This document shows, piece by piece, positions 1 through 64,000 of a stretch of DNA of 64,000 nucleotides (position 1 is the stretch's first letter; every line of letters starts with the position of its first letter). The position numbers and the translations under genes are program-made. Source of the DNA: Lysobacter luteus (GTDB taxonomy: Bacteria; Pseudomonadota; Gammaproteobacteria; Xanthomonadales; Xanthomonadaceae). The notes under the pieces are model-generated. The model saw only the letters and a list, made by a program, of their open reading frames with translations, had not been told where the DNA came from and searched no databases. The stretch lies in the NCBI RefSeq assembly GCF_907164845.1, contig NZ_OU015430.1, positions 1,230,001 to 1,294,000 on the forward strand. Reading direction: 5' to 3'.

Positions 1-1
1 T

Positions 2-1228
2 GCGGTGGTGGTGTCGGCGTGGCGCGGCCTGTGCTTCCGCGAGCGGTTGGCCTTCAACAAGCTGCTGACCGGTGCGCTGCGGGTGGGCGTATCGGCCGGA
101 CTGGTGCAGAAGGCGCTGGCTGAGCTGTCGGGGCTGGACGTGGCCCTCATTGCGCAAAGGATGCTGGGGCGGTGGACGCCGTCCGAGGCGTTCATGCGGT
201 CGCTGCTGTCGCCCGATGCGCAGCCCGGTGACGCGGAGTTGCCGTATCCGTTCTTCCTCGCGTCGCCGCTGGAAGGGGAGCCGCACGCGCTGGGCGGGGT
301 GGACGACTGGCTGCTCGAGTGGAAATGGGACGGCATCCGGCTCCAGCTGATCCGTCGCGGCGCCGACATCGCGCTGTGGTCACGCGGGGAGGAGCGCATG
401 GATGGCCGCTTCCCCGAGATCGAGGCCGCCGCGGCCGAACTGCCGCACGACGCGGTGATCGACGGCGAGCTGCTGGCCTGGCAGGGCGAAGACGAGGCAC
501 CGATGCCGTTCTCGGCCCTGCAGACCCGCATCCAGCGGCTCAAGCCGGGGCCGAAGATCCTGGCGAGCGCGCCGGCACGCGTGCTGGCGTACGACCTGCT
601 CGAGTTGAATGGCGAGGACCTGCGCGAGGTGCCCCTGGTCGACCGCCGCCAGCGGCTTGCCACGTTGCTGCACGCCACCGCGCATCCGCTCCTGCGGCTA
701 TCGCCCGAGGTGCGGGTGCCGGACTGGTCGCAGGCGGCCACGCTGCGCGAGGAGGCCCGCGGCCGGGGCGTCGAGGGCCTGATGCTCAAGCGCCGCCACT
801 CGCCGTACCGGCACGGCCGCAAGCGCGGTGACTGGTGGAAGTGGAAGGTCGACCCGCTGACGGTCGACGCGGTGCTGGTGTACGCGCAGTCGGGCTCCGG
901 GCGACGCAGCACGCTGTACACCGACTACACCTTCGCCCTGTGGGACGGCGACGTGCTGGTGCCCGTCGCCAAGGCGTACTCCGGGCTGGACGACAAGGAG
1001 ATCCTGCAGCTCGACCGCTGGATCCGCGCGAACACGGTGGAGCGGTTCGGGCCGGTTCGCTCGGTGGCGCCCGAGCATGTGTTCGAACTCGGCTTCGAGG
1101 GCGTGAATGCCTCGAAGCGGCACAAGTCGGGAGTGGCGGTGCGCTTCCCGCGGATCCTGCGTTGGCGAACCGACAAGCCCGCCTCCGAGGCCGACCGCGT
1201 CGACGCACTGCGGGCGCTGGCGCGGTGA
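2..1228 (+). CDS. ATP-dependent DNA ligase, 3' part (cut by window start)
   Basis: Seals nicks in DNA using ATP. The frame is open from the first bases without a stop, so the gene begins upstream; about 408 codons are visible and the N-terminal DNA-binding domain is largely missing. The adenylation motif EWKWDGIR is present, with the AMP-accepting lysine about 107 residues into the visible part. It is followed by the nucleotidyltransferase core and a C-terminal OB-fold that ends near the motif VAVRFPRILRWR. The stop overlaps the GTG start of the helicase by 4 bases, so the two are translationally coupled. The ligase, Lhr-like helicase and PdeM order is the known ligase-associated repair cluster, whose exonuclease member would lie upstream of this window. 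Family assignment is firm; the length of the missing part is an estimate. Confidence 0.93.
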   Translation, partial: AVVVSAWRGLCFRERLAFNKLLTGALRVGVSAGLVQKALAELSGLDVALIAQRMLGRWTPSEAFMRSLLSPDAQPGDAELPYPFFLASPLEGEPHALGGVDDWLLEWKWDGIRLQLIRRGADIALWSRGEERMDGRFPEIEAAAAELPHDAVIDGELLAWQGEDEAPMPFSALQTRIQRLKPGPKILASAPARVLAYDLLELNGEDLREVPLVDRRQRLATLLHATAHPLLRLSPEVRVPDWSQAATLREEARGRGVEGLMLKRRHSPYRHGRKRGDWWKWKVDPLTVDAVLVYAQSGSGRRSTLYTDYTFALWDGDVLVPVAKAYSGLDDKEILQLDRWIRANTVERFGPVRSVAPEHVFELGFEGVNASKRHKSGVAVRFPRILRWRTDKPASEADRVDALRALAR

Positions 1229-3750
1229 GCGCCTCCGGTTCGGACGCAGCGGACGCATCGGGCGCGCCGGCTCCGCGATCGCGCAGACGGACCGCTGACG
1301 CGCCGCTGCTGGACTGGTTCGACACCCGCGGGTGGCGGCCGGCGCCGTTCCAGCGCGAGGCCTGGCGCCGCTACTTGGCCGGTGAGCCCGGGCTGCTGGT
1401 CACGCCGACCGGCAGCGGCAAGACGCTCGCGGCACTCGGCGGCCCGTTGCTGCAGGCGCTGAAACTCGGTGACGCCGCCGCCACCCGGAAACGCGGCGTG
1501 GCCCAGGGCCCGCGGTTGCGACTGCTGTGGATCACCCCGCTGCGCGCGCTCGCGACCGACACCGTGCGGGCGATGCAGGAGCCCATCGCCGCGCTGGGGG
1601 TGCCGTGGACGGTGGCGATGCGGACCGGCGACGCCAGTGCGCGCGATCGAAGGCTCGCCCGCAAGGGACTGTCGGACGTGCTGGTGACCACGCCCGAGTC
1701 ATTCGCGCTGATGCTGTCCTACCCGGACGCGCCGCAGTTGCTTGCCGGTGTGCGTGGCGTGGTGGTGGACGAGTGGCACGAGCTGCTCGGCAACAAGCGC
1801 GGCGTGCTGCTGCAGCTGTGCCTGGCCCGGTTGCGTGCGCTGGTGCCGGCAGCGCCGCTGTGGGGCCTGTCGGCCACGCTCGGCAACCTGGCCGAGGCGC
1901 GCGACGTGCTGCTGCCGCATGCGCCGGATGCCGCCATCGTCGCCGCGCCACGGCGCCGGCGGATGACCCTGGAGACCCTGCTGCCGGAGGAGGGCGAGCG
2001 GTTCCCATGGGCCGGGCACCTGGGCCTGTCGCAGCTGCAGCGCGTCGCCGCGGTGCTGCAGCGGGCGCGCTCCAGCCTGTTGTTCACCAACACTCGCTCG
2101 CAGGCCGAACTTTGGCATCGCGCATTGCAGTCGGTCTGGCTGGACGATCCGGCCACGCTGGCGCTGCACCACGGCTCGCTCGACGCATCGTTGCGGGCCG
2201 CGGCCGAGACCGGTTTGCGCGACGGCAGCGTGCGCTGCGTGGTCGCCACCTCGAGCCTGGACCTGGGCGTGGATTTCCCGGCGGTCGACCAGGTGTTGCA
2301 GGTCGGCAGCCCCAAGGGCATGGCCCGCCTGCTGCAGCGCGGCGGTCGCGCCCGGCACCGGCCGGGTGAGGCGGGGCACGTGGTCTGCGTGCCGACCCAC
2401 GCGCTGGAACTGGCCGAGTACGCCGCCGCCCGCGAGGCGCTGGCGCACGGGCGCATCGAATCGCGGCCGCCGCCACGGCTGTCGCTGGACGTGCTGGCGC
2501 AGCACTGCGTCACCCTCGCACTCGGCGGGGGCTTCGACCCCGACGACCTGTTGGCCGAGGTCCGCGGCACCCATGCATTTGCAGGGTTGCCCGATGCCGC
2601 GTGGTCGGCGGTGCTGGACTTCATCGTGCGCGGCGGCAGCGCGCTGGAGAGCTACCCCGACTACCGCCGCGTGGTTCGCGACGACGACGGCCGCTTCCGC
2701 GTGCACGACCGCCGCGTCGCGTTCCGCCACCGCCTGTCGATCGGCACCATCACCAGCGACGGCAGCGTGCAGGTGCGCTACATGAAAGGCGGCTACCTGG
2801 GCGCCGTCGAGGAGGCCTTCATCGGACGGTTGCGGCCGCGCGACCGGTTCCAGTTCGCCGGTCGCACGCTCGAGCTGGTGCAGTTGCGCGACATGACCGC
2901 ATACGTGCGCATCGCCAAGCGTGCCGACGGCCGCGTGCCGCGCTGGCAGGGCGGGCGCATGCCGCTGTCGAGCGAGTTGGGCGCCGAGGTCGAGGCGATC
3001 CTGGCCGCGCCCGTGACCCGCCCCGAGATGCGCGCGCTGTCGCCGTTGCTCGACCTGCAGGAGCGCCTGAGCGAACTGCCCACGCCGGCCACGCTGCTGG
3101 TGGAGGCGGTCAAGACGCGCCAGGGCTGGCACACCTTCGTGTTTCCGTTCGCCGGCCGTGCGGTGCACGAAGGGCTGGCCGCCCTGCTGGCCCTGCGCTG
3201 GGGCCGCGAAGCGCCCAACACCTTCGGGTGGGCGGTGAACGATTACGGCCTCGTACTCACGGCCCAGGCGTTGGCCTGGCTGGATCCGCCGCTGATGCAA
3301 CGGTTGCTGTCGCCCGAGGGGCTGATGGACGATTTGCGCGACAGCCTCAACCTGGCCGAGCTTGCGCGCCGGCAGTTCCGCGAGATCGCGCGCGTGGCCG
3401 GGCTGCTGCCGCCGTCGCTACCCGGCCGGGCACCGCGCTCGCTGCGGCAGCTTCAGGCCTCCAGCAGCCTGCTGTTCGACGTGCTGCGCCAACACGACCC
3501 CGGTCACTTGCTGTTGGCCCAGGCCGAGCGCGAGGTGCTGGAGGCGCAGCTCGAGGTCCAGCGCCTGCGCGAGGTGCTCGAGCGCTGCGGCCGGCGGGTG
3601 CTCGCCCTGCACCGGCCCCCCAGCCTGACGCCGCTGGCGTTCCCGCTGTGGGCCGAGGCGATCCGTGGCCAGCTCAGCACCGAGGACTGGCGCACCCGGG
3701 TGGCGCGTGCCGCGGCGCAACTGGAGCAACGGCATGGCCGCGGCGCTTGA
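1225..3750 (+). CDS. Ligase-associated Lhr-type DEXH-box helicase
   Basis: Superfamily 2 DNA helicase of the Lhr core type, predicted to act in DNA damage repair with its ligase neighbour. From the GTG at 1225 it is 841 residues. Visible motifs are Walker A TPTGSGKT (residues 60-67), a DEXH-type box DEWHE near 182, SATLGNL (motif III) and QRGGRARH (motif VI). A long C-terminal winged-helix and Lhr-specific region follows. The GTG was chosen because it overlaps the ligase stop (GTGA) and the residues after it are the first that look like protein rather than shadow; an in-frame opening back to 835 lies inside the ligase gene. Its 3' end overlaps the phosphoesterase gene by 17 bases. Family known; partner role inferred from order. 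Confidence 0.93.
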   Translation: MSASGSDAADASGAPAPRSRRRTADAPLLDWFDTRGWRPAPFQREAWRRYLAGEPGLLVTPTGSGKTLAALGGPLLQALKLGDAAATRKRGVAQGPRLRLLWITPLRALATDTVRAMQEPIAALGVPWTVAMRTGDASARDRRLARKGLSDVLVTTPESFALMLSYPDAPQLLAGVRGVVVDEWHELLGNKRGVLLQLCLARLRALVPAAPLWGLSATLGNLAEARDVLLPHAPDAAIVAAPRRRRMTLETLLPEEGERFPWAGHLGLSQLQRVAAVLQRARSSLLFTNTRSQAELWHRALQSVWLDDPATLALHHGSLDASLRAAAETGLRDGSVRCVVATSSLDLGVDFPAVDQVLQVGSPKGMARLLQRGGRARHRPGEAGHVVCVPTHALELAEYAAAREALAHGRIESRPPPRLSLDVLAQHCVTLALGGGFDPDDLLAEVRGTHAFAGLPDAAWSAVLDFIVRGGSALESYPDYRRVVRDDDGRFRVHDRRVAFRHRLSIGTITSDGSVQVRYMKGGYLGAVEEAFIGRLRPRDRFQFAGRTLELVQLRDMTAYVRIAKRADGRVPRWQGGRMPLSSELGAEVEAILAAPVTRPEMRALSPLLDLQERLSELPTPATLLVEAVKTRQGWHTFVFPFAGRAVHEGLAALLALRWGREAPNTFGWAVNDYGLVLTAQALAWLDPPLMQRLLSPEGLMDDLRDSLNLAELARRQFREIARVAGLLPPSLPGRAPRSLRQLQASSSLLFDVLRQHDPGHLLLAQAEREVLEAQLEVQRLREVLERCGRRVLALHRPPSLTPLAFPLWAEAIRGQLSTEDWRTRVARAAAQLEQRHGRGA

Positions 3751-4378
3751 GTTGCTCCTCGGCGGCGAACCGGTCCGCGTACTGGCCGACCGCGCCCTGT
3801 TCTGGCCCGCGCGCCGGCGGCTGCTGGTCGCCGACCTGCACCTGGGCAAGGGCAACATCCTGCGCGCGGCCGGCATCGCGGTGCCCAGCGGCGGCACCGT
3901 GCTCGACCTCTCCCGGCTGGACGCGTTGCTTGCCGACACCGGCGCCGCCGAGCTGTGGGTGCTGGGCGACTTCCTGCACGGCGCACGCCACGCCGACGTC
4001 GAACGCGCATGGCGGTCGTTACTTGAGCGGCACTCCCGGGTGACCGTCGCGGTGGTCGCCGGCAACCACGACCGCGCGATGAATGCGGACGCGCTCGGTG
4101 TGGAGTTGTTGCCGGCCGACGTGCGCGACGGTCCGTTCCGGTTCCGCCACCTGCCGCTCGCTGCCCAGTTTGCAGGTGACGCCCACGTACTGTGCGGCCA
4201 CCTGCATCCGGTGGTGGGCCTGCCCGGGCTGCCCGGACGCTACCCGGCGTTCCGGCTCGACGCGGGGCAGACGGTACTGCCGGCGTTCTCGGTGTTCACC
4301 GGCGGGATGCGGATCGACGCCGACGACCCGCGCTGGATCGCGTGCGCCCGCGGCGAACTCGTCGCCAACTGGCGTTGA
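3734..4378 (+). CDS. pdeM: Ligase-associated metallophosphoesterase PdeM
   Basis: Calcineurin-like metallophosphoesterase, 214 residues, of the type called ligase-associated DNA damage response endonuclease PdeM. Metal-binding motifs appear in order: DLHLGKG, GDFLHG, GNHD and CGHLHP. The ATG at 3734 lies inside the last codons of the helicase gene, which indicates translational coupling and a shared operon. A GC-rich hairpin (arms 4384-4391 and 4402-4409) follows the stop but has no U-tract, so termination there is uncertain. The nuclease activity is inherited from the family name, not shown by the sequence. Confidence 0.9.
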   Translation: MAAALELLLGGEPVRVLADRALFWPARRRLLVADLHLGKGNILRAAGIAVPSGGTVLDLSRLDALLADTGAAELWVLGDFLHGARHADVERAWRSLLERHSRVTVAVVAGNHDRAMNADALGVELLPADVRDGPFRFRHLPLAAQFAGDAHVLCGHLHPVVGLPGLPGRYPAFRLDAGQTVLPAFSVFTGGMRIDADDPRWIACARGELVANWR

Positions 4379-4448
4379 GCCCACCGCCGTGCCGCCGCGA
4401 CCACGGCGGCGCCGGTAAGGTAGGGCGCCATCCAAACCGGAGCCGAGC

Positions 4449-5426
4449 ATGCCCCCAGCCACCCCTGGCGCCGCGCGCGAGCCCATCCAGAACCAGTTCG
4501 ACATCAGCGGGCTCGACCTGCCGGACATCCTCGGCACCATCAACGACGAGGTCCGTGAGCGTTTCGGCGAGGGCAAGCCGGCGGACTACATCGACGCGCT
4601 GGCCAACGTGCCGCTGGACCGCTTCGGCATGGCGCTGGTGACCCGCGACGGCGACGTGCATGAAGTGGGTGACGCGCGCGAAGCATTCTCGATCCAGAGC
4701 ATCTCCAAGGTGCACACCGTGACGATGGCGCTCGATGCACTCGGCGACGACCTCTGGGAGCGGGTGGACCGCGAGCCCTCCGGCGACCCGTTCAACTCGC
4801 TGATCCAGCTGGAGTACGAGAAAGGCATCCCGCGCAATCCCTTCATGAATGCCGGCGCGCTGGTGGTGGCCGACGTGCTGCTGTCGGCGCACGAGCGGCC
4901 CGAGCAGGCGTTGGTCGACTTCGTCCGGGCCCGCGCCGGCCGCGTCGACATCGGCGCTGACGACGTCGTCGCCAAGTCCGAGCGCGAGAGCGGCTACCGC
5001 AACATCGCCACGGCCAACTTCATCCGCAGCTACGGCAACATCCACAACGCCGTCGACGACGTGCTGGACTTCTATTTCCTGCAGTGCTCGCTGTCGATGA
5101 ACTGCGTGGACCTGGCCCGCAGCATGCAGTTCCTGGCCTGTGGCGGGTACTGCGGGGTGTCGGGGCAGCAGGTCGTCAGCGCGCAGATGTCGACCCGGAT
5201 CAACTCGCTGATGATGACCGCCGGCACCTACGACGCCGCCGGCGACTTCGCCTATTACGTCGGGCTGCCGGCCAAGAGCGGGGTGGGTGGCGGCATCGTC
5301 GCGGTCGTGCCGCACGTCATGAGCCTGTGTGTCTGGTACCCGGGCCTGGACGAGAAGGGCAACTCGGCGCTGGGCAAGTACGCCTTGCACCGCTTCACCC
5401 AGCTGACCGGCCTCTCGGTGTTCTGA
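4449..5426 (+). CDS. glsA: Glutaminase
   Basis: Hydrolyses L-glutamine to glutamate and ammonia in the cytoplasm. At 325 residues it is slightly longer than the usual 305-310; the extra is an N-terminal tail of about 15 residues. The beta-lactamase-like serine motif SISK is at residues 84-87 inside SIQSISKVHT, and the conserved NPFMNAGAL block follows. The gene has its own -10-like TAAGGT at 4416 and a ggag ribosome site before the ATG. It stands alone between the repair cluster and a lipoprotein gene and shows no regulator next to it. Confidence 0.95.
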   Translation: MPPATPGAAREPIQNQFDISGLDLPDILGTINDEVRERFGEGKPADYIDALANVPLDRFGMALVTRDGDVHEVGDAREAFSIQSISKVHTVTMALDALGDDLWERVDREPSGDPFNSLIQLEYEKGIPRNPFMNAGALVVADVLLSAHERPEQALVDFVRARAGRVDIGADDVVAKSERESGYRNIATANFIRSYGNIHNAVDDVLDFYFLQCSLSMNCVDLARSMQFLACGGYCGVSGQQVVSAQMSTRINSLMMTAGTYDAAGDFAYYVGLPAKSGVGGGIVAVVPHVMSLCVWYPGLDEKGNSALGKYALHRFTQLTGLSVF

Positions 5427-5481
5427 GCAGCGGTGGCATAGTTCGGCCCGCCTTCGTTTCTGTCACCGCATCGAGCCCGCC

Positions 5482-6573
5482 ATGAACCGACATTCCAGAG
5501 CACTGCTCGCCGCCATGTTCGCGTTGCTGGTGCTCGCCGGTTGCGCCACCGCGCCGACGCCACCGGGCCCGGCGCCTGAAGCGGTACGTGCCGACATCGT
5601 CCGGCGGATGCCGGCCCGGATCGACGACCGCGCCGGCTGGGCGGCCGATATCCAGGCCGCATTCGCGGCGCAGGGCATCGACCCGATCGAAGAGAACGTC
5701 TGCGCGACGCTTGCGGTGATCGAGCAGGAGTCGGGCTACAAGGCCGACCCGCCGGTGGCCAACCTCCCGGCGGTCGCGCGCGGGGAAATCGAGCGGCGCG
5801 CGGCGGCGCTGCACGTGCCCGGCTTCATGGTCACCGCGGCGCTGAAGCTGCGTTCCACCGATGGCCGCAGCTACGAGGAGCGGCTGCGCACCGTGCGCAC
5901 CGAGCGCGAGCTCAGCCAGCTCTACGAGGACCTGACCGGCCGCGTGCCCCTGGGCGAGCGGCTGTTCGACGGCTACAACCCGGTGCAGACCGGCGGACCG
6001 ATGCAGGTGTCCATCCCGTTCGCCGAGCAGCACGCCGACGACTACCCCTACCGGTACGACGGCAGCATCCGCGACGAGGTCTTCAGCCGCCGCGGTGGGC
6101 TGTATTTCGGTATCGCGCACCTGCTCGGGTACGCCACGCCGTACACCCGCAAGGTGCACCGTTTTGCCGACTTCAACGCCGGGTGGTATGCCAGCCGCAA
6201 CGCGGCGTTCCAGAACGCGGTGGCGGTGGCGACGGGTCGCACCCTGGCGCTGGATGGCGACCTGCTCGCGCCGGGAGCGCCGCTTGATCGACCGGGCGAG
6301 ACCGAGCGAGCGGTGCGCGCCCTGGGCGGAGAGCTGGGGATGGATGACCAGTCGATACGCGCGGCGCTCGGCCGCGGCGACCGGCTCGACTTCAACGAGT
6401 CGGCCCTGTTCCGCCAGGTGTTCGCATTGGCCGAGGCGCGAGCGGGCAGGGCGCTGCCGCGGGAGATGATCCCCGGGATCACGCTGGACAGCCCGAAGAT
6501 CACGCGCGAGCTCACCACCGGCTGGTTCGCCACCCGCGTCGACGCGCGGTACCGGGCGTGCATGGCCCGCTGA
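5482..6573 (+). CDS. DUF1615 family lipoprotein
   Basis: Exported lipoprotein of 363 residues. The signal peptide ends in the lipobox LAGC (Cys near residue 21), so it should be anchored in the outer membrane or periplasmic face. The body matches the DUF1615 family of Xanthomonads and Pseudomonads, with conserved stretches ENVCATLAVIEQESGY and NPVQTGGPMQVS. The IEQESGY segment resembles the catalytic Glu region of lytic transglycosylases, so a peptidoglycan role is possible but unproven. A -10-like CATAGT lies about 45 bases upstream. No operon partner: the next gene has its own promoter-like element. Confidence 0.88.
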   Translation: MNRHSRALLAAMFALLVLAGCATAPTPPGPAPEAVRADIVRRMPARIDDRAGWAADIQAAFAAQGIDPIEENVCATLAVIEQESGYKADPPVANLPAVARGEIERRAAALHVPGFMVTAALKLRSTDGRSYEERLRTVRTERELSQLYEDLTGRVPLGERLFDGYNPVQTGGPMQVSIPFAEQHADDYPYRYDGSIRDEVFSRRGGLYFGIAHLLGYATPYTRKVHRFADFNAGWYASRNAAFQNAVAVATGRTLALDGDLLAPGAPLDRPGETERAVRALGGELGMDDQSIRAALGRGDRLDFNESALFRQVFALAEARAGRALPREMIPGITLDSPKITRELTTGWFATRVDARYRACMAR

Positions 6574-6669
6574 ACGGCGGGCCGGTGGGATACAGCGGGC
6601 TACCTTCGGCACTGCTGCGCGGAGCCGCGCGGCCTGATAATGGGCGCCGTCCCCCGAGCGGCATCCCCC

Positions 6670-7644
6670 ATGTCCGATGGCATTTCCCCCACGCCGGCGG
6701 CCGCGGTGGCGTCCGGTGCTTCCGGCCACCTGGAGCCGCGCGTACTGATTCCGCTGGCACTGCTCACGCTCTACGTGGTGTGGGGGTCGACCTACCTCGG
6801 TATCCGCTTCGCGCTTGAGAGCTACCCGCCGTTCCTGCTGGCCGGCGTGCGCTTCCTGGCGGCCGGTGTGCTGCTGTACGGGTTCCTGCGCTGGCGCGGC
6901 CACGCGGCACCGACGCGGCTGCAATGGCGCAATGCCGCCTTCACCGGCCTGCTGCTGCTCGGGATGGGCAACGGCCTGGTGTGTTTTGCCGAGGAACGCG
7001 TCAGCTCGGGCATCGCCGCGGTCGCGGTGTCGAGCATGCCGCTGTTCGCCGCCGCCTTCGGCGGGCTGTACGGCCACTGGCCGTCGCGCCGCGAGACGGT
7101 CGGGCTGCTGGTCGGGTTTGCCGGCGTCATCGTCCTCAACCTCGGCAGCGGGCTGTCGGGCGAGCGCATCGGCGCGATCGCTTTGCTGACCGCGGCGGCG
7201 GCATGGGCCTTCGGCTCGGTCTGGAGCAAGCGCCAGGACATGCCGGCCGGGCCGATGAACACCGCCGCTCAGATGCTGTGCGCCTCGGTCGCGCTGCTGC
7301 TGGTCGGGTTCGGCACCGGCGAGGCGCTGCCGGCGTCGCCGACCATGAAATCGACGCTCGCGCTGGTGTACCTCGCTTTGTTCGGCTCGATCCTCGCGTT
7401 CAGCGCGTACCTCTACGTGCTCAAGCACGCGCGCCCGGCAGTGGCGACCAGCTATGCCTACGTGAACCCGCCGGTGGCGGTGCTGTTTGGCGTGTTGCTG
7501 GCCGGCGAAGTCGTCGGCCCGTGGGACATGCTGGGCATGGTGGTCATCCTCGCCGGCGTGGCGGTGATCACGCTGGGCGGTCGCGCGTCACGGCGTGCAG
7601 CGCGTGCGCGCACGGCCGGCCCTCAGCCCGACGTGAACGCGTAG
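6670..7644 (+). CDS. EamA-family (DMT) transporter, YedA-like
   Basis: Inner-membrane drug/metabolite transporter of 324 residues with about ten hydrophobic helices in two EamA repeats. The hallmark LYVVWGSTYLGIRFALE lies at the start of helix 1. The ATG at 6670 was chosen over the ATG at 6640 because the latter sits inside a -10-like GATAAT (6636-6641). The substrate cannot be read from the sequence; YedA relatives are thought to export amino acids or small metabolites. The 3' end overlaps the convergent dipZ-like gene by 22 bases, an arrangement that may let the two transcripts pair. Confidence 0.9.
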   Translation: MSDGISPTPAAAVASGASGHLEPRVLIPLALLTLYVVWGSTYLGIRFALESYPPFLLAGVRFLAAGVLLYGFLRWRGHAAPTRLQWRNAAFTGLLLLGMGNGLVCFAEERVSSGIAAVAVSSMPLFAAAFGGLYGHWPSRRETVGLLVGFAGVIVLNLGSGLSGERIGAIALLTAAAAWAFGSVWSKRQDMPAGPMNTAAQMLCASVALLLVGFGTGEALPASPTMKSTLALVYLALFGSILAFSAYLYVLKHARPAVATSYAYVNPPVAVLFGVLLAGEVVGPWDMLGMVVILAGVAVITLGGRASRRAARARTAGPQPDVNA

Positions 7645-9341
7645 ATCCGCGCACCGCCTTCCGGGAAGGTGATCTCGAACCGGCGCTCGTCACTGCCGTC
7701 GCGCAGGCGGATGAGCTGGTACAGCCGGTCCGCGTCCAAGGTGCCCTGGCCCTGCGCATCGACGTCGCTGCCGGCGTCGGCGCCGGGAGCGGCGCCATCG
7801 AGCGTGACCCGGAACCGGACCGGCCGGTCGCCTGCGATGGGTGCCATCACCAGGTGCAGGTCACGGCCGCGGAACCGCATCACGACGCTGCCGCCCGGAC
7901 GCTCCAGCCGGGCGTGCTCGGCCGTCACCGTCCAGCGTCCCTGCAACGCCCACTGGTGCAGCGCCAGCGCCGCCGGAGCGTAGTAGTCCGTCGCCACGCC
8001 GCGGACAAGCTCGCCACCGGCGAAGCGCTCGGCGCGCGCGTGGCCCAGGTAGGTCTCCGGCGTGCGCGTGTAATCGGTCGACGCCGGCGCGCCCGCGTCA
8101 CGACCGTCGCCGCTGACATAGCCGCCGGGCAGGCCGGTCGCGCCGGCGTCGGCCAGCAACCGGCGGATCACGTCCTCGCTGCGCTCGTATCCGCCTTCGC
8201 CAAAGTGGTGGTAGCGGATGCGGCCCTGCGCATCCACGAAGTAGTGCGCGGGCCAGTAGCGGTTGTCGAAGGCGCGCCAGATCGCGTAGTCGTTGTCGAG
8301 CGCGACCGGATGCCCGATGCCGAGCGACTCGATCGCGCGTGCAACGTTGCCAGGGGTCTTCTCGAACGCGAACTCCGGCGTGTGCACGCCCAGCACCACC
8401 AGCCCGTGGTCGCGGTACTTGGCAGCCCAGTCGCTCACATAGGGCAGGGCGCGCAGGCAGTTGATGCAGGAGTACGTCCAGAAGTCGACCAGCACCACCC
8501 GGCCGCGCAGCCCCGCACGGGTCAGCGGCGGGCTGTTGAACCAGCCGGTGGCGCCATCGAGCGGGGGCATCCAGCCTTCCACCGGCAACGGCACGCCGAG
8601 CTGCGGCACCGGCGAGGGCGGCGCCGGATCATCGGCGAACACGTCGACCAGCCGTTGCTCGATGCGCGCGGTGCTGGCCAGCGACAGCCGGGTCAGCAGG
8701 CCCGTGTCGAGACCGAGCGCGATGGCCGCCACGCCCGCCAGCACCAGTACGCCGAGCGCACGGCGCAGCCATTCACCAATTCCGAGGGCACGCTTCATCG
8801 ACGCGAGGAACCGGCCGCCGAGCATCAGCGCCAGCGCGAGCGACGTCGCCGCGCCGGCGGAGAAGGCGAGCAGCAGCACGGTGGTGGTGACGCTGGCACC
8901 CTGCAGCGCGGCGGTCGTCAGCACCAGGCCGAGGATCGGTCCCGCGCAGGGCGCCCACAGCAGTCCGGTGGCCACCCCGAGCCCGGACGCCGACCAGGGC
9001 GACCCGCCGTCCGCGTGCCGCGACCACCGCCCACCAAGCGCGACAAAGGGCCGCGCCAGCACATCGGCCAGGCGCGGCCACAGCAACGCCAACCCCATCA
9101 ATGCCAGCACCGCCATGGCCAGCCAGCGTCCGCCTTGGTTGAGCTGGATCGCCCATTGGCCACCGACGGCGGCCAGTGTCGCCACAAGCGCGAATGTCAG
9201 GCCCATGCCGGCGAGCAGCGGCAGGCCCTCGCGGGCGAACGGCCGGTCGGCCCGGGCGAACACGAACGGCAGCACCGGCAGGATGCAGGGGCTGATGATG
9301 GTCAGCACGCCGCCGAGGTAGGCAAGGATCAGCACGAACAT
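7623..9341 (-). CDS. DipZ-type thiol:disulfide protein (CcdA-thioredoxin fusion)
   Basis: 572-residue fusion that carries electrons across the inner membrane to periplasmic thiol-disulfide exchange. Residues 1 to about 200 form a CcdA/DsbD-beta-like membrane domain. A periplasmic redoxin domain follows with the active-site motif CINC (Cys292 and Cys295) within WTYSCINCL. The last 150 residues are the beta-rich DipZ C-terminal domain. The order is that of cytochrome c biogenesis protein DipZ. It points toward the WYL regulator gene, 39 bases away on the same strand. Whether its clients are cytochromes or other oxidised proteins cannot be told from this window. Confidence 0.9.
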   Translation of the reverse strand: MFVLILAYLGGVLTIISPCILPVLPFVFARADRPFAREGLPLLAGMGLTFALVATLAAVGGQWAIQLNQGGRWLAMAVLALMGLALLWPRLADVLARPFVALGGRWSRHADGGSPWSASGLGVATGLLWAPCAGPILGLVLTTAALQGASVTTTVLLLAFSAGAATSLALALMLGGRFLASMKRALGIGEWLRRALGVLVLAGVAAIALGLDTGLLTRLSLASTARIEQRLVDVFADDPAPPSPVPQLGVPLPVEGWMPPLDGATGWFNSPPLTRAGLRGRVVLVDFWTYSCINCLRALPYVSDWAAKYRDHGLVVLGVHTPEFAFEKTPGNVARAIESLGIGHPVALDNDYAIWRAFDNRYWPAHYFVDAQGRIRYHHFGEGGYERSEDVIRRLLADAGATGLPGGYVSGDGRDAGAPASTDYTRTPETYLGHARAERFAGGELVRGVATDYYAPAALALHQWALQGRWTVTAEHARLERPGGSVVMRFRGRDLHLVMAPIAGDRPVRFRVTLDGAAPGADAGSDVDAQGQGTLDADRLYQLIRLRDGSDERRFEITFPEGGARIYAFTSG

Positions 9342-9380
9342 GGCGTGGCCATGATGCGCCCGTCGGGATGCGGCTGCGCG

Positions 9381-10367
9381 TCAGCTCGTCCGTGCTTGCC
9401 GGACGTGCCCAAGCGTGTCCGCTCCGCCGAGCGAGGTGGCCAGCTGCGCGTGCGCTTTCCGCATGGCCGCGAGTTCGTCGTGGCCTTCGGTCACCTCGAA
9501 CGGCCGGCCGAGCATGGCCAGCGTCGCCAGCAATGCATCCGGCGTGCTGGCCCCCACGTGGAGCAGGGCGCTGCGGTCGCTCTCGGCGACCAGCACGCCG
9601 CACCACGCGGGCACTGCGTCCGCGAGCTCGTCGGCACGCCCCAGCAGCCGCACGGTCACGCGGTGCTCGAACGGCGACCAGGCGACCGCCCGCCGGATGT
9701 GCTCGATGAAATCCAGACCCTGGCGCGGCACGAACGTGGCGCCCGTATCGACCAGCGCCTCGATGCGGTCGGCGCGATACGTCCGCCAGTCGCTGCGGTC
9801 GGTGTCCCAGCCCAGCAGGTACCAGCGCCGCCCGTAGCTGATCAGGCGCGCGGGCTCCACGTGGCGGTCGCCCTCGCAGCCGTCGTGCCTGCGGTAACGG
9901 AACCGCACGCGGCGGGAATCGCGGCAGGCGGCAGCGATCGCGGCCAGCACGCCGGCATCGGCCAATGGCTGGGCAACGTCCAGCGACAGGGTGACGTCGT
10001 GCAGCGCGGTCGCGCGCCGACGCAGCCGCGCCGGCAGCCACTGGTCGAGCTTGGCGAGCAGCTCGCGCGCCGGGGTTTCGATGCCGGCGACGGTGGCGGT
10101 GGCCGCACGCAGCGCCACCGCGAGCGTGACCGCCTCGGTGTCGTCGAACATCAGCGGCGGCAGATTGGCACCGGCACCCAGTGCGTAGCCGCCGCCGCGG
10201 CCGGACGATGCCTGCACCGGGTAGCCGAGGGTGCGCAGGCGGTCGACGTCGCGGCGCAACGTACGCGCGTCCACCTCCAGGCGCTCGGCCAGCTCCGGGC
10301 CGGACCATTGGCGACGGGCCTGCAGCAGCGCGGCAAGGCGGAGCAGTCGGGCGGACGTGGAAATCAC
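9381..10367 (-). CDS. WYL-domain transcriptional regulator (YafY-like)
   Basis: 328-residue DNA-binding regulator. An N-terminal HTH_11 winged helix (about residues 5-60, with LRRDVDRLRTLGYPVQ as recognition region) is followed by a WYL ligand-sensing domain and a C-terminal WCX extension. The open frame runs further upstream, but the first plausible start is the GTG at 10367, where homology to the HTH begins (ISTSARLLRL). It is divergent from a glutathione S-transferase gene across 111 bases. This pairing recurs in proteobacteria, so the GST gene is its most likely target. The ligand is unknown. Confidence 0.88.
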   Translation of the reverse strand: MISTSARLLRLAALLQARRQWSGPELAERLEVDARTLRRDVDRLRTLGYPVQASSGRGGGYALGAGANLPPLMFDDTEAVTLAVALRAATATVAGIETPARELLAKLDQWLPARLRRRATALHDVTLSLDVAQPLADAGVLAAIAAACRDSRRVRFRYRRHDGCEGDRHVEPARLISYGRRWYLLGWDTDRSDWRTYRADRIEALVDTGATFVPRQGLDFIEHIRRAVAWSPFEHRVTVRLLGRADELADAVPAWCGVLVAESDRSALLHVGASTPDALLATLAMLGRPFEVTEGHDELAAMRKAHAQLATSLGGADTLGHVRQARTS

Positions 10368-10478
10368 GGAGTGGCCCGGTCGTGAAAACGCCGAGGTTAT
10401 CGAGGGCAGTAGATGACCGCAAAGGCCGGTAGCCTCCGTCCTGCGCAGTCCCCCTCCACCCACGCAAGGAGCATCCCC

Positions 10479-11105
10479 ATGTCCAGCAAGCCAACACTCA
10501 CGCTCTACCACCACCCGCATTCGCGCTCGGCCGGCGTGCGCGTGATGCTCGAGGAACTCGGGGTCGACCACCGGATCGAGCTGGTGGACCTGCAGGCCGG
10601 CGAACAGCGTCGCCCCGAGTTCCTCGCGCTCAACCCGCTCGGCAAGCTGCCCACGCTGGTTGACGGCGACACCGTGGTCACCGAGCAGGTCGCGGTCTAC
10701 CTGCACCTGGCCGACCGCTTCCCCGAGGCGGGCCTCGCGCCGCCGATCGGCGACCCGGCGCGCGGCACGTACCTGCGCTGGATGGTCTATTACGCGTCGT
10801 GCTTCGAGCCGGCCGTGGTCGACCGCTCGCAGAAGCACGAGCCGGCCGAACCGATGATGTCGCCGTACCGTGATTTCGACTCGATGCTGGCCGCGCTCGA
10901 AGCGCAGCTCGCCAAGGGCCCGTGGGTGCTGGGTGAGCGCTTCAGCGCCGCCGACGTGCTGTGGGGCACCGCGCTGCGCTGGACCACCCAGTTCGGGCTG
11001 GTCCCGAAGACGCCGCTGATCGAGGCGTACATCGCACGCACCACCGCGCGTCCGGCGTTCCAGCGCGCCGCGGAAAAGGATGCCGAACTGCTGGCGACGG
11101 CATAG
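10479..11105 (+). CDS. Glutathione S-transferase family protein
   Basis: Cytosolic glutathione S-transferase of 208 residues. The N-terminal thioredoxin-fold domain has the signature NPLGKLPTLVDGD with the cis-proline, and TEQVAVYLHL for the glutamyl contact. An all-helical C-terminal domain with the conserved FSAADVLWG follows. The ATG at 10479 has an aagga ribosome site 8 bases upstream. It is transcribed away from the WYL regulator, which probably controls it. The substrate class cannot be assigned. A REP element and the terminator of the convergent gene lie downstream. Confidence 0.92.
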   Translation: MSSKPTLTLYHHPHSRSAGVRVMLEELGVDHRIELVDLQAGEQRRPEFLALNPLGKLPTLVDGDTVVTEQVAVYLHLADRFPEAGLAPPIGDPARGTYLRWMVYYASCFEPAVVDRSQKHEPAEPMMSPYRDFDSMLAALEAQLAKGPWVLGERFSAADVLWGTALRWTTQFGLVPKTPLIEAYIARTTARPAFQRAAEKDAELLATA

Positions 11106-11149
11106 CCGGTCGCCGTCCCGCCGCCCGTCGCAACACACCCCGGCCCCCT

Positions 11150-11172
11150 GTAGGAGCGGCTTCAGCCGCGAT
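11150..11172 (+). repeat. REP-like palindrome, single copy
   Basis: Begins with the tetranucleotide GTAG, followed by the imperfect palindrome GAGCGGCTTCAGCCGCGA. It lies between two convergent genes. Identical or inverted copies occur at 51155-51230 and 54447-54519, and a variant pair at 16506-16643. A GTAG head on an intergenic palindrome is typical of REPs mobilised by RAYT (TnpA-REP) proteins; no RAYT gene is in this window. Confidence 0.8.
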
Positions 11173-11181
11173 CCGTTCCCC

Positions 11182-11221
11182 AAAACGAAAGCGCCCGCCG
11201 CAGTCCCCCAAGGCGGGCGCC
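11182..11221 (-). terminator. Rho-independent terminator of the ornithine cyclodeaminase gene
   Basis: On the minus strand GCGCCCGCC and GGCGGGCGC form a 9-bp GC stem, followed by TTTCGTTTT. It starts about 22 bases after the stop of the gene at 11244. Confidence 0.8.
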
Positions 11222-11243
11222 ACGCATCGCGATGTCGGCAGCG

Positions 11244-12293
11244 TTACGCCGCCTTCTGGCGCGCCTTCGTCCCCATCAGGTGGCCGAACAGGTCCTTCGG
11301 GTCGGCCATCACCGGCACTATGTCGGTCTTGCTGCCCAGCTTCAGCTCATGGGCCAGGTCACGCACCAGCCGCAGCGCCGAGTAGTCCTCGAGCGCGAAG
11401 CCGACCGAGTCGAACAGGGTCACTTCGTCGGCGGTGGTGCGGCCCTCGGCCTCGCCGGCGATCACGCGCCAGAACTCGGTCGCCTTGAAGTCCGCGCTCA
11501 TGTGCTGCAGCTCGCCCTCGATCCGGCTCTGCGGCTCGAACTCGACGTAAGTCTTCGTGTTGGCCGCCGTCAGAATGGCCGGGTCAAGCTCGGTCTTGCC
11601 CGGGCAGTCGCCGCCCACGGCATTGATGTGCATGCCCGGCTCGATCATGTCGGCGCTGAGGATGGTGGCGTTCTTCTTGTCTGCGGTGACGGTGGTGACG
11701 ATGTCGGCACCGCGCACGGCTTCGCGGGTGTCGGCGGCGCGCACCACGCGCAGCTTCGGCGCGGCCTCGGCGAGGTTGGCGGCCAGCTTGTCGGTGGCGG
11801 CCGGGTCGACGTCGTACAGGCGCACTTCCTCGATGCCCAGCATGTGGTGGAAGGCCAGCGCCTGGAACTCGCTCTGGGCGCCATTGCCGATCAGCGCCAT
11901 GACCTTGGCGCCCTTACGGGCCAGCTTCTTCGCGGCCATGATCGAGGTCGCCGCGGTGCGGATGGCGGTGGTCATGGTCAGCTCGCTGAGCACGGTCGGC
12001 ATGCCGGTTTCCACGTCGGCCAGCGCGCCGAACGCCATCACCGTCGACAGGCCGTGTCGGTAGTTGCTGGGGTGGCCGTTTACGAACTTGAAGCTGTACT
12101 CCCTGTCGTCGGCAACCGGCATCAGCTCGATCACGCCGACGTCGGAGTGGGCGGCGGTGCGCGCGGTCTTGTCGAAGTCGTTCCAGCGGGCGAAGTCGGC
12201 CTCGAGGTAGTCCACCAGGCGCGAGAACATCTGCGGCAGGCCGTGGGTGGCAACGATCCTGGCAACGTCGTGGGTGGTCAGCAGGGTGGTCAT
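11244..12293 (-). CDS. ocd: Ornithine cyclodeaminase
   Basis: Converts L-ornithine to L-proline and ammonia (EC 4.3.1.12) with bound NAD. The 349-residue length fits the family. The mu-crystallin/OCD fold is clear: a Rossmann segment AKVMALIGNGAQSEFQALAF, the substrate-side motif YSFKFVNGHPSNYRHG, and GDCPGKTELDP. The divergently transcribed Lrp/AsnC regulator 146 bases away is the likely controller, as is common for amino-acid catabolic genes. A good terminator follows. Lysine- or other amino-acid-specific relatives exist, but the GDCPGKTELD block favours ornithine. Confidence 0.9.
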   Translation of the reverse strand: MTTLLTTHDVARIVATHGLPQMFSRLVDYLEADFARWNDFDKTARTAAHSDVGVIELMPVADDREYSFKFVNGHPSNYRHGLSTVMAFGALADVETGMPTVLSELTMTTAIRTAATSIMAAKKLARKGAKVMALIGNGAQSEFQALAFHHMLGIEEVRLYDVDPAATDKLAANLAEAAPKLRVVRAADTREAVRGADIVTTVTADKKNATILSADMIEPGMHINAVGGDCPGKTELDPAILTAANTKTYVEFEPQSRIEGELQHMSADFKATEFWRVIAGEAEGRTTADEVTLFDSVGFALEDYSALRLVRDLAHELKLGSKTDIVPVMADPKDLFGHLMGTKARQKAA

Positions 12294-12439
12294 GTCGGGC
12301 TCCTTGTCGATGCATCGACGCCGTTCGGCGCCGGGATGCATCCATTGTCCGGGCCCCGGCGTCAACGCGAAACGGCAACTTTGCGGCGGATACGCCAAAA
12401 AGCTGGCAGAGTGGCAGCCTGCATTGACGGATTGAGCAG

Positions 12440-12859
12440 ATGGACGACCTCGACCACCGCCTGATCGCCGCGCTGCGCCACGATGCCCGCGCACCCGTCG
12501 CCAGCCTGGCGCAGTCCCTCGGCGTCTCGCGCGGGACCATCACCAACCGGATGGCGCGGCTTGAGCGCGACGGGGTGATCACCGGCTACACCGTGCGCCT
12601 GCGCCCCGATGCCGCGCCCGACGAGATCCGCGCGTGGACCAGCCTCGCGGTCAAGGGCAACCAGCATTCGGTGATCCGTGCGCTGCTGGGCGAGCCCGGC
12701 GTGGCCGAGCTGCACGACACCAACGGTCGATGGGACCTGGTCGCCGAACTGCGCGTGGCCGACCTGGCCGAGCTGTCCAAGGTGCTGGAGCGCATCCGCG
12801 GCATCCCCGGCATCAGCGGCAGCGAGACCAGCGTCCACCTGCAGACGTTCCGGGGCTAG
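12440..12859 (+). CDS. Lrp/AsnC family regulator
   Basis: Transcription regulator of 139 residues, typical for the family. An N-terminal helix-turn-helix (DDLDHRLIAALRHDARA to SRGTITNRMARLERDGVI, residues 2-48) is followed by a RAM ligand-binding beta-alpha domain. It is divergent from ornithine cyclodeaminase. By analogy with Lrp/AsnC pairs it should sense ornithine, arginine or another amino acid and control that neighbour. No clear operator dyad could be picked out by eye in 12294-12439. Confidence 0.92.
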   Translation: MDDLDHRLIAALRHDARAPVASLAQSLGVSRGTITNRMARLERDGVITGYTVRLRPDAAPDEIRAWTSLAVKGNQHSVIRALLGEPGVAELHDTNGRWDLVAELRVADLAELSKVLERIRGIPGISGSETSVHLQTFRG

Positions 12860-12882
12860 GCAGTGCGCCCGACGGAGCGCGC

Positions 12883-13425
12883 CTAGTCGTCCAGCTTTTC
12901 CACCGCCGCCAGCATCTCCCGCACATGGCGGCTGGGGTTCATGTCGGTGTAGGCCGCGACGATCGTGCCGTCGGGCGCGATCGCATAGGACGTGCGGCTG
13001 GCCCATTCGGGCTTGCTGTCGAGCACGGCTTCGTACTCGCCGGCGATCCGCGCGCCCGGGTCGGCCGCGACCGGGAACTTGCCGGCACACGTGCTGGTGT
13101 CGTTGGAGAACGCCGCCAGCTGGTCGACGTTGCCTGCTGTCACCCCGATCACGCTGGCCCCGTGCGCCGCGAAGTCCTCGATCGCCCGCGAGAACAGCGA
13201 CGCCTCCAGGTTGCAGCCGGGCGTGTTGGCCGCGGGGAAGAAGTAAACGACCACCGGGCCTTGCTCCAGCGCCTCGGCGAGTTCGAACGTGAACCCTTCT
13301 CCCGCCAGATAGGCGTCGGCGGTGAACTCCGGGGCGGCGTCGCCGGCCTTGAGTTCGGCCTGGGCGGGGAAGGCGAGGGCGACGGCGCAGGCGGCGCCGA
13401 GCAGCGCGGGCATCAGGGTCTTCAT
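12883..13425 (-). CDS. Exported peroxiredoxin (AhpC/TSA, BCP-like)
   Basis: Thiol peroxidase of 180 residues with a cleavable signal peptide (cleavage near AQA-EL, residue 23), so it acts in the periplasm. The peroxidatic cysteine is Cys71 in FPAANTPGCN, matching the PxxxTPGC form of BCP-like peroxiredoxins. A further Cys in SNDTSTCAGK may serve as resolving residue. The start at 13425 is set by a ggag ribosome site and by the signal peptide; the longer opening upstream is not peptide-like. It is divergent from the YidB-like gene. Most BCP proteins are cytoplasmic, so the export signal is noteworthy. Confidence 0.88.
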   Translation of the reverse strand: MKTLMPALLGAACAVALAFPAQAELKAGDAAPEFTADAYLAGEGFTFELAEALEQGPVVVYFFPAANTPGCNLEASLFSRAIEDFAAHGASVIGVTAGNVDQLAAFSNDTSTCAGKFPVAADPGARIAGEYEAVLDSKPEWASRTSYAIAPDGTIVAAYTDMNPSRHVREMLAAVEKLDD

Positions 13426-13591
13426 GGGATCGCTCCGGCAGGTGGATGGCAGGGGGCAGCGGCAGGCGCCTGCGGTGCAGGGCCGGCCTGCCATCGTACG
13501 CCCGCAAACGCGTACCGCCGGTCGCCTGCACACGCGGGCGGCCGGGGCGGTGCGCTAAGGTCCGGACTCCCTCAACGGCACGGACACCACC

Positions 13592-14167
13592 ATGCAGATC
13601 AACGACATCATTGCCCAGACCGGCGGCCTGTCCTCGATGGCACGCGAACTGGGGATCAGCGAGCAGCAGGCCGCAACCGGAGCGTCCGCGCTGCTGCCGG
13701 CCATCATGGGGGGATTTCGCAAGCAGGCGCAGGGCGGCAGTGGCGGCGCGGGACTGGCCGGCCTGCTCGGCCAGCTCGGTGGAGGCAGCCTGCTCGAGGA
13801 GGTGCTCTCGCCGCAGCCGACCCCGGTGGGGCATGGCAACAACGTCCTGGGCGAGATCTTCGGCTCCAAGGACGTCAGCCGCGCCGTCGCGCAGGATGCC
13901 TCGGCCCGCACCGGCCTGGATTCCTCGTTGCTCAAGAAGATGCTGCCGATGCTGGCCATGCTCGCCGCGGGCTACATGGCCCGCCAGAACGCGGGCGCCG
14001 CCGGGGCGCAGCAGGGCGGTGGCCTGGGTGGGTTGCTCGGCGGGCTGATGGGCGGCAGCGGAGGCGCGGCGGGGACCGCCGGCGGCCTCGGCGCGCTCGC
14101 CGGCCTGCTGGACGCCGATGGCGACGGCAACCCGCTGGACGACATCCTCGGGCGGCTTGGCCGCTGA
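13592..14167 (+). CDS. YidB-like DUF937 protein
   Basis: 191 residues; function unknown. The N-terminal half (to about residue 110) matches YidB/DUF937, with ISEQQAATGASALLPAIMGG and the LLKKMLPMLAMLAAG helix. A glycine-rich linker (QQGGGLGGLLGGLMGGSGG) follows. The C-terminus carries DADGDGNPLDDILGR, a dockerin-like DxDxDG loop expected to bind calcium. A -10-like TAAGGT lies about 35 bases upstream of the start. It stands alone, with a long GC-rich gap before the M13 peptidase gene. Confidence 0.85.
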   Translation: MQINDIIAQTGGLSSMARELGISEQQAATGASALLPAIMGGFRKQAQGGSGGAGLAGLLGQLGGGSLLEEVLSPQPTPVGHGNNVLGEIFGSKDVSRAVAQDASARTGLDSSLLKKMLPMLAMLAAGYMARQNAGAAGAQQGGGLGGLLGGLMGGSGGAAGTAGGLGALAGLLDADGDGNPLDDILGRLGR

Positions 14168-14324
14168 GCGCGGCATGGGCCGCAAAGCGCGGCCGGACAA
14201 CGCCGGACAGCTGAACCGTCCGGCGATGCCTGCCCAAAGGCCAACTTAGGACACTGCGCCCCGGACCCGAAGCAGGGTAAAACGGACGGTCGAACCACCA
14301 ACACCGTTCCCCGGGGGATCCACC

Positions 14325-16445
14325 TTGAACAAGACCCTGCTCAGCCTGGCGACCGTCGTCGCCCTTGGCCTGGCGTCCGCGCCGGCCGCCGCCCACGACA
14401 CCTGCGTCGACGATGCCTGCCACACGATCGCGCTGTTCGACGGCGCCCACGACGCCGGTGGCGGCAGCACCGACGCCATCCCGGCCAACCGTTTCGGCAC
14501 CTGGGGCATCGACACCGCCGGCATGGACACCAGCGTCGACCCCGGCGCGGACTTCTTCGACTACGTGAGCGGTACCTGGGCGAGCACGACGGAGATCCCG
14601 TCGGACCGCTCCAGCTACGGCTCGTTCCTGGTCCTGCGCGACCTGTCCGAGGCCCGCGTGCGCAAGCTGCTGGAAGGCTACGCGCTGGGTGACCCGGCCA
14701 CCGGCGGCGACGCTGCCAAGATCGCCGCGCTGTACCACGGCTTCATGGACGAGGGGACGATCGAGAAGCTCGGCGCCGCGCCGCTGCAGCCGCACCTGGA
14801 CGCGATCCGCGCCGCCGCCGACAAGGATGCGATCGCCGCGCTGATGGGCCGTCGCAACGAGAGCTTCGGCGGCACGTTCTTCGGCGCCTACGTGTCCGAT
14901 GACCAGAAGAACCCTGACACCTACGCGCTCTACCTGAGCCAGTCCGGCCTGGGCCTGGGCGACCGCCAGATGTACCTGGACGAAAAGTTCGCCCCGCAGC
15001 GCGAACGTTACGTGCAGTACGTCGCGCAGATGCTCGAACTGGCCGGCTGGGACGCGCCGCAGGCCAACGCCGAGCGGATCATGGCGATGGAGACGAAGAT
15101 CGCCAACGCGCACTGGACCCGTGCCGAAAGCCGCGACCGCGACAAGACCTACAACCCGGTCGAACTCGCCCACATCGAGCACACCGCGCCGGGCTTCCCG
15201 TGGGCGACGTTCTTCAAGGCCGCCGGGGTCGACTACGCCGAGCGCGCGGTGATCCGCCAGGGCAGCGCCTTCCCGCAGATCGCCCAGGTGTTCGCCGAGA
15301 CCGACCTGGACACCCTCAAGGCGTGGCAGGCGTTCCACACCACCGACAACGCCTCGCCGTACCTGTCGAAGGCGTTCGTCGATGCCGAGTTCGACTTCCG
15401 CAGCAAGCTCCTGTCCGGCACGCCGGAGCAGCGCCCGCGCTGGAAGCGCGCCGTGGGCTATGCCGAGTCCGCGATGGGCGAGGCGATCGGCCGTGACTAC
15501 GTCCAGCTGTACTTCCCCGCTGACGCGAAAGCGAAGATGGACGACCTGGTCGCCAACGTGAAGGCAGCGATGGGCGCGCGGCTGGAGCAGCTGGAGTGGA
15601 TGAGCCCGGCCACCAAGGCCGAGGCGGCGAAGAAGCTGGCCAACTTCGGCCTGAAGATCGGCCACCCGGACACCTGGCGCGACTACACCGCGCTGCAGAT
15701 CGCCAACGGCGACGTGTTCGGCAACATCCAGCGCGCCTCCGCGTTCGAGTGGGACTACGACCGCGTCCGCATCGGCAAGCCGGTGGACGAGGCCGAGTGG
15801 GGCATGACCCCGCAGACCGTCAACGCGTACTACAGCTCGGTCAAGAACGAGATCGTGTTCCCGGCCGCGATCCTGCAGCCGCCGTTCTTCGACCCCGACG
15901 CCGACCCGGCGGTGAACTACGGCGCCATCGGCGGCGTGATCGGCCACGAGATCATCCACGGCTTCGACGACCAGGGCCGCAAGTCCGACGGCAGCGGCCT
16001 GCTGCGCGACTGGTGGACCGCGGAGGACGCCACCCAGTTCGAGGCCGAGGCGGCCAAGCTGGGCGCCCAGTACGAGGCCTACGAGTTCCCGCAGCTGCCC
16101 GACATGCACATCAACGGCAAGGTCGCGATGGGCGAGAACATCGGCGACCTGGGCGGCCTGACCATCGCGCTGGAGGCCTACCGCCGCTCGCTCGACGGCA
16201 AGCCGGCGCCGGTGATCGACGGCTTCAGCGGCGAGCAGCGCCTGTTCATGGGCTGGGCGCAGGTCTGGCGCACCCTGTGGCGCGACGACGCCCTGCGCCA
16301 GCAGCTGGTCAACGGCACGCACTCGCCTGGCCACATCCGCGCCTTCGCCCCCCTGCGCAACATCGACGCGTGGTACGAAGCCTTCAACGTCACCGAGGCG
16401 GACCCCCTGTACATCGCCCCGGAAGACCGCGTCCGCATCTGGTAA
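14325..16445 (+). CDS. M13-family zinc metallopeptidase (PepO/neprilysin-like)
   Basis: Secreted or periplasmic endopeptidase of 706 residues. A signal peptide ends near APAAAH. The long N-terminal M13 domain is followed by the catalytic domain, with zinc ligands in GHEIIHGFDDQG (His541, Glu542, His545) and the third ligand in MGENIGDLGG (about Glu604). The C-terminal EDRVRIW is typical: M13 enzymes end in a V-R-x-W type sequence. The start is a TTG preceded by gggga; no ATG or GTG gives a full signal peptide. A strong terminator follows at 16461. Confidence 0.95.
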   Translation: MNKTLLSLATVVALGLASAPAAAHDTCVDDACHTIALFDGAHDAGGGSTDAIPANRFGTWGIDTAGMDTSVDPGADFFDYVSGTWASTTEIPSDRSSYGSFLVLRDLSEARVRKLLEGYALGDPATGGDAAKIAALYHGFMDEGTIEKLGAAPLQPHLDAIRAAADKDAIAALMGRRNESFGGTFFGAYVSDDQKNPDTYALYLSQSGLGLGDRQMYLDEKFAPQRERYVQYVAQMLELAGWDAPQANAERIMAMETKIANAHWTRAESRDRDKTYNPVELAHIEHTAPGFPWATFFKAAGVDYAERAVIRQGSAFPQIAQVFAETDLDTLKAWQAFHTTDNASPYLSKAFVDAEFDFRSKLLSGTPEQRPRWKRAVGYAESAMGEAIGRDYVQLYFPADAKAKMDDLVANVKAAMGARLEQLEWMSPATKAEAAKKLANFGLKIGHPDTWRDYTALQIANGDVFGNIQRASAFEWDYDRVRIGKPVDEAEWGMTPQTVNAYYSSVKNEIVFPAAILQPPFFDPDADPAVNYGAIGGVIGHEIIHGFDDQGRKSDGSGLLRDWWTAEDATQFEAEAAKLGAQYEAYEFPQLPDMHINGKVAMGENIGDLGGLTIALEAYRRSLDGKPAPVIDGFSGEQRLFMGWAQVWRTLWRDDALRQQLVNGTHSPGHIRAFAPLRNIDAWYEAFNVTEADPLYIAPEDRVRIW

Positions 16446-16460
16446 CCCGCAACGCCCCCC

Positions 16461-16492
16461 AAAAGCCCCCGGCACCCCCGGGGGCTTTTTTT
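16461..16492 (+). terminator. Rho-independent terminator after the M13 peptidase gene
   Basis: AAAAGCCCCCGG and CCGGGGGCTTTTTTT form a 12-bp stem around a five-base loop and end in seven T. It begins 16 bases after the stop codon. Confidence 0.95.
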
Positions 16493-16505
16493 ACCGCCCG
16501 CCCCC

Positions 16506-16643
16506 GTAGGAGCGACGTAAGTCGCGACCCACTGACAAAAAAAGCGCCACGCTCAACGCACACCACCGATCACGCGAAACCGAGAACCCGTAACCCCGTA
16601 ACCCAACCCATCGCGACTCACGTCGCTCCTACATCGCTCCTAC
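16506..16643. repeat. Variant REP pair in inverted orientation
   Basis: Left arm at 16506-16529 reads GTAGGAGCGACG then TAAGTCGCGACC. The right arm at 16611-16632 is the inverted form ending GTCGCTCCTAC, followed at once by a partial extra copy ATCGCTCCTAC (16633-16643). The core differs from the other REPs of the window (GCGAC instead of GCGGC), so it is a second REP subfamily. Together with the terminator and the flanking sequence it explains the 325-base gap between the M13 gene and the next gene; no gene is seen in that gap. Confidence 0.75.
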
Positions 16644-16770
16644 ACCGCTGCCCCAACGCCCGGTGGGAACGATGCCCTTCGCAGATCCCCGGTTCACCAC
16701 ACACCAACCCCCACGACGCCACCATCCAGACGTACCGCGCCACCACAGCGCACCTACCTGGAGGCCCCCG

Positions 16771-16998
16771 ATGACCCCGTCCGTCCCCCCGGTCCACGAC
16801 CCCCGCGACGTCCCCGGCCAGGCACCGCATCCCGCCCGTGACCCGATCCCCGACCAGCCGACCGATCCCATCCCCAGCCGCCCGGTCGATCCGATGCCTG
16901 ACCGCCCCGTGGACCCCATCCCGGACCGCCCGGTCGACCCGACTGCTCCGCCGCCCCTGCGCGAACCCGAGGGTCCACCGCCGCACCCCGAACACTGA
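16771..16998 (+). CDS. Small proline-rich repeat protein
   Basis: 75 residues from the ATG at 16771, which has a ggagg ribosome site 7 bases upstream. The middle is a run of an eight-residue repeat of the form D-P-x-P-x-x-P-x (DPIPDQPT, DPIPSRPV, DPMPDRPV, DPIPDRPV). Proline, aspartate and arginine dominate and no fold is expected. There is no signal peptide or membrane segment. Function unknown. The antisense strand also reads open across the repeat because of its composition, so protein expression rests on the ribosome site alone. Confidence 0.6.
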   Translation: MTPSVPPVHDPRDVPGQAPHPARDPIPDQPTDPIPSRPVDPMPDRPVDPIPDRPVDPTAPPPLREPEGPPPHPEH

Positions 16999-17056
16999 TT
17001 CCGGCGCGTGCCAGAATCGGGCGCACGCCTGGTTGCGACGATTCACAGGGACGCCG

Positions 17057-17941
17057 ATGAAACGCATCACCCGCATTGCCTGCGCTGTGCTGGCCGCCGT
17101 CGTGGTGGCCGGCTGCACGTACCGGATCAACGAATCCAACATCGTGATCGCGCGGAGCGCGCCGCCGGTCGACCTGTCGGTGCTGCATGCGGAGTTCCCC
17201 GGCTACCGCATCGAACCGGCCGCCATCACCACGCCGGATGGAAACCGCCTGCAATCCCTGCGGTTCGTCCGCGAGGACGCGGTGGCCACCGTGCTGTACT
17301 TCGGGGGCAACGGTTACACCGTCGCGCGGTTCGCTCCGCGTACGCTCGCGGTGTACCGCGACCTTCCGGTCAACGTCGTGCTGGTCGACCACCGCGGCTA
17401 CGGCGGCAGCAGTGGCACGCCGACCGTCGAAACGCTGATGGCCGATGCCGGCCTGGTGCACGCGCAGGTGCGCGCCGACCCCGCGTTTGCCGGGATGCCA
17501 TTGCTGCTGCACGGCCATTCGCTCGGCAGCTTCATGGCCGGGCACGTCGCCGCCGAACGACCGGTCGACGGCGTCATCCTCGAAAGCTCGGTAACCACCA
17601 CCGAGGACTGGACCGCCCACCTGCGCTCCCAGCAGCGCTGGTGGGTGCGCGCGCTGGTGTGGCGCGTGCTGCCCGACGAAGGCCTGGCCCGCATGGGTAA
17701 CAGCCGCGCCGTCGCCGCGCTGGACGAACCGGCGCTGTTCGTCGTCGGCGCCGATGACGACATCACCCCCGCACGCTTCACCCGCGAGCTGTTCGACATC
17801 GCCCCGCTGGCCGAAGACCGCAAGCGGCTGCTGGTCGTGCCCGGCCGCGGGCACCAGGACGCCACCGACACCGACGCCTTCCGCGAGGCAATGGCGGCGT
17901 TTGTGGAGCATGTGGTGGGGGCGGCGCCGCCGACGGGTTGA
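17057..17941 (+). CDS. Alpha/beta-hydrolase lipoprotein
   Basis: 294-residue exported hydrolase. The signal peptide ends in the lipobox VAGC (Cys near residue 20). The serine hydrolase fold has the nucleophile elbow GHSLGS, an oxyanion strand YFGGNGYTV, the acid within VVGADDDITP and the histidine in GRGHQD. This is the BAAT/prolyl-oligopeptidase-like subgroup that resembles E. coli YfhR/FrsA-type hydrolases. The substrate is unknown. Gene order gives no help: its neighbours are small unrelated secreted proteins. Confidence 0.85.
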   Translation: MKRITRIACAVLAAVVVAGCTYRINESNIVIARSAPPVDLSVLHAEFPGYRIEPAAITTPDGNRLQSLRFVREDAVATVLYFGGNGYTVARFAPRTLAVYRDLPVNVVLVDHRGYGGSSGTPTVETLMADAGLVHAQVRADPAFAGMPLLLHGHSLGSFMAGHVAAERPVDGVILESSVTTTEDWTAHLRSQQRWWVRALVWRVLPDEGLARMGNSRAVAALDEPALFVVGADDDITPARFTRELFDIAPLAEDRKRLLVVPGRGHQDATDTDAFREAMAAFVEHVVGAAPPTG

Positions 17942-18157
17942 CGTGCTTCCACGTGCGGATCTGTTCGGACGGCTGGTCAACATCCATGAAGCAGGACGGC
18001 GGTAATCCGTGATGCGCGTCGCGTCCCAACGGGGCCGTAACACTGTGTCCACCCACCGGTAATAGAACGCACCGGACGCTCGGCCGCGCAGGGGGATCGC
18101 AAGGTGCTGTCCGCGTCGGCCATTCGTCGCCGGGCGGCCCAACCAAGGAGACGGTCG

Positions 18158-18385
18158 ATGAAACAGCGGACGCGATTCACCCGGTGGTTCGCCCTGGCGT
18201 GCTGCCTGGCCCTGGGCACGGTGGCGATGACCAGCAGCGCGGGGAGCAGTGCAATTCCGTCGAGTTCGGTGGTCTATTACGACGACGCCGGCAACGTGAT
18301 CGGCGTGCGGATGTGGGGCTGCGGCGACCCGGGCTGGGGCGAGACCTCGCGGCGGTCGAAGTTCTACCCCGGCTGCATCATGTAG
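18158..18385 (+). CDS. Small secreted protein, DUF6289-like
   Basis: 75 residues from an ATG with aaggag upstream. A typical signal peptide (residues 1 to about 30, ending near SSA-GSS) leaves a mature chain of about 45 residues. The mature part, with SSVVYYDDAGNVIGVRMWGCGD and a final PGCIM, resembles the small secreted DUF6289 proteins of Xanthomonadaceae. Two cysteines in the mature chain could form one disulfide. Function unknown. The 216-base gap before it shows no gene. Confidence 0.65.
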   Translation: MKQRTRFTRWFALACCLALGTVAMTSSAGSSAIPSSSVVYYDDAGNVIGVRMWGCGDPGWGETSRRSKFYPGCIM

Positions 18386-18393
18386 TGGCAATG

Positions 18394-18427
18394 GCATGCA
18401 CGGCGGGCGGATGCTCGCCGTGCATGC
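18394..18427 (+). terminator. Perfect hairpin after the small secreted protein gene
   Basis: Arms GCATGCACGGCG (18394-18405) and CGCCGTGCATGC (18416-18427) are fully complementary around a ten-base loop. There is no U-tract, so it may be a stabilising 3' hairpin rather than an intrinsic terminator. Confidence 0.5.
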
Positions 18428-18532
18428 CGGTCGTCGTCTGTCGATTCCTGGGGACGCCGGTCGTCGCACCTGTACAAGGCCGGCGAGCGCATGGGCGTGC
18501 CGGCCACACCTCATCGACTGCAGGAGAGCGAC

Positions 18533-18748
18533 ATGGCCGTTGACGCAAAACCGAAGGGACCCGCTTCCTACTTCCCGTCCATCGAGCAGCGCTATGGCAA
18601 GCCGGTGTCGCACTGGTTCGCGGTGCTCGACGGCGTGGGGGACCGGAAGCACATGGAGCAGGTGGCCTACCTCAAGGCCGAGCACGGGATCGGGCATGGC
18701 CATGCCAATGCGCTGGTGGCGTACCACAGGGGCCGACAGCCAGCCTGA
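18533..18748 (+). CDS. DUF4287 family small protein
   Basis: 71 residues; starts at the ATG with aggag 7 bases upstream. The sequence GPASYFPSIEQRYGKPVSHWF and HGIGHGHANALVAYHR matches the DUF4287 domain, a small helical module of unknown function often found alone or fused to DUF5655. It is cytoplasmic, with no signal or membrane segment. It lies directly upstream of a truncated VOC gene; the junction suggests that sequence was lost there. Confidence 0.82.
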   Translation: MAVDAKPKGPASYFPSIEQRYGKPVSHWFAVLDGVGDRKHMEQVAYLKAEHGIGHGHANALVAYHRGRQPA

Positions 18749-18751
18749 GAT

Positions 18752-19000
18752 TTGCCTACCCTGCAGGTGGTTGCCCGGCTGGCCGCGGCCGACAGCACCT
18801 GGTTCGCGCCGAGCGAGTCGGCCTTCCGCGTCGACGATCTCGACGCCTTGCTGGCACAGCTGCAGGCCGCCGGCATCGAGGCGATCGATGGCACGCAGTC
18901 GCACGAGAACGGCAAGTTCGCCTGGGTCATGGACCCGGATGGCAACAAGGTCGAGCTGTGGGAGCCGATGGTGTGGGATGACGGCAACAAGGCCGGCTGA
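18752..19000 (+). pseudogene. C-terminal fragment of a VOC (glyoxalase/bleomycin-resistance fold) protein
   Basis: The readable part holds only the second half of a VOC-fold protein: FRVDDLDALLAQLQAAGIEA followed by FAWVMDPDGNKVELWEP, with the metal-ligand Glu in VELWEP. Family members are about 120-130 residues; here about 65 align and the first beta-alpha-beta-beta unit is absent. The segment joining WFAPSES to FRVDDL is also short by several residues. The only start is a TTG with no ribosome site. Most likely the relic of a deletion next to the DUF4287 gene. Confidence 0.65.
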
Positions 19001-19096
19001 GGAGGGCGTGGCAGGGAACTCGGCCGGCGGGCCGTGGTCGACTCCGGGTCCCCGTCGCGCCGCGGCGGGGGCGTCAACCACACAAGGAAGGATCCC

Positions 19097-19456
19097 ATGT
19101 CGCTACGCACGTTGTTGTTGACCGTTCTCCTCGCGCTGGGCTTGCCCGGCCCCGCGCTGGCGGGCAAGGCCAGTTTCGGTTTTGCAGTCGAGCTCGATAC
19201 CAGCGGGTTCATGCTCAACCCGACCATCGAGGCCGCGTCCATCGCCCGGATCGCCGAGGGTTCGCCCGCACAGAAGGCGGGGCTCCGCGTCGGTGACCTG
19301 CTGCTGTCGGCCAACGGCACGCCGGTGGCGGGGGCGAAGGCGAAGAAGCTTTCGGCGCTGATGGACAGCCTGGGCCCCGGCGACCTGCTGCGGCTCAAGG
19401 TGCGCCGGCTGGACGGTACCGAGTCGTTGGTCGAGGTGGTGGCAGGCACGCGCTGA
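19097..19456 (+). CDS. Exported PDZ-domain protein
   Basis: 119 residues with a signal peptide (LLLTVLLALGLPGPALAG, cleavage near residue 20) and a single PDZ domain. The conserved core is GSPAQKAGLRVGDLLLSANGTPV. There is no protease domain, so it is a stand-alone periplasmic PDZ module that may bind peptide C-termini. The ATG at 19097 has an aaggaagga ribosome site, and the extra upstream codons of the open frame are not signal-like. Partner unknown. Confidence 0.8.
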   Translation: MSLRTLLLTVLLALGLPGPALAGKASFGFAVELDTSGFMLNPTIEAASIARIAEGSPAQKAGLRVGDLLLSANGTPVAGAKAKKLSALMDSLGPGDLLRLKVRRLDGTESLVEVVAGTR

Positions 19457-19552
19457 GACGCAGCCAACCGCCCCGGGCCGGTAACGCTGGTCCGGCGCCG
19501 GTCGTCGTCGTATGTTCGTCCGGTCATCGACGACGCCACCAGGGGAACCACC

Positions 19553-19969
19553 GTGCCAAGACTGTTGCGCAACGTGCTTGCCGTGATCGCCGGCGTCGTG
19601 GTCGGCAGCCTCGTCAACATGGCGATCGTCTCCGTCGGGCCGTCTCTGGTGCCGCCGCCGACGGGCGTGGACGTGACGAGCGCCGAAAGCCTGGCCGCGT
19701 CGTTGCACCTGTTCGAGCCTCGCCACTTCGCGACGCCGTTCCTCGCGCACGCGGTCGGCACCTTTGCCGGGGCGCTCGTCGCCTGGCTGCTGGCGGCAAG
19801 CCACAAGGTTCGGTGCGCCTATGCGGTCGGCGTGGTGTTCCTGCTGGGGGGCATCGCGGCCAGCTTCATGATCCCGGCGCCGGCATGGTTCATCGTGCTC
19901 GACCTGGTCGTCGCCTACCTGCCGATGGCGTGGTTGGCGGGCCGGCTCGGCGCGCGCCTGCGCCGTTGA
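19553..19969 (+). CDS. Small integral membrane protein
   Basis: 138 residues starting at GTG (agggg ribosome site). Four hydrophobic segments are visible, at about residues 5-30, 60-82, 88-106 and 110-132. No family motif was recognised; it resembles uncharacterised membrane proteins of Xanthomonads. Its stop overlaps the TTG start of the next membrane protein gene (TTGA), so the two are probably made together. Confidence 0.72.
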   Translation: MPRLLRNVLAVIAGVVVGSLVNMAIVSVGPSLVPPPTGVDVTSAESLAASLHLFEPRHFATPFLAHAVGTFAGALVAWLLAASHKVRCAYAVGVVFLLGGIAASFMIPAPAWFIVLDLVVAYLPMAWLAGRLGARLRR

Positions 19970-20544
19970 GTACGCAACGGCTGGCCCGCCTGGCCTCGAT
20001 CATCTTCCACCCGGCGGTGGTCATGGTCGGTGCCGCCGTCGTGGCGACGGGTGCGGCCGAGGGCGGCGCGCGCCTGCGCTGGCAGGCGTTGGGCCTGACA
20101 CTGGCCGCGGCGGTGGTGGTGATGGGGTACAGCGCCTGGCAGACGCGGTCAGGTCGCTGGACGCATATCGATGCGTCGGAGCGGCACGAGCGCGCCCAGC
20201 TCAATCGCTTTGCCTCGTGGCTGTTGTTGGGCATTGCGGCGATCCTCGCCGTGCTGGGGTCGCACCGCGGCATCGTCGCCGCGATCGGCCTGTCCGGCTT
20301 GATCGTGCTGGCCGGCCACCTGTTGCGCGGGTGGCTCAAGGCCTCCCTGCATGTCGCGTTTGCGATGTTCGCGGCGTGCATCGCGTGGCCGCACGCGGCC
20401 GCCTTTGCGACGCTGCTGGTCGCCACGGTGGTGGTGGCGTGGTCGCGGCTGGTGCTGCGCCGCCACGCGCTCCGCGAGGTGGTGGCAGGGGCCGCATTGG
20501 GCGCGGTGTGCGGGCTGGTGTTCCAGTGGGGCATCGCCGCGTAG
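19966..20544 (+). CDS. PAP2-like membrane protein with altered phosphatase motifs
   Basis: 192 residues, about five membrane helices. The C-terminal segment SRLVLRRHALREVVAG follows the third PAP2 motif SRx5Hx3D, but with Glu in place of Asp. The second motif, normally PSGH, reads ASLH here, and no clean KxxxxxxRP first motif is seen. It could be a diverged lipid phosphatase or a catalytically dead relative. The TTG start overlaps the stop of the preceding gene by 4 bases; a later start would lose the first helix. Confidence 0.6.
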   Translation: MSTQRLARLASIIFHPAVVMVGAAVVATGAAEGGARLRWQALGLTLAAAVVVMGYSAWQTRSGRWTHIDASERHERAQLNRFASWLLLGIAAILAVLGSHRGIVAAIGLSGLIVLAGHLLRGWLKASLHVAFAMFAACIAWPHAAAFATLLVATVVVAWSRLVLRRHALREVVAGAALGAVCGLVFQWGIAA

Positions 20545-20568
20545 GGGCGAGCCAGCGCGCCACGTCCT

Positions 20569-21786
20569 TCAGCCGATGCCCACCAGCGACAGGACGACGG
20601 TCGCACCGACGCACCAGGCCACCACCCACAACGCGGAGCGGCCAAACACCGCTAGCAAGACCAGACCGACCGCGGCGATCAGCGCGTCGGCCATGCTGCG
20701 CACGCCCTGTGTGAGCACGGGGTCGTACAGCGCCGCCAGTAGCAGCCCGACCACCACCGCGTTGATGCCGGCGACCACGCGCGTGGCCCGAGGATGTGCC
20801 ACCAGCCGCGACCACGCCGGCAGGACCGCGAGCAGCAGCAGGAAGCCCGGCAGGAACACCGCCGCCAGCGCAACCGCCGCGCCGGCAATCGGCGTGCCGG
20901 GCCATGCCTCGGCCCCCAGGAATGCCGACAGGGTGAACATAGGGCCGGGGACCGCCTGGGCGGCACCGTAGCCGGCCAGGAACACGTCTTCGCTGACCCA
21001 GCCGGGTTCGACCACGCTCTGCTGCAACAGCGGCAAGACCACGTGGCCACCACCGAACACGAGCGCCCCGGCGCGGTAGAACGCGGACGCGAGATCGGCC
21101 GTGGTCGGGCTGCTCGTCGGACCGGTGCCAGGCACGGCGAGCGCGATGGCTGCCAGGAGTGCGGCGGCGAACAGCGCCAGACACGCCAGCGCGGCCCCGC
21201 GGCCGTGCGGTACGGGCAGCGCCACGGGCTGGGATGGCGCGAGGCCGCGGCACAGCCACAGGCCGGCGACGCCACCGCCTGCGATGGCCGGGAGCTGGAA
21301 CCAGGCATTGCCGGTGATCGTGAGCAGCGCGGCAGCGGCCAGCGCCAGCAGCGTGCGCGACCCGTCGGGCATCAGTGCGCGCCACATGCCGATCAGGCCG
21401 TGCGCCACCACGGCCACCGCGACCAGTTTCAGGCCATGCAGCACGGCGGCGCCGGGTCCGCCGGCCACGTGCGGTGCCACCACGGCGAAGGCCAACATCA
21501 GCAGCGCCGACGGCAGGGTGAACCCGGCGAATGCGGCGAGCGCGCCGGCCCAGCCGCCACGAAGCAGGCCGATCCCGAACCCGAGCTGGCTGCTGGCCGG
21601 CCCCGGCAGGAACTGGCAGATCGCCAACAGCTGCGCGAACTGCGGCTCGTCGAGCCAGCCGCGGCGCGTGACGAACGCCTCCCGCAGGTAGCCCAGATGC
21701 GCCACGGGACCACCGAACGAGGTGCTGCCCAGGCCCAGGAACACACGGAAGATCTCGAGCGCGCCGGTGGTTGCTGCGGGGGTCAT
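20569..21786 (-). CDS. chrA: Chromate efflux transporter
   Basis: Inner-membrane protein of 405 residues of the CHR superfamily, long form with two homologous halves. The N-half motif FLGLGSTSFGGPVAHLGYLR and the C-half counterpart FYRAGALVFGGGHVVLPLLQ are both clear, as is FLPGPASSQLG. The family exports chromate in exchange for or together with protons. It follows arsB by 28 bases on the same strand, so it is probably the third gene of arsR-arsB-chrA and co-expressed under ArsR control. Confidence 0.93.
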   Translation of the reverse strand: MTPAATTGALEIFRVFLGLGSTSFGGPVAHLGYLREAFVTRRGWLDEPQFAQLLAICQFLPGPASSQLGFGIGLLRGGWAGALAAFAGFTLPSALLMLAFAVVAPHVAGGPGAAVLHGLKLVAVAVVAHGLIGMWRALMPDGSRTLLALAAAALLTITGNAWFQLPAIAGGGVAGLWLCRGLAPSQPVALPVPHGRGAALACLALFAAALLAAIALAVPGTGPTSSPTTADLASAFYRAGALVFGGGHVVLPLLQQSVVEPGWVSEDVFLAGYGAAQAVPGPMFTLSAFLGAEAWPGTPIAGAAVALAAVFLPGFLLLLAVLPAWSRLVAHPRATRVVAGINAVVVGLLLAALYDPVLTQGVRSMADALIAAVGLVLLAVFGRSALWVVAWCVGATVVLSLVGIG

Positions 21787-21814
21787 CGCGCCGACGATAG
21801 GGGGTGCGGCGCGG

Positions 21815-23101
21815 TCAGGCCAACGTCAGTCGCAGCGCCAGCGCCGCCAGGGTCACCAGCAGCACCGGCAGCGTCAGTACCACGCCGACCTTGAAGTAGT
21901 AGCCCCAGGTCACCCGGATGTTCTTGCGGGCCAGTACGTGCAGCCACAACAGGGTGGCCAGGCTGCCGATCGGGGTGAACTTCGGGCCCAGGTCGCTGCC
22001 GATGACGTTGGCGTAGACCATCGCCTCGCGCACGGCGCCCTCGGCCTGGCTGGCGTCGATGGACAGCGCGCCGACCAGCACCGTCGGCATGTTGTTCATC
22101 ACCGAAGACAGGAACGCGGTCAGCAAGCCGGTGCCGAGCGTCGCGCCCCATACGCCGTGCGCGGCGAAGACGTCCAGCAACTGCGCCAGGTGGTCGGTCA
22201 GGCCGGCGTTGCGCAGGCCGTAGACCACCAGGTACATGCCCAGCGAGAACACCACCACGTGCCATGGCGCTTCGCGCAGCACCTTGCGGGTGGATACGCG
22301 GTGGCCATGCGCGGCCACGGCCAGCAGCACCAGCGCGCCGGCGCCGGCCACCACGCTGATCGGGACGCCGATGCGCTCCAGCACGAAGAACCCCACCAAC
22401 AGCAGCGCCAGCACGCCCCAGCCGGCGATGAACGTGGTGCGGTCCACGATCGCGCTGTCCGGGTGCCTGAGCAGGGCGATGTCGTAGTCGGCCGGGATGT
22501 CGCGGCGGAAGAACCACATCAGCATGCCCAGCGTGGCGGCCACCGAGACCAGGTTGACCGGCACCATCACCGATGCGTACTCGGCGAATCCGATGCCGAA
22601 GTAGTCCGCCGACACGATGTTGACCAGGTTGGACACCACCAGCGGCAAGCTTGCGGTGTCTGCGATGAAGCCGGCCGCCATCACGAAGGCGAGGGTGGCG
22701 GCCGGGCTGAAGCGCAGCGCCAGCAGCATCGCGATCACGATCGGGGTGAGGATCAGCGCCGCGCCATCATTGGCGAACAGGGCCGACACCGCCGCGCCCA
22801 GCAGCACCAGCAGCACGAACAGCCGGCGCCCGCGGCCCTTGCCCCAGCGCGCCACGTGCAGCGCCGCCCACTCGAAAAAGCCGGCCTCGTCGAGCAGCAG
22901 GCTGATGAAGATGACCGCGATGAAGGTGAAGGTGGCGTTCCAGACGAAGCCCCAGACCACCGGGATGTCGGCCAGCCCGACCACGCCGGTCAGCAGCGCG
23001 AGCGCGGCGCCCAGGGTTGCGCTCCAGCCGACGCCGAGGCCGCGCGGTTGCCAGACCACCAGCACGATGGTGGCGATGAAGATCAGCAGTGCCAGCAGCA
23101 T
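21815..23101 (-). CDS. arsB: Arsenite efflux pump ArsB
   Basis: 428-residue membrane transporter of the ArsB/NhaD ion transporter superfamily that expels arsenite and antimonite. About twelve helices. Landmarks are [15 protein letters not shown] and [11 protein letters not shown], the two opposed substrate-pore motifs, and [22 protein letters not shown] near the end. The gene starts 3 bases after arsR stops, so it is translationally close-coupled to its repressor. No ArsA ATPase is present, so it works alone as a secondary pump. Confidence 0.95.
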
Positions 23102-23104
23102 GGC

Positions 23105-23422
23105 TCAGGCCTCTCCCGGCGGAAGGCAGCGGTTGCGGTCGCCGCCGCAGCAGTTGCGCGTCAGGAATTCGACCAGCGCAGCCATCGTCGCGAAGTCGGC
23201 GCGGTAGTGGATGTGTCGACCTTCGGCCTCGCCCTGGATCAGCCCGGCAGCGGCCAACTCCTTGAGGTGGAACGACAGCGTCGCGTTCGGCAGTGCCAGC
23301 GCCTCGGCGATCTCGCCGGGGGTGTGCCCATCGGGACCGGCTTCGACCAGCAGGCGGAACACGGAAAGCCGCGTGGGTTGCCCGAGCGCGGCGAGGGCGG
23401 TGGTTGCATTGTTCAATTCCAT
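23105..23422 (-). CDS. arsR: Arsenite-responsive repressor ArsR
   Basis: 105 residues, ArsR/SmtB winged-helix repressor (LSFHLKELAAAGLIQGEAEGRHIHYR). The metal site of the R773 type (ELCVCDL in the DNA-binding helix) is absent: that helix reads TPGEIAEALALPNATLSFHL. Instead Cys91, Cys92 and Cys99 sit at the C-terminus (CCGGDRNRC), as in the Acidithiobacillus-type sensor. The start ATG at 23422 has no ribosome site. A -10 element TATTCT on the minus strand places +1 on its A, so the mRNA is probably leaderless. Confidence 0.93.
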   Translation of the reverse strand: MELNNATTALAALGQPTRLSVFRLLVEAGPDGHTPGEIAEALALPNATLSFHLKELAAAGLIQGEAEGRHIHYRADFATMAALVEFLTRNCCGGDRNRCLPPGEA

Positions 23423-23460
23423 GTTTCTAGAATACTCGAACAATCGAACAAGGCAACGCC
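23404..23460. promoter_or_regulatory. Divergent ars promoters with tandem-repeat operator
   Basis: Plus strand: TTGCAT (23404-23409), 18-base spacer and TAGAAT (23428-23433) give a promoter for arsH-arsC. Minus strand: TTGCCT, 16-base spacer and TATTCT give one for arsR-arsB. The two -10 elements overlap in a TTCTAGAA palindrome (23425-23432). Next to it lies a perfect tandem repeat TCGAACAA-TCGAACAA (23436-23451). A repressor bound here would block both directions. Confidence 0.65.
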
Positions 23461-24261
23461 ATGACGACGATCTCGGACCTCGGCAACCTGGCTGCGGCGG
23501 CGGTGGACATACCCGCCCGCGAAAAGCTGGGCCTGGACGCGGCCGGCCACCCGCCGCGCATCCTGATCCTGTATGGCTCACTGCGGCCGCAGTCCTACAG
23601 CCGCAAGCTCGCGCTGGAGGCCGAGCGACTGCTGCGCCTGTTCGGCGCCGAAACCCGCGTGTTCCACCCGCACGGCCTGCCGTTGCTGGACAGCGTCCTC
23701 GACGACCATCCACAGGTGCGGCAGCTGCGCGAGTGGTCGGAGTGGTCGGAGGGGCAGGTGTGGGTCAGCCCGGAACGCCACGGTACGTTGACGGCGGTGT
23801 TCAAGAACCAGATCGACTGGCTGCCGCTGGAGCAGGCCGGTGTCCGCCCGACCCAGGGCCGCACGCTGGCGGTGATGCAGGTCTGCGGCGGGTCGCAATC
23901 GTTCAACGTGGTCAATGCGTTGCGCCAGCTGGGCCGCTGGATGCGCATGGTCACCATCCCCAACCAGTCGTCGGTGCCGAAGGCGTGGCAGGAGTTCGAC
24001 GACAACGGCCGGATGAAGCCGTCGCCGTACTACGACCGCGTGGTGGACGTGATGGAGGAGCTGGTCAAGTTCACCCTGCTGGTGCGCGGCAACAGCGACT
24101 ACCTGTCCAGCCGCTACAGCGAGCGCAAGGGGGACCTGGCGGCGGCGACGCTGGCGAGCGCTTCGGGTGCGGCAGCGGCACCGCCTTCAACCGCCGTGGA
24201 GGCCCCTGCCGTGCAACCGGCGCGTCAGGCCTGTTGCGGCACCACATCGACCTGCAGCTGA
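23461..24261 (+). CDS. arsH: Organoarsenical oxidase ArsH
   Basis: NADPH-dependent FMN reductase-fold flavoprotein, 266 residues. Known ArsH enzymes oxidise trivalent methylarsenicals to the less toxic pentavalent form. The FMN-binding loop is [21 protein letters not shown], and the ArsH signatures [21 protein letters not shown] and [21 protein letters not shown] are intact. Unlike many homologs it ends in an alanine-rich linker of about 30 residues and a cysteine tail, [11 protein letters not shown]. That tail could bind As(III); this is inference. First gene of arsH-arsC, divergent from arsR. Confidence 0.95.
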
Positions 24262-24270
24262 GGACCGGCC

Positions 24271-24708
24271 ATGAAGGTGACGATCCATCACAACCCCGAC
24301 TGCGGCACCTCGCGCAACACGCTGGCGCTGATCCGCCACGCCGGCATCGAGCCGACGGTGGTCGAGTACCTGCGCGACCCGCCGTCGCGCGAACGGCTGG
24401 TCGGGCTGATCGCGGCGGCCGGGCTCTCGGTCCGCGATGCGTTGCGCAAGAAGGGCACGCCGTACGCCGAGCTCGGCCTGGACAACCCGGATCTGTCGGA
24501 CGACCAACTCATCGACGCGATGATGGCGGTGCCGATCCTGGTCAACCGGCCGTTCGTGGAAACGCCACTGGGCACGCGGCTGTGCCGGCCGTCCGAAGTG
24601 GTGCTTCAGGTCCTGCCGCCGCTGACGGAGCCCTTTACGAAGGAGGACGGCGAGGTGATCGAGCCCGAGGGGCTCAGGGAACCACCGTCGTCCACTCCCG
24701 GCTCATGA
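24271..24708 (+). CDS. arsC: Glutaredoxin-dependent arsenate reductase ArsC
   Basis: Reduces arsenate to arsenite, which ArsB then exports. At 145 residues it has the R773-type fold, with catalytic Cys11 in HNPDCGTSRN and the arginine-bearing motifs LRDPPSRE and ILVNRPFV with CRPSEVV. It begins 9 bases after arsH, with gaggaccgg as ribosome site. Its last 35 bases overlap the convergent lipoate ligase gene, so the ars cassette ends exactly at, and slightly inside, a housekeeping gene. Confidence 0.95.
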   Translation: MKVTIHHNPDCGTSRNTLALIRHAGIEPTVVEYLRDPPSRERLVGLIAAAGLSVRDALRKKGTPYAELGLDNPDLSDDQLIDAMMAVPILVNRPFVETPLGTRLCRPSEVVLQVLPPLTEPFTKEDGEVIEPEGLREPPSSTPGS

Positions 24709-25450
24709 ACTTGGTCGTGGCCAGCGCCTCGGCCCGCTGAAGCTCATCGGGCTTCAGCGTGTCGACCGTGCCGCCGTGGCACTCGCGGAAGGTTTCGAGC
24801 ATCTTTTCGATGACCGCCTCGCGCGGCAGGCCGGTCTGGCTGCGCAACGGGTCGACGCGCTTGGCGGCACTGGCGGTGCCCTTGTCGGACAGCTTCTCGC
24901 GGCCGATGCGCAGCACGTCGAGCATCTTCGACGCGTCGATGTCATAGGCCATCGTCACGTGGTGAAGGACCGTCCGGCCGCGCCGCGCCTGTGCCGCCCC
25001 GGCGATCTTGCCGGCGGCGGAGGTGATGTCGTTGAGCGGCTGGTACCACGCGTCTATGCCCAGGCCGGCCAGCGCGGCCAGCACCCACTCGTCCATGTAT
25101 GCGTAGGCCTGCTCGAACCCCATGCCGTCGACCAGCGAGTCTGGCGCGACGATCGAGTAGGTGATGGTGTTGCCCGGCTCGATGAACATCGCGCCGCCGC
25201 CACTGATGCGCCGCACCACCTCGATGCCGTGGCGTTCGGCGGCGTCGGCATCGACCTCATTGCGCAGCGACTGGAAGCGCCCGATCACCACCGCCGGGCC
25301 GGCCCATTCCCAGATGCGCAGGGTGGGCGGGCGGTGGCCGCGACCGACCTCGTCCATCAGCACGTCGTCCAGTGCCATGTGCAGGGCAGGAGGTTGCGCC
25401 GGCGCGTGGATCAGCTGCCAGTCGTGGTCGCGCCAGTTGCTGCCACTCAT
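24674..25450 (-). CDS. Lipoate-protein ligase, catalytic subunit (split form)
   Basis: 258-residue ligase of the biotin/lipoate A/B fold. Landmarks are RRISGGGAMFIEPGNTITYSIV, the lipoate-binding RRxSGGGA loop, and SAAGKIAGAAQARRGRTVLHHV with the catalytic lysine. The C-terminal accessory domain of E. coli LplA is missing. It is encoded by the gene just upstream, whose stop overlaps this ATG (ATGA). The two therefore form a bipartite ligase like LplA/LplB of Thermoplasma. The product attaches lipoate to 2-oxoacid dehydrogenase or glycine cleavage proteins. The name lplA is used for this part in split systems. Confidence 0.88.
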   Translation of the reverse strand: MSGSNWRDHDWQLIHAPAQPPALHMALDDVLMDEVGRGHRPPTLRIWEWAGPAVVIGRFQSLRNEVDADAAERHGIEVVRRISGGGAMFIEPGNTITYSIVAPDSLVDGMGFEQAYAYMDEWVLAALAGLGIDAWYQPLNDITSAAGKIAGAAQARRGRTVLHHVTMAYDIDASKMLDVLRIGREKLSDKGTASAAKRVDPLRSQTGLPREAVIEKMLETFRECHGGTVDTLKPDELQRAEALATTKFMSREWTTVVP

Positions 25451-25746
25451 GCCCCGGCCTCCGGCAGCCACGCCTCGAGTGCGCGGCGCACGGCCACCGC
25501 CACTCCCTCCGGCGTGATGCCGTACAAGGTCGATCCCGGCGCCAGCGCGTCCCGCACGACGGTGGCCAGCCGGCCTTCGGTCGCGTCGGCCGGCAGCCCC
25601 TCCAGTGCCGCGTTGATGGTCGCCAGCACCGCATCGGGATGCAGGAAGAAGTCGCCGCTGACCTGGACGTTGGCCAACCGGCCCGCGTCGATGTCGAGAT
25701 CGACCACCACCAGCTTGCCGCCGGGAACCTTGTACTCGCCGTGCAT
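25447..25746 (-). CDS. Lipoate-protein ligase C-terminal-domain protein (partner subunit)
   Basis: 99 residues corresponding to the accessory domain of lipoate-protein ligases: HGEYKVPGGKLVVVDLDIDAGRLANVQVSGDFFLHPDAV is characteristic. In split ligases this small subunit is needed for lipoate activation. It is the first gene of a two-gene operon with the catalytic subunit, coupled by a 4-base ATGA overlap. A ggagg ribosome site precedes the ATG. Upstream lies a palindrome at the position expected for a CRP/FNR-type activator. Confidence 0.85.
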   Translation of the reverse strand: MHGEYKVPGGKLVVVDLDIDAGRLANVQVSGDFFLHPDAVLATINAALEGLPADATEGRLATVVRDALAPGSTLYGITPEGVAVAVRRALEAWLPEAGA

Positions 25747-25769
25747 GCGTGCCTCCGTCTTTGGGCCGG

Positions 25770-25814
25770 ATGCTACGCGGCACCCCGGGGCGGCCACCTG
25801 ACCTGGGTCAGGTG
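25770..25814 (-). promoter_or_regulatory. Palindromic operator and -10 element of the split lipoate ligase operon
   Basis: On the minus strand CACCTGACC and GGTCAGGTG form a nine-base inverted repeat around two bases (25795-25814). A -10-like TAGCAT follows at 25775-25770. The deduced +1 is 25763, which puts the palindrome centre at -41.5, the class II position of CRP/FNR-family activators. The core TGACC-N2-GGTCAG recurs at 29315 with identical spacing to GAGCAT. Confidence 0.6.
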
Positions 25815-25847
25815 CCGCCGGATCGGTGGAGCTCGTTCCCGCCGGCG

Positions 25848-26330
25848 TCAGCGCAGGTCGACGTCCGCCACCTTGTCCTGGTAGTCCTTTTTCGGGTCGG
25901 CGCCCAGCAGCATCTTGACCCCGGCCAGCAGGCTGTTCTCGTTTTCCCAGAGCTGCGCGGGGCCGGCATCGAAGCGCAGCAGAGTGACCTTCGGGTCGTC
26001 CTTGCCACCTTCGAACCATGCAGCGATGAACGGGTTCCACAGGCGGTCAATGACCGCGCGGTCGTTGTCGATGCGCAGGTTGCCGTTGATCACCGCGAAC
26101 AGCTCGTGGTCCTTCGAGGCGAAGGTGGCAAAGCCCGGGCGGGGCGTCGCCAGTTGCTGGGCGAGTTCGGTGTCGCGCGAGGTGAAGAACCAGATCGGCG
26201 AGCGCTCGTTCTCCACCAGCGCCGTCATGGGATGGATGTGGCCATCGGCCTCGTGGACGCCGAGCATGACGGTGCGGTCCTTGTCGAGCGCTTTCCAGAG
26301 GCGGGCTTCGAGTTCCTGTGGTGTGGGCAT
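25848..26330 (-). CDS. Pyridoxamine 5'-phosphate oxidase-family protein (general stress protein 26 type)
   Basis: 160 residues with the split-barrel FMN-binding fold. The segments MTALVENERSPIWFFTSRDTELAQQL and FAVINGNLRIDNDRAVIDRLWNPFIAAWFEGGKDDPKVTLLRFD match general stress protein 26-like members rather than true PdxH. It probably binds flavin or a related cofactor; the reaction is unknown. It is upstream of the lipoate ligase operon on the same strand, but the 101-base gap contains a separate promoter, so co-transcription is optional. Confidence 0.85.
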   Translation of the reverse strand: MPTPQELEARLWKALDKDRTVMLGVHEADGHIHPMTALVENERSPIWFFTSRDTELAQQLATPRPGFATFASKDHELFAVINGNLRIDNDRAVIDRLWNPFIAAWFEGGKDDPKVTLLRFDAGPAQLWENENSLLAGVKMLLGADPKKDYQDKVADVDLR

Positions 26331-26468
26331 GGGTGCCTCGCTTGTTTGGGGGGAGAGGGCGCAGGTCTCCTGCGGCGCTTCAGGTTCTAGCGCGGCGGCC
26401 GTTATCGGGGCGTGCCCACGTGCCTGCATGGCCGGGGATCGATGGACAGGACGGCCGAAGGGGAAGCG

Positions 26469-27578
26469 ATGGGCGGCATGGGCGGATCGGAGATGGGCGT
26501 GGTCGCGGGCATCGTGCTGGCGCTGCTTGCGGTGGCGGCGGGCTGGTGGCACCTGCGTCGCGCGCCGGCGGTGCTCCGGGCGACGACGGCCGCTTCGCCC
26601 GTTCACGGTGACGATTCCGAGCCGGTGGAGGACGCGGCCGACCCTGCCGTTCCGGTCGATGCGGCCGACCCCGCAGTGCTCGCGCGCGACCTGCTGGGGC
26701 GGTTCCACGCGGTGGCGCTGGGTGGCAAGCCGGTGGTTATGCGCCCCGGCCACGCCGAGGTGGTGGCAGGGACGGTCGAGGTGCTGGAGCACATCGAGGC
26801 CCGCCCGCACTACACCCCCCGCCGGCCGAACCTGCTGCCGCAACTGATGCGCAAGGTCAACGACCCCGACGCGTCGGGCAAGGCCATCGCGGCGATCATC
26901 GCGCGCGACCCGGCGCTGGCCGGCAACCTGCTGCGTTACGCCAACAGCGCCCTGTACCGGGTCCAGTCCAAGCCGGTCGAGAGCATCGAGCGGGCGGTTG
27001 CGCTGGTCGGCACCGACGGCATCCGCCAGATCATCGCGGCGGTGCTGGTGCAGCCGGTGATGGGCGCCGGCGGCGGTGTCTTCGCCCGCTTCGCGCCGGT
27101 CACCTGGGAACACACGCTGCTGTCGGCGGCCGCCGCGGCCGACCACGCCAAGCTGGTCGAGCGCGACGACGCATTCGCCGCGCAGTTGCTGGGGCTGTTG
27201 CACGGGCTGGGCGCGACCATCGTCACCCGTGTGGTGCGCGACCAGTACGCCCGCCAGCGCGGCCTGGTGGCCAACGCGTCGCTCGCGGCGGGCCTGCTGG
27301 ACCAACGGGCGGCGCCGACCGCGTGCCGGCTGGCGCGCAAGTGGGAACTGTCGGGCCGGATCATCCAGGCGCTGGACGAGCAGGCGCTGGAAGACGCGGC
27401 CGCGATGAGCGCGCTGGGGCGCTCGTTGCGCTTCGGGCGGCTGGCCGGCAGCCTGGCCCTGCTGTCGCGGCAGGGGAGGCTGGATCCGTCGTGCGCGCTG
27501 CCCGCATTGGCCGTGGTCGAGCCGCGTTCGGCTTCGACCCCCGCCATCTGGGAGCGCCTGCGGCACGGCGTGGACTGA
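26469..27578 (+). CDS. Membrane-anchored HDOD-domain protein
   Basis: About 369 residues. One N-terminal membrane helix (GVVAGIVLALLAVAAGWWHLRR) precedes a low-complexity linker and an HDOD domain (from about residue 110), with RRPNLLPQLMRKVNDPDASGKAIAAII and DPALAGNLLRYANSALYR. HDOD proteins are signalling modules without the HD catalytic pair, often linked to c-di-GMP or stress. The ATG at 26469 has a gggga ribosome site; the ATG at 26442 is a possible alternative and would add nine residues. No enzymatic domain is fused to it. Confidence 0.82.
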   Translation: MGGMGGSEMGVVAGIVLALLAVAAGWWHLRRAPAVLRATTAASPVHGDDSEPVEDAADPAVPVDAADPAVLARDLLGRFHAVALGGKPVVMRPGHAEVVAGTVEVLEHIEARPHYTPRRPNLLPQLMRKVNDPDASGKAIAAIIARDPALAGNLLRYANSALYRVQSKPVESIERAVALVGTDGIRQIIAAVLVQPVMGAGGGVFARFAPVTWEHTLLSAAAAADHAKLVERDDAFAAQLLGLLHGLGATIVTRVVRDQYARQRGLVANASLAAGLLDQRAAPTACRLARKWELSGRIIQALDEQALEDAAAMSALGRSLRFGRLAGSLALLSRQGRLDPSCALPALAVVEPRSASTPAIWERLRHGVD

Positions 27579-27654
27579 GCGCGGCGGCGCCGGGCCTGCG
27601 AAGATACGCGGCCCGAGCCGGCGGCCTGTGCCCCGGTCCCCACGCAAGGACTCC

Positions 27655-28512
27655 ATGAAGACCCCCAACGGCCTGCAGGCGCTGATCGACGACGGCGTGA
27701 TCGACGAGGTATTGCGCCCGCTCAAGAGTGGCAAGGAGGCCGCCGTCTACGTGGTGCGCAGCGGCAACGAGGTGCGGTGCGCGAAGGTCTACAAGGACAT
27801 GGCGCAGCGCAGCTTCCAGCAGCGCGTGCAGTACCAGGAGGGCCGCAAGGTGCGCGGCAGCCGCGAGGCCCGTGCGATCGGCAAGGCCACCCGCTACGGC
27901 CGCAAGCAGCAGGAGGCCGCCTGGAAGAACGCCGAGGTCGACGCCCTGTATCAGCTGCGCGACGCCGGCGTGCGCGTGCCCGAGCCGCACGGCTACTTCA
28001 ACGGCGTGCTGGTGATGGAGCTGGTGACGGACGCCGAGGGGTTCGCGGCCCCGCGGCTGGGCGAGGTGGAGCTGCCCGCGGAGCAGGCGCGCGACTTCCA
28101 CGCCGTGCTTGTCCGGCAGGTGGTACGGATGTTGTGCAGCGGACTGATCCACGGCGACCTGTCGCCGTACAACGTGCTGGTCGGTCCCGAAGGCCCGGTG
28201 GTGATCGACTTCCCGCAGGTGGTGAGCGCCGCCGGCAACAATGCGGCGCGCACGATGTTGCTGCGCGACGTCAACAACCTCACCGCGTACCTGGGCCGCT
28301 TCGCCCCCGAGCTGTTCGACACGTGGTACGGCGAGGAGATGTGGGCGCTGTTCGAAACCGGCGACCTGCGGCCCGACAGCGTGTTGACCGGCACGTTCGT
28401 GCATGACGAGCGCCGGGTCGACCTGGACAGCGTGCGCGAGGCGATCAACGACGCGCGCGAGGAAGCACTGATCCGCCAGCAGGGGCGCGAAGCCGCCGCC
28501 GAGGACGACTGA
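27655..28512 (+). CDS. RIO1-type serine protein kinase
   Basis: 285-residue atypical kinase. The flexible loop LKSGKEAAVY (residues 23-32) replaces the usual P-loop, Lys44 in RCAKVYK is the ATP lysine, HGDLSPYNVLV (Asp168) is the catalytic loop and VVIDFPQ the metal-binding segment. RIO1-like proteins occur in many proteobacteria, for instance Pseudomonas PA4780, where their targets are poorly known. The aagga ribosome site sets the start. It is convergent with the pseudouridine synthase gene, six bases away. Confidence 0.9.
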   Translation: MKTPNGLQALIDDGVIDEVLRPLKSGKEAAVYVVRSGNEVRCAKVYKDMAQRSFQQRVQYQEGRKVRGSREARAIGKATRYGRKQQEAAWKNAEVDALYQLRDAGVRVPEPHGYFNGVLVMELVTDAEGFAAPRLGEVELPAEQARDFHAVLVRQVVRMLCSGLIHGDLSPYNVLVGPEGPVVIDFPQVVSAAGNNAARTMLLRDVNNLTAYLGRFAPELFDTWYGEEMWALFETGDLRPDSVLTGTFVHDERRVDLDSVREAINDAREEALIRQQGREAAAEDD

Positions 28513-28518
28513 GGCCGG

Positions 28519-29244
28519 CTAGAAGCGCTCGCCGGCCGGCAGGTGGCGCCACTCGCCGACCGGCATCTTGCCCATGGCGACGCGGCCGATGCGGATGCGC
28601 CGGATCGCGACGACGCCGAGCCCGACCTCGCTGCACATGTGCCGCAGCTGGCCCGGCCGCACGTCCTTGATCGCGAACCGCAGGCGGATCTCGTTCTGCC
28701 AGCTGACCTTGCAGGGCGGCAGCCGCCGGCCCTCGTACGACAGCCCGTGCGCGAGGCGTGGCAACCCCCACGGCGACAGTTCGCCTTCGACTTCGACGAT
28801 GAACTCCTGTTCGATCGAGGAGTAGTCCTCGGTCAGGCGCCGGCGTACGCGGCCGTCCTGGCTCAGCACCAGCAGCCCGCTGGCCTCGGCGTCGAGCGGC
28901 ATCAACGGGGTGAGGTGCTGGAAGTGCCGCTGCAGCGTGCGCAGCCCCGATGTGTCCGCGTCCGCGCGCGTGGCCGGCGTCACCAGCGCCGGGGTCGCGG
29001 CGGTTTCCATGCCTGCCGGCTTGTGCAGCAGCATCGTGGCCGGCTCGGCCGTTTCCAGCCGGGCGCCAGGGGCCAGCTCGACCACCTCGTTGGTGACCGG
29101 CGTCTGCGCATCCTCGACCACCCGGCCGTCCACCGACACCCAGCCGCCGGCGATGTACTGCTGGGCGTCGGCGCGCGAGCAACGGGTCAGGTCGGCGACG
29201 CGCTTGTCGAGGCGGGTCGGGGCGGGCAAATCGGCGTCGGGCAT
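28519..29244 (-). CDS. RsuA/RluB/RluF-family rRNA pseudouridine synthase
   Basis: 241 residues. An S4 RNA-binding domain (about 11-55, RLDKRVADLTRCSRADAQQYI) is followed by the pseudouridine synthase domain with catalytic Asp118 in MPLDAEASGLLVLSQDG. The usual GRLDxxTxGLL is altered to PLDAEASGLL, which keeps the Asp. It isomerises a uridine in ribosomal RNA; RluF-like activity is the closest guess but the site cannot be told. The start was chosen where the S4 domain can be complete; the frame extends upstream into non-coding sequence. Confidence 0.87.
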   Translation of the reverse strand: MPDADLPAPTRLDKRVADLTRCSRADAQQYIAGGWVSVDGRVVEDAQTPVTNEVVELAPGARLETAEPATMLLHKPAGMETAATPALVTPATRADADTSGLRTLQRHFQHLTPLMPLDAEASGLLVLSQDGRVRRRLTEDYSSIEQEFIVEVEGELSPWGLPRLAHGLSYEGRRLPPCKVSWQNEIRLRFAIKDVRPGQLRHMCSEVGLGVVAIRRIRIGRVAMGKMPVGEWRHLPAGERF

Positions 29245-29314
29245 GGCGTGGTCGCGGGCGGGTGGTCCGCCAGTGTAGGGGGCGCGGGCCAGCAGGGCCC
29301 GATGCGGGCGCGCT

Positions 29315-29355
29315 TGACCCGGGTCAGGGCCGTCCCGCGCTGCGTGCGCGAGCAT
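29315..29355 (+). promoter_or_regulatory. Palindromic operator and -10 element before the CCGGC protein gene
   Basis: TGACCCGGGTCA (29315-29326) is a perfect 12-base palindrome inside TTGACCCGGGTCAGG. The hexamer GAGCAT at 29350-29355 lies 29.5 bases from its centre, the same distance as in the lipoate ligase promoter. A start near 29362 would put the centre at -41.5. It could also serve the divergent pseudouridine synthase gene. Confidence 0.5.
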
Positions 29356-29394
29356 TCACACAGGGCCGGCAGGCCCGCTCGTCAGGAGGTGACC

Positions 29395-29631
29395 ATGGAA
29401 TTCCATGTGACGGCCCGCAACGTCCAGACTGCGCTGGCTGCAATCGAAGGCGCGATCTTCGACATCGACCCGGCCGCGCTGGTCGACATCGACCCCGACG
29501 GCACCCTGCGCGTGGCCGCGGCACTCGACGCCGGCGAACTCGCAGGGGTCCTGTCCGGGGCCGGACTGGTGCTGGCGCCGGGCGACATCCACCAGCTGCC
29601 GTCGATCTGCTGCGGGGGCTGCAGCGGCTAG
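29395..29631 (+). CDS. Small protein with C-terminal CCGGC motif
   Basis: 78 residues, ATG preceded by a near-perfect aggaggtgacc ribosome site. The N-terminal FHVTARNVQTALAAIEGAIFDIDPAALVDIDPDG and a following strand-helix-strand could form a heavy-metal-associated-like alpha/beta fold, but no CxxC loop is there. The chain ends in SICCGGCSG, three closely spaced cysteines likely to bind a metal or participate in thiol chemistry. Family not recognised. An operator-like palindrome upstream links it to the lipoate ligase operon. Confidence 0.7.
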   Translation: MEFHVTARNVQTALAAIEGAIFDIDPAALVDIDPDGTLRVAAALDAGELAGVLSGAGLVLAPGDIHQLPSICCGGCSG

Positions 29632-29793
29632 CGGCCTGCGACCGGCCGCGGCGAAACCGGCCTGTCCGGCGGGTGCATCTATCGAGATTTCCTGCCGGCA
29701 GCGCACTCGATCCCCGAGTCGTGTCACGCGTCACTCTTTTCCATCGGCCAAATCACCGGCGCTTTACCGTCGCGGCCCGACCATCGGGGTTTG

Positions 29794-30987
29794 ATGGAAG
29801 CAGTGGCAGGTCGGTTTTCGATGGTCGCAACCCCCGGGCAGCAACCCCAGCCGCGGATGGTCTCGTGGAGCAGCCAGGCGCATGGCCGGAGCGAGTATCT
29901 CCGCCTGCGGAGCGTGGTCGACGCCCTGGTGCGCATCGCCGAGCACCCGGGCGACACGCGGTCGTTCCTCGGCGAGGCCACGGCGACCGTGATGGAACTG
30001 ACCCGCGCCACCGGTGCCGTTGTGTTGATGGCCGAAGGCGACGGAGCGCTCCGGGTCGCGTCGGCGCGCGGCCAGATGCGCCGGGTGGACCGGGCCGCGT
30101 TCGGCGACGGCCAGACCCTGGCGCGCGCATGCCTGGCTTCGCACCAGGCGTTGCACAGCGATTTCGCCCTGACCGACCCGCGCATGGAGGGACCGGCACG
30201 CGCGCAGTGTTCGCTGGAATCGTTGATTGCCACGCCGCTGCGGTTCGGCGACCAGGTGCTGGGCGTGCTGGAGGTGTGCTCCAGCGTGCCATGCGCGTTC
30301 GACGGCATCGATGCGCAGGCCGTCGCGCTGATCGGCAACGCGCTGGGCGGCGCACTGGGCCGGCAGGTCGCGCTGGAGGACAACGCGCGGCTGCTGGCCC
30401 GGCTGGAGAGCTCGCTGGAAGCGACCCGCGCACAGGCACGCGAGTACCAGGACGCCGCGCTGTACGACGCGCTGACAGGGCTGCCCAACCGGACGCAATT
30501 CCTTCAGCGGCTGGACGCGGCCTGCCGCCGACACGACCGGCCCGAACAGTTCGCGCTGCTGTTCCTCGACCTGGACGACTTCAAGGCCGTCAACGATACC
30601 CACGGCCACGCCATGGGCGATGCGGTGCTGCGCGAGACCGCGGCGGCCCTCAGCGGCCGGCTGCGCGCCGGTGACCTCATCGCGCGGCTCGGTGGCGACG
30701 AGTTCGTGGTGCTGCTGGAGTCGCTGCGCCACGGCAGCACCGACATGCCGGCGATCGCGCAGGGCGTCGTGGCCGCGCTGGGCCATCCGCGCAGCATCGA
30801 CGGAGTGGAGTTGCGCATCCGTGGCAGTGTCGGCTGGGTGCTGCATGACGGGCGGTCGGATGCCTCGTCGCTGCTGGCGGCGGCTGATGCGGCGATGTAC
30901 CGCAACAAGCGTGCGCGCCGCCGAAAGGCGGCCGGAAACCCGGCCGGAAACCCGCCCGCCAGCCCGGTGGTTTCGGAAGCGCTTTAG
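29794..30987 (+). CDS. GAF-domain diguanylate cyclase
   Basis: Makes cyclic di-GMP from two GTP. 397 residues: an N-terminal GAF sensor domain (about 40-190), a coiled linker (LLARLESSLEATRAQAREYQDAAL) and a GGDEF domain. The catalytic GGDEF motif is intact in RLGGDEFVVLLE, and an RxxD inhibitory site (RAGD) lies five residues before it, so product feedback is expected. No membrane segment; a soluble enzyme sensing a cytoplasmic ligand. The start could also be the TTG at 29791, or the ATG at 29821, which keeps the GAF domain. Confidence 0.9.
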   Translation: MEAVAGRFSMVATPGQQPQPRMVSWSSQAHGRSEYLRLRSVVDALVRIAEHPGDTRSFLGEATATVMELTRATGAVVLMAEGDGALRVASARGQMRRVDRAAFGDGQTLARACLASHQALHSDFALTDPRMEGPARAQCSLESLIATPLRFGDQVLGVLEVCSSVPCAFDGIDAQAVALIGNALGGALGRQVALEDNARLLARLESSLEATRAQAREYQDAALYDALTGLPNRTQFLQRLDAACRRHDRPEQFALLFLDLDDFKAVNDTHGHAMGDAVLRETAAALSGRLRAGDLIARLGGDEFVVLLESLRHGSTDMPAIAQGVVAALGHPRSIDGVELRIRGSVGWVLHDGRSDASSLLAAADAAMYRNKRARRRKAAGNPAGNPPASPVVSEAL

Positions 30988-31053
30988 GCCCCGGACCCGG
31001 TAACCGGCCCACACGGTCTAGACTGGGGGCCTCCCCACCGAGATAAAGAGCCC

Positions 31054-31206
31054 ATGGCAAAACCCAATTACTCGTTCGAGAAGCGCCAGCGCGAGATCGC
31101 CAAGAAGAAGAAGCAGGACGAAAAGCAGGCCAAGAAGCAGGCCGCCAAGGAGGCCGCCAACCCCTCCCAGACGCAGTCCTCGCCGTCCGAGACGCCGAAC
31201 GGCTAG
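31054..31206 (+). CDS. Small lysine/glutamine-rich conserved protein
   Basis: 50 residues: MAKPNYSFEKRQREIAKKKK, then a run of Lys, Gln, Ala and Glu, then a Ser/Thr/Pro tail. Small proteins opening MxKPNYxFEKRQRE(L/I)AKK are widespread in proteobacteria, so this is a real gene despite its size. It is strongly basic and helical in prediction, with no signal peptide. A role with nucleic acid or ribosomes is conceivable but unproven. An aagag ribosome site precedes the ATG. Confidence 0.8.
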   Translation: MAKPNYSFEKRQREIAKKKKQDEKQAKKQAAKEAANPSQTQSSPSETPNG

Positions 31207-31212
31207 TGCGTT

Positions 31213-33090
31213 TTACGACCGGTCGAACCTGAAGCCATCGCCTTCGCGATGGAGCCGCCCCAGCCGGTCGCCGAGTTCCTCGATGTTCGCCTCTGCGCCC
31301 GCGATGGCGGCACGACGTCTGGGCGACAGCCAGCTCCGTGCCTCCGCGCGCAGTTGTTCGCTGCGTTCCCGCCACGAGGTCGCCAGACCGGGCCCGAGCC
31401 GCGCGAGGACCTCGCGCTCGCGGGCCTGGGGCAGGCCGTAGCCGGAACCGACCCCGGCCCGGGCCAGCACCTGCGCCGGCCGGCTCAACAGGCCTTCCAG
31501 GTCCAAGACTTGCCGGAGCGCGTCGCGACTGCGTGCCGCCTTATCGTCCCATCGACCACCGCTGCGGGACAGCAGCCGCTTGAGTTCGTCGCGCGCAAGC
31601 AATTCGTGCCGGCGCAGCGCGGCGTTCTCAAGCAGCAACAGTGCCGCCGCGGCACGCATGTCCGTCTTCGCGATCCACGGTGACCGTTCTTCGGGCGACA
31701 AGTCCAGCCAGTCCTGCACGCGCGACTGCGGCAACCCGAGCACGCCGCGGGCGACCTCGAACATCGCCTGGTAGCGGGTGTCGGCCGCCTCGAAGTAGTA
31801 GCCGTTCCGGCGCGCTGCGGCCGGGTCATCAAGCACCGTGGTGTCGGCGATGCCCGACGCGACCAGCCGGCGGAGCAGCGCGGTCGGCGTGATGCTCGCG
31901 AGCGGTTCGCCTGCCAGCCGCGGTACGCCGTCGTGCAGCAGCTTGAAGGTCTCGACCGCGCAGTTGTTGCTGACGAAGAAGTAGTCGCCGTCGTAGCTCC
32001 AGTGCAGCTGCGCGGCACGCTCGACCAGGCCGGTGATCTCCGCCGGGCCCAGGTCCAGCGGGATGGACTGCAACCCGCGGAGCTCGATCCGTGTGTACTC
32101 GTCGACCACCTGCGCCAGCGGCAGGATGAACAGACGCGAGGGGTAGGAGCCGGTAAGCCCGCGCCAGCTCGAGATCTGCACGTCGTCGACGAAGGCGCGG
32201 AACGACAGCACCATGTGGTGGTCGAGGTCGAGGCGGCAATCCGGGCCAGGCGCTCGGCCGGGCGCGCACACCACCAGCCGCAGCATGCTGTGGCCCCACC
32301 GGCTCATCAGGCGGTCGTTGCCTTCGGCCAGGAGGTAATCGACCGCGTACACGCGCTGCGGGTCCAGCTGCAGCGTGCTGTCGGCTTGGCCACGCCCCGG
32401 TTGCAGGAACACCAGGCCCGGCGGGCACATTGCCGGCATCGGGCCGCCCCCGAAGTGGGCCACCAAATACCGGTGCAGGGCGGGGCGGCGGCAACCGTAC
32501 TGCGGGTCCAGCACGAAGTGCTCGAGATTGACCGCGACGTACTCGACCGGGCTTTGGAGTTCGTAGCGGTCCGGGCTGCGGTCGGTGAACGCATTGTCCG
32601 GATGCCGCAGGCCGAGCCGGGCGGGACTCACCTGCCAGCCGGCGAGGTCGAGCAGGCGCGGGTCACGCGAGAGCCCGCCAGTCGAACTGCGGTCGTGGAA
32701 GTGGGCCAGTTCGTGGATCACCGCGGCCAGTGCGGCGCGCGTGGCGGGGTGGCTGCTGCCGGCGCCCGATGGGCGTGCCATCCAGCCGTCGAGCAGGGAC
32801 CGGTCCAGCAGCATCCGTGAGGCGGTCGCCCGCCCGTGAACGTCTTCGGGCAGGTCCTTCCAGTACACCTCTACCTTTCCAAGTGAGGCGAGCCAACGAT
32901 CGGGCAGGGGCCGTGTCGCAGCGGCAAGCAGGTCGCGTGTAGCGGCGACTTCTGCAGCGCTCAGTGACGGGTCGATGCGGGGCTCAAACCCAGCCGCGGG
33001 ACCGGTTTCAGGGCGGGCGGCCGAACCGGCATGGACCAGTCCGGCCGCAGCCAGCAAGGGCACCAGCGCAAGTGCGCGCGCCCAGCGCAT
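31213..33090 (-). CDS. Exported DUF4105-like protein with HELAH motif
   Basis: 625 residues with a signal peptide (ending near VHA-GSA). Residues about 40-220 contain AAVIHELAHFHDR (His126, Glu127, His130), a zinc-peptidase-type HExxH. The following part matches DUF4105 (Lnb N-terminal periplasmic domain), with RWGHSMLRLVVCAPG and SNNCAVETFKLL; the His and Cys resemble a papain/NlpC-like dyad. The last 200 residues are helical and charged. It may be a periplasmic hydrolase. The neighbouring DUF2388 gene is a typical companion. Function unknown. Confidence 0.8.
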   Translation of the reverse strand: MRWARALALVPLLAAAGLVHAGSAARPETGPAAGFEPRIDPSLSAAEVAATRDLLAAATRPLPDRWLASLGKVEVYWKDLPEDVHGRATASRMLLDRSLLDGWMARPSGAGSSHPATRAALAAVIHELAHFHDRSSTGGLSRDPRLLDLAGWQVSPARLGLRHPDNAFTDRSPDRYELQSPVEYVAVNLEHFVLDPQYGCRRPALHRYLVAHFGGGPMPAMCPPGLVFLQPGRGQADSTLQLDPQRVYAVDYLLAEGNDRLMSRWGHSMLRLVVCAPGRAPGPDCRLDLDHHMVLSFRAFVDDVQISSWRGLTGSYPSRLFILPLAQVVDEYTRIELRGLQSIPLDLGPAEITGLVERAAQLHWSYDGDYFFVSNNCAVETFKLLHDGVPRLAGEPLASITPTALLRRLVASGIADTTVLDDPAAARRNGYYFEAADTRYQAMFEVARGVLGLPQSRVQDWLDLSPEERSPWIAKTDMRAAAALLLLENAALRRHELLARDELKRLLSRSGGRWDDKAARSRDALRQVLDLEGLLSRPAQVLARAGVGSGYGLPQAREREVLARLGPGLATSWRERSEQLRAEARSWLSPRRRAAIAGAEANIEELGDRLGRLHREGDGFRFDRS

Positions 33091-33101
33091 TGAGGTGCGG
33101 A

Positions 33102-33407
33102 TCAGAACGCCAGGATCGCCCGTGCCAGCTCCATGTCGCTGGCCAGGCGGGCGTCGGCGTGGCGCTCGCGCAGGCTCATCAGCGCCGCTTCCAGCTGCGC
33201 GCCGCGGATGCGCCCGTCACTGGCGACAAAGCTCGCGGCGTCGTCGCGTGCCTGCAGCACCACCTTGTCGTCGCCCGAGGTGCTTCCCGAGCTGCCCGAC
33301 GACCCCGCCGAGGATGCGCCGGCCGAGGTACCGCCAAAGCTGGAGGCCATCACCGGGCCCGAGGCGAGGACGATAGCGGCAAGGAGCAGAGTGGCGGGTC
33401 GGATCAT
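33102..33407 (-). CDS. DUF2388 family small secreted protein
   Basis: 101 residues. A signal peptide (ATLLLAAIVLASGPVMA) is followed by a Ser/Gly-rich stretch. The DUF2388 core KVVLQARDDAASFVASDGRIRGAQLEAAL comes next, ending in LARAILAF. The core is very similar to Pseudomonas members, which often occur as tandem copies next to a DUF4105 gene. Here a single copy sits 11 bases upstream of the DUF4105-like gene on the same strand, so they should share one mRNA. Function unknown. Confidence 0.85.
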   Translation of the reverse strand: MIRPATLLLAAIVLASGPVMASSFGGTSAGASSAGSSGSSGSTSGDDKVVLQARDDAASFVASDGRIRGAQLEAALMSLRERHADARLASDMELARAILAF

Positions 33408-33554
33408 CTGGGTTGTCTCGTTCGAAAGGAGGGCGGGGCACCGATTGCGGCGCAAAGACTAACGCGCACGCGACGGCGAGGTGCTGAATCCGGGCGGGCG
33501 GGACGAAACGCCGCGTGGAAATGTGATGGCGATGGCGGCGCGTACGGGAGTGTG

Positions 33555-34154
33555 TCAGCCCGCGAACTCGCTGTGGGGCTCGCCGGCCGACGTCTGTGGC
33601 GGCGCCGGTGCGGTTCGCCAGCGACGCACAGTGCGCTGGAAGAAGAGGTTGTTGGGCACCCGCAGCACGGTGTCGGAGCCGTCCTCGCGATGCTCCTGCA
33701 GGGTCGTGTAAACCAGGTTCACGTCGATGACGCGACCTTTCAGCCCGGGCTTTTCGCCGTTCTCGAGGATCTCGATGTGGTCATACAGTCGGAACGGCCG
33801 GGTGGTCAGGATGAGTACCGTGCAGAAGATGTTGGACAGCACGCTCCACGCCGCGAAGAACGCCACCGCGCCAACCGCCGCGAACCCGGTGAACGCCGTC
33901 CACAGCACGGTACCGGAGACACCCAGGCGCTCCAGCACGAGCAGCAGCGCGGCTGCATAGATGAGGAAGCCGATGACACGTCGACCGGCGATGGCCAGTT
34001 CGGGCGGGAAACCGCGTCGCGTGCAGAGACGGTCGACCACGCGCCGTGTCACCGCCCGCAGCAGCCAAGCGGCCAGCAGGATCAGCAACACCTGTCCCAG
34101 CGGCACGACCACGGTCAGCCATTCCTGGATCCACGGGGGCAGTCGTTCGGTCAT
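33555..34154 (-). CDS. Small-conductance mechanosensitive channel (MscS family)
   Basis: 199 residues, a short MscS-family protein. Three hydrophobic helices are followed by a pore-lining third helix TGFAAVGAVAFFAAWSVLSNIFCTVLI. The beta domain with TTRPFRLYDHIEI and a truncated cytoplasmic vestibule follow. It should open under membrane tension to release solutes. E. coli MscS is 286 residues; this one lacks the C-terminal alpha/beta cage, as do other minimal members. The 147-base gap on its 3' side to the DUF2388 gene holds nothing recognisable. Confidence 0.88.
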   Translation of the reverse strand: MTERLPPWIQEWLTVVVPLGQVLLILLAAWLLRAVTRRVVDRLCTRRGFPPELAIAGRRVIGFLIYAAALLLVLERLGVSGTVLWTAFTGFAAVGAVAFFAAWSVLSNIFCTVLILTTRPFRLYDHIEILENGEKPGLKGRVIDVNLVYTTLQEHREDGSDTVLRVPNNLFFQRTVRRWRTAPAPPQTSAGEPHSEFAG

Positions 34155-34254
34155 CGGGTATCGCCGGGCGCAAGGGGCCGACAAGGATAACGGGGCCGGT
34201 GTTCACGCCGTCCGGGATATCCTCCCAATGCACGTGAAAACACGGAGGAATGCC

Positions 34255-34521
34255 ATGGCGACCGGCTGGGCAGGCGACGGCGCGGTACAGGACCAGATCG
34301 ATGCGACCGTCAAGGACGCGATCAAGCGGGCCCGCAGCCAACTGCGCGAGGGTCCCGGACTGACCCACTGCGAGGAGTGCGACGCCACTATCCCCGAGGC
34401 GAGGCGTAAGGCCGTTGCCGGGGTGCGGCTGTGCTTGGCTTGCCAGGAAGCGCACGACCGCGAGGAGCTGGGGGCCTCCGGTTACAACCGGCGGGGCAGC
34501 AAGGACAGCCAGCTGCGTTGA
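34255..34521 (+). CDS. DksA/TraR-family zinc-finger protein (YbiI-like)
   Basis: 88 residues; a ggagga ribosome site stands 6 bases before the ATG. The C4 zinc finger CEEC-x17-CLAC (Cys39, Cys42, Cys60, Cys63) is intact, but the coiled-coil arm of true DksA is absent, as in YbiI and TraR-like short forms. These bind RNA polymerase's secondary channel or are of unknown role. A single gene, divergent from mscS. Confidence 0.9.
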   Translation: MATGWAGDGAVQDQIDATVKDAIKRARSQLREGPGLTHCEECDATIPEARRKAVAGVRLCLACQEAHDREELGASGYNRRGSKDSQLR

Positions 34522-34630
34522 CGAGTCCGAACGCGCGATGAACACGTCGCGCTCACCGGCGCCAACCTAACGTCCCCGGGCACCCCGGGGGATCCGCCGC
34601 CGGGGGAGTGTTCCTCCGGAGGACTTCGTT

Positions 34631-35005
34631 ATGGACGTCGCGTCGATGCTGCAGGTTTCCGTCCTGTTGTTCCTGGTTGCCGCCCTGGGCGGCGTGACCA
34701 TGGCGGGCATCCGGTTTGCCGGCAAGCACAATCCACCCGCGTGGCTGGCGATGTTCCACGGCCTGCTGGCCGCGGCCGGACTCACGTTGCTGGCCTACGC
34801 GGCACTGGCCGAAGGTGTCCCCGCGATGGCCCAGCTGGCGCTGCTGCTGTTCCTGGTCGCGGCGGGCGGCGGCGCGGTGCTGAGCCTGCGCTACAAGTGG
34901 AACAACCTGCTGCTGCCCGCGTGGCTGGTGATCGTCCACGCGTTGGCCGCGGTGCTGGGTTTCGTGTTGCTCGCGGCCGTGGTGCTGCTCGGCGCAGACG
35001 GCTAG
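34631..35005 (+). CDS. Small four-helix membrane protein
   Basis: 124 residues and almost wholly hydrophobic: helices at about 5-26, 38-60, 66-86 and 96-120. The two halves look alike (GIRFAGKHNPPAWLAMFHGLLAAAGL versus SLRYKWNNLLLPAWLVIVHALAAVLGF), an internal duplication of a two-helix unit with a conserved PAWL and His. Family not recognised. A ggagga ribosome site precedes the ATG. It converges on the DUF4136 gene with 3 bases between them. Confidence 0.75.
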   Translation: MDVASMLQVSVLLFLVAALGGVTMAGIRFAGKHNPPAWLAMFHGLLAAAGLTLLAYAALAEGVPAMAQLALLLFLVAAGGGAVLSLRYKWNNLLLPAWLVIVHALAAVLGFVLLAAVVLLGADG

Positions 35006-35008
35006 GAC

Positions 35009-35614
35009 TTACGGCAGCACCGCGCCCGAACCGGCCACGAACGGATACCGGGCAAAGATCGCGGCGACCGCCTGATCCGCCGACGCGGCACGTTCCTGGG
35101 CGGTGCGCTGGGTCACCCGGCCGATCGCGTCGCCGGTCCAGACCAGGTGGTTGCGCTCGGCGTCGACCAGGTCGACCGTGAGCGTGCCGACGGTGTACTG
35201 GCGCACGCGCGTTTCGTCATACCAGACGGGCACGGCGAAATAGCTGCGGGCGCGATAGCTGTAAAAGTACTGCACGTCGCTGCGTGGCACGTTGTAAACG
35301 TCGCGCTCTTCCCGGATATAGCCCTGGAAGTTGACCCGCAGGTCGGGGTCGGCCGGATCGAAGCGGTAGCCGCGTGCGTCCATCTCGCGGCGGACAGACT
35401 GCTTGATGCGGTCGGAGAGATAACTGGTGTAGCCCGACTGCTCCATCGCGATCGGCTCGTAGAATGCGTACGTGCGATAGGCGGAGAAGTCCACGGTCGG
35501 GTCGGCGTCGGTACTGACGCGCGGCCCGGTGGCACAGGCGGCCAGCAGCAACGTGAGCAGGACGGCCAGCAGCAGCCGGAACGGGGTTTCCCGGGAAAAG
35601 TGGCGACGAGTCAT
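35009..35614 (-). CDS. DUF4136 family lipoprotein
   Basis: 201 residues. The signal peptide ends in the lipobox LAAC (Cys near residue 27), followed by the DUF4136 domain: VDFSAYRTYAFYEP, DPDLRVNFQG and YTVGTLTVDLVDAERNHLVWTGDAIGR. These are outer-membrane or periplasmic lipoproteins of unknown function, common in proteobacteria and Bacteroidetes. A cleaner alternative start than 35614 is not seen; the extra upstream codons of the frame lack a signal. Confidence 0.88.
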   Translation of the reverse strand: MTRRHFSRETPFRLLLAVLLTLLLAACATGPRVSTDADPTVDFSAYRTYAFYEPIAMEQSGYTSYLSDRIKQSVRREMDARGYRFDPADPDLRVNFQGYIREERDVYNVPRSDVQYFYSYRARSYFAVPVWYDETRVRQYTVGTLTVDLVDAERNHLVWTGDAIGRVTQRTAQERAASADQAVAAIFARYPFVAGSGAVLP

Positions 35615-35730
35615 GGCGCAGCGCTCCTGAATCGGACACGAAGACGCTAGCAACGCGTCCGGCGCGCCCGCGTGAAGCCGCCGGGACCCCGATTCCACCG
35701 CCCGTCCGATCGCCAACAATTACCCCTCAA

Positions 35731-36984
35731 GTGCGCGCCAGGGCTGCCGTTAACAGGGACGACCACTCCCGCGAGCGTCCCTTGGACTCACAGAACCGTG
35801 TTGCCGAACCGCCGGGCGCCCGAATCGCGGGGCCCGGGCGGCAGCGTGCCCGGAAGCTGTGCGACAGGGTGCTGTGCGACCGGGTGCTGTGCGACCGGGT
35901 GCTGGGAGGCGACCCACGGCTCCGGATCCGGACCACCCAATGGTTGATCACGGTGGCCGTCTACATCGGTTGCGGGACCGTCTTCGGTCTCGCGATGGGC
36001 ATGGGGTGGGTGGCGCCGGACGCATCGATGCTGCCGTGGGCGACGTTCGTCGGGACCATGCTGGCCGTGCTGTACGTGGCGCTGCGCAGCGGCTGGAGCG
36101 CACGCTTCCACGATGCCGCGCTCACTGCACCGCAGATCGTGCTGGGCGTGACCGCAGCCTGCTGGGGCTACGTGCTGGGTGGGCCGGTGCGCACCGCGGC
36201 CTTGTTCCCGCTGTTGCTCGTGCTGATTTTCGGCACATTCTCACTGGGTTGGCGACGGATCCTCTGGCTGACCGTATTCGCCATCGTCTCGCTGTCGTTC
36301 TCGATCGCGCTGCGGCATGGGCCGTCGCCCGGCGGGGACTGGTCGCTCGACGCGCCGGGGATGCACGTCGACCTGGTCAACCTGGGCATGCTGGTGGTGC
36401 TGCTGCCGGCCACGTCGCTGGTGGCGGTGCGGCTGTCATCGCTGCGACGCAAGCTGCGGTCGGAGCGTCGGGCCCTGACCGAGGCGTTGGCGGAAGTGCA
36501 GCGGCTGGCGACCCGCGACGAGCTGACCGGGCTGCCCAACCGGCGCCACATGCAGGAGCTGCTCGATCGTGAGCTGGCGCGCTCGGCACGCCACGAACAC
36601 CGCTTCAGCATCGCGCTGATCGACCTGGACCACTTCAAACGCATCAACGATGCCCACGGTCATGCGGCGGGCGACGCGGTGCTGCGGTCGTTCGCGATGA
36701 CCGCGGTGGGTGGGCTGCGCGGACACGACGTGCTCGCCCGCTGGGGCGGCGAGGAGTTCCTGCTGCTGATGCCCGATACCGCGGGGCCCCAGGCCGAGGC
36801 AACGGTGTGGAGGATGCTCGAGCGCGTCGGGCACCTGCCTTTCATGGATGCCGGATCGTTGTCGTTCTCGGCCGGTGTGTGCGAGTACCGCCGGGGTGAG
36901 ACCGCGACGCAGTTGCTGGATCGCGCCGATGTCCAGATGTACGAAGCCAAGCGGGCCGGGCGCGGCACGGTGCAGGTCGGCTGA
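35731..36984 (+). CDS. Membrane-bound diguanylate cyclase
   Basis: Up to 417 residues from the GTG at 35731. An N-terminal block of six hydrophobic helices (MASE-like sensor, about residues 70-235) is followed by a GGDEF domain with the variant GGEEF in ARWGGEEFLLLMP. RGHD five residues before is the RxxD inhibitory site. It should make c-di-GMP at the membrane. The first 55 residues are arginine-rich and carry the triplicated LCDRV; the true start may be nearer 35941, where the first helix begins. The terminator at 37029 is shared with the convergent gene. Confidence 0.85.
   Translation: MRARAAVNRDDHSRERPLDSQNRVAEPPGARIAGPGRQRARKLCDRVLCDRVLCDRVLGGDPRLRIRTTQWLITVAVYIGCGTVFGLAMGMGWVAPDASMLPWATFVGTMLAVLYVALRSGWSARFHDAALTAPQIVLGVTAACWGYVLGGPVRTAALFPLLLVLIFGTFSLGWRRILWLTVFAIVSLSFSIALRHGPSPGGDWSLDAPGMHVDLVNLGMLVVLLPATSLVAVRLSSLRRKLRSERRALTEALAEVQRLATRDELTGLPNRRHMQELLDRELARSARHEHRFSIALIDLDHFKRINDAHGHAAGDAVLRSFAMTAVGGLRGHDVLARWGGEEFLLLMPDTAGPQAEATVWRMLERVGHLPFMDAGSLSFSAGVCEYRRGETATQLLDRADVQMYEAKRAGRGTVQVG
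35856..35900 (+). repeat. Three tandem 15-base repeats inside the cyclase N-terminus
   Basis: Unit GCTGTGCGACCGGGT occurs three times head-to-tail with one mismatch in the first copy, and a fourth begins. It encodes L-C-D-R-V per copy. The 15-base length keeps frame, so copy changes would add or remove five residues without breaking the gene. It may also be non-coding if translation starts later. Confidence 0.85.
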
Positions 36985-37028
36985 AAAAACCGGCCCCGCT
37001 TCCGGGTACTGGCAGCGAGCGACGCGCA

Positions 37029-37060
37029 AGAAAAAGGGCAGCCGAGGCTGCCCCTTTTCG
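37029..37060. terminator. Bidirectional hairpin terminator
   Basis: AAAAAGGGCAGC and GCTGCCCCTTTTC form an eight-base GC stem flanked by A and T runs, so it can stop transcription from both the cyclase gene and the convergent lipoprotein gene at 37074. Confidence 0.85.
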
Positions 37061-37073
37061 TCGAATGCCCGGA

Positions 37074-37334
37074 TCAGGTATTCGGGTCGTCGTTCTCGTC
37101 CTCGTCCGCCGGCTCCACGTCGACGTCCGGCACCGGCACGGTGACGTCCTTGGTGCCGACATCCACGTCCGGGGCGTCGACGTCGTACTTGGGCACCTGG
37201 CCCGGGTCCTGGACTTCCACGTCCACGTCCGGCAGCTCGCCTTCCTGCGTCTGGTCGACGTCGCACGCCGCCAGCGCGAACGTCGACGCCAGGGCAACGG
37301 CCAGTACAGCGCTCTTCTTGATCAATCGGGTCAT
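37074..37334 (-). CDS. Small acidic lipoprotein with DVDV repeats
   Basis: 86 residues. Lipobox LAAC (Cys at about 24) after a signal peptide. The mature chain of about 60 residues is extremely acidic and repeats V-D-V units (PDVDVEVQDPG, YDVDAPDVDV, VPVPDVDVEPADEDEND). Alternating Val and Asp could form an extended beta structure that binds calcium, which is inference. Similar short lipoproteins occur in other Xanthomonads and pseudomonads. An aggag site precedes the ATG. Confidence 0.75.
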   Translation of the reverse strand: MTRLIKKSAVLAVALASTFALAACDVDQTQEGELPDVDVEVQDPGQVPKYDVDAPDVDVGTKDVTVPVPDVDVEPADEDENDDPNT

Positions 37335-37663
37335 GTCGCGACTCCTGGTAAGGGTGGGTCGATAGTTGCCGGAGCCGCGTCGACGCCGGGTGAGAGCGTG
37401 GACGTGGAAAGTTCCGACATGAAGAAGGCCCAGAGGCGGACAAGGAACGAGCGCCGTCTGAGCCTTCCGTGCCAGGACGCTCGCGCCGGACCTCAGCCCT
37501 TTGCTTCGCGTTCCTGACAAGCGCGAAACTACGCCGGCCGGTGTTACCCCGCTGTCAAACGCGGCATCACGTCCACTGCACGAACCGGGAACCCTCGCTT
37601 AACGCCGCAGCGCCTATTGATCGTCTGATCCATGACAAAGGCCTCAAGGCCAAAGGAGCAGCG
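37335..37663. other. Intergenic region between divergent lipoprotein genes
   Basis: 329 bases between the start codons of two divergently transcribed lipoprotein genes. It must hold both promoters and ribosome sites (aggag toward 37334, aaaggag toward 37664). A GGAACC at 37588 recalls an ECF-sigma -35 element, but no partner at a 16-17 base distance was found. No gene, repeat or RNA structure is recognised. Confidence 0.5.
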
Positions 37664-38329
37664 GTGAAACCGACCCCATCGCCGAACACCCGTTTCCGTG
37701 CCGGCCGTGCCAGCGTGGCGGGAATCGCGCTTGTGCTTTCGATGCTCGCCGGGTGCGCGCAGGACGCGGCCGACCACGTCGATGCCGACGATGTCCAGCA
37801 GGCCGCCGCTGACGACATCCCCGGCGACGAGCGTGGACCCGCGACGCCGCCCGGCACCGGGCCGGACAGCACCGCCGGCGGGACTGTAGAAGGCACCGGC
37901 CAGGTGGCGACGCAGAGCGGCGTCGACCGCCCCGACGCCAACACGGTCTCCGCCGCGACCGCCGGGGCGTCGAGTCCGTACTTGGTGAACGGAGCCGGGA
38001 GCGCGCTGTACTTCCTGGAAGGCGATGCCGACGGCAGCGGCTGCGTCGACCACTGCATCGAAGCCTGGCCACCGGCCCTCGCCGCCGAAGTGGCGCCGAG
38101 CGCCGGCGACGGAGTCGACGCGACGATGCTGGGGACCATCAACCGCGGCGACGGGTCCGTCCAGGTCACCTACGACGGCCACCCGCTCTACCGGTACGCG
38201 GGCGACGTGGGTGCGGGTCGTACCAACGGCATGAACGTCCGCGACAAGTACGGCCAATGGCACCTGGTGGGAGCTGACGGCAAGCCCGTAGCCGGCGAGG
38301 CAGCCGGGACGACTGCCGCGGACGAGTAG
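37664..38329 (+). CDS. COG4315-type lipoprotein (secreted repeat of unknown function), copy 1
   Basis: 221 residues from GTG 37664 (aaaggag ribosome site; lipobox LAGC). After a disordered acidic linker of about 75 residues comes a COG4315 unit: PYLVNGAGSALYFLEGDADGSGC, HCIEAWPPALA and VQVTYDGHPLYRYAGDVGAGRTNGMNVRDKYGQWHLV. The conserved Cys pair likely forms a disulfide. Such proteins are envelope-located and of unknown function, sometimes linked to redox metal binding. A paralog of the same layout lies at 45766. Confidence 0.83.
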   Translation: MKPTPSPNTRFRAGRASVAGIALVLSMLAGCAQDAADHVDADDVQQAAADDIPGDERGPATPPGTGPDSTAGGTVEGTGQVATQSGVDRPDANTVSAATAGASSPYLVNGAGSALYFLEGDADGSGCVDHCIEAWPPALAAEVAPSAGDGVDATMLGTINRGDGSVQVTYDGHPLYRYAGDVGAGRTNGMNVRDKYGQWHLVGADGKPVAGEAAGTTAADE

Positions 38330-38348
38330 CCAGGCTCCGCACGCCCGC

Positions 38349-39440
38349 TCAACCGGCGGGCGTGCTGTCCGCGTCGGCGTCGGAGGCTTGCGAGGTCGAG
38401 GCGTGGATGGCCTGGTCGAACTCCGAGAATGGACTGTCCAACCGGCACTTGCCGTCCGGGAAGCCGAACCGCTCGCGCAGCTCCAGCCCGCAGGTGTTCA
38501 TCGCGTCCAGGTTCTCGTCCTGGCGCGCGCACTTGCGGTCGAAACTGCGGAAGAAGTTGTCGCGGCGACGCACGAAGTCCTCACCGCACTTGCGCGCGAG
38601 GCGGATGCGGTCGAGGTCGTCCTGCGCAGCATTGATGCCGACGATGCCGAACTCCTCCAGCTCGTGGGTCGTGAGCAGGCGAAGGCTGCGGTTGGGCACC
38701 GTCATCATCATGTCCGCGAGGGCCACCGCGCCGCCGTTGCGGGCCAGGTACTGCTCGATGTTGGCGTGGACCTCCTGCAGTTCCTGGCTGAGCTCCGCGC
38801 GCGACGTCGCGCCCGACTGCAGGCGGATGATCCGGTGCACGCCGACCTTGCCGGAGATCAGGCGGTTGTCGCCGCCGGCCAGCACCAGCACGCACGAGCT
38901 GTGGCAGACCGCATCCTCGCGCACCCAGATGGTCCAGCCGGCCTCGGCGATAAGGTCGCCGGCCCGGATCGCGGCTTCCACCTGGCCGCCGCTCGAATCG
39001 ATGTCCAGGATGCGGTTGCGAAGACCCATCCGATCGGCCATCACCCCGACGCGCTCCACCAGCGTGACGAAATCGGTCGCGACCTTGCCCGAGTAGCTCA
39101 GCCGCAGGACGCCAGTCTCCTGGCAGGGCGCCATCGTCTCCGACATCGGCTCGAAACCCAGGTCGGACAGGGTCGCGCCGTCACCCGAAGTTTCGTAGTC
39201 GACTTCGCAGCTGATCCTCGCCTCGCCCGATTCCAGCATCGCCTCGGGCCAGTCGGTGGTGGTCGCCAGGTCCGCAGGGGGCTCGGGGACCGGCGGCTCG
39301 TCGACCGAGACCGCGCCGTAGTTGGTCTCGCCGTCACCACTGGTGGCCTCGATGATCACCGGTTCCTCGACCGGCGGCGTCTGATTGCACGCGCACAGCG
39401 CCACGCAGAACAGCAGGAGCGGGAGCATTCGGGCGCGCAT
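38349..39440 (-). CDS. ClpP/crotonase-fold periplasmic lipoprotein (COG3904-like)
   Basis: 363 residues. The N-terminus MLPLLLFCVALCAC has lipobox-like LCAC, so it is probably an envelope lipoprotein. The middle has the ClpP fold: LDIDSSGGQVEAAIRAGDLI (oxyanion GG), CHSSCVLVLAGG with the probable nucleophilic Ser between two cysteines, and VGVHRI with His. A helical cysteine-containing C-terminal region of 120 residues follows. It may be a membrane-associated protease. The Ser-His pair agrees with ClpP; no chaperone partner is nearby. Confidence 0.78.
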   Translation of the reverse strand: MRARMLPLLLFCVALCACNQTPPVEEPVIIEATSGDGETNYGAVSVDEPPVPEPPADLATTTDWPEAMLESGEARISCEVDYETSGDGATLSDLGFEPMSETMAPCQETGVLRLSYSGKVATDFVTLVERVGVMADRMGLRNRILDIDSSGGQVEAAIRAGDLIAEAGWTIWVREDAVCHSSCVLVLAGGDNRLISGKVGVHRIIRLQSGATSRAELSQELQEVHANIEQYLARNGGAVALADMMMTVPNRSLRLLTTHELEEFGIVGINAAQDDLDRIRLARKCGEDFVRRRDNFFRSFDRKCARQDENLDAMNTCGLELRERFGFPDGKCRLDSPFSEFDQAIHASTSQASDADADSTPAG

Positions 39441-39577
39441 CGGATCCTCTCGGCGGGCGTCGCGGCAAGGGCCGACGACAGTCACCGCAGTCTAGGACAC
39501 GCACCCGCGCGCGGGAGCAACCTGCGATGAACATCACGCCGTCCGCTGCGACTGGCGCCTCGCCGCCCGGGCAGGGT

Positions 39578-39583
39578 TAGGAT
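39578..39583 (+). promoter_or_regulatory. -10 element for a leaderless hemolysin III mRNA
   Basis: TAGGAT lies so that +1, seven bases further on, is the A of the ATG at 39590. No ribosome site precedes that ATG. No good -35 hexamer is seen. Confidence 0.4.
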
Positions 39584-39589
39584 TGCACC

Positions 39590-40243
39590 ATGCGCCCCCG
39601 TACCGAAGGAGCCGTGACCGTGAACGATGTCGGCGAGGAACTCGCCAATGCACTGACGCATGGCCTCGGGGCGGTCGCGGCGCTGGCCGGCGGCGCGGTG
39701 CTCATCACGCTCGCGGCGGTGTTCGGCGACGGCTGGCAGCTGGCCGGAGCGATCGTCTTCGGCGTCTGCCTGCTGCTGCTCTACCTGGCGTCGACGCTGT
39801 ACCACTCGGTGTCGGACCCGATCGCCAAGGCGCGGCTGAAGGTGCTGGACCACTGCGCGATCTACCTGCTGATAGCAGGCACCTACACGCCGTTCACCCT
39901 GATCGGCCTGCGCGGGCCCTGGGGCTGGGGGCTGTTCGCGGGGATCTGGGCGCTGGCGATCGCCGGCGTGGTGTTCAAGCTGTTCTACACCGGCCGGTTC
40001 CGGCTGCTGTCGACCCTGCTGTACATCGCGATGGGCTGGCTGGTGCTGGTGGCGATCAAGCCGCTGCTGGACGCGCTCGATGGCTGGACACTCGGCTGGC
40101 TGCTGGCCGGTGGCGCCTGCTACACGCTGGGAACATTCTTCTACCACCGGCCGTCGCTGCGCTATTCGCACGCGGTGTGGCACCTGTTCGTGGTGGCCGG
40201 CAGCGTCTGCCACTACATCTCGGTGATGGCACAGGTGGTCTGA
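39590..40243 (+). CDS. Hemolysin III family (PAQR) membrane protein
   Basis: 217 residues with seven membrane helices. The PAQR signatures ELANALTHGLGA, STLYHSVSD and AGTYTPF, plus the C-terminal histidine pair in YSHAVWHLFVVAGSVCHY, are intact. These His and Asp residues form the zinc site of the family. The name comes from Bacillus cereus hemolysin III; in most bacteria it maintains membrane lipid homeostasis. The start 39590 is supported by a -10 element that would make it leaderless. GTG 39620, with an aaggag site, is a second possible start. A bidirectional terminator follows. Confidence 0.9.
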   Translation: MRPRTEGAVTVNDVGEELANALTHGLGAVAALAGGAVLITLAAVFGDGWQLAGAIVFGVCLLLLYLASTLYHSVSDPIAKARLKVLDHCAIYLLIAGTYTPFTLIGLRGPWGWGLFAGIWALAIAGVVFKLFYTGRFRLLSTLLYIAMGWLVLVAIKPLLDALDGWTLGWLLAGGACYTLGTFFYHRPSLRYSHAVWHLFVVAGSVCHYISVMAQVV

Positions 40244-40255
40244 CCACCACGCAGC

Positions 40256-40282
40256 AAAAAGCCCGCGTCGCCGCGGGCTTTC
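40256..40282. terminator. Bidirectional hairpin terminator
   Basis: AAAAAGCCCGCG and CGCGGGCTTT form a stem around TCGC. It serves the hemolysin III gene and possibly the convergent FKBP gene. Confidence 0.85.
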
Positions 40283-40306
40283 CAGTGCATCGCAACGTCG
40301 CCCGGA

Positions 40307-40774
40307 TCAGGCGGCGTCGACGTGCCCCTGGTTCAACTCGGCTTCCGACGCCTCGCGCACGTCGGCGACCTGGACGTCGAAATGCAGGTTCTGGCCGGCC
40401 AGCGGGTGGTTGCCGTCGACCGTCACCTCTTCGGTGTCGACCTTGGTCACGGTGACCATCAGCGGGCCCTGGGCCGTGCGCGCTTCGAACTGCATGCCCG
40501 GCTGCACCGAATCGACACCCTCGAACGCGCTGCGCGGCACGACCTGGATCAGGCCGTCGTGGCGCGGGCCGTAGCCCTGCTCGGGAGCGATGTCGGCGGT
40601 CAGGCTGTCGCCGGTCTTGCGCCCGGCAAGCGCCTGCTCCAGGCCCGGGATGATGTTGCCCGCGCCCTGCAGGTAGCTCAGCGGCGCGTCGGCGGCGGAC
40701 TTGTCGATGACCTCGCCGGCGTCGTTGGTCAGGGTGTAATGGATGGCGGCGACGCGCCCATCGGCGATCTCCAT
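40307..40774 (-). CDS. SlyD-like FKBP-type peptidyl-prolyl isomerase
   Basis: 155 residues of the SlyD/SlpA group. The FKBP half-domains LSYLQGAGNIIPGLEQAL and EQGYGPRHDGLIQVV frame an insert-in-flap domain (about 70-130) that binds unfolded chains. GNHPLAGQNLHFDVQVADVREAS is the conserved end. The His/Cys metal tail of E. coli SlyD is missing, so it is closer to SlpA/FkpB-like forms. Start at 40774, where the family begins (MEIADGRVAAIHY). Confidence 0.9.
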   Translation of the reverse strand: MEIADGRVAAIHYTLTNDAGEVIDKSAADAPLSYLQGAGNIIPGLEQALAGRKTGDSLTADIAPEQGYGPRHDGLIQVVPRSAFEGVDSVQPGMQFEARTAQGPLMVTVTKVDTEEVTVDGNHPLAGQNLHFDVQVADVREASEAELNQGHVDAA

Positions 40775-41023
40775 GGGAAACCTCACTGGTAACAAAAGGG
40801 GGGTGGAATACGCCGGTCAACCCACGGCGCGGATGGCATGTAACCCGCCCAGCCTAGGAAACCCGCCGCCGCGCCGCAACCCCGCGCATCCGGCGCGCGT
40901 GGCTGATCTGCGCGACAATCCCCGTTCACCTGACTGGGGGTCCGGTGCCTGGGGGTACGCCGTTTATTTCGCGTGCACCTTGCGCCGTCTACGTTTCGCG
41001 CTCGCAGCGCAAGGAGCCGTTTG

Positions 41024-41638
41024 ATGACCCTGACCGCAATCGTCGGACCCGGAGGCGCGCGTCGCGCGTTGCTCGCTGCTTCGCTCGCCGTGGCGGTAGC
41101 CGGCTGCGCCACTTTGAACCCTGACCAGGATGCCCCGGATTTTGGCGCGTCGATGGCGATCGCCCGTGCGCACCTGGAGGCCGGCCAGGCCGATGCGGCG
41201 GTCGTTGCGCTGGGCACCGCGGCCACCCTCGACCGTGCAAGCAAGGAACCGTGGCTCGAGATGGCCCGCATCCGGGAGTCCCAGGGCCGCCACGTCGATG
41301 CGCTCGCGGCGGCCGAGCAGGTGTTGCGGCGTGACCCGACCGATGCGGCCGCGCACGAGATCACCATCGCGAGCGGGCTGGAAGTGGCGCGTCGCACGCT
41401 GCAACGGTTGCTTGCGACCGAGCAGCCGCCCGATGCCGACCAACTCGCTACGGCGCAGGCCATCGGTACGTTGATGACGCAGGTGTTCGGCCCGGAGTTC
41501 CTTGTGTCCGACGAGCTGCGCACACAATTGGCGCGCGAAGCGGTGGCCCGCTACAAGGCGCGGCGCATCGAGAAGCTGCCCGAAGCCCGCCAGGAAGCGC
41601 CCAAGGGCGATCCGCTCGACCTGCTCGGTGGCGACTGA
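41024..41638 (+). CDS. TPR-containing lipoprotein
   Basis: 204 residues. Signal peptide with lipobox VAGC (Cys near residue 26), followed by helical repeats that look like tetratricopeptide repeats (ARAHLEAGQADAAVVALGTAATLDRASKEPWLEMARIRESQG). The C-terminus is charged and ends DLLGGD. It is likely an envelope scaffold protein. The 249-base gap before it, shared with the divergent FKBP gene, contains no recognised gene. It lies 74 bases before the amidohydrolase operon and could be its upstream neighbour in the same transcript. Confidence 0.75.
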   Translation: MTLTAIVGPGGARRALLAASLAVAVAGCATLNPDQDAPDFGASMAIARAHLEAGQADAAVVALGTAATLDRASKEPWLEMARIRESQGRHVDALAAAEQVLRRDPTDAAAHEITIASGLEVARRTLQRLLATEQPPDADQLATAQAIGTLMTQVFGPEFLVSDELRTQLAREAVARYKARRIEKLPEARQEAPKGDPLDLLGGD

Positions 41639-41712
41639 CCCGGCTCGGCGCCTCCGGACCCGCCGCAGTCCAATCACGGACTCTCCATGCGGGCGATGGG
41701 AGCATCGTCGCC

Positions 41713-42564
41713 ATGCAGAGCCTCCAAGAATCCTCGCCGCAGTTCTTCTCCCGCGACGAACAACTCGTCCTCGAACAACCTTCCGACGACTGGGACCTGG
41801 TGCTGGGTGACGGCCCCGTGGTGGCCACGGCCATCCACGATGGCCACGCCATGCGTGACTCGCTGCTGCCGTACCTGGCCTTCAGCGAGGAAGAGCGCCG
41901 CCGCGACGAGGACCCGCTGACCGGCATGCTCGCGGTCGTCGGCGACGTCCGCCTGACGGTGCGCACCTCGCGCTTCGAGGTCGACCTCAACCGTCCGCGC
42001 GCCAAGGCCATTTCCACCAACCCCGCCGACACCTGGGGCTTGCAGGTGTGGAAGGGGCCGCTGCCGGACGCCGAGCTGGAACGGTCCCTGGCCATCCACG
42101 ATCGCTTCTACGCGATGGTCGGTTCGCTCATGGACGAGATGATCGAGCGCTGGGGCTGCGTGCTGTTGCTGGACATCCACAGCTACAACCATCGTCGCGA
42201 CGGCGCGGACGCCGAGCCGGCCGAGCCGCATCGCAATCCCGACATCGACCTGGGCGTCACCACCCTTGACCCGCGCCGCTGGGGCCGGGTGGCGGACCGC
42301 TTCGCCGAAGTCTTGCGCGGGCACGAGGTCGGGGGTCGCCGACCCGATGTGCGCGAGAACGTCCGCTACGAGGGCGGAGGCCATTTCCCGGAGTGGCTGT
42401 ACTCCACCTACGGCGAACGCGTCTGCGCGATCTCGCTGGAGTACAAGAAGATCTACATGGACGAGTGGACCGCGCAGGCCGACATCGCCGTGGTGGAGCA
42501 GTTCCGCGCGGGGTTGCAGGACGCGGTGGACGCCGTCCGCGGCGAGTTCCTCGCATGCCGGTGA
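41713..42564 (+). CDS. N-formylglutamate amidohydrolase-like enzyme
   Basis: 283 residues of the FGase/HutG2 fold (zinc amidohydrolase). Candidate motifs are HDGH (residues 42-45), FEVDLNRPRAKAI (89-100), LLLDIHSYNHRR (151-162) and VRYEGGGHFPEWLY. The family removes formyl or acyl groups from amino acids and is related to zinc carboxypeptidases. No histidine-utilisation genes are near. Instead it is coupled by a 10-base overlap to a DUF1704 metallopeptidase and then to an ATP-grasp ligase, so it probably acts on a peptide-like product, not on histidine degradation. A gggagc site precedes the ATG. Confidence 0.88.
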   Translation: MQSLQESSPQFFSRDEQLVLEQPSDDWDLVLGDGPVVATAIHDGHAMRDSLLPYLAFSEEERRRDEDPLTGMLAVVGDVRLTVRTSRFEVDLNRPRAKAISTNPADTWGLQVWKGPLPDAELERSLAIHDRFYAMVGSLMDEMIERWGCVLLLDIHSYNHRRDGADAEPAEPHRNPDIDLGVTTLDPRRWGRVADRFAEVLRGHEVGGRRPDVRENVRYEGGGHFPEWLYSTYGERVCAISLEYKKIYMDEWTAQADIAVVEQFRAGLQDAVDAVRGEFLACR

Positions 42565-43793
42565 GCGCACGGCCGGACGAATGCACCGCCCGCCCGCTGC
42601 CGCCGGTGGCGGCCCAGGTGGACGCGCACCTGGCCAGCATGGACGGCGAGGTCGACTGGTTGCTGGCGCTGTCGCCGATCCACAACGATGCGTTGTGGGC
42701 GGAGTTCGAGGCGAGTGGTCGCACGCGGGTGCCGCCGTTCCAGTACATCGACCCCGACCTCGACCTGCACGCCGTTCGCGAACGCTTGCTGGCGCTGCCG
42801 GTGGAGGAGGTGGAGTCGCCATTGCTCTCGGGCCTGCTATCGGAGAAGCAGCGCGAACTCGACCGGCAGATCGAGCTGGTACGGCTGCGCGATACCGATG
42901 GCTTCATCAACGCCAGCCTGGACCTGTTCGGCGGCGTCGAGCCACGGCTGCTGGAGCTGGCACGGCGGATCCTCGACACCGTCGGACCGAGTGTCCCGCT
43001 GGAGGCCGAGGCCGGGATCGACGAGGTGCTCGCCGCGGTCGAGGACGAGTTGGCGTGGTACCGCGAACAGTCGCCGGACTTCTTCGCGGAGGTCGTTGTC
43101 GATGCCGACCTGAACTCGTTGATGATGGTCTCGCACGGCAAGTTCTTCATCGATGGCGACATCCGCCTGCCGCGCGCGCGCGTGCAGCCGCTGATCCAGC
43201 ATGAGATCGGTACCCACCTGGTGACCCGCCACAACGGGAGCCGCCAGGCGTTGCAGCAGCTGCGCGTGGGCCTCGCACACTACGATCCGCTGCAGGAAGG
43301 CCTGGGCGTGCTGGGCGAATACCTGGCCGGCTACCTGCCGGGCGAGCGCCTGCGCGTACTGGCCGCGCGGGTGGTCGCCACCGACATGGCCATCCACGGC
43401 GAGGACGTACCGGCCATCTTCGACCTGTTGCACAACACCCACGGGCTGCCGACCGAGGATGCGTTCGACGTGGCCGTGCGGGCGCGGCGCGGTGGCGGGC
43501 TCACCAAGGACGCGGTGTACCTCAGCGGCCTGCGCGACCTGGTCGAGTACCTGGCCGACGGGGGCGACTTCGAGACGCTTTTCACCGGCAAGTTCGCTCT
43601 CTCGCACCGGGTCGTGCTCGACCAGCTGATCGAGGAGGGCTGGGTCGTGGAGCCCGACCTGTTGCCGCGCTACAGCACCGCCGCCGACGCCGCCGTGCGG
43701 CTTGAACGCTGCCGCCGCACGCCGGTGGAGCACCTGTTCCACAGCGAACCCCACAACGTGGCACGTGTGCCCGCACCGAAGGAAACCGCATGA
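42555..43793 (+). CDS. DUF1704/QEGLA-motif zinc metallopeptidase
   Basis: 412 residues. The zinc motif is HEIGTH (His216, Glu217, His221) and the likely third ligand is Glu248 in DPLQEGLGVLGEYL, the QEGLA motif. The family is annotated as flavohemoglobin expression-modulating. Its eukaryotic relatives are the tubulin detyrosinases MATCAP/TMCP, which remove a C-terminal Tyr. So a carboxypeptidase-like action on a small substrate is a reasonable inference. The start overlaps the amidohydrolase stop by ten bases, and its own stop overlaps the next gene by four. Middle gene of the operon. Confidence 0.85.
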   Translation: MPVSARPDECTARPLPPVAAQVDAHLASMDGEVDWLLALSPIHNDALWAEFEASGRTRVPPFQYIDPDLDLHAVRERLLALPVEEVESPLLSGLLSEKQRELDRQIELVRLRDTDGFINASLDLFGGVEPRLLELARRILDTVGPSVPLEAEAGIDEVLAAVEDELAWYREQSPDFFAEVVVDADLNSLMMVSHGKFFIDGDIRLPRARVQPLIQHEIGTHLVTRHNGSRQALQQLRVGLAHYDPLQEGLGVLGEYLAGYLPGERLRVLAARVVATDMAIHGEDVPAIFDLLHNTHGLPTEDAFDVAVRARRGGGLTKDAVYLSGLRDLVEYLADGGDFETLFTGKFALSHRVVLDQLIEEGWVVEPDLLPRYSTAADAAVRLERCRRTPVEHLFHSEPHNVARVPAPKETA

Positions 43794-44866
43794 ACGCCGC
43801 ATCCGCCACCTCCGCGCCGATCAAGCTCGGCTTCGTCGTCAACGACGTTGCGACCGAGAAGAACAACTACACCACCATCCGCCTCGCGCGCACCGCGGTG
43901 AACCGCGGGCATCAGGTCGCCCTGATCGGACTGGGCGATTTCATCTACGACGCCAACGGCACCGTGCGTGCCCGTGCGCACGTGCCGCGCGAATCGCACT
44001 ATGCCGACGACGACGCGCTGCTGGCTGACCTGCAGGGCCCCGACGCCGAGATCCACCGGATCTCGGTTGAGGACCTGGACGTGCTGATGCTGCGCAGCGA
44101 TCCGGCCGAGGAGGTCGTCGAGCGGCCGTGGGCGCCCAACAGCGGCCTGCTGTTCGCCCAGCTGGCCGCGCTCAAGCACGTCATCGTGCTCAACGACCCC
44201 ACCCACCTGACCGACGCGTCCAACAAGACCTACTTCCAGCATTTCCCCGAGGAGGTCAGGCCGGTCACCTGCATCACCCTGGATGCCGACGAGATCAAGT
44301 CGTTCATCCAGTCCCACGACGGCTACGGCGTGATCAAGCCACTGCAGGGGTCGGGGGGGCAGAGTGTGTTCGTGGTGACCCCCGACAGCGGCGCCAACCT
44401 CAACCAGATGATCGAGGCGGTGACCCGCGATGGCTATGCGATCGTGCAGGAGTACCTGCCCAAGGCGGTGGACGGCGACCTGCGCCTGCTGACGCTCAAT
44501 GGCCGGCCGTTGTGCGTGGATGGCAAGTACGCCTGCTTCCGTCGCTACAACGACAGCGGCGACGCGCGCAGCAACATCACCGCCGGCGGCAAGATCGACA
44601 TGGCAGTGCCCGACGAGGACGCACTGCGCCTTGCCGAGATCGTCGCGCCCAAGCTGATGCGCGACGGCATGTACCTGGCCGGGCTGGACATCGTTGGCGA
44701 CAAGATGATGGAGATCAACGTCGACACGCCGGGCGGGATCAACATGGCCGAGGAGCTCACCGGGGTCGACTTCAGCGGCCACATCGTCTCCGACCTGGAG
44801 CGCAAGGTGCGTCTGCGCGACCAGTACAACCGCACCCTGACCAACAACGAGCTGGCGATGATGTAG
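43790..44866 (+). CDS. Glutathione synthetase-like ATP-grasp ligase
   Basis: 358 residues. Looks like glutathione synthetase: an N-terminal substrate domain (KLGFVVNDVATEKNNYTTIRLA) and an ATP-grasp fold with GYGVIKPLQGSGGQSVFVV (Lys183, Gly-rich loop 187-190), QEYLP, and metal ligands in MEINVDTPGG (Glu308, Asn310). It joins an amino group to an activated carboxylate with ATP. A true GshB assignment is not safe, because the conserved neighbours are an amidohydrolase and a DUF1704 peptidase. ATGA overlap with the preceding gene. Confidence 0.85.
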   Translation: MNAASATSAPIKLGFVVNDVATEKNNYTTIRLARTAVNRGHQVALIGLGDFIYDANGTVRARAHVPRESHYADDDALLADLQGPDAEIHRISVEDLDVLMLRSDPAEEVVERPWAPNSGLLFAQLAALKHVIVLNDPTHLTDASNKTYFQHFPEEVRPVTCITLDADEIKSFIQSHDGYGVIKPLQGSGGQSVFVVTPDSGANLNQMIEAVTRDGYAIVQEYLPKAVDGDLRLLTLNGRPLCVDGKYACFRRYNDSGDARSNITAGGKIDMAVPDEDALRLAEIVAPKLMRDGMYLAGLDIVGDKMMEINVDTPGGINMAEELTGVDFSGHIVSDLERKVRLRDQYNRTLTNNELAMM

Positions 44867-44957
44867 CCGCGCGTCGCGGCACCGATCGCGGCCCGGGAGT
44901 TGCCGCGCCCGGGCCGCGATCGCATCCTGTGGGGCCTTCCACACACGGGCGTGCCGC

Positions 44958-45575
44958 TTGGACACCCTGCTGATCGCCCTCGACCTGCTGGGCACCTTCG
45001 TCTTCGCCATCTCCGGGGCGACCGTGGGCGTGCGCAACCGGCTCGACCTGTTCGGCGTGCTTGTGCTGTCGTTCGCGGCCGCCACCAGCGGCGGCATCAT
45101 GCGCGATCTGCTGATCGGCGCCACCCCGCCCGTGGCGCTGGTCAACTGGAGCTACCTGGTGGTGGCGTGCCTGGCGGGGCTGCTTACGTTCCGCTGGTTC
45201 GCCGACATCGAGCGGCTGCGCAACCCGGTGCAGGTATTCGACGCGATGGGGCTGGCGCTGTTCGCGGTCAGCGGCGCGCTCAAGGCGATCGACTTCGGGC
45301 TGGGGCCCATTGCGGCCACGTTGCTCGGGATGCTCACCGGCATTGGTGGCGGCATCGCGCGCGATGTGCTGGTAGCGCGCACGCCGGTGATCTTCCAGGC
45401 CGAGCTGTACGCCGTCGCCGCGATGGCCGGGGCCGCCACCGTCGTGGCCGGGCACTGGCTCGGTTGGCCGGCAATGCCGGCGGTAGCCGTCGGCGCCGCA
45501 CTGTGTTTCGGCCTGCGTTACATGGCGATCCGCCACGGTTGGCGGCTGCCGGTCGCCCAGCCGCGGGATTCCTGA
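44958..45575 (+). CDS. TRIC-like cation channel (UPF0126/YadS)
   Basis: 205 residues, seven helices in two repeats of the UPF0126 domain. DLLGTFVFAISGATVGVRNRLDLFGVLVLSFAAATSGGIMRDLL and the second-half FDAMGLALFAVSGALKAI with GGGIARDVL are diagnostic. Members form trimeric cation channels related to animal TRIC; YadS-type bacterial proteins may instead move glycine or other small solutes. The start is a TTG, 91 bases after the operon, with no strong ribosome site. Confidence 0.88.
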   Translation: MDTLLIALDLLGTFVFAISGATVGVRNRLDLFGVLVLSFAAATSGGIMRDLLIGATPPVALVNWSYLVVACLAGLLTFRWFADIERLRNPVQVFDAMGLALFAVSGALKAIDFGLGPIAATLLGMLTGIGGGIARDVLVARTPVIFQAELYAVAAMAGAATVVAGHWLGWPAMPAVAVGAALCFGLRYMAIRHGWRLPVAQPRDS

Positions 45576-45765
45576 GGTCGGGGTTCAGCTGGGGGTGCAG
45601 TCACTGAATCCGATGGAAGGCCCGCCAGATCGGGCCTGCGAAGGCCCGGGGCAGTTATCGCGCTTTCCAGATCACGATCCGCGTACATCCACCTGACCTG
45701 TTATTTACCCGGCGCGCTTTATGGATAGGGGCACAACGGGCATCCGCCCCCCACGGAGACATCCC

Positions 45766-46386
45766 ATGCGCAACTACCAGATGTCCACCCTTGCCGCCGC
45801 GCTGCTGGCCATCGGGCTGGCAGGCTGCGACAACAACGTCGAAACCGATGACACCTTGGGCGCCACCACGCCCGACACAACCATGCCGGACACGATGGAC
45901 GACACCATGCCGGCCGACACCATGCCCGATGACTCGACCGCCCTGGGCGGCGACATGGACCCCAACAGCGACCCTGGCACCATGGCTGACGCCGGCGCCA
46001 TCGTCGCCCCGACCACGTTGATGGTCAGCACCACCGGCGCGCCGGGACCGTACCTGACCGACGACGACGGCCGCGCGATCTATTTCCTCGAGGGCGACAC
46101 CGATGGCAGCACCTGCACCGGTCCGTGCCTGGAACTGTGGCCACCGGTCATCGCGGGTGACACAACGCCCGGGGTGGATGGCGACCTGAAGGCCGGGCTA
46201 CTCGGTACCGTCGAGCGCGCCGACGGCACGACCCAGCTGACCTACAACGGCCATCCGCTGTACTACTACACGCGCGACACGGCTGCCCAGGTCGCCAGCG
46301 GACATGACGTGACCGACGACTGGGGCGAGTGGTACCTGCTGGCTCCGGACGGCACCGAGGTCGATGACGACGTCGAGACCAACTGA
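45766..46386 (+). CDS. COG4315-type lipoprotein (secreted repeat of unknown function), copy 2
   Basis: 206 residues. Lipobox LAGC, then an unstructured Asp/Met/Thr-rich linker with T-M-P-D repeats (TTMPDTMDDTMPADTMPDD), then a COG4315 unit: PYLTDDDGRAIYFLEGDTDGSTC, GPCLELWPPVI and TQLTYNGHPLYYYTRDTAAQV. Methionine-rich linker and Cys pair suggest a copper or redox link, which is inference. Paralog of the gene at 37664. The ATG at 45766 has a ggaga ribosome site; the gap 45576-45765 upstream holds no other gene. Confidence 0.83.
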   Translation: MRNYQMSTLAAALLAIGLAGCDNNVETDDTLGATTPDTTMPDTMDDTMPADTMPDDSTALGGDMDPNSDPGTMADAGAIVAPTTLMVSTTGAPGPYLTDDDGRAIYFLEGDTDGSTCTGPCLELWPPVIAGDTTPGVDGDLKAGLLGTVERADGTTQLTYNGHPLYYYTRDTAAQVASGHDVTDDWGEWYLLAPDGTEVDDDVETN

Positions 46387-46521
46387 TCCCGTTTCACCAT
46401 GTGGGCGTGCGGGCCGTCGCCGGTAGCCGGTGGCGGCCCGTGTTGTGCCGGGTAGCCCACCCTGCGAGGGACTGACGATGGCGATGTCTGGCACGCTGGC
46501 GGCATTCCCATGGAGATTCCG

Positions 46522-46965
46522 ATGAGCAGCGATCCCTTGCTGGTTCCATGTCCCCAGTGCGCAGCGATGAACCGCGTGCCCCCCGAGCGTCTCGGGCAGT
46601 CCCCGACCTGCGGTCGTTGCCACGGCGTGTTGTTCACCGGGGCGCCGCTCGCGCTCACCGCCACCGACTTCGACCGTCATGCGGTGCGCGGCGGGGTGCC
46701 GGTGCTGGTGGACTTCTGGGCGCCCTGGTGCGGGCCGTGCAGGACAATGGCGCCGCAATTCGAGGCGGCCGCCGCGGCGTTGGAGCCCGGTATCCGTCTG
46801 GCGAAGGTCGACACCGAGGCCGAGCCCGGCCTGGGTGCGCGTTTTGGCATCCGCAGCATTCCGACGATGGTGCTGCTTCACCGGGGTCGGGAGCTGGGGC
46901 GCCAGTCCGGTGCGATGGGCAGCGGGCAGATCGTCGCGTGGGCCCGTTCCCAGCTGCCGCGATGA
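46522..46965 (+). CDS. trxC: Thioredoxin 2
   Basis: 147 residues. An N-terminal zinc finger with Cys10, Cys13, Cys30 and Cys33 (CPQC and CGRC) is followed by a thioredoxin fold whose active site is WCGPC (Cys70 and Cys73). This combination is specific to TrxC. It reduces cytosolic disulfides, often under oxidative stress control. The ATG at 46522 has a ggag site; the ATG at 46510 is too close to it. The stop overlaps the next gene (ATGA). Confidence 0.95.
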   Translation: MSSDPLLVPCPQCAAMNRVPPERLGQSPTCGRCHGVLFTGAPLALTATDFDRHAVRGGVPVLVDFWAPWCGPCRTMAPQFEAAAAALEPGIRLAKVDTEAEPGLGARFGIRSIPTMVLLHRGRELGRQSGAMGSGQIVAWARSQLPR

Positions 46966-47192
46966 TCGCATCGTTCCCGGAGGGCACGTCGCCGGAGGCC
47001 GCGCAAAGCCACGACCCGCCACCCCGTCGCCCGGAAGAGCCCGACCCCAACGATTGCTGCGGCGAGGGCTGCGTCCGTTGCATTTATGACGTGCACGACG
47101 AGGCGCTGGAGCGATACGCAAAGGCGCTTGCCGTGTGGCGCGAGCGCAATCCGGGCGTACCGCTGCCGAAGGATCCGGGCGGCGGCACCTGA
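46962..47192 (+). CDS. Oxidoreductase-like domain (PF09791-type) small protein
   Basis: 76 residues. After a proline-rich N-terminus comes PDPNDCCGEGCVRCIYDVHDEALERYAKAL, the Oxidored-like signature with four Cys in CCGEGCVRC. Eukaryotic homologs are mitochondrial. It probably binds a metal or iron-sulfur cluster. Here its start codon overlaps the trxC stop by four bases, so thioredoxin 2 and this protein are made from one mRNA and may act together. Confidence 0.85.
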   Translation: MIASFPEGTSPEAAQSHDPPPRRPEEPDPNDCCGEGCVRCIYDVHDEALERYAKALAVWRERNPGVPLPKDPGGGT

Positions 47193-47209
47193 CCCGGTCC
47201 GCAGCCGGA

Positions 47210-47524
47210 TCAATAGCCGGCGAGTTTGCCCAGCGAGCTTTCCAGAAGCCGCTGCAGCTTCCTGCTCGCGCCGCCGATCGCGCCGCGCATGGTGGGGGCC
47301 TCGGCGGTTACCGTCGCCGGTGGCCGGCCTTCCAGCCGCGCTTCCATCGTGCAGTGCTTGTCGTTGTCGCCCGACTTGCCACCGTTGGTGTCCGCCAAGT
47401 GGACCTCGACCCGCGACACCTGGTCCCCGAAGCGCTGGAGGGCGTCGGTGACGACCTGTTCGACGTGCTGCGCGAGCGCTTCGTCACCCTGGACGTGGTT
47501 GTCGGTGTTGAGCAGGACTTTCAT
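47210..47524 (-). CDS. HPF/RaiA-family ribosome-associated protein
   Basis: 104 residues: MKVLLNTDNHVQGDEALAQHVEQVVTDALQRFGDQVSRVEVHLADTNG then HCTMEARLEGRPPATVTAEA. This is the short hibernation-factor fold (beta-alpha-beta3-alpha) without the dimerising C-domain of long HPF. It likely binds the ribosome's 30S decoding region in resting cells. Start at 47524, with ggagg upstream. It points toward the trxC pair. Confidence 0.82.
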   Translation of the reverse strand: MKVLLNTDNHVQGDEALAQHVEQVVTDALQRFGDQVSRVEVHLADTNGGKSGDNDKHCTMEARLEGRPPATVTAEAPTMRGAIGGASRKLQRLLESSLGKLAGY

Positions 47525-47620
47525 GCGGCGTGGCCTCCGGTATGCGTGACGGGTATGCACCCACGCTAGCGCCGGTCGCATACACACGGCGAGAAGGCGG
47601 CCTTCCGCGGCGCACGCCGG

Positions 47621-47626
47621 TAAAAT
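47621..47626 (+). promoter_or_regulatory. -10 element for a leaderless trhO mRNA
   Basis: TAAAAT is followed by six bases and then the ATG at 47633; +1 should be the A of that codon. There is no ribosome site in front of the ATG. Confidence 0.45.
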
Positions 47627-47632
47627 CCGCCG

Positions 47633-48394
47633 ATGATCCTCAACGTTGCCGCCTACCATTTCACCGCTGTCGACAACCCGCAGGCGCTGGCCGAAGAAGC
47701 CCGTGCGCGCGCCGTCGCGGCGGGCCTGCTGGGCACCGTGCTGGTGGCGGGGGAGGGCATCAACCTGTTCCTGGCCGGCGCTGGCGAAGCGGTCCGCACC
47801 TGGGTGGACTGGCTGCGGGCCGAGCCCCGGTTTGCCGGCCTCGTGGTGAAGGAGAGTTACAGTCGGGCCCAGCCGTTCCAGCGGCTCAAGGTCAAGGTCA
47901 AGCCCGAGCTGATCAGCTTCCGCCGCGCCGATGCCTCGCCGCTGCAGGGACGCGCGCCGACCGTGGCGCCGGCGGACCTTGCGCGCTGGATCGGGCAGGG
48001 CTGCGACGACAACGGACGACGGCTGGTCCTGCTCGATACCCGCAACCGCGAGGAGGTGGGCCACGGCAGCTTTGTGGGCGCGCTCACCCTGCCGATCGAC
48101 AACTTCACCGAGCTGCCGGCGGCGCTGGTCCCGCATCGTGACGAACTGGCCGACGCCACCGTGGTCAGCTTCTGCACCGGTGGCATCCGCTGCGAAAAGG
48201 CCGCGCTGCACCTGCAGGCCGATGGCATGGACAACCTGTTGCAGCTTGACGGTGGGATCCTCGGCTACTTCGAGCAGGTCGGCGGGTTCGGCTACGACGG
48301 CCGCTGTTTCGTGTTCGACGGCCGGGTGGCGCTGGACCCGGCGCTGGAGCCGCTGATCGACGGCGACGGCGACGAGGCGATGGCCACGGGTTGA
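47633..48394 (+). CDS. trhO: tRNA uridine 5-hydroxylase TrhO-like rhodanese protein
   Basis: 253 residues. UPF0176/YceA family, now known as TrhO, which oxidises wobble U34 in tRNA to 5-hydroxyuridine with oxygen. The N-terminal acylphosphatase-like domain (TVLVAGEGINLFLAG) is followed by a rhodanese domain with active Cys in CTGGIRCEKAA. The gene has no ribosome site but a -10 element that would start the mRNA at its ATG. The stop overlaps the -35 box of copA. Confidence 0.9.
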   Translation: MILNVAAYHFTAVDNPQALAEEARARAVAAGLLGTVLVAGEGINLFLAGAGEAVRTWVDWLRAEPRFAGLVVKESYSRAQPFQRLKVKVKPELISFRRADASPLQGRAPTVAPADLARWIGQGCDDNGRRLVLLDTRNREEVGHGSFVGALTLPIDNFTELPAALVPHRDELADATVVSFCTGGIRCEKAALHLQADGMDNLLQLDGGILGYFEQVGGFGYDGRCFVFDGRVALDPALEPLIDGDGDEAMATG

Positions 48395-48421
48395 CCCTCC
48401 AATGATGGGAAGGTGGAGCAT
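48391..48421 (+). promoter_or_regulatory. CueR operator/promoter of copA
   Basis: TTGACC (48391-48396) is a -35 box. The dyad ACCCTCC-N7-GGAAGGT (48394-48414) matches 6 of 7 bases between arms, as in CueR sites, and fills the long 19-base MerR-type spacer. GAGCAT (48416-48421) is the -10-like partner. The first bases overlap the trhO stop codon. Confidence 0.8.
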
Positions 48422-48449
48422 CATGGCCTGAGCCTTCCAGGAGTCCGCC

Positions 48450-50693
48450 ATGAACGCCCCGACCGCCGCACCCGAGCGCGAAGTACGGCTCGATATCGAG
48501 GGAATGACCTGTGCGTCGTGCGCCGGCCGCGTGGAGAAAGCGCTGGCGGCGGTGCCCGGGGTTCGGGAAGCGAGCGTCAACCTCGCGACCGAGCGGGCCA
48601 GTGTCCGCGCAACCGGTCGCGACCGGCTCGAGTCGGACCTGGTCGCCGCCGTTACCGGCGCGGGCTATCGCGCCACGGTGCCCGCTGATGCCGCTACCCC
48701 CATCGCCTCGGACACCGGGGCCCCGGCTGCCGGCGGTGCGGTTGCGTCGCCGACCGCGCGGAAGTCGCGCGAGCTTCGCCATCTGCTCATCGCGATCGCG
48801 CTGTCGGCGCCGCTGCTGCTGCCGATGCTGCTCATGCCGTTCGGCGTGGACTGGATGCTCCCCGGCTGGGTGCAGTTCGCACTGGCCACCCCCGTGCAGT
48901 TCTGGCTGGGCGCGCGCTTCTATCGCGGTGGCTGGTCGGCGCTGAAGGCCGGCACCGGAAACATGGACCTGCTGGTCGCCCTGGGCACCAGCGCGGGGTA
49001 CGGCCTGAGCCTCTTCCATTTGCTGTCGGGTAGTGGACACCTGTACTTCGAGGCGTCGGCTGTTGTCATCACCCTGGTGCTGCTGGGCAAATGGCTGGAG
49101 GCGCGGGCCAAGCGCCAGACCACCGAGGCGATCCGCGCATTGCAGGCACTGCGCCCCGCCACCGCCCGCGTCGTGCGCGACGGCATCGAGCGGGAGCTGC
49201 CCCTGGCTGAAGTGGTGGTGGGCGACCAGGTCGCCGTGCGCCCCGGCGAGCGGTTCCCGGTAGACGCGGTGGTGGTGGAAGGCCGCAGCCACGCCGACGA
49301 ATCACTGATCACCGGCGAGTCGTTGCCTGTGGCCAAGGAGCCGGGGGATGCCGTCACCGGCGGTGCGCTCAACGCCGAGGGCCGGCTGCTGCTGCGCACC
49401 ACCGCGGTCGGTGCCGAGACGGCGCTTGCGCGGATCATCCGGCTGGTCGAGGACGCGCAGGCGAAGAAGGCGCCGATCCAGCGGCTGGTCGACCGGGTGA
49501 GCGCGGTCTTCGTGCCGGTGGTGGTCGCAATCGCGCTGCTGACGCTGCTGGGCTGGGGCTTCATCGGCGGTGACTGGAACGACGCCATCCTGCACGCGGT
49601 AGCGGTGCTGGTGATTGCCTGCCCCTGCGCGCTGGGTCTGGCCACGCCGACCGCGATCATGGCCGGCACCGGCGTGGCCGCGCGCGCCGGCATCCTGATC
49701 AAGGACGCCGAGGTGCTGGAGACCGCTCGGGCGGTCGACGTGGTCGCGTTCGACAAGACCGGGACCCTGACGGAGGGGCGTCCGACGCTGGCCCGGTACG
49801 TCGCGGTCGACGGCGACGACGCGGCGCTTTTGAGGTTGGCCGCGGCGCTGCAGGCCGGCAGCGAGCATCCGCTGGCCGCCGCGGTCCGCGAGGCGGCCAC
49901 CGGCATGGCGTTGCCGTCGTCGAGCGACACCCGCGCGGTGGCGGGGCGCGGCGTGGTGGGCGACGTCGAGGGCACCCAGTTGTTGCTCGGTAGCACGCGC
50001 TGGATGGAGCAGGAGGGCGCCCTTGCATCCGCACCCGCGCTGCGGGCCGAGAGCGACGCCTTGGCCGCCCGTGGCCACAGCGTGTCGTGGCTGGCCGAGC
50101 GGACCGGCGACAGCGTGCAGGTGCTGGGTTTGCTGGCCTTCCGCGACGCCCCGCGGGCGGAGGCCAAGGCAGCCATCGCGACCCTGCACCGCCTCGGCAT
50201 CCGCACCGCGATGATCTCCGGCGACAACCGGGGCGCGGCGCAGGCGGTGGCCGACGCGCTCGGCATCGATGACGTGCGCGCCGAGGTGCTTCCTGCCGAC
50301 AAGGTCGACGCGGTACAGGCGCTCAAAGCGCACGGCCGGGTGGCGATGGTCGGTGACGGCATCAACGATGCCCCCGCGCTGTCGGCCGCCGATATCGGCA
50401 TTGCGATGGGCAGTGGCAGCGACGTCGCCATGCATGCGGCTGGGATCACCCTGATGCGGCCGGACCCGCGCCTGGTGGCCGACGCGATCGCCATCTCCCG
50501 CCGCACCAGTGGCAAGATCCGGCAGAACCTGTTCTGGGCGTTCGTCTACAACGTCGTCGGCCTGCCGCTGGCCGCGGCCGGGCTGCTCAACCCGGTGGTG
50601 GCGGGTGCGGCGATGGCGCTGTCGAGCGTCAGCGTGGTGGCCAACACCCTGCTGCTGCGCCGCTGGACGCCCCGCGCATCGGAGGAGAACTGA
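48450..50693 (+). CDS. copA: Copper-exporting P1B-type ATPase CopA
   Basis: 747 residues. Pumps Cu(I) out of the cytoplasm. One N-terminal heavy-metal domain (GMTCASC, Cys21 and Cys24), eight membrane helices, the CPC ion motif (near residue 391, [12 protein letters not shown]), the phosphorylation site DKTGTLT (Asp about 435) and the hinge [10 protein letters not shown]. Copper specificity follows from CPC with the CueR operator in front and cueR behind. The mRNA should start near 48428, giving a 22-base leader with an aggag site. Confidence 0.96.
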
Positions 50694-51142
50694 TGGCCAA
50701 CCCCGCGCGACCGGAACTGGCCGAGGCACTGGCCGATGGCCTGCACAACATCGGCGATGCCGCGCGACTGAGCGGCGTCAGCGCCAAGATGATCCGCCAT
50801 TACGAGGCGATCGGCCTGATCCCGCCGGCGAGCCGCACTTTTGCCGGCTACCGCATCTACTCCGACAAGGACCTGCACCGATTGCGCTTCATCAAGCGCA
50901 GCCGGACGCTCGGCTTCTCGGTGAAGCAGATCGAGGTATTGCTGGGGCTGTGGGATGACCGCGAGCGCGCCAGCGCCGAGGTCAAGCGCATGGCCCAGGC
51001 GCACGCCGACGACCTGGGGCATCGGATCGAGGAAATGCAGGCGATGCAGCGCACGCTGCTGGAGCTGGCGCACCGCTGCCACGGCGACGATCGTCCCGAC
51101 TGCCCGATCCTCGACGACCTGGCGGGGCCATCCGGCAGCTGA
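50693..51142 (+). CDS. cueR: Copper-responsive MerR-family activator CueR
   Basis: 149 residues. MerR helix-turn-helix (NIGDAARLSGVSAKMIRHYEAIGLIPPASRTFAGYRIY), a dimerisation helix, and a copper loop with Cys129 and Cys137 (CHGDDRPDCPIL, identical in spacing to CueR). It overlaps copA by one base (TGATG), so activator and pump share an operon and CueR rises with CopA. The N-terminus is about 17 residues longer than in E. coli CueR. Confidence 0.94.
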   Translation: MANPARPELAEALADGLHNIGDAARLSGVSAKMIRHYEAIGLIPPASRTFAGYRIYSDKDLHRLRFIKRSRTLGFSVKQIEVLLGLWDDRERASAEVKRMAQAHADDLGHRIEEMQAMQRTLLELAHRCHGDDRPDCPILDDLAGPSGS

Positions 51143-51154
51143 CCCAGGCGTCCT

Positions 51155-51230
51155 GTAGGAGCGGCTTCAGCCGCGATCGAATGCTTGGCGCGCGTACCGG
51201 TTTCAGGACCGCCGCTGAAGCCGCTCCTAC
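51155..51230. repeat. REP pair in inverted orientation
   Basis: Left copy 51155-51176 (GTAG then GAGCGGCTTCAGCCGCGA) and right inverted copy 51211-51230 (GCCGCTGAAG, CCGCTCCTAC) face each other across 34 bases, downstream of cueR and between convergent genes. Folding would give a large stem-loop that may also end copA-cueR transcription. Confidence 0.85.
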
Positions 51231-51250
51231 CGTTGGGGGGTGTCGCGCGT

Positions 51251-52525
51251 TCAGTCCGCCCCGTACCCTCGTAGCCATTCCACCGCCCCAAGCCCCGCGC
51301 GCCGGCCACTGGCAAAGCACGCGGTCAGCAGGTATCCACCGGTCGGGGCCTCCCAGTCCAGCATCTCGCCGGCGGCGAACACGCCAGGCAGGGCGCGCAA
51401 CATCAGGGCATCGTCCATCGCTTCCAGTCGGACGCCGCCGGCGCTGCTGATCGCCTCCGCGACCGGGCGCGGGCGCCGTAGCACCAGCGGCAGCCGCTTG
51501 ATCGTCCCGGCGACGCGCGCCGGATCGTCCAGCCCGCCGCGACCCAGCACCTCGTGCAGCAGCGCGGCCTTTACCCCGGTGAGGCCGGTCTGCCGACGCA
51601 GGTGCTCACTCGCGCTGCGGCCACCGCGGGGCCGGGCCAGGTCGCGTTGCAACCGCGCGAGGTCACGGCCCGGTGCGATATCCAGCCACAGCGTCGTCTG
51701 CCCGTCACGCTCGATCGCCTCGCGCAGCGGTGCCGACAGCGCGTAGACCAGGCTGCCCTCGATGCCGGTTGCGGTGGCCACGCATTCGCCCTGCAGCGCG
51801 TGCCAACCAGTGCCGTCCGACCAGTGCGCCACCACGGGTTTCACCGGTGCGCCGGCATGACGGCTGGCGAAATGTTCGCTCCAGTCGATGTCGAAGCCGC
51901 AGTTGGAGGGCTGCAGCGGTGCGACGTCGACGTCGCGGCGTGAAAGCAACGGCGCCCAGGCCCCGTCGGAGCCGAGCTGCGGCCAGCTGGCGCCGCCCAG
52001 CGCGAGGACGGTGGCCGGCGCCTTGAATTGGACCAGACCGTCCGGCGTGTCGAAACGCAGCGGCACCGGCGTCGACGAGCCCCTTGCTTCGCCGGGTTCC
52101 CAGCCGATCCAGCGATGGTGCACATGGAACCGCACGCCCTGTTCGCGCAGGCGGCGCACCCAGCCTCGCAGCAGGGGCGCCGCCTTGCGGTCCATCGGGA
52201 ACACCCGGTCGGAGCTGCCCACGTACGTGTCGACCCCGAGGCCGCGTGCCCATTCGCGCAGGGCATCGCCGTCGAAGTCGTCCAGCCAGCCGGCCACGTC
52301 CGCGCTCCGCTCGCGGTAGCGCTGGTCGAACACAGGGCGCGGTTCGGCATGGGTGAGGTTGAGCCCGCCCTTGCCGGCGATCAGGAACTTGCGCCCGACC
52401 GAGCCCTTTCCCTCGAACAGGTCGACCTCGACGCCGGCGGCGCGCGCGACCTCGGCGGCCATGAGGCCGGCCGGTCCGCCGCCGATGATGGCGATGCCGG
52501 GGAGCAGGGAAGGGGTTTCGGGCAT
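51251..52525 (-). CDS. HI0933-like flavoprotein, TIGR03862 type
   Basis: 424 residues. FAD-binding Rossmann motif GIAIIGGGPAGLMAAEVARAAG at the N-terminus, GKGGLNLTH, and the C-terminal GVFAAGEMLDWEAPTGGYLLTACFASGR. Belongs to the HI0933 (BaiN/RdsA-like) flavin-dependent oxidoreductases, substrate unknown. The second family member in this window, at 55523, belongs to the other subgroup, so they are not recent duplicates. It is divergent from the serine hydrolase gene; start at 52525. Confidence 0.88.
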   Translation of the reverse strand: MPETPSLLPGIAIIGGGPAGLMAAEVARAAGVEVDLFEGKGSVGRKFLIAGKGGLNLTHAEPRPVFDQRYRERSADVAGWLDDFDGDALREWARGLGVDTYVGSSDRVFPMDRKAAPLLRGWVRRLREQGVRFHVHHRWIGWEPGEARGSSTPVPLRFDTPDGLVQFKAPATVLALGGASWPQLGSDGAWAPLLSRRDVDVAPLQPSNCGFDIDWSEHFASRHAGAPVKPVVAHWSDGTGWHALQGECVATATGIEGSLVYALSAPLREAIERDGQTTLWLDIAPGRDLARLQRDLARPRGGRSASEHLRRQTGLTGVKAALLHEVLGRGGLDDPARVAGTIKRLPLVLRRPRPVAEAISSAGGVRLEAMDDALMLRALPGVFAAGEMLDWEAPTGGYLLTACFASGRRAGLGAVEWLRGYGAD

Positions 52526-52631
52526 GGTGTCGGAGGTGCGGGGCAGTGCGGGCGGGCAGCGGCAAAGGATCGCACGCGCGTACGACGGACGGGCTGCGGT
52601 AATGTCGGCGCTTCGCCTAGGGAGCCATCCA

Positions 52632-54293
52632 ATGCCCAACGCCATCCGCCTGCCGACGACCCTGGCCGCGCTGCTGCTGTCCCTCTCGCTTGCCGGCGTC
52701 GCGGCCGCGCAGACCCTGCCGACGGCCGAAGTCCGCGCGGATGCCCCGGTGGCCGACCCGTTGCAGGGTTTCGATGCCTACGTCGAGAACGTCCGCACGC
52801 AGTTCGACGTGCCCGGCATCGCGGTAGCCATCGTCAAGGATGGCGAGGTGGTGCTCGAGCGCGGCTATGGCGTGAAGGACCTTGCTAGCCGCGAGCCGGT
52901 GGATGCGCACACGATGTTCGCGATCGCCTCGAACACCAAGGCATTCACCGCCACCGCACTGCAGATCCTGGCCGGTGACGGTCGGCTGGCGATGGACGAC
53001 CGGGTGATCGACCACCTGCCGTGGTTCCGCATGTCCGACCCGTACATCACCCGCGAGATGCGCATCCGCGATCTGCTCGCCCACCGCAGCGGGCTCGCGC
53101 TTGGCGCTGGCGACCTGCTGTACTGGCCCGGCACCGACTACACCACCGAGGAGGTCGCCCGGCGACTGGCCGAGGTGCCGATCGAAGGCGGTTTCCGCGA
53201 GCAGTACGCCTACGACAACATCCTTTTCGGCGTCGCCCAGCTGGTGGTCGAGGCCGCCAGTGGACAGCGTTTCGAAGCGTTCTTGCGCGAGCGAATCCTC
53301 GACCCGCTCGGCATGGACGAAACCCGCTTCAACAGCGACCACCTGCGTCCCGGTGACAACGTCGCCACCGGTTACTCCAAGGCCGACTTCACCAAGCTGG
53401 TCGCCGCGCCGCGCATGGCGTGGGGCAACGTGTCGGGCGCGGGCGGGCTGTACTCGAGCGCGCACGACCTGACCCGCTGGGTGCGCCTGCAGCTCGACCA
53501 GGGCGTGGTGGAAGGCGAGGGCGCGCATGTGCGCCGGCTCTTCGACGAGGCGCAGCAGCGCGACATGTGGAACGTGCTCACGCCGATTCCGCTGGGCAAG
53601 CCATCCACGGTGCCAGAGCTTGCAGCGGCCGCACCGAACTTCCGCGGCTACGCCCAGGGCTGGAATGTCTCCGACTACCGTGGCGAGCGGCTGGTCTGGC
53701 ACACCGGCGGCTGGCCGGGCTTCTACTCGCGCATCACGCTGGTGCCCGGGCATGAGCTGGGGGTCATCGTGCTCACCAGTGCGGAGGTCGGCGGCGCGTT
53801 CAACGCGGTGACGATGCGTGCACTGGACGCGATGCTGGGCGAGGCGCCGACCGATTGGACCGCCGCCTACCTGGCCGCACGTGGCAATGCGCAGGAGGAG
53901 GCCGACGAGGACTGGCGCAAGCACCAGGCTGCGCGCGTTGCCGATTCGTCGCCATCGCTGGCCTTGGACGGCTACGCGGCGACCTACCGGGACCCCTGGT
54001 ACGGCGACGTCGTGGTGGCACGCAACGGCGACGCACTGCGGATCCGGTTCACCCGCAGCCCGGCGCTGGTCGGCACCCTGTCGCACTGGCAGCACGACAC
54101 GTTCGTGGTGCGCTGGGACGAGCGCTGGCTCAACGCCGACGCGTTCCTGACGTTCGACCTCGGCCCCGATGGCGACGTGCGCGCCGCGCGGATGGAGGCG
54201 ATTTCACCGCTGACCGACTTCAGCTTCGACTTCCATCACCTGCGGTTGGAACCGGTGGACGATGACGCCGCCTCCAACGGGGATGACGCGTGA
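52632..54293 (+). CDS. Exported serine hydrolase (class C beta-lactamase fold)
   Basis: 553 residues, signal peptide ending near AAAQ. The penicillin-binding fold has SNTK (Ser100, Lys103), YDN (Tyr194, Asn196) and HTGG. The serine motif fits SxxK enzymes such as esterases, D-aminopeptidases or D-Ala carboxypeptidases, not necessarily beta-lactamase. The last 110 residues form a DUF3471-like beta domain (YAATYRDPWYGDVVVARNGDALRIRF). The ATG has an aggag-like site. Its stop overlaps the GTG of the next small gene. Confidence 0.88.
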   Translation: MPNAIRLPTTLAALLLSLSLAGVAAAQTLPTAEVRADAPVADPLQGFDAYVENVRTQFDVPGIAVAIVKDGEVVLERGYGVKDLASREPVDAHTMFAIASNTKAFTATALQILAGDGRLAMDDRVIDHLPWFRMSDPYITREMRIRDLLAHRSGLALGAGDLLYWPGTDYTTEEVARRLAEVPIEGGFREQYAYDNILFGVAQLVVEAASGQRFEAFLRERILDPLGMDETRFNSDHLRPGDNVATGYSKADFTKLVAAPRMAWGNVSGAGGLYSSAHDLTRWVRLQLDQGVVEGEGAHVRRLFDEAQQRDMWNVLTPIPLGKPSTVPELAAAAPNFRGYAQGWNVSDYRGERLVWHTGGWPGFYSRITLVPGHELGVIVLTSAEVGGAFNAVTMRALDAMLGEAPTDWTAAYLAARGNAQEEADEDWRKHQAARVADSSPSLALDGYAATYRDPWYGDVVVARNGDALRIRFTRSPALVGTLSHWQHDTFVVRWDERWLNADAFLTFDLGPDGDVRAARMEAISPLTDFSFDFHHLRLEPVDDDAASNGDDA

Positions 54294-54442
54294 GCTGGCT
54301 CGGCATCGCCCTGGTCGTGCTGGGCGTGTGGCTGGCCATCAAGGTGGCCGGGTTCGCGCTCAAGCTGGTGATGTGGGGCGTCGTGCTGTTCGGCCTGTAC
54401 TGGCTGCTGGCGCCAATGCTTGGCTGGCCCCGGCCGTTCTGA
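54290..54442 (+). CDS. Small two-helix membrane protein
   Basis: 50 residues from the GTG at 54290, which overlaps the serine hydrolase stop (GTGA). Two hydrophobic helices (IALVVLGVWLAIKVAGFALK and VMWGVVLFGLYWLLAPML) with one basic residue in the first; ends GWPRPF. No known domain. Similar tiny membrane proteins occur after other genes in Xanthomonads. Overlap coupling supports that it is translated. Confidence 0.65.
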   Translation: MSWLGIALVVLGVWLAIKVAGFALKLVMWGVVLFGLYWLLAPMLGWPRPF

Positions 54443-54446
54443 CGGC

Positions 54447-54519
54447 GTAGGAGCGGCTTCAGCCGCGACCGGATTGGAGCATGGCGTAACTATCCGGTCG
54501 CGGCTGAAGCCGCTCCTAC
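54447..54519. repeat. REP pair forming a perfect 28-base inverted repeat
   Basis: Arms 54447-54474 and 54492-54519 are exact complements: GTAG, GAGCGGCTTCAGCCGCGA, then CCGGAT, around a 17-base spacer. It lies between the small membrane gene and the convergent FKBP gene. The arms extend past the REP core by CCGGAT, so the copies were created or homogenised together. Confidence 0.9.
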
Positions 54520-54533
54520 AACAGCCGAGGCCG

Positions 54534-54995
54534 TCAGCGTGCCTCGACGTCGAGCAGCTCGACCTCGAACACCAGAGACGCGCCGGGTGGGATCACGCCA
54601 CCGGCGCCCTTGCGCCCGTAGCCGTACTCCGGCGGGATCATCAGTACGCGGCGGCCGCCCACGCGCATCCCGGCGACACCGTCGTCCCAGCCGCGGATCA
54701 CCCGCCCAGCGCCGAGCAGGAACGTGAACGGCTCGCTACGGTCGAGCGAGCTGTCGAACTTGTCGCCCCGCTGCTCCGGTGCGTCCTCGTCGTAGAGCCA
54801 GCCGGTGTAGTGCACGGTGACCTGGTCTCCCGGCGTTGCGAGGGCGCCGTCACCCGTGACGACGTCGACGCGTTGCAGCTCGGCGACGCGCCCGCCCGCC
54901 GGTGGCGCTTCAGGCGCGCACGCGCAGAGCACCAGTGACAGCGCGGCGGCCGCAATCAGCAGGGATCGGCGCAGGCGGGGAAGGCAACGGGACAT
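54534..54995 (-). CDS. FKBP-type peptidyl-prolyl isomerase lipoprotein
   Basis: 153 residues. Lipobox-like LCAC (Cys near residue 26) puts it in the envelope. FKBP domain with [42 protein letters not shown] and [29 protein letters not shown], including the drug-pocket Tyr, Trp and Phe. It helps fold periplasmic proteins. Start at 54995; a second ATG further in would lose the signal. Confidence 0.92.
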
Positions 54996-55122
54996 GGAAG
55001 GGTTCCGGACGATGATAGCGTGAGGTTAACGGAACCCCTATGCGGCCGGGCATCACGGTGTTGCGTGGTTACACGCATGCGTAACGGCGCCGGCACTAGC
55101 GTGGGGAAAAAGGAGGCCACCC

Positions 55123-55515
55123 ATGCAGATTCCCAACGAAGCCCTGGTCATCGTCGCCGACGGCGAAGGCGCCCGTGTGTTCCGCAACCGCGGGGACGGG
55201 CAGCGGCTCTCTTTGCACCAGTACGACCTGCTGGAGCTGATGAACATGAACGACGACGGCCCGGCCGGTTCGATGCCCGACGGCTCCGACGGCTTCCGCA
55301 TCGACAAGGCGACGTTCGCCAAGCAGCTTGCGCTTCGGCTCAACGACGGCGCGCTCAAGCAGCAGTACCGCGACCTGGTCCTGGTGGCCGACGAGAAGAC
55401 CCTCGGCGAGATGCGGCCGTTGTTGCACAAGGAGGTCCAGGATCGCCTGCGTGCCGAGATCCCCAAGACGCTGACCAACACGCCGTTGGAGGAGATCGAG
55501 CGGATCCTGTCGTGA
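55123..55515 (+). CDS. Host attachment protein family (BaeRF-like)
   Basis: 130 residues. The family 'protein required for attachment to host cells' (PF10116) has an archaeo-eukaryotic RF1-like domain. Conserved: ALVIVADGEGARVFRNRGDGQRL, DDGPAGSMPDGS and RDLVLVADEKTLGEMRPLL. The real role is probably ribosome- or RNA-linked; the name comes from an Agrobacterium phenotype. An aaggagg site precedes the ATG. Confidence 0.88.
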   Translation: MQIPNEALVIVADGEGARVFRNRGDGQRLSLHQYDLLELMNMNDDGPAGSMPDGSDGFRIDKATFAKQLALRLNDGALKQQYRDLVLVADEKTLGEMRPLLHKEVQDRLRAEIPKTLTNTPLEEIERILS

Positions 55516-55522
55516 CGACGGG

Positions 55523-56725
55523 CTAGACCGCCATCCCGGCCGCGTGGCCCGATGCCCAGGCCCACTGGAAGTTGTAGCCGCCCAGCCAGCCGGTCACGTC
55601 CAGCACTTCGCCGATGAAGTACAGGCCAGGCACGTGGCGCGACTGCATCGTGCTCGATGAAACACCGTCGGTGTCCACGCCCCCCAGGGTGACCTCGGCG
55701 GTGCGATAGCCCTCGGTGCCGCTCGCCACCAGGGGCCAGTCGCCGAGCAGCGACGCGACGTCGCGCAGCTGCGGCAGGGTGAACTGGCGCATCGGCCGGT
55801 TCGGCTGCAGGTGTGCCAGCCAGACCTCACCGAACCGCTGGGCGAAGCGCTTGGGCAGCAGCTCGCCGAGCACGGTGCGCAACTCGGCCGCGGGCCGTTC
55901 GCGCTGCAGTGCCTGCAGCCGGTCCAGCGCGTCGACGCCAGGCAGCAGGTCCAGCCGGAGGTCGTCACCGGGTTGCCAGTACGACGAGATCTGCAGGATG
56001 GACGGCCCACTGACGCCGCGGTGCGTGACCAGCATGAAGTTGCTGAAGGCTTGGCCGTTGCAGCGTGCGGTGACCGGGAAGGCGACGCCGCTCAGGTCGG
56101 CCAGCCGCTCCTGGTGCTTGCCGCTGAGGGTCAACGGCACCAGTCCGGCGCGGGTCGGCAGCACCGCGTGGCCGAACTGCCGCGCCAGCTCGTAGCCGAA
56201 ACCGCTGGCGCCCATGCTGGGTATCGACAGGCCGCCGCTGGCGACCACCAGGGCCGGGGCAGTGAACGTGCCGCGGGTGGTGTGCAGGCGGTAGCCGCCG
56301 TCGTCGCCGTGCACGACGCGTTCGACACTGCAGTGGGTCTCGATGCGCACACCCGCGGCGGCGCATTCGTCCAGGAGCATCTTGACGATGAGCTTGGACG
56401 AGACATCGCAGAACAGCTGCCCGAGTTCCTTCTCGTGGTACGCGATGCCGTGGCGCTCCACCATCGCGATGAAGTCCCACGGCGTGTAGCGCGCCAGCGC
56501 CGACTTGCAGAAGTGCGGGTTCGCCGACAGGTAGTTGTCGGGCGTGGTGCCGGTGTTGGTGAAATTGCAGCGCCCGCCGCCGGACATCAGGATCTTCTTG
56601 CCGACCTTGTTGGCGTGCTCGACCACGAGCACGCGGCGACCACGCTGGCCGGCAGTGAGTGCGCACATCAGCCCGGCGGCGCCGGCGCCGATGACGATGA
56701 CGTCGGAGTGTTCGGTCACGGCCAC
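55523..56725 (-). CDS. HI0933/YhiN-type flavoprotein
   Basis: 400 residues, TIGR00275 subgroup. FAD motif VIVIGAGAAGLMCALTAGQRG, KILMSGGGRCNFTNTGT and GLYFIGEVLDVTGWLGGYNFQWAWASG are all conserved. It binds FAD and probably reduces a small quinone- or steroid-like substrate; the natural substrate is unknown. It sits 13 bases after the yaeQ gene on the same strand, so the two may be an operon. Confidence 0.9.
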   Translation of the reverse strand: MAVTEHSDVIVIGAGAAGLMCALTAGQRGRRVLVVEHANKVGKKILMSGGGRCNFTNTGTTPDNYLSANPHFCKSALARYTPWDFIAMVERHGIAYHEKELGQLFCDVSSKLIVKMLLDECAAAGVRIETHCSVERVVHGDDGGYRLHTTRGTFTAPALVVASGGLSIPSMGASGFGYELARQFGHAVLPTRAGLVPLTLSGKHQERLADLSGVAFPVTARCNGQAFSNFMLVTHRGVSGPSILQISSYWQPGDDLRLDLLPGVDALDRLQALQRERPAAELRTVLGELLPKRFAQRFGEVWLAHLQPNRPMRQFTLPQLRDVASLLGDWPLVASGTEGYRTAEVTLGGVDTDGVSSSTMQSRHVPGLYFIGEVLDVTGWLGGYNFQWAWASGHAAGMAV

Positions 56726-56738
56726 CTCGCGGACCGGC

Positions 56739-57287
56739 TCAGCCGGTGGCAGCCATCCGCACGTCCGGGCGCAGCGACACGTTGCCGCGTTCGCCCATCA
56801 GTTGCAGCTCGCCATCCTGGACCAGCGCGTTGAGCCGCATCCCGCGTTCGCCGATCGCGGCCATCGCGTCCACGACGTCGCCCGGGATGTCGATCACGGT
56901 GAGGTTCTTCAGCCGTGTCAGTGAATTGGCGATGCGGTCCCACCAGAGGTCGGAGGCACGCCCGCCGTAGTTCACCACCACGACCTGCCGGGCACGCGCG
57001 CAGGCCTTCTTGATGCGGGTTTCGTCCGGATTGCCCAGGTCGATCCACAGCTCGATCTCCCCGGTGTAGTCGCGCTTCCACAGTGCCGGCTCGTCCTCGT
57101 CGCTGAGGCCGCGGCCGAACTCGAGCCGGTCGTCCGCATGCAGGGCGAACGCCAGCAGCCGCACCATCAGCCGCTCGTCGGTCTCCGAAGGGTGCTGGGC
57201 GAGGGTGAGGTTGTGGGTGGCGTAGTAGTGCCGGTCCATGTCGCTGACCTGCAACTCGGCCTTGACCACGGTGGATTTGGTCGCCAT
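56739..57287 (-). CDS. yaeQ: YaeQ family protein
   Basis: 182 residues from the ATG at 57287, which gives the family's usual MATKxTVVKAELQVSDMDRHYYATHNLTLAQHPSETDERLMVRLLAFALHA. The ATG at 57299 would add four residues. The fold resembles PD-(D/E)XK nucleases. The acidic and lysine residues (EFGRGLSDEDEPALWKRDYTGEIELWIDLGNPDE) are conserved, but nuclease activity is not shown. It suppresses rfaH loss in E. coli when over-expressed. Upstream of the flavoprotein gene. Confidence 0.93.
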   Translation of the reverse strand: MATKSTVVKAELQVSDMDRHYYATHNLTLAQHPSETDERLMVRLLAFALHADDRLEFGRGLSDEDEPALWKRDYTGEIELWIDLGNPDETRIKKACARARQVVVVNYGGRASDLWWDRIANSLTRLKNLTVIDIPGDVVDAMAAIGERGMRLNALVQDGELQLMGERGNVSLRPDVRMAATG

Positions 57288-57378
57288 TCGGGTGGCCATC
57301 CGGAAAAGGGGATCATTCTAGCCGGTGGGTCGTCCCGCCCCGGTCGTTGACTGATCCCCCCGACCGGCCGCCGGCGGA

Positions 57379-59460
<2,082 letters not shown>

Positions 59461-59529
59461 CGCAATGCTCCGTGGGGGATCCATCGGAGCTTGCGGGCGG
59501 TTACGTAAACGCAGTGTGCTGCGACGGGG

Positions 59530-60312
59530 TCAACGCCCCGCATCGGCTCCCGGAGGTGCCCCGGCGCCCTCGACGTACTTCTCGTGCAGCTTCACCGGCG
59601 GGCCCTGCCGCTCGCGGCGGCGGATCCACAGGTTGATCATCTCCACGAACACCGAGAACGCCATCGCCGCGTACACGTAACCCTTCGGGATATGCAGGCC
59701 GAACCCGTCGGCGATCAGCACCAACCCGATCATGATCAGGAAGCTCAGCGCCAGCACCTTGACCGTGGGGTGCCGCTCGACGAACTCGCTGATGGGCCGG
59801 GCGAAGGCGAGCATGAAGACGATCGAGGCGACGATGGCGGTGACCATCACCCAGCGCTCGTCGACCATGCCGACCGCGGTGATGATCGAGTCCAACGAAA
59901 ACACGATATCCAGCACCATGATCTGGGCGATGACCGCCATGAAGCTGGTGGCCGCACCGGGGGCGACCTGCTCGGAGGCGCCTTCGAGTTTCTGGTGGAT
60001 CTCGTGGGTCGCCTTGCCGATGAGGAACAGGCCGCCACCGATCAGGATCAGGTCGCGCCACGAGAACGCCTGGCCGAACAGCGAGAACAGCGGCGCGGTC
60101 AGCCCGATGATCCACGCAATCATGAACAGCAGGCCCAGGCGTGTGACCGCGGCGCCGAGGATGCCGAGCTTGCGGGCGCGGTCACGCTGCGCTTCGGGCA
60201 GCCTGCCTGCGAGGATCGAGATGAAGATGATGTTGTCGATGCCGAGGACGAGTTCGAGCGCCGTCAGCGTCGCGAGTGCGATCCAGATTTCCGGGTTCGC
60301 CAGTGCTTCCAT
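59530..60312 (-). CDS. TerC/Alx-family membrane protein under Mn riboswitch
   Basis: 260 residues. TerC domain with seven or so helices and acidic pairs in EIWIALATLTALELVLGIDNIIFISIL and VLDIVFSLDSIITAVGMVDE, the metal-binding motifs of the family. TerC/Alx proteins export manganese. The 5' leader carries a yybP-ykoY manganese riboswitch, which strongly supports that role. The ribosome site GAAGGA lies 8 bases before the ATG and can be hidden by the riboswitch. Confidence 0.92.
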   Translation of the reverse strand: MEALANPEIWIALATLTALELVLGIDNIIFISILAGRLPEAQRDRARKLGILGAAVTRLGLLFMIAWIIGLTAPLFSLFGQAFSWRDLILIGGGLFLIGKATHEIHQKLEGASEQVAPGAATSFMAVIAQIMVLDIVFSLDSIITAVGMVDERWVMVTAIVASIVFMLAFARPISEFVERHPTVKVLALSFLIMIGLVLIADGFGLHIPKGYVYAAMAFSVFVEMINLWIRRRERQGPPVKLHEKYVEGAGAPPGADAGR

Positions 60313-60320
60313 GGTTTTTT

Positions 60321-60457
60321 CCTTCGCGAAAGGGCAAACACGCCGGCGGTTGCCGGCGTGGGTTCGCGAAGGTCTTGCTCACACCCTGGAAGGTGCCGCC
60401 GGACCGGAGCGGGTGCTCGTATTGACGGCCGTGGCGATCGGGAGCTACTCCCCTTCG
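60321..60457 (-). promoter_or_regulatory. yybP-ykoY manganese riboswitch controlling terC translation
   Basis: Minus strand, reading from 60457: CGAAGGGGAGTAGC, GCCGTCAATACGAG and GAGCAAGACCTTCGCG match the family's invariant blocks (GGGGAGUAGC, GUCAAUACGA, AGCAAGACC). P1 pairs CGAAGG (60452-60457) with CCTTCG (60367-60372). The strand CCTTCGCGAA (60363-60372) is also the exact complement of TTCGCGAAGG (60321-60330), which contains the ribosome site. A hairpin (60339-60360) sits between. Metal-bound aptamer should free the ribosome site, an ON switch. Confidence 0.9.
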
Positions 60458-60508
60458 AGCGGCGAGGCTAGCACGCCCGCCGGCGCCTGGTGCGGTACTT
60501 TGCCGCCC

Positions 60509-61420
60509 ATGCCGTCCCCGCTCACCCGCACTTCAGCCACGCCGCCGCCCAGCCGCCTGCAGTTGCCGCCCGGCCGGTGGACCACGCTGCTGGACGGGCT
60601 GTGCTCGCGCTTCCCGCAGGTCGGCCGCGAGCAATGGCAGTCGCGTTTCCGCCGCGGGCGCGTGCAGGATGTGCGGGGCCAGCCACTGGCGGCCGACTCG
60701 CCGTACGTGGTCGGTGCCGAGGTGCGCTACTTCCGCGAGGTGGAGCAGGAGCCGGTGATCCCGTTCGAGGCGGCGGTCCTGCACGTTAACGAGCACCTGG
60801 TGGTGGTCGACAAGCCGCACTTCCTGCCGGTGGTGCCGGCGGGTGGGTATGTCGAGCAGACGCTGCTGGCGCGCATGGTCAAGCACCTGGGCAACCCCGG
60901 GCTAGTGCCGCTGCACCGGATCGACCGGGGGACGGCAGGGCTGGTGCTGTTCTCGGCCAACCCGGCCACGCGGGATGCCTACCAGGCGCTGTTCCGCGAG
61001 CGCCGGATCGTCAAACGTTACGAGGCGATTGCACCACCGTTGCCCGAACTCGCCTTTCCGCATGTCCGACGCAGCCGGGTCGAACGTGGCGAGCCGTTCT
61101 TCCGCATGCACGAAGTCGACGGCGAGCACAACAGCGAGAGCCGCATCGACGTGCTCGATCGCGCAGGACCGTTGTGGCGCTACGCGCTGGAACCGGTGAC
61201 CGGCCGCAAGCACCAGCTGCGGGTGCACATGGCGGCGCTGGGCGCGCCGATCGAGGGTGACCGCTACTACCCGTCGCTGTGCCCGCAGGCCCCGGATGAC
61301 TTCGCGCGCCCGCTGCAATTGCTCGCAAGCGGGCTGGCGTTTGCCGACCCGCTGGACGGGCGGCCGCGGAGCTTCGAAACCCGCAGGGCGCTGAGCGCGG
61401 TCAGCGCGGGCGCGGCTTGA
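60509..61420 (+). CDS. RluA-family pseudouridine synthase
   Basis: 303 residues. The catalytic Asp139 lies in HRIDRGTAGLVLFS (usual HRLDxxTSG). VVDKPHFLPVVPAGGYVEQTLLARM and GRKHQLRVHMAALGAPIEGDRYYP are the conserved segments. Which RNA uridine it modifies cannot be told from the sequence. The -10-like TACTTT at 60496 puts the mRNA start one base before the ATG. The 3' end overlaps the convergent helicase gene by 20 bases. Confidence 0.88.
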   Translation: MPSPLTRTSATPPPSRLQLPPGRWTTLLDGLCSRFPQVGREQWQSRFRRGRVQDVRGQPLAADSPYVVGAEVRYFREVEQEPVIPFEAAVLHVNEHLVVVDKPHFLPVVPAGGYVEQTLLARMVKHLGNPGLVPLHRIDRGTAGLVLFSANPATRDAYQALFRERRIVKRYEAIAPPLPELAFPHVRRSRVERGEPFFRMHEVDGEHNSESRIDVLDRAGPLWRYALEPVTGRKHQLRVHMAALGAPIEGDRYYPSLCPQAPDDFARPLQLLASGLAFADPLDGRPRSFETRRALSAVSAGAA

Positions 61421-63389
61421 AGGGCTTGCGCGGGCCCGCCCCGTGTCCGCCGGGGCCGCGCGGGCCACCGGGTCGGGGACCGCCGGGTCGTCCCGCCGGG
61501 CGGGGGGCGCGACCGCCTTCCGTGTCGCCCGCGCCGGCACGCTGGATCTTGAGCGCCTGCCCGGCCACGTACACCCGCTTGAGGTGCTCCATCAGCTCGC
61601 GCGGCATGCCTTCCGGCAGGTCGACCAGGCTGTAGTCGTCGCGGATGTCGATGCGGCCGATGTAGCGGCTTTCGAGGTCGGCCTCGTTGGCGATGGCGCC
61701 GACGATGTTGCCCGGCTGCACGCCGTGGCGATGGCCGACTTCGATCCGGAAGGTCTCCATCCCGACGTCGTCCGTACCGCGCGCGGTGCGCTGGGGCGGC
61801 GCCGACGCGGGCCGGTCGTCCTCGAACATCGACTCGCCGGCATTGCGGGGCGTCGGTGGCGTGTACTGGCGCTCGGCATGGCGCGGCGGCGCGTTGCGCT
61901 CGTCGAAGCTGCGCGGCGGCGCGGACGGGCGTACATCACGTGGAGCATCGCGCTCGGGGCGCTGCTGCCGCGGCGGGCGCGGCGGCTGGCCGCGATGGCC
62001 GGTCTCGCGTGGGCCCGGTTCGCGCTCACGGAAGGCCGGGCGGGGCGGGGGGGTGAGGAGCAGCGGGTTCTCGCCCTGTACCAGCTTGGCGAGGGCGGCG
62101 GCGATCTCGACCGCGGGCACGTTCTGTTCGCGCTCGTAGCGCTCGACCAGGTCGCGGAACAGTGACAGGTCCTCGCCCTGCAACGCGTCGCCGATGCGGC
62201 CGAGGAACTTGGACACGCGCTGCTCGTTGACCGTCTCGATCGTCGGCAGCTCCATCGGCTCGATCGGCTGGCGGGTGGCCCGCTCGATCGCGCGCAGCAT
62301 GCCGCGCTCGCGCGGGGTGACGAACAGGATCGCCTCACCCTTGCGGCCCGCGCGTCCGGTCCGGCCGATGCGGTGGACGTAGCTCTCGGTGTCGTACGGG
62401 ATGTCGTAATTGAGGACGTGGCTGATGCGCTCCACGTCCAGGCCGCGCGCGGCGACGTCCGTCGCCACGAGTACGTCGATCCGGCCGTCCTTGAGGTTCT
62501 GGATGGTCTTCTCGCGCTGCTGCTGCTGCACGTCGCCATTGATCGCGGCGGCGGCAATGCCGCGCGCGGCCAGCTTGTCGGCCAGCTCCTCGGTGCCCAG
62601 CTTGGTCCGCGCGAACACGATCATCGCGTCGAATGGCTCCGCCTCCAGGATGCGCGTCAGTGCGTCCAGCTTGTGCACGCCGCTGACGGACCAGTAGCGC
62701 TGGCGGATATTCGCCGCGGTGCTGGTCTTGTTCTTGATGGCGACCTCGACCGGATCCTTCAGGTAGGTCTGGGCGATGCGCTTGATCTGCGACGGCATGG
62801 TGGCCGAGAACAGGGCGACCTGGCGCGTCTCCGGCGTCTTCTTGAGCACCGCCTCGACGTCGTCGATGAAGCCCATCCGCAGCATCTCGTCGGCCTCATC
62901 CAGCACCAGGCAGCGCAGCTCGGACAGGTCCAGCGAGCCGCGCTCCAGGTGGTCGATCACCCGGCCGGGGGTGCCGACCACCACCTGGACGCCGCGCTTG
63001 AGCGCCTGCAACTGGGGGTAGTAGCTCTGGCCACCGTAGATCGGCAGCACGTGGAAGCCGGGCAGGTGATGGGCGTACTTCTGGAACGCCTCGGCCACCT
63101 GGATGGCCAGTTCGCGCGTCGGTGCGAGCACAAGCACCTGGGGCGTCTTCTGCGCCGGGTCGATGTTGGCCAGCGCCGGCAGCGCGAACGCCGCGGTCTT
63201 GCCGGTGCCGGTCTGGGCCTGGCCCAGGACGTCGCGACCGGCCAGCAGCGGCGGGATGGTCGCGGCCTGGATCGGGGAGGGCGACTCGTAGCCGACGTCG
63301 GACAGTGCCTTCAGCAGGGCTTCGGGCAGGGCCAGGTCGGTGAATTTGATCGACGGTGTCTCGGGGGAGGCGGGCGTTTCGGCGCTCAT
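61401..63389 (-). CDS. deaD: DEAD-box RNA helicase DeaD/CsdA-type
   Basis: 662 residues. Q motif (FTDLALPEALLKALSDVGYESPSPIQ), Walker A AQTGTGKT (58-65), DEAD box near 169, SAT and HRIGRTGRAGR. After the core comes a DbpA-type RNA-binding domain (FRIEVGHRHGVQPGNIVGAIANEADLESRYIGRIDI) and a Pro/Gly/Arg-rich tail. DeaD unwinds structured RNA in ribosome assembly, mostly at low temperature. The linker before the DbpA domain is unusually arginine- and proline-rich. Confidence 0.93.
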   Translation of the reverse strand: MSAETPASPETPSIKFTDLALPEALLKALSDVGYESPSPIQAATIPPLLAGRDVLGQAQTGTGKTAAFALPALANIDPAQKTPQVLVLAPTRELAIQVAEAFQKYAHHLPGFHVLPIYGGQSYYPQLQALKRGVQVVVGTPGRVIDHLERGSLDLSELRCLVLDEADEMLRMGFIDDVEAVLKKTPETRQVALFSATMPSQIKRIAQTYLKDPVEVAIKNKTSTAANIRQRYWSVSGVHKLDALTRILEAEPFDAMIVFARTKLGTEELADKLAARGIAAAAINGDVQQQQREKTIQNLKDGRIDVLVATDVAARGLDVERISHVLNYDIPYDTESYVHRIGRTGRAGRKGEAILFVTPRERGMLRAIERATRQPIEPMELPTIETVNEQRVSKFLGRIGDALQGEDLSLFRDLVERYEREQNVPAVEIAAALAKLVQGENPLLLTPPPRPAFREREPGPRETGHRGQPPRPPRQQRPERDAPRDVRPSAPPRSFDERNAPPRHAERQYTPPTPRNAGESMFEDDRPASAPPQRTARGTDDVGMETFRIEVGHRHGVQPGNIVGAIANEADLESRYIGRIDIRDDYSLVDLPEGMPRELMEHLKRVYVAGQALKIQRAGAGDTEGGRAPRPAGRPGGPRPGGPRGPGGHGAGPRKPFKPRPR

Positions 63390-63519
63390 CGCTACTCTCG
63401 TTGGCGCCGGCGGGGCCGGTCGGGGGGCGCATAGTCTAGCGGGGCAGAGTGGTGCGACGCGTGGACGCGCCCCGGCGACACCGGAACGCGCCTCGCCAAT
63501 GCGTTGACCTCTGGCGGCC

Positions 63520-63525
63520 TACGAT
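63520..63525 (+). promoter_or_regulatory. -10 element for a leaderless selO mRNA
   Basis: TACGAT precedes the ATG at 63532 by six bases, so +1 would be the A of the start codon. No ribosome site is present. No -35 at a good distance was seen. Confidence 0.4.
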
Positions 63526-63531
63526 GGCCGG

Positions 63532-64000
63532 ATGCTGGACCTCGACTTCGACAACGCCTTCATCCGCGAACTGCCCGGCGACCCGCGCGCCGGGCCCGGG
63601 GTGCGCGAGGTGGCGCAGGCCTGGTCGGCGGTGGAACCAACCCCGGTGGCCGCGCCGCGACTGCTCGCGCACTCCGGCGAGATAGCGAAGGCGTTGGGCA
63701 TTACGCCCGACGACGTGGCATCCGCGCGTTTTGCCCGGGTCTTCGGCGGCAACGAGCTGCTGCCGGGCATGCAGCCCTACGCGGCCAACTACGGCGGCCA
63801 CCAGTTCGGGCACTGGGCGGGCCAGCTCGGAGACGGCCGCGCGATCACGCTGGGCGAGGCGGTGACTCCCACGGGCGAGCGCTGGGAGCTTCAATTGAAA
63901 GGGGCCGGCCCGACCCCGTACTCGCGTACCGCCGACGGCCGTGCGGTGCTGCGCTCCTCGGTGCGCGAGTTCCTCTGCAGCGAGGCGATGCACCACCTCG
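63532..64000 (+). CDS. selO: Protein AMPylase SelO, 5' part (cut by window end)
   Basis: 156 residues are visible and the frame is still open at the edge. The protein belongs to SelO/YdiU, a pseudokinase that transfers AMP to proteins. Seen are [44 protein letters not shown] and [38 protein letters not shown], the N-terminal signature. It is divergent from deaD across 142 bases. The rest, including the C-terminal active-site segments, lies outside the window. Confidence 0.93.

Follow-up and report, generated by a model that had tools for sequence, protein, structure and literature searches.

An alx-type yybP–ykoY leader upstream of terC in Lysobacter luteus, very probably a translational Mn2+ switch with the ribosome site in its switch hairpin

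What controls the expression of terC in Lysobacter luteus? The gene lies on the minus strand (59530–60312) of the 64,000-nucleotide stretch of DNA analysed here (the window) and encodes a TerC-family membrane protein of 260 amino acids (Pfam PF03741, TerC; E 7.6e-47). Its ATG (60312–60310) starts 8 nt past the GAAGG core of a Shine–Dalgarno (SD) sequence, GAAGGA (60325–60320). It is preceded on the same strand by a leader element (60457–60313), which lies within about 200 intergenic bases flanked by divergent genes: a pseudouridine synthase gene runs in the opposite orientation from 60509. An extended −10 promoter element, TGcTAGCCT (60465–60473, minus strand), ends 8 bases before the GAAGG of the first strand of the element, which is the 5′ strand of a helix named P1.1. 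The −10 is TG-extended in all eight terC leaders of the window's genus. Because a −10-like hexamer occupies nearly the same place across the 67 leaders compared, mostly 7–10 nt before P1.1, transcription probably starts at about 60458, so that the first bases of the RNA would be those of P1.1. Counted from this expected start, the leader is short, reaching the ATG after about 146 nt, and terC follows it directly. Beyond terC, a gene for a long catalase with a C-terminal domain (57379–59484, minus strand) starts about 70 bases further on; there is no obvious terminator in the gap, and read-through from terC could therefore put the catalase under the same control.

The leader contains a yybP–ykoY (Mn2+) aptamer in the alx-type three-way form without P2 (60371–60456, minus strand). 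The earlier note had recognized the core blocks of this family on the minus strand; GGGGAGTAGC (60453–60444), GTCAATACGAG and AGCAAGACC, the last of which ends at 60371, are all present there, base for base. Its family assignment is upheld as well, given the matching blocks, the covariation of the fold and the detection of Escherichia coli alx by a model made from relatives. Of 149 genomes of the family, 33 contain the core sequence pattern, and 32 aptamers from relatives were aligned and used to build a covariance model, R1, which scores 87.5 bits on the window element (60368–60456). RNAalifold folds the 32 aptamers into P1.1, P1.2 (GCUC/GAGC), P3 with a two-base bulge and the seven-base L3 bulge, P3.2 and P4; the parts of the window aptamer are L1 (GGAGTA/AAGA), P1.2 (GCUC/GAGC), P3 with a 7-nt L3 bulge, UCAAUAC, P3.2 and P4. 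The 5′ strand of P1.1, CGAAGG (60452–60457), pairs with CCTTCG (60372–60367), and this helix is kept in 32 of 32 aligned relatives. The alignment shows two-sided changes in 14 pairs and a covariation score of 0.372, compared with 0.160 ± 0.010 in shuffled alignments, none of which (0 of 500) reached 0.372; when the partner strand is slid by one to three columns, pairing drops from 94% to 33–49%. The aptamer is a covarying RNA. P1.2 is invariant among the 32 aligned relatives and has compensatory changes elsewhere (GCCC/GGGC in leader L046, GCUU/AAGC in L050). A competing hairpin within the aptamer, GGGAG-UAG-CUCCC, had been prompted by the conserved CUCCC and was discarded: L046 has CCCCC with the P1.2 pairing kept. 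The residues of the metal site, L1 (GGGAGUA/AAGA) and L3 (a 7-nt bulge with UCA and an invariant A), are invariant in the 32 relatives and in the window, and the core residues of the window agree with the Mn2+ site described for Lactococcus lactis and Xanthomonas oryzae (PMC6754395). There is no room for P2 in the window aptamer, which makes it a three-way junction, unlike the four-way junctions of the crystal structures; P2 is not required for membership of the family, because the E. coli alx leader has no P2 either.

The Rfam model of the family, RF00080, which the earlier note expected to recognize the element, does not do so: it gives no match at the gathering score in the window and none when 401 bases of it were searched at E 10. 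This silence says little, because P1.1 and P1.2 are both absent from this 177-position model, which has a spurious long-range helix at its end, because the more canonical copy in the same genome obtains 41.9 bits and thus falls under the 45-bit cut-off, and because E. coli alx is likewise undetected at E 10; the RF00080 test is without power here. The current Rfam model thereby overlooks a large and well-conserved set of Mn2+ riboswitches, namely those of most sampled genomes of the family together with E. coli alx. R1, by its matches, covers 9 of the 10 genomes of the genus (the genome without a match being G003), 215 of the 297 genomes of the family, 8 of 369 in a sample of the class and 34 of 398 in a sample of the phylum; the phylum scan also yielded leaders (L089–L099) that precede alx-like genes in a single family. 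The genes downstream of the aptamer belong throughout to the TerC family, which is linked to Mn. In L046 a small gene of the Zn_ribbon_TFIIB type comes first after the aptamer and is followed by terC; the Pfam match (PF13453) itself comes from L022, where the first gene after the aptamer encodes a small Zn_ribbon_TFIIB protein.

R1 also matches the leader of E. coli alx (L100) with 46.1 bits (E 6.6e-10). Both alx and mntP are reported to belong to the yybP–ykoY family, with reporters that respond to Mn2+ (PMC9603457), and alx is reported to be controlled at the level of translation (PMC3874183). When the published base numbers of alx are mapped onto L100, every quoted landmark agrees. In the published inactive structure, hairpin C corresponds to GACCUUGCC-GGAA-GGCGAGGUC; it comes immediately behind the aptamer and cannot coexist with P1.1. 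One of its pairs is disrupted by the G134A mutation, which keeps alx RNA in its active state (PMC3874183). Since hairpin C belongs to the inactive state and G134A has this effect, the E. coli counterpart of the switch hairpin described next for the window is an OFF element.

In the window the exchange of strands involves the SD itself. The strand CCTTCGCGAA (60363–60372, minus strand) provides the 3′ strand of P1.1 or, alternatively, the 5′ strand of a helix that hides the SD, its partner being TTCGCGAAGG (60321–60330, minus strand), which contains the SD core. In the RNA, CCUUCGCGAA and UUCGCGAAGG can form a perfect helix of 10 bp that is mutually exclusive with P1.1. Between the two strands, inside the switch hairpin, lies an inner hairpin of 9 bp, CACGCCGGC-AACC-GCCGGCGTG (60339–60360, minus strand); similar inner hairpins with changed pairs are found in L024 and L026. 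The complementarity of 10 nt is beyond chance, as shuffling the 50-nt stretch 20,000 times never gave 10 and gave 9 six times. In the free fold the SD of terC is essentially fully paired, and opening it costs 5.9 kcal/mol without P1.1 and 1.3 kcal/mol with P1.1. The choice of the ten-base strand between two partners, the nine-pair hairpin that separates them and the hiding of the terC ribosome site had all been read from the DNA beforehand; the pairing is exact over its ten pairs, the hairpin is present (60360–60339), and the exchange is supported by the predicted opening of the SD. With P1.1 enforced, the SD of the window copy is still partly covered by weak local pairing. The switch hairpin, inner hairpin included, amounts to about −32 kcal/mol, and equilibrium folding gives the OFF form an advantage of about 9 kcal/mol; the decision must therefore fall kinetically, during transcription, before the strand with the SD emerges.

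Taken with the published work, these properties make it very probable that the window element is an alx-type yybP–ykoY Mn2+ riboswitch of the translational ON kind, with terC as its target. Because of its homology to the family and of the published mntP and alx studies, we infer that Mn2+ is the ligand, that it turns the gene on, and that translation rather than the RNA level is controlled. In E. coli mntP the ribosome-binding site is inaccessible without Mn and is freed by Mn (PMC11647493), and Mn2+ was measured to stabilize P1.1 in the X. oryzae riboswitch (PMC6754395). Transcription would begin at P1.1. At low Mn2+, CCUUCGCGAA would leave P1.1, or never form it, and pair over ten bases with UUCGCGAAGG, and the closed hairpin would bury the SD and leave terC untranslated. 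At high Mn2+, the metal bound between L1 and L3 would lock the aptamer and P1.1 while the RNA is being made, so that the shared strand would be occupied, the SD free and TerC produced. Because E. coli alx is responsive to alkaline pH as well, Mn2+ may not be the sole input.

The same aptamer and helices could have transcript level as their main output, if Rho attacked the untranslated leader and Mn2+ restored the coupling of transcription and translation. Rho has such an effect in E. coli mntP, besides the occlusion of the ribosome-binding site (PMC11647493), but there it adds to the control of the SD and does not replace it, and the window leader has only about 146 nt, with terC directly after; we regard a main role of Rho as possible but rather unlikely. 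A switch by intrinsic termination would have precedents in the yybP–ykoY riboswitches of L. lactis and X. oryzae yebN, which are described as transcriptional (PMC6754395, PMC11087558), and in the relatives L050, L012, L054 and L071, where a terminator follows the switch hairpin. However, no U run follows either the switch hairpin or the inner hairpin of the window and the terminator scan found no intrinsic terminator in the window leader, which makes this mode of control very improbable here.

Two further readings concern the signal. The element might respond mainly to alkaline pH through pausing of RNA polymerase, as first proposed for PRE-alx, with Mn2+ in a secondary role: alx, the closest characterized relative, is activated by high pH through pausing (PMC3874183) and is maximally expressed with Mn2+ plus high pH (PMC9603457). 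However, the metal-binding core is fully conserved and, by sequence comparison, the genus has lost the downstream D hairpin, whose pause belongs to the pH model; we consider a response of this kind improbable. As the ligand is assigned from sequence, the RNA might also belong to the family and bind another metal, but the L1/L3 core is identical to that of proven Mn2+ sensors and the downstream genes are throughout of the Mn-linked TerC family, so that another ligand seems very improbable. We thus retain a translational ON switch responding to Mn2+, which gives terC in the window's genus a directly testable candidate regulator.

How general is this arrangement among relatives? Of 63 distinct leaders, nearly all have a hairpin behind the aptamer that competes with P1.1; it is clearly missing in L033, L071 and L077, and L006 is doubtful. 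Its pairs vary in a compensatory manner: CCUUCGCCG/CGGCGAAGG in most of the family, CCUUCACCG/CGGUGAAGG in L069, CUUUGAU/AUCAAAG in L051 and CCUUCGCGA/UCGCGAAGG in the window's genus. There 30 to 80 inserted bases open out the hairpin, whose 3′ strand is formed by the terC SD. All eight distinct terC leaders of the genus keep 8–10 of the ten pairs around an intervening sequence that varies in length and content, and in all eight the cost of opening the SD is 5.9–9.4 kcal/mol without P1.1 and 0.7–2.1 kcal/mol with P1.1. In most other genera the gene begins only after another 45–310 bases or so, and by folding P1.1 makes no consistent difference to how much it costs to open the SD; control of the SD by the same hairpin was accordingly dropped for those genera. 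A leader peptide starting from the GTG beside GAAGG was also dropped for them, there being no spacing for an SD. In L012, L050, L054, L071 and L077 a clear intrinsic terminator separates the switch hairpin from the alx-type gene, which suggests transcriptional control behind the same sensor in some relatives.

A search of the 297 family genomes for an SD placed in the hairpin with a short insert returned the three short-type members of the genus and, outside it, a single case (L102/L116), the remaining matches being without an aptamer. The exception is a small genome of another genus, where the switch strand CCUUCGCCAA could pair with UUGGC and, through CCUU, with the AAGG within the SD of an alx-type gene (L116, also L102); direct burial of the SD may have arisen there independently. 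Placing the SD within the switch hairpin thus appears peculiar to the window's genus among nearly all the leaders examined. With slightly less than even confidence, we propose that the same P1.1-competing hairpin has been repeatedly rewired, from an indirect platform that acts through hairpin D, as in alx, or through a terminator, to a direct one in which the hairpin buries the SD; this would have happened at least in the window's genus and perhaps a second time, separately, in L116. If this is true, the lineage of this aptamer provides a natural series in which the output of a riboswitch changes with the sensor kept constant.

The sensor class and its translational ON control, as in mntP (PMC11647493), are already known, and the feature that appears specific to the genus is a compact platform in which the switch hairpin uses the SD as its 3′ strand. 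The window element shares with E. coli alx (PRE-alx) the aptamer core, the three-way form without P2, the TerC-family gene downstream, the match to R1, the succession of P1.1 and, at once, a competing hairpin (hairpin C), and presumably translational control. In contrast, the 3′ strand of alx hairpin C works via a second hairpin, D, before the SD; the window leader has no D hairpin and its SD is itself the 3′ strand of the switch hairpin. The mode of action proposed here, with the ribosome-binding site hidden without Mn and free with it, is that of E. coli mntP (PMC11647493), which by its published description has a longer leader (229 nt), a different gene and a Rho component. The metal site formed by L1 and L3 and the P1.1 helix, Mn2+-stabilized in X. 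oryzae (PMC6754395), are common to the riboswitches of X. oryzae yebN (PDB 6N2V) and L. lactis (PDB 4Y1I), but these have a four-way junction with P2, act by transcriptional antitermination and precede efflux pump genes. The yybP–ykoY riboswitch of Streptococcus pneumoniae mgtA has a three-way junction like the window element, according to a review (PMC9495176), and unlike it is transcriptional and serves a cation ATPase gene. The P2-less three-way junction was therefore dropped as a novelty, since E. coli alx shares it and that review describes a three-way junction for mgtA. The compactness of the window leader, which holds sensor, switch strand and SD within about 140 nt, would make it a simple translational Mn2+ switch for study. 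The second yybP–ykoY (Mn-riboswitch-like) copy in the same genome, the more canonical one that scored 41.9 bits with RF00080, lies on the minus strand (L001:1501–1595, corresponding to C1:781560–781654), has a P2 hairpin and is located upstream of a gene for a GDT1/UPF0016 cation antiporter (Pfam PF01169).
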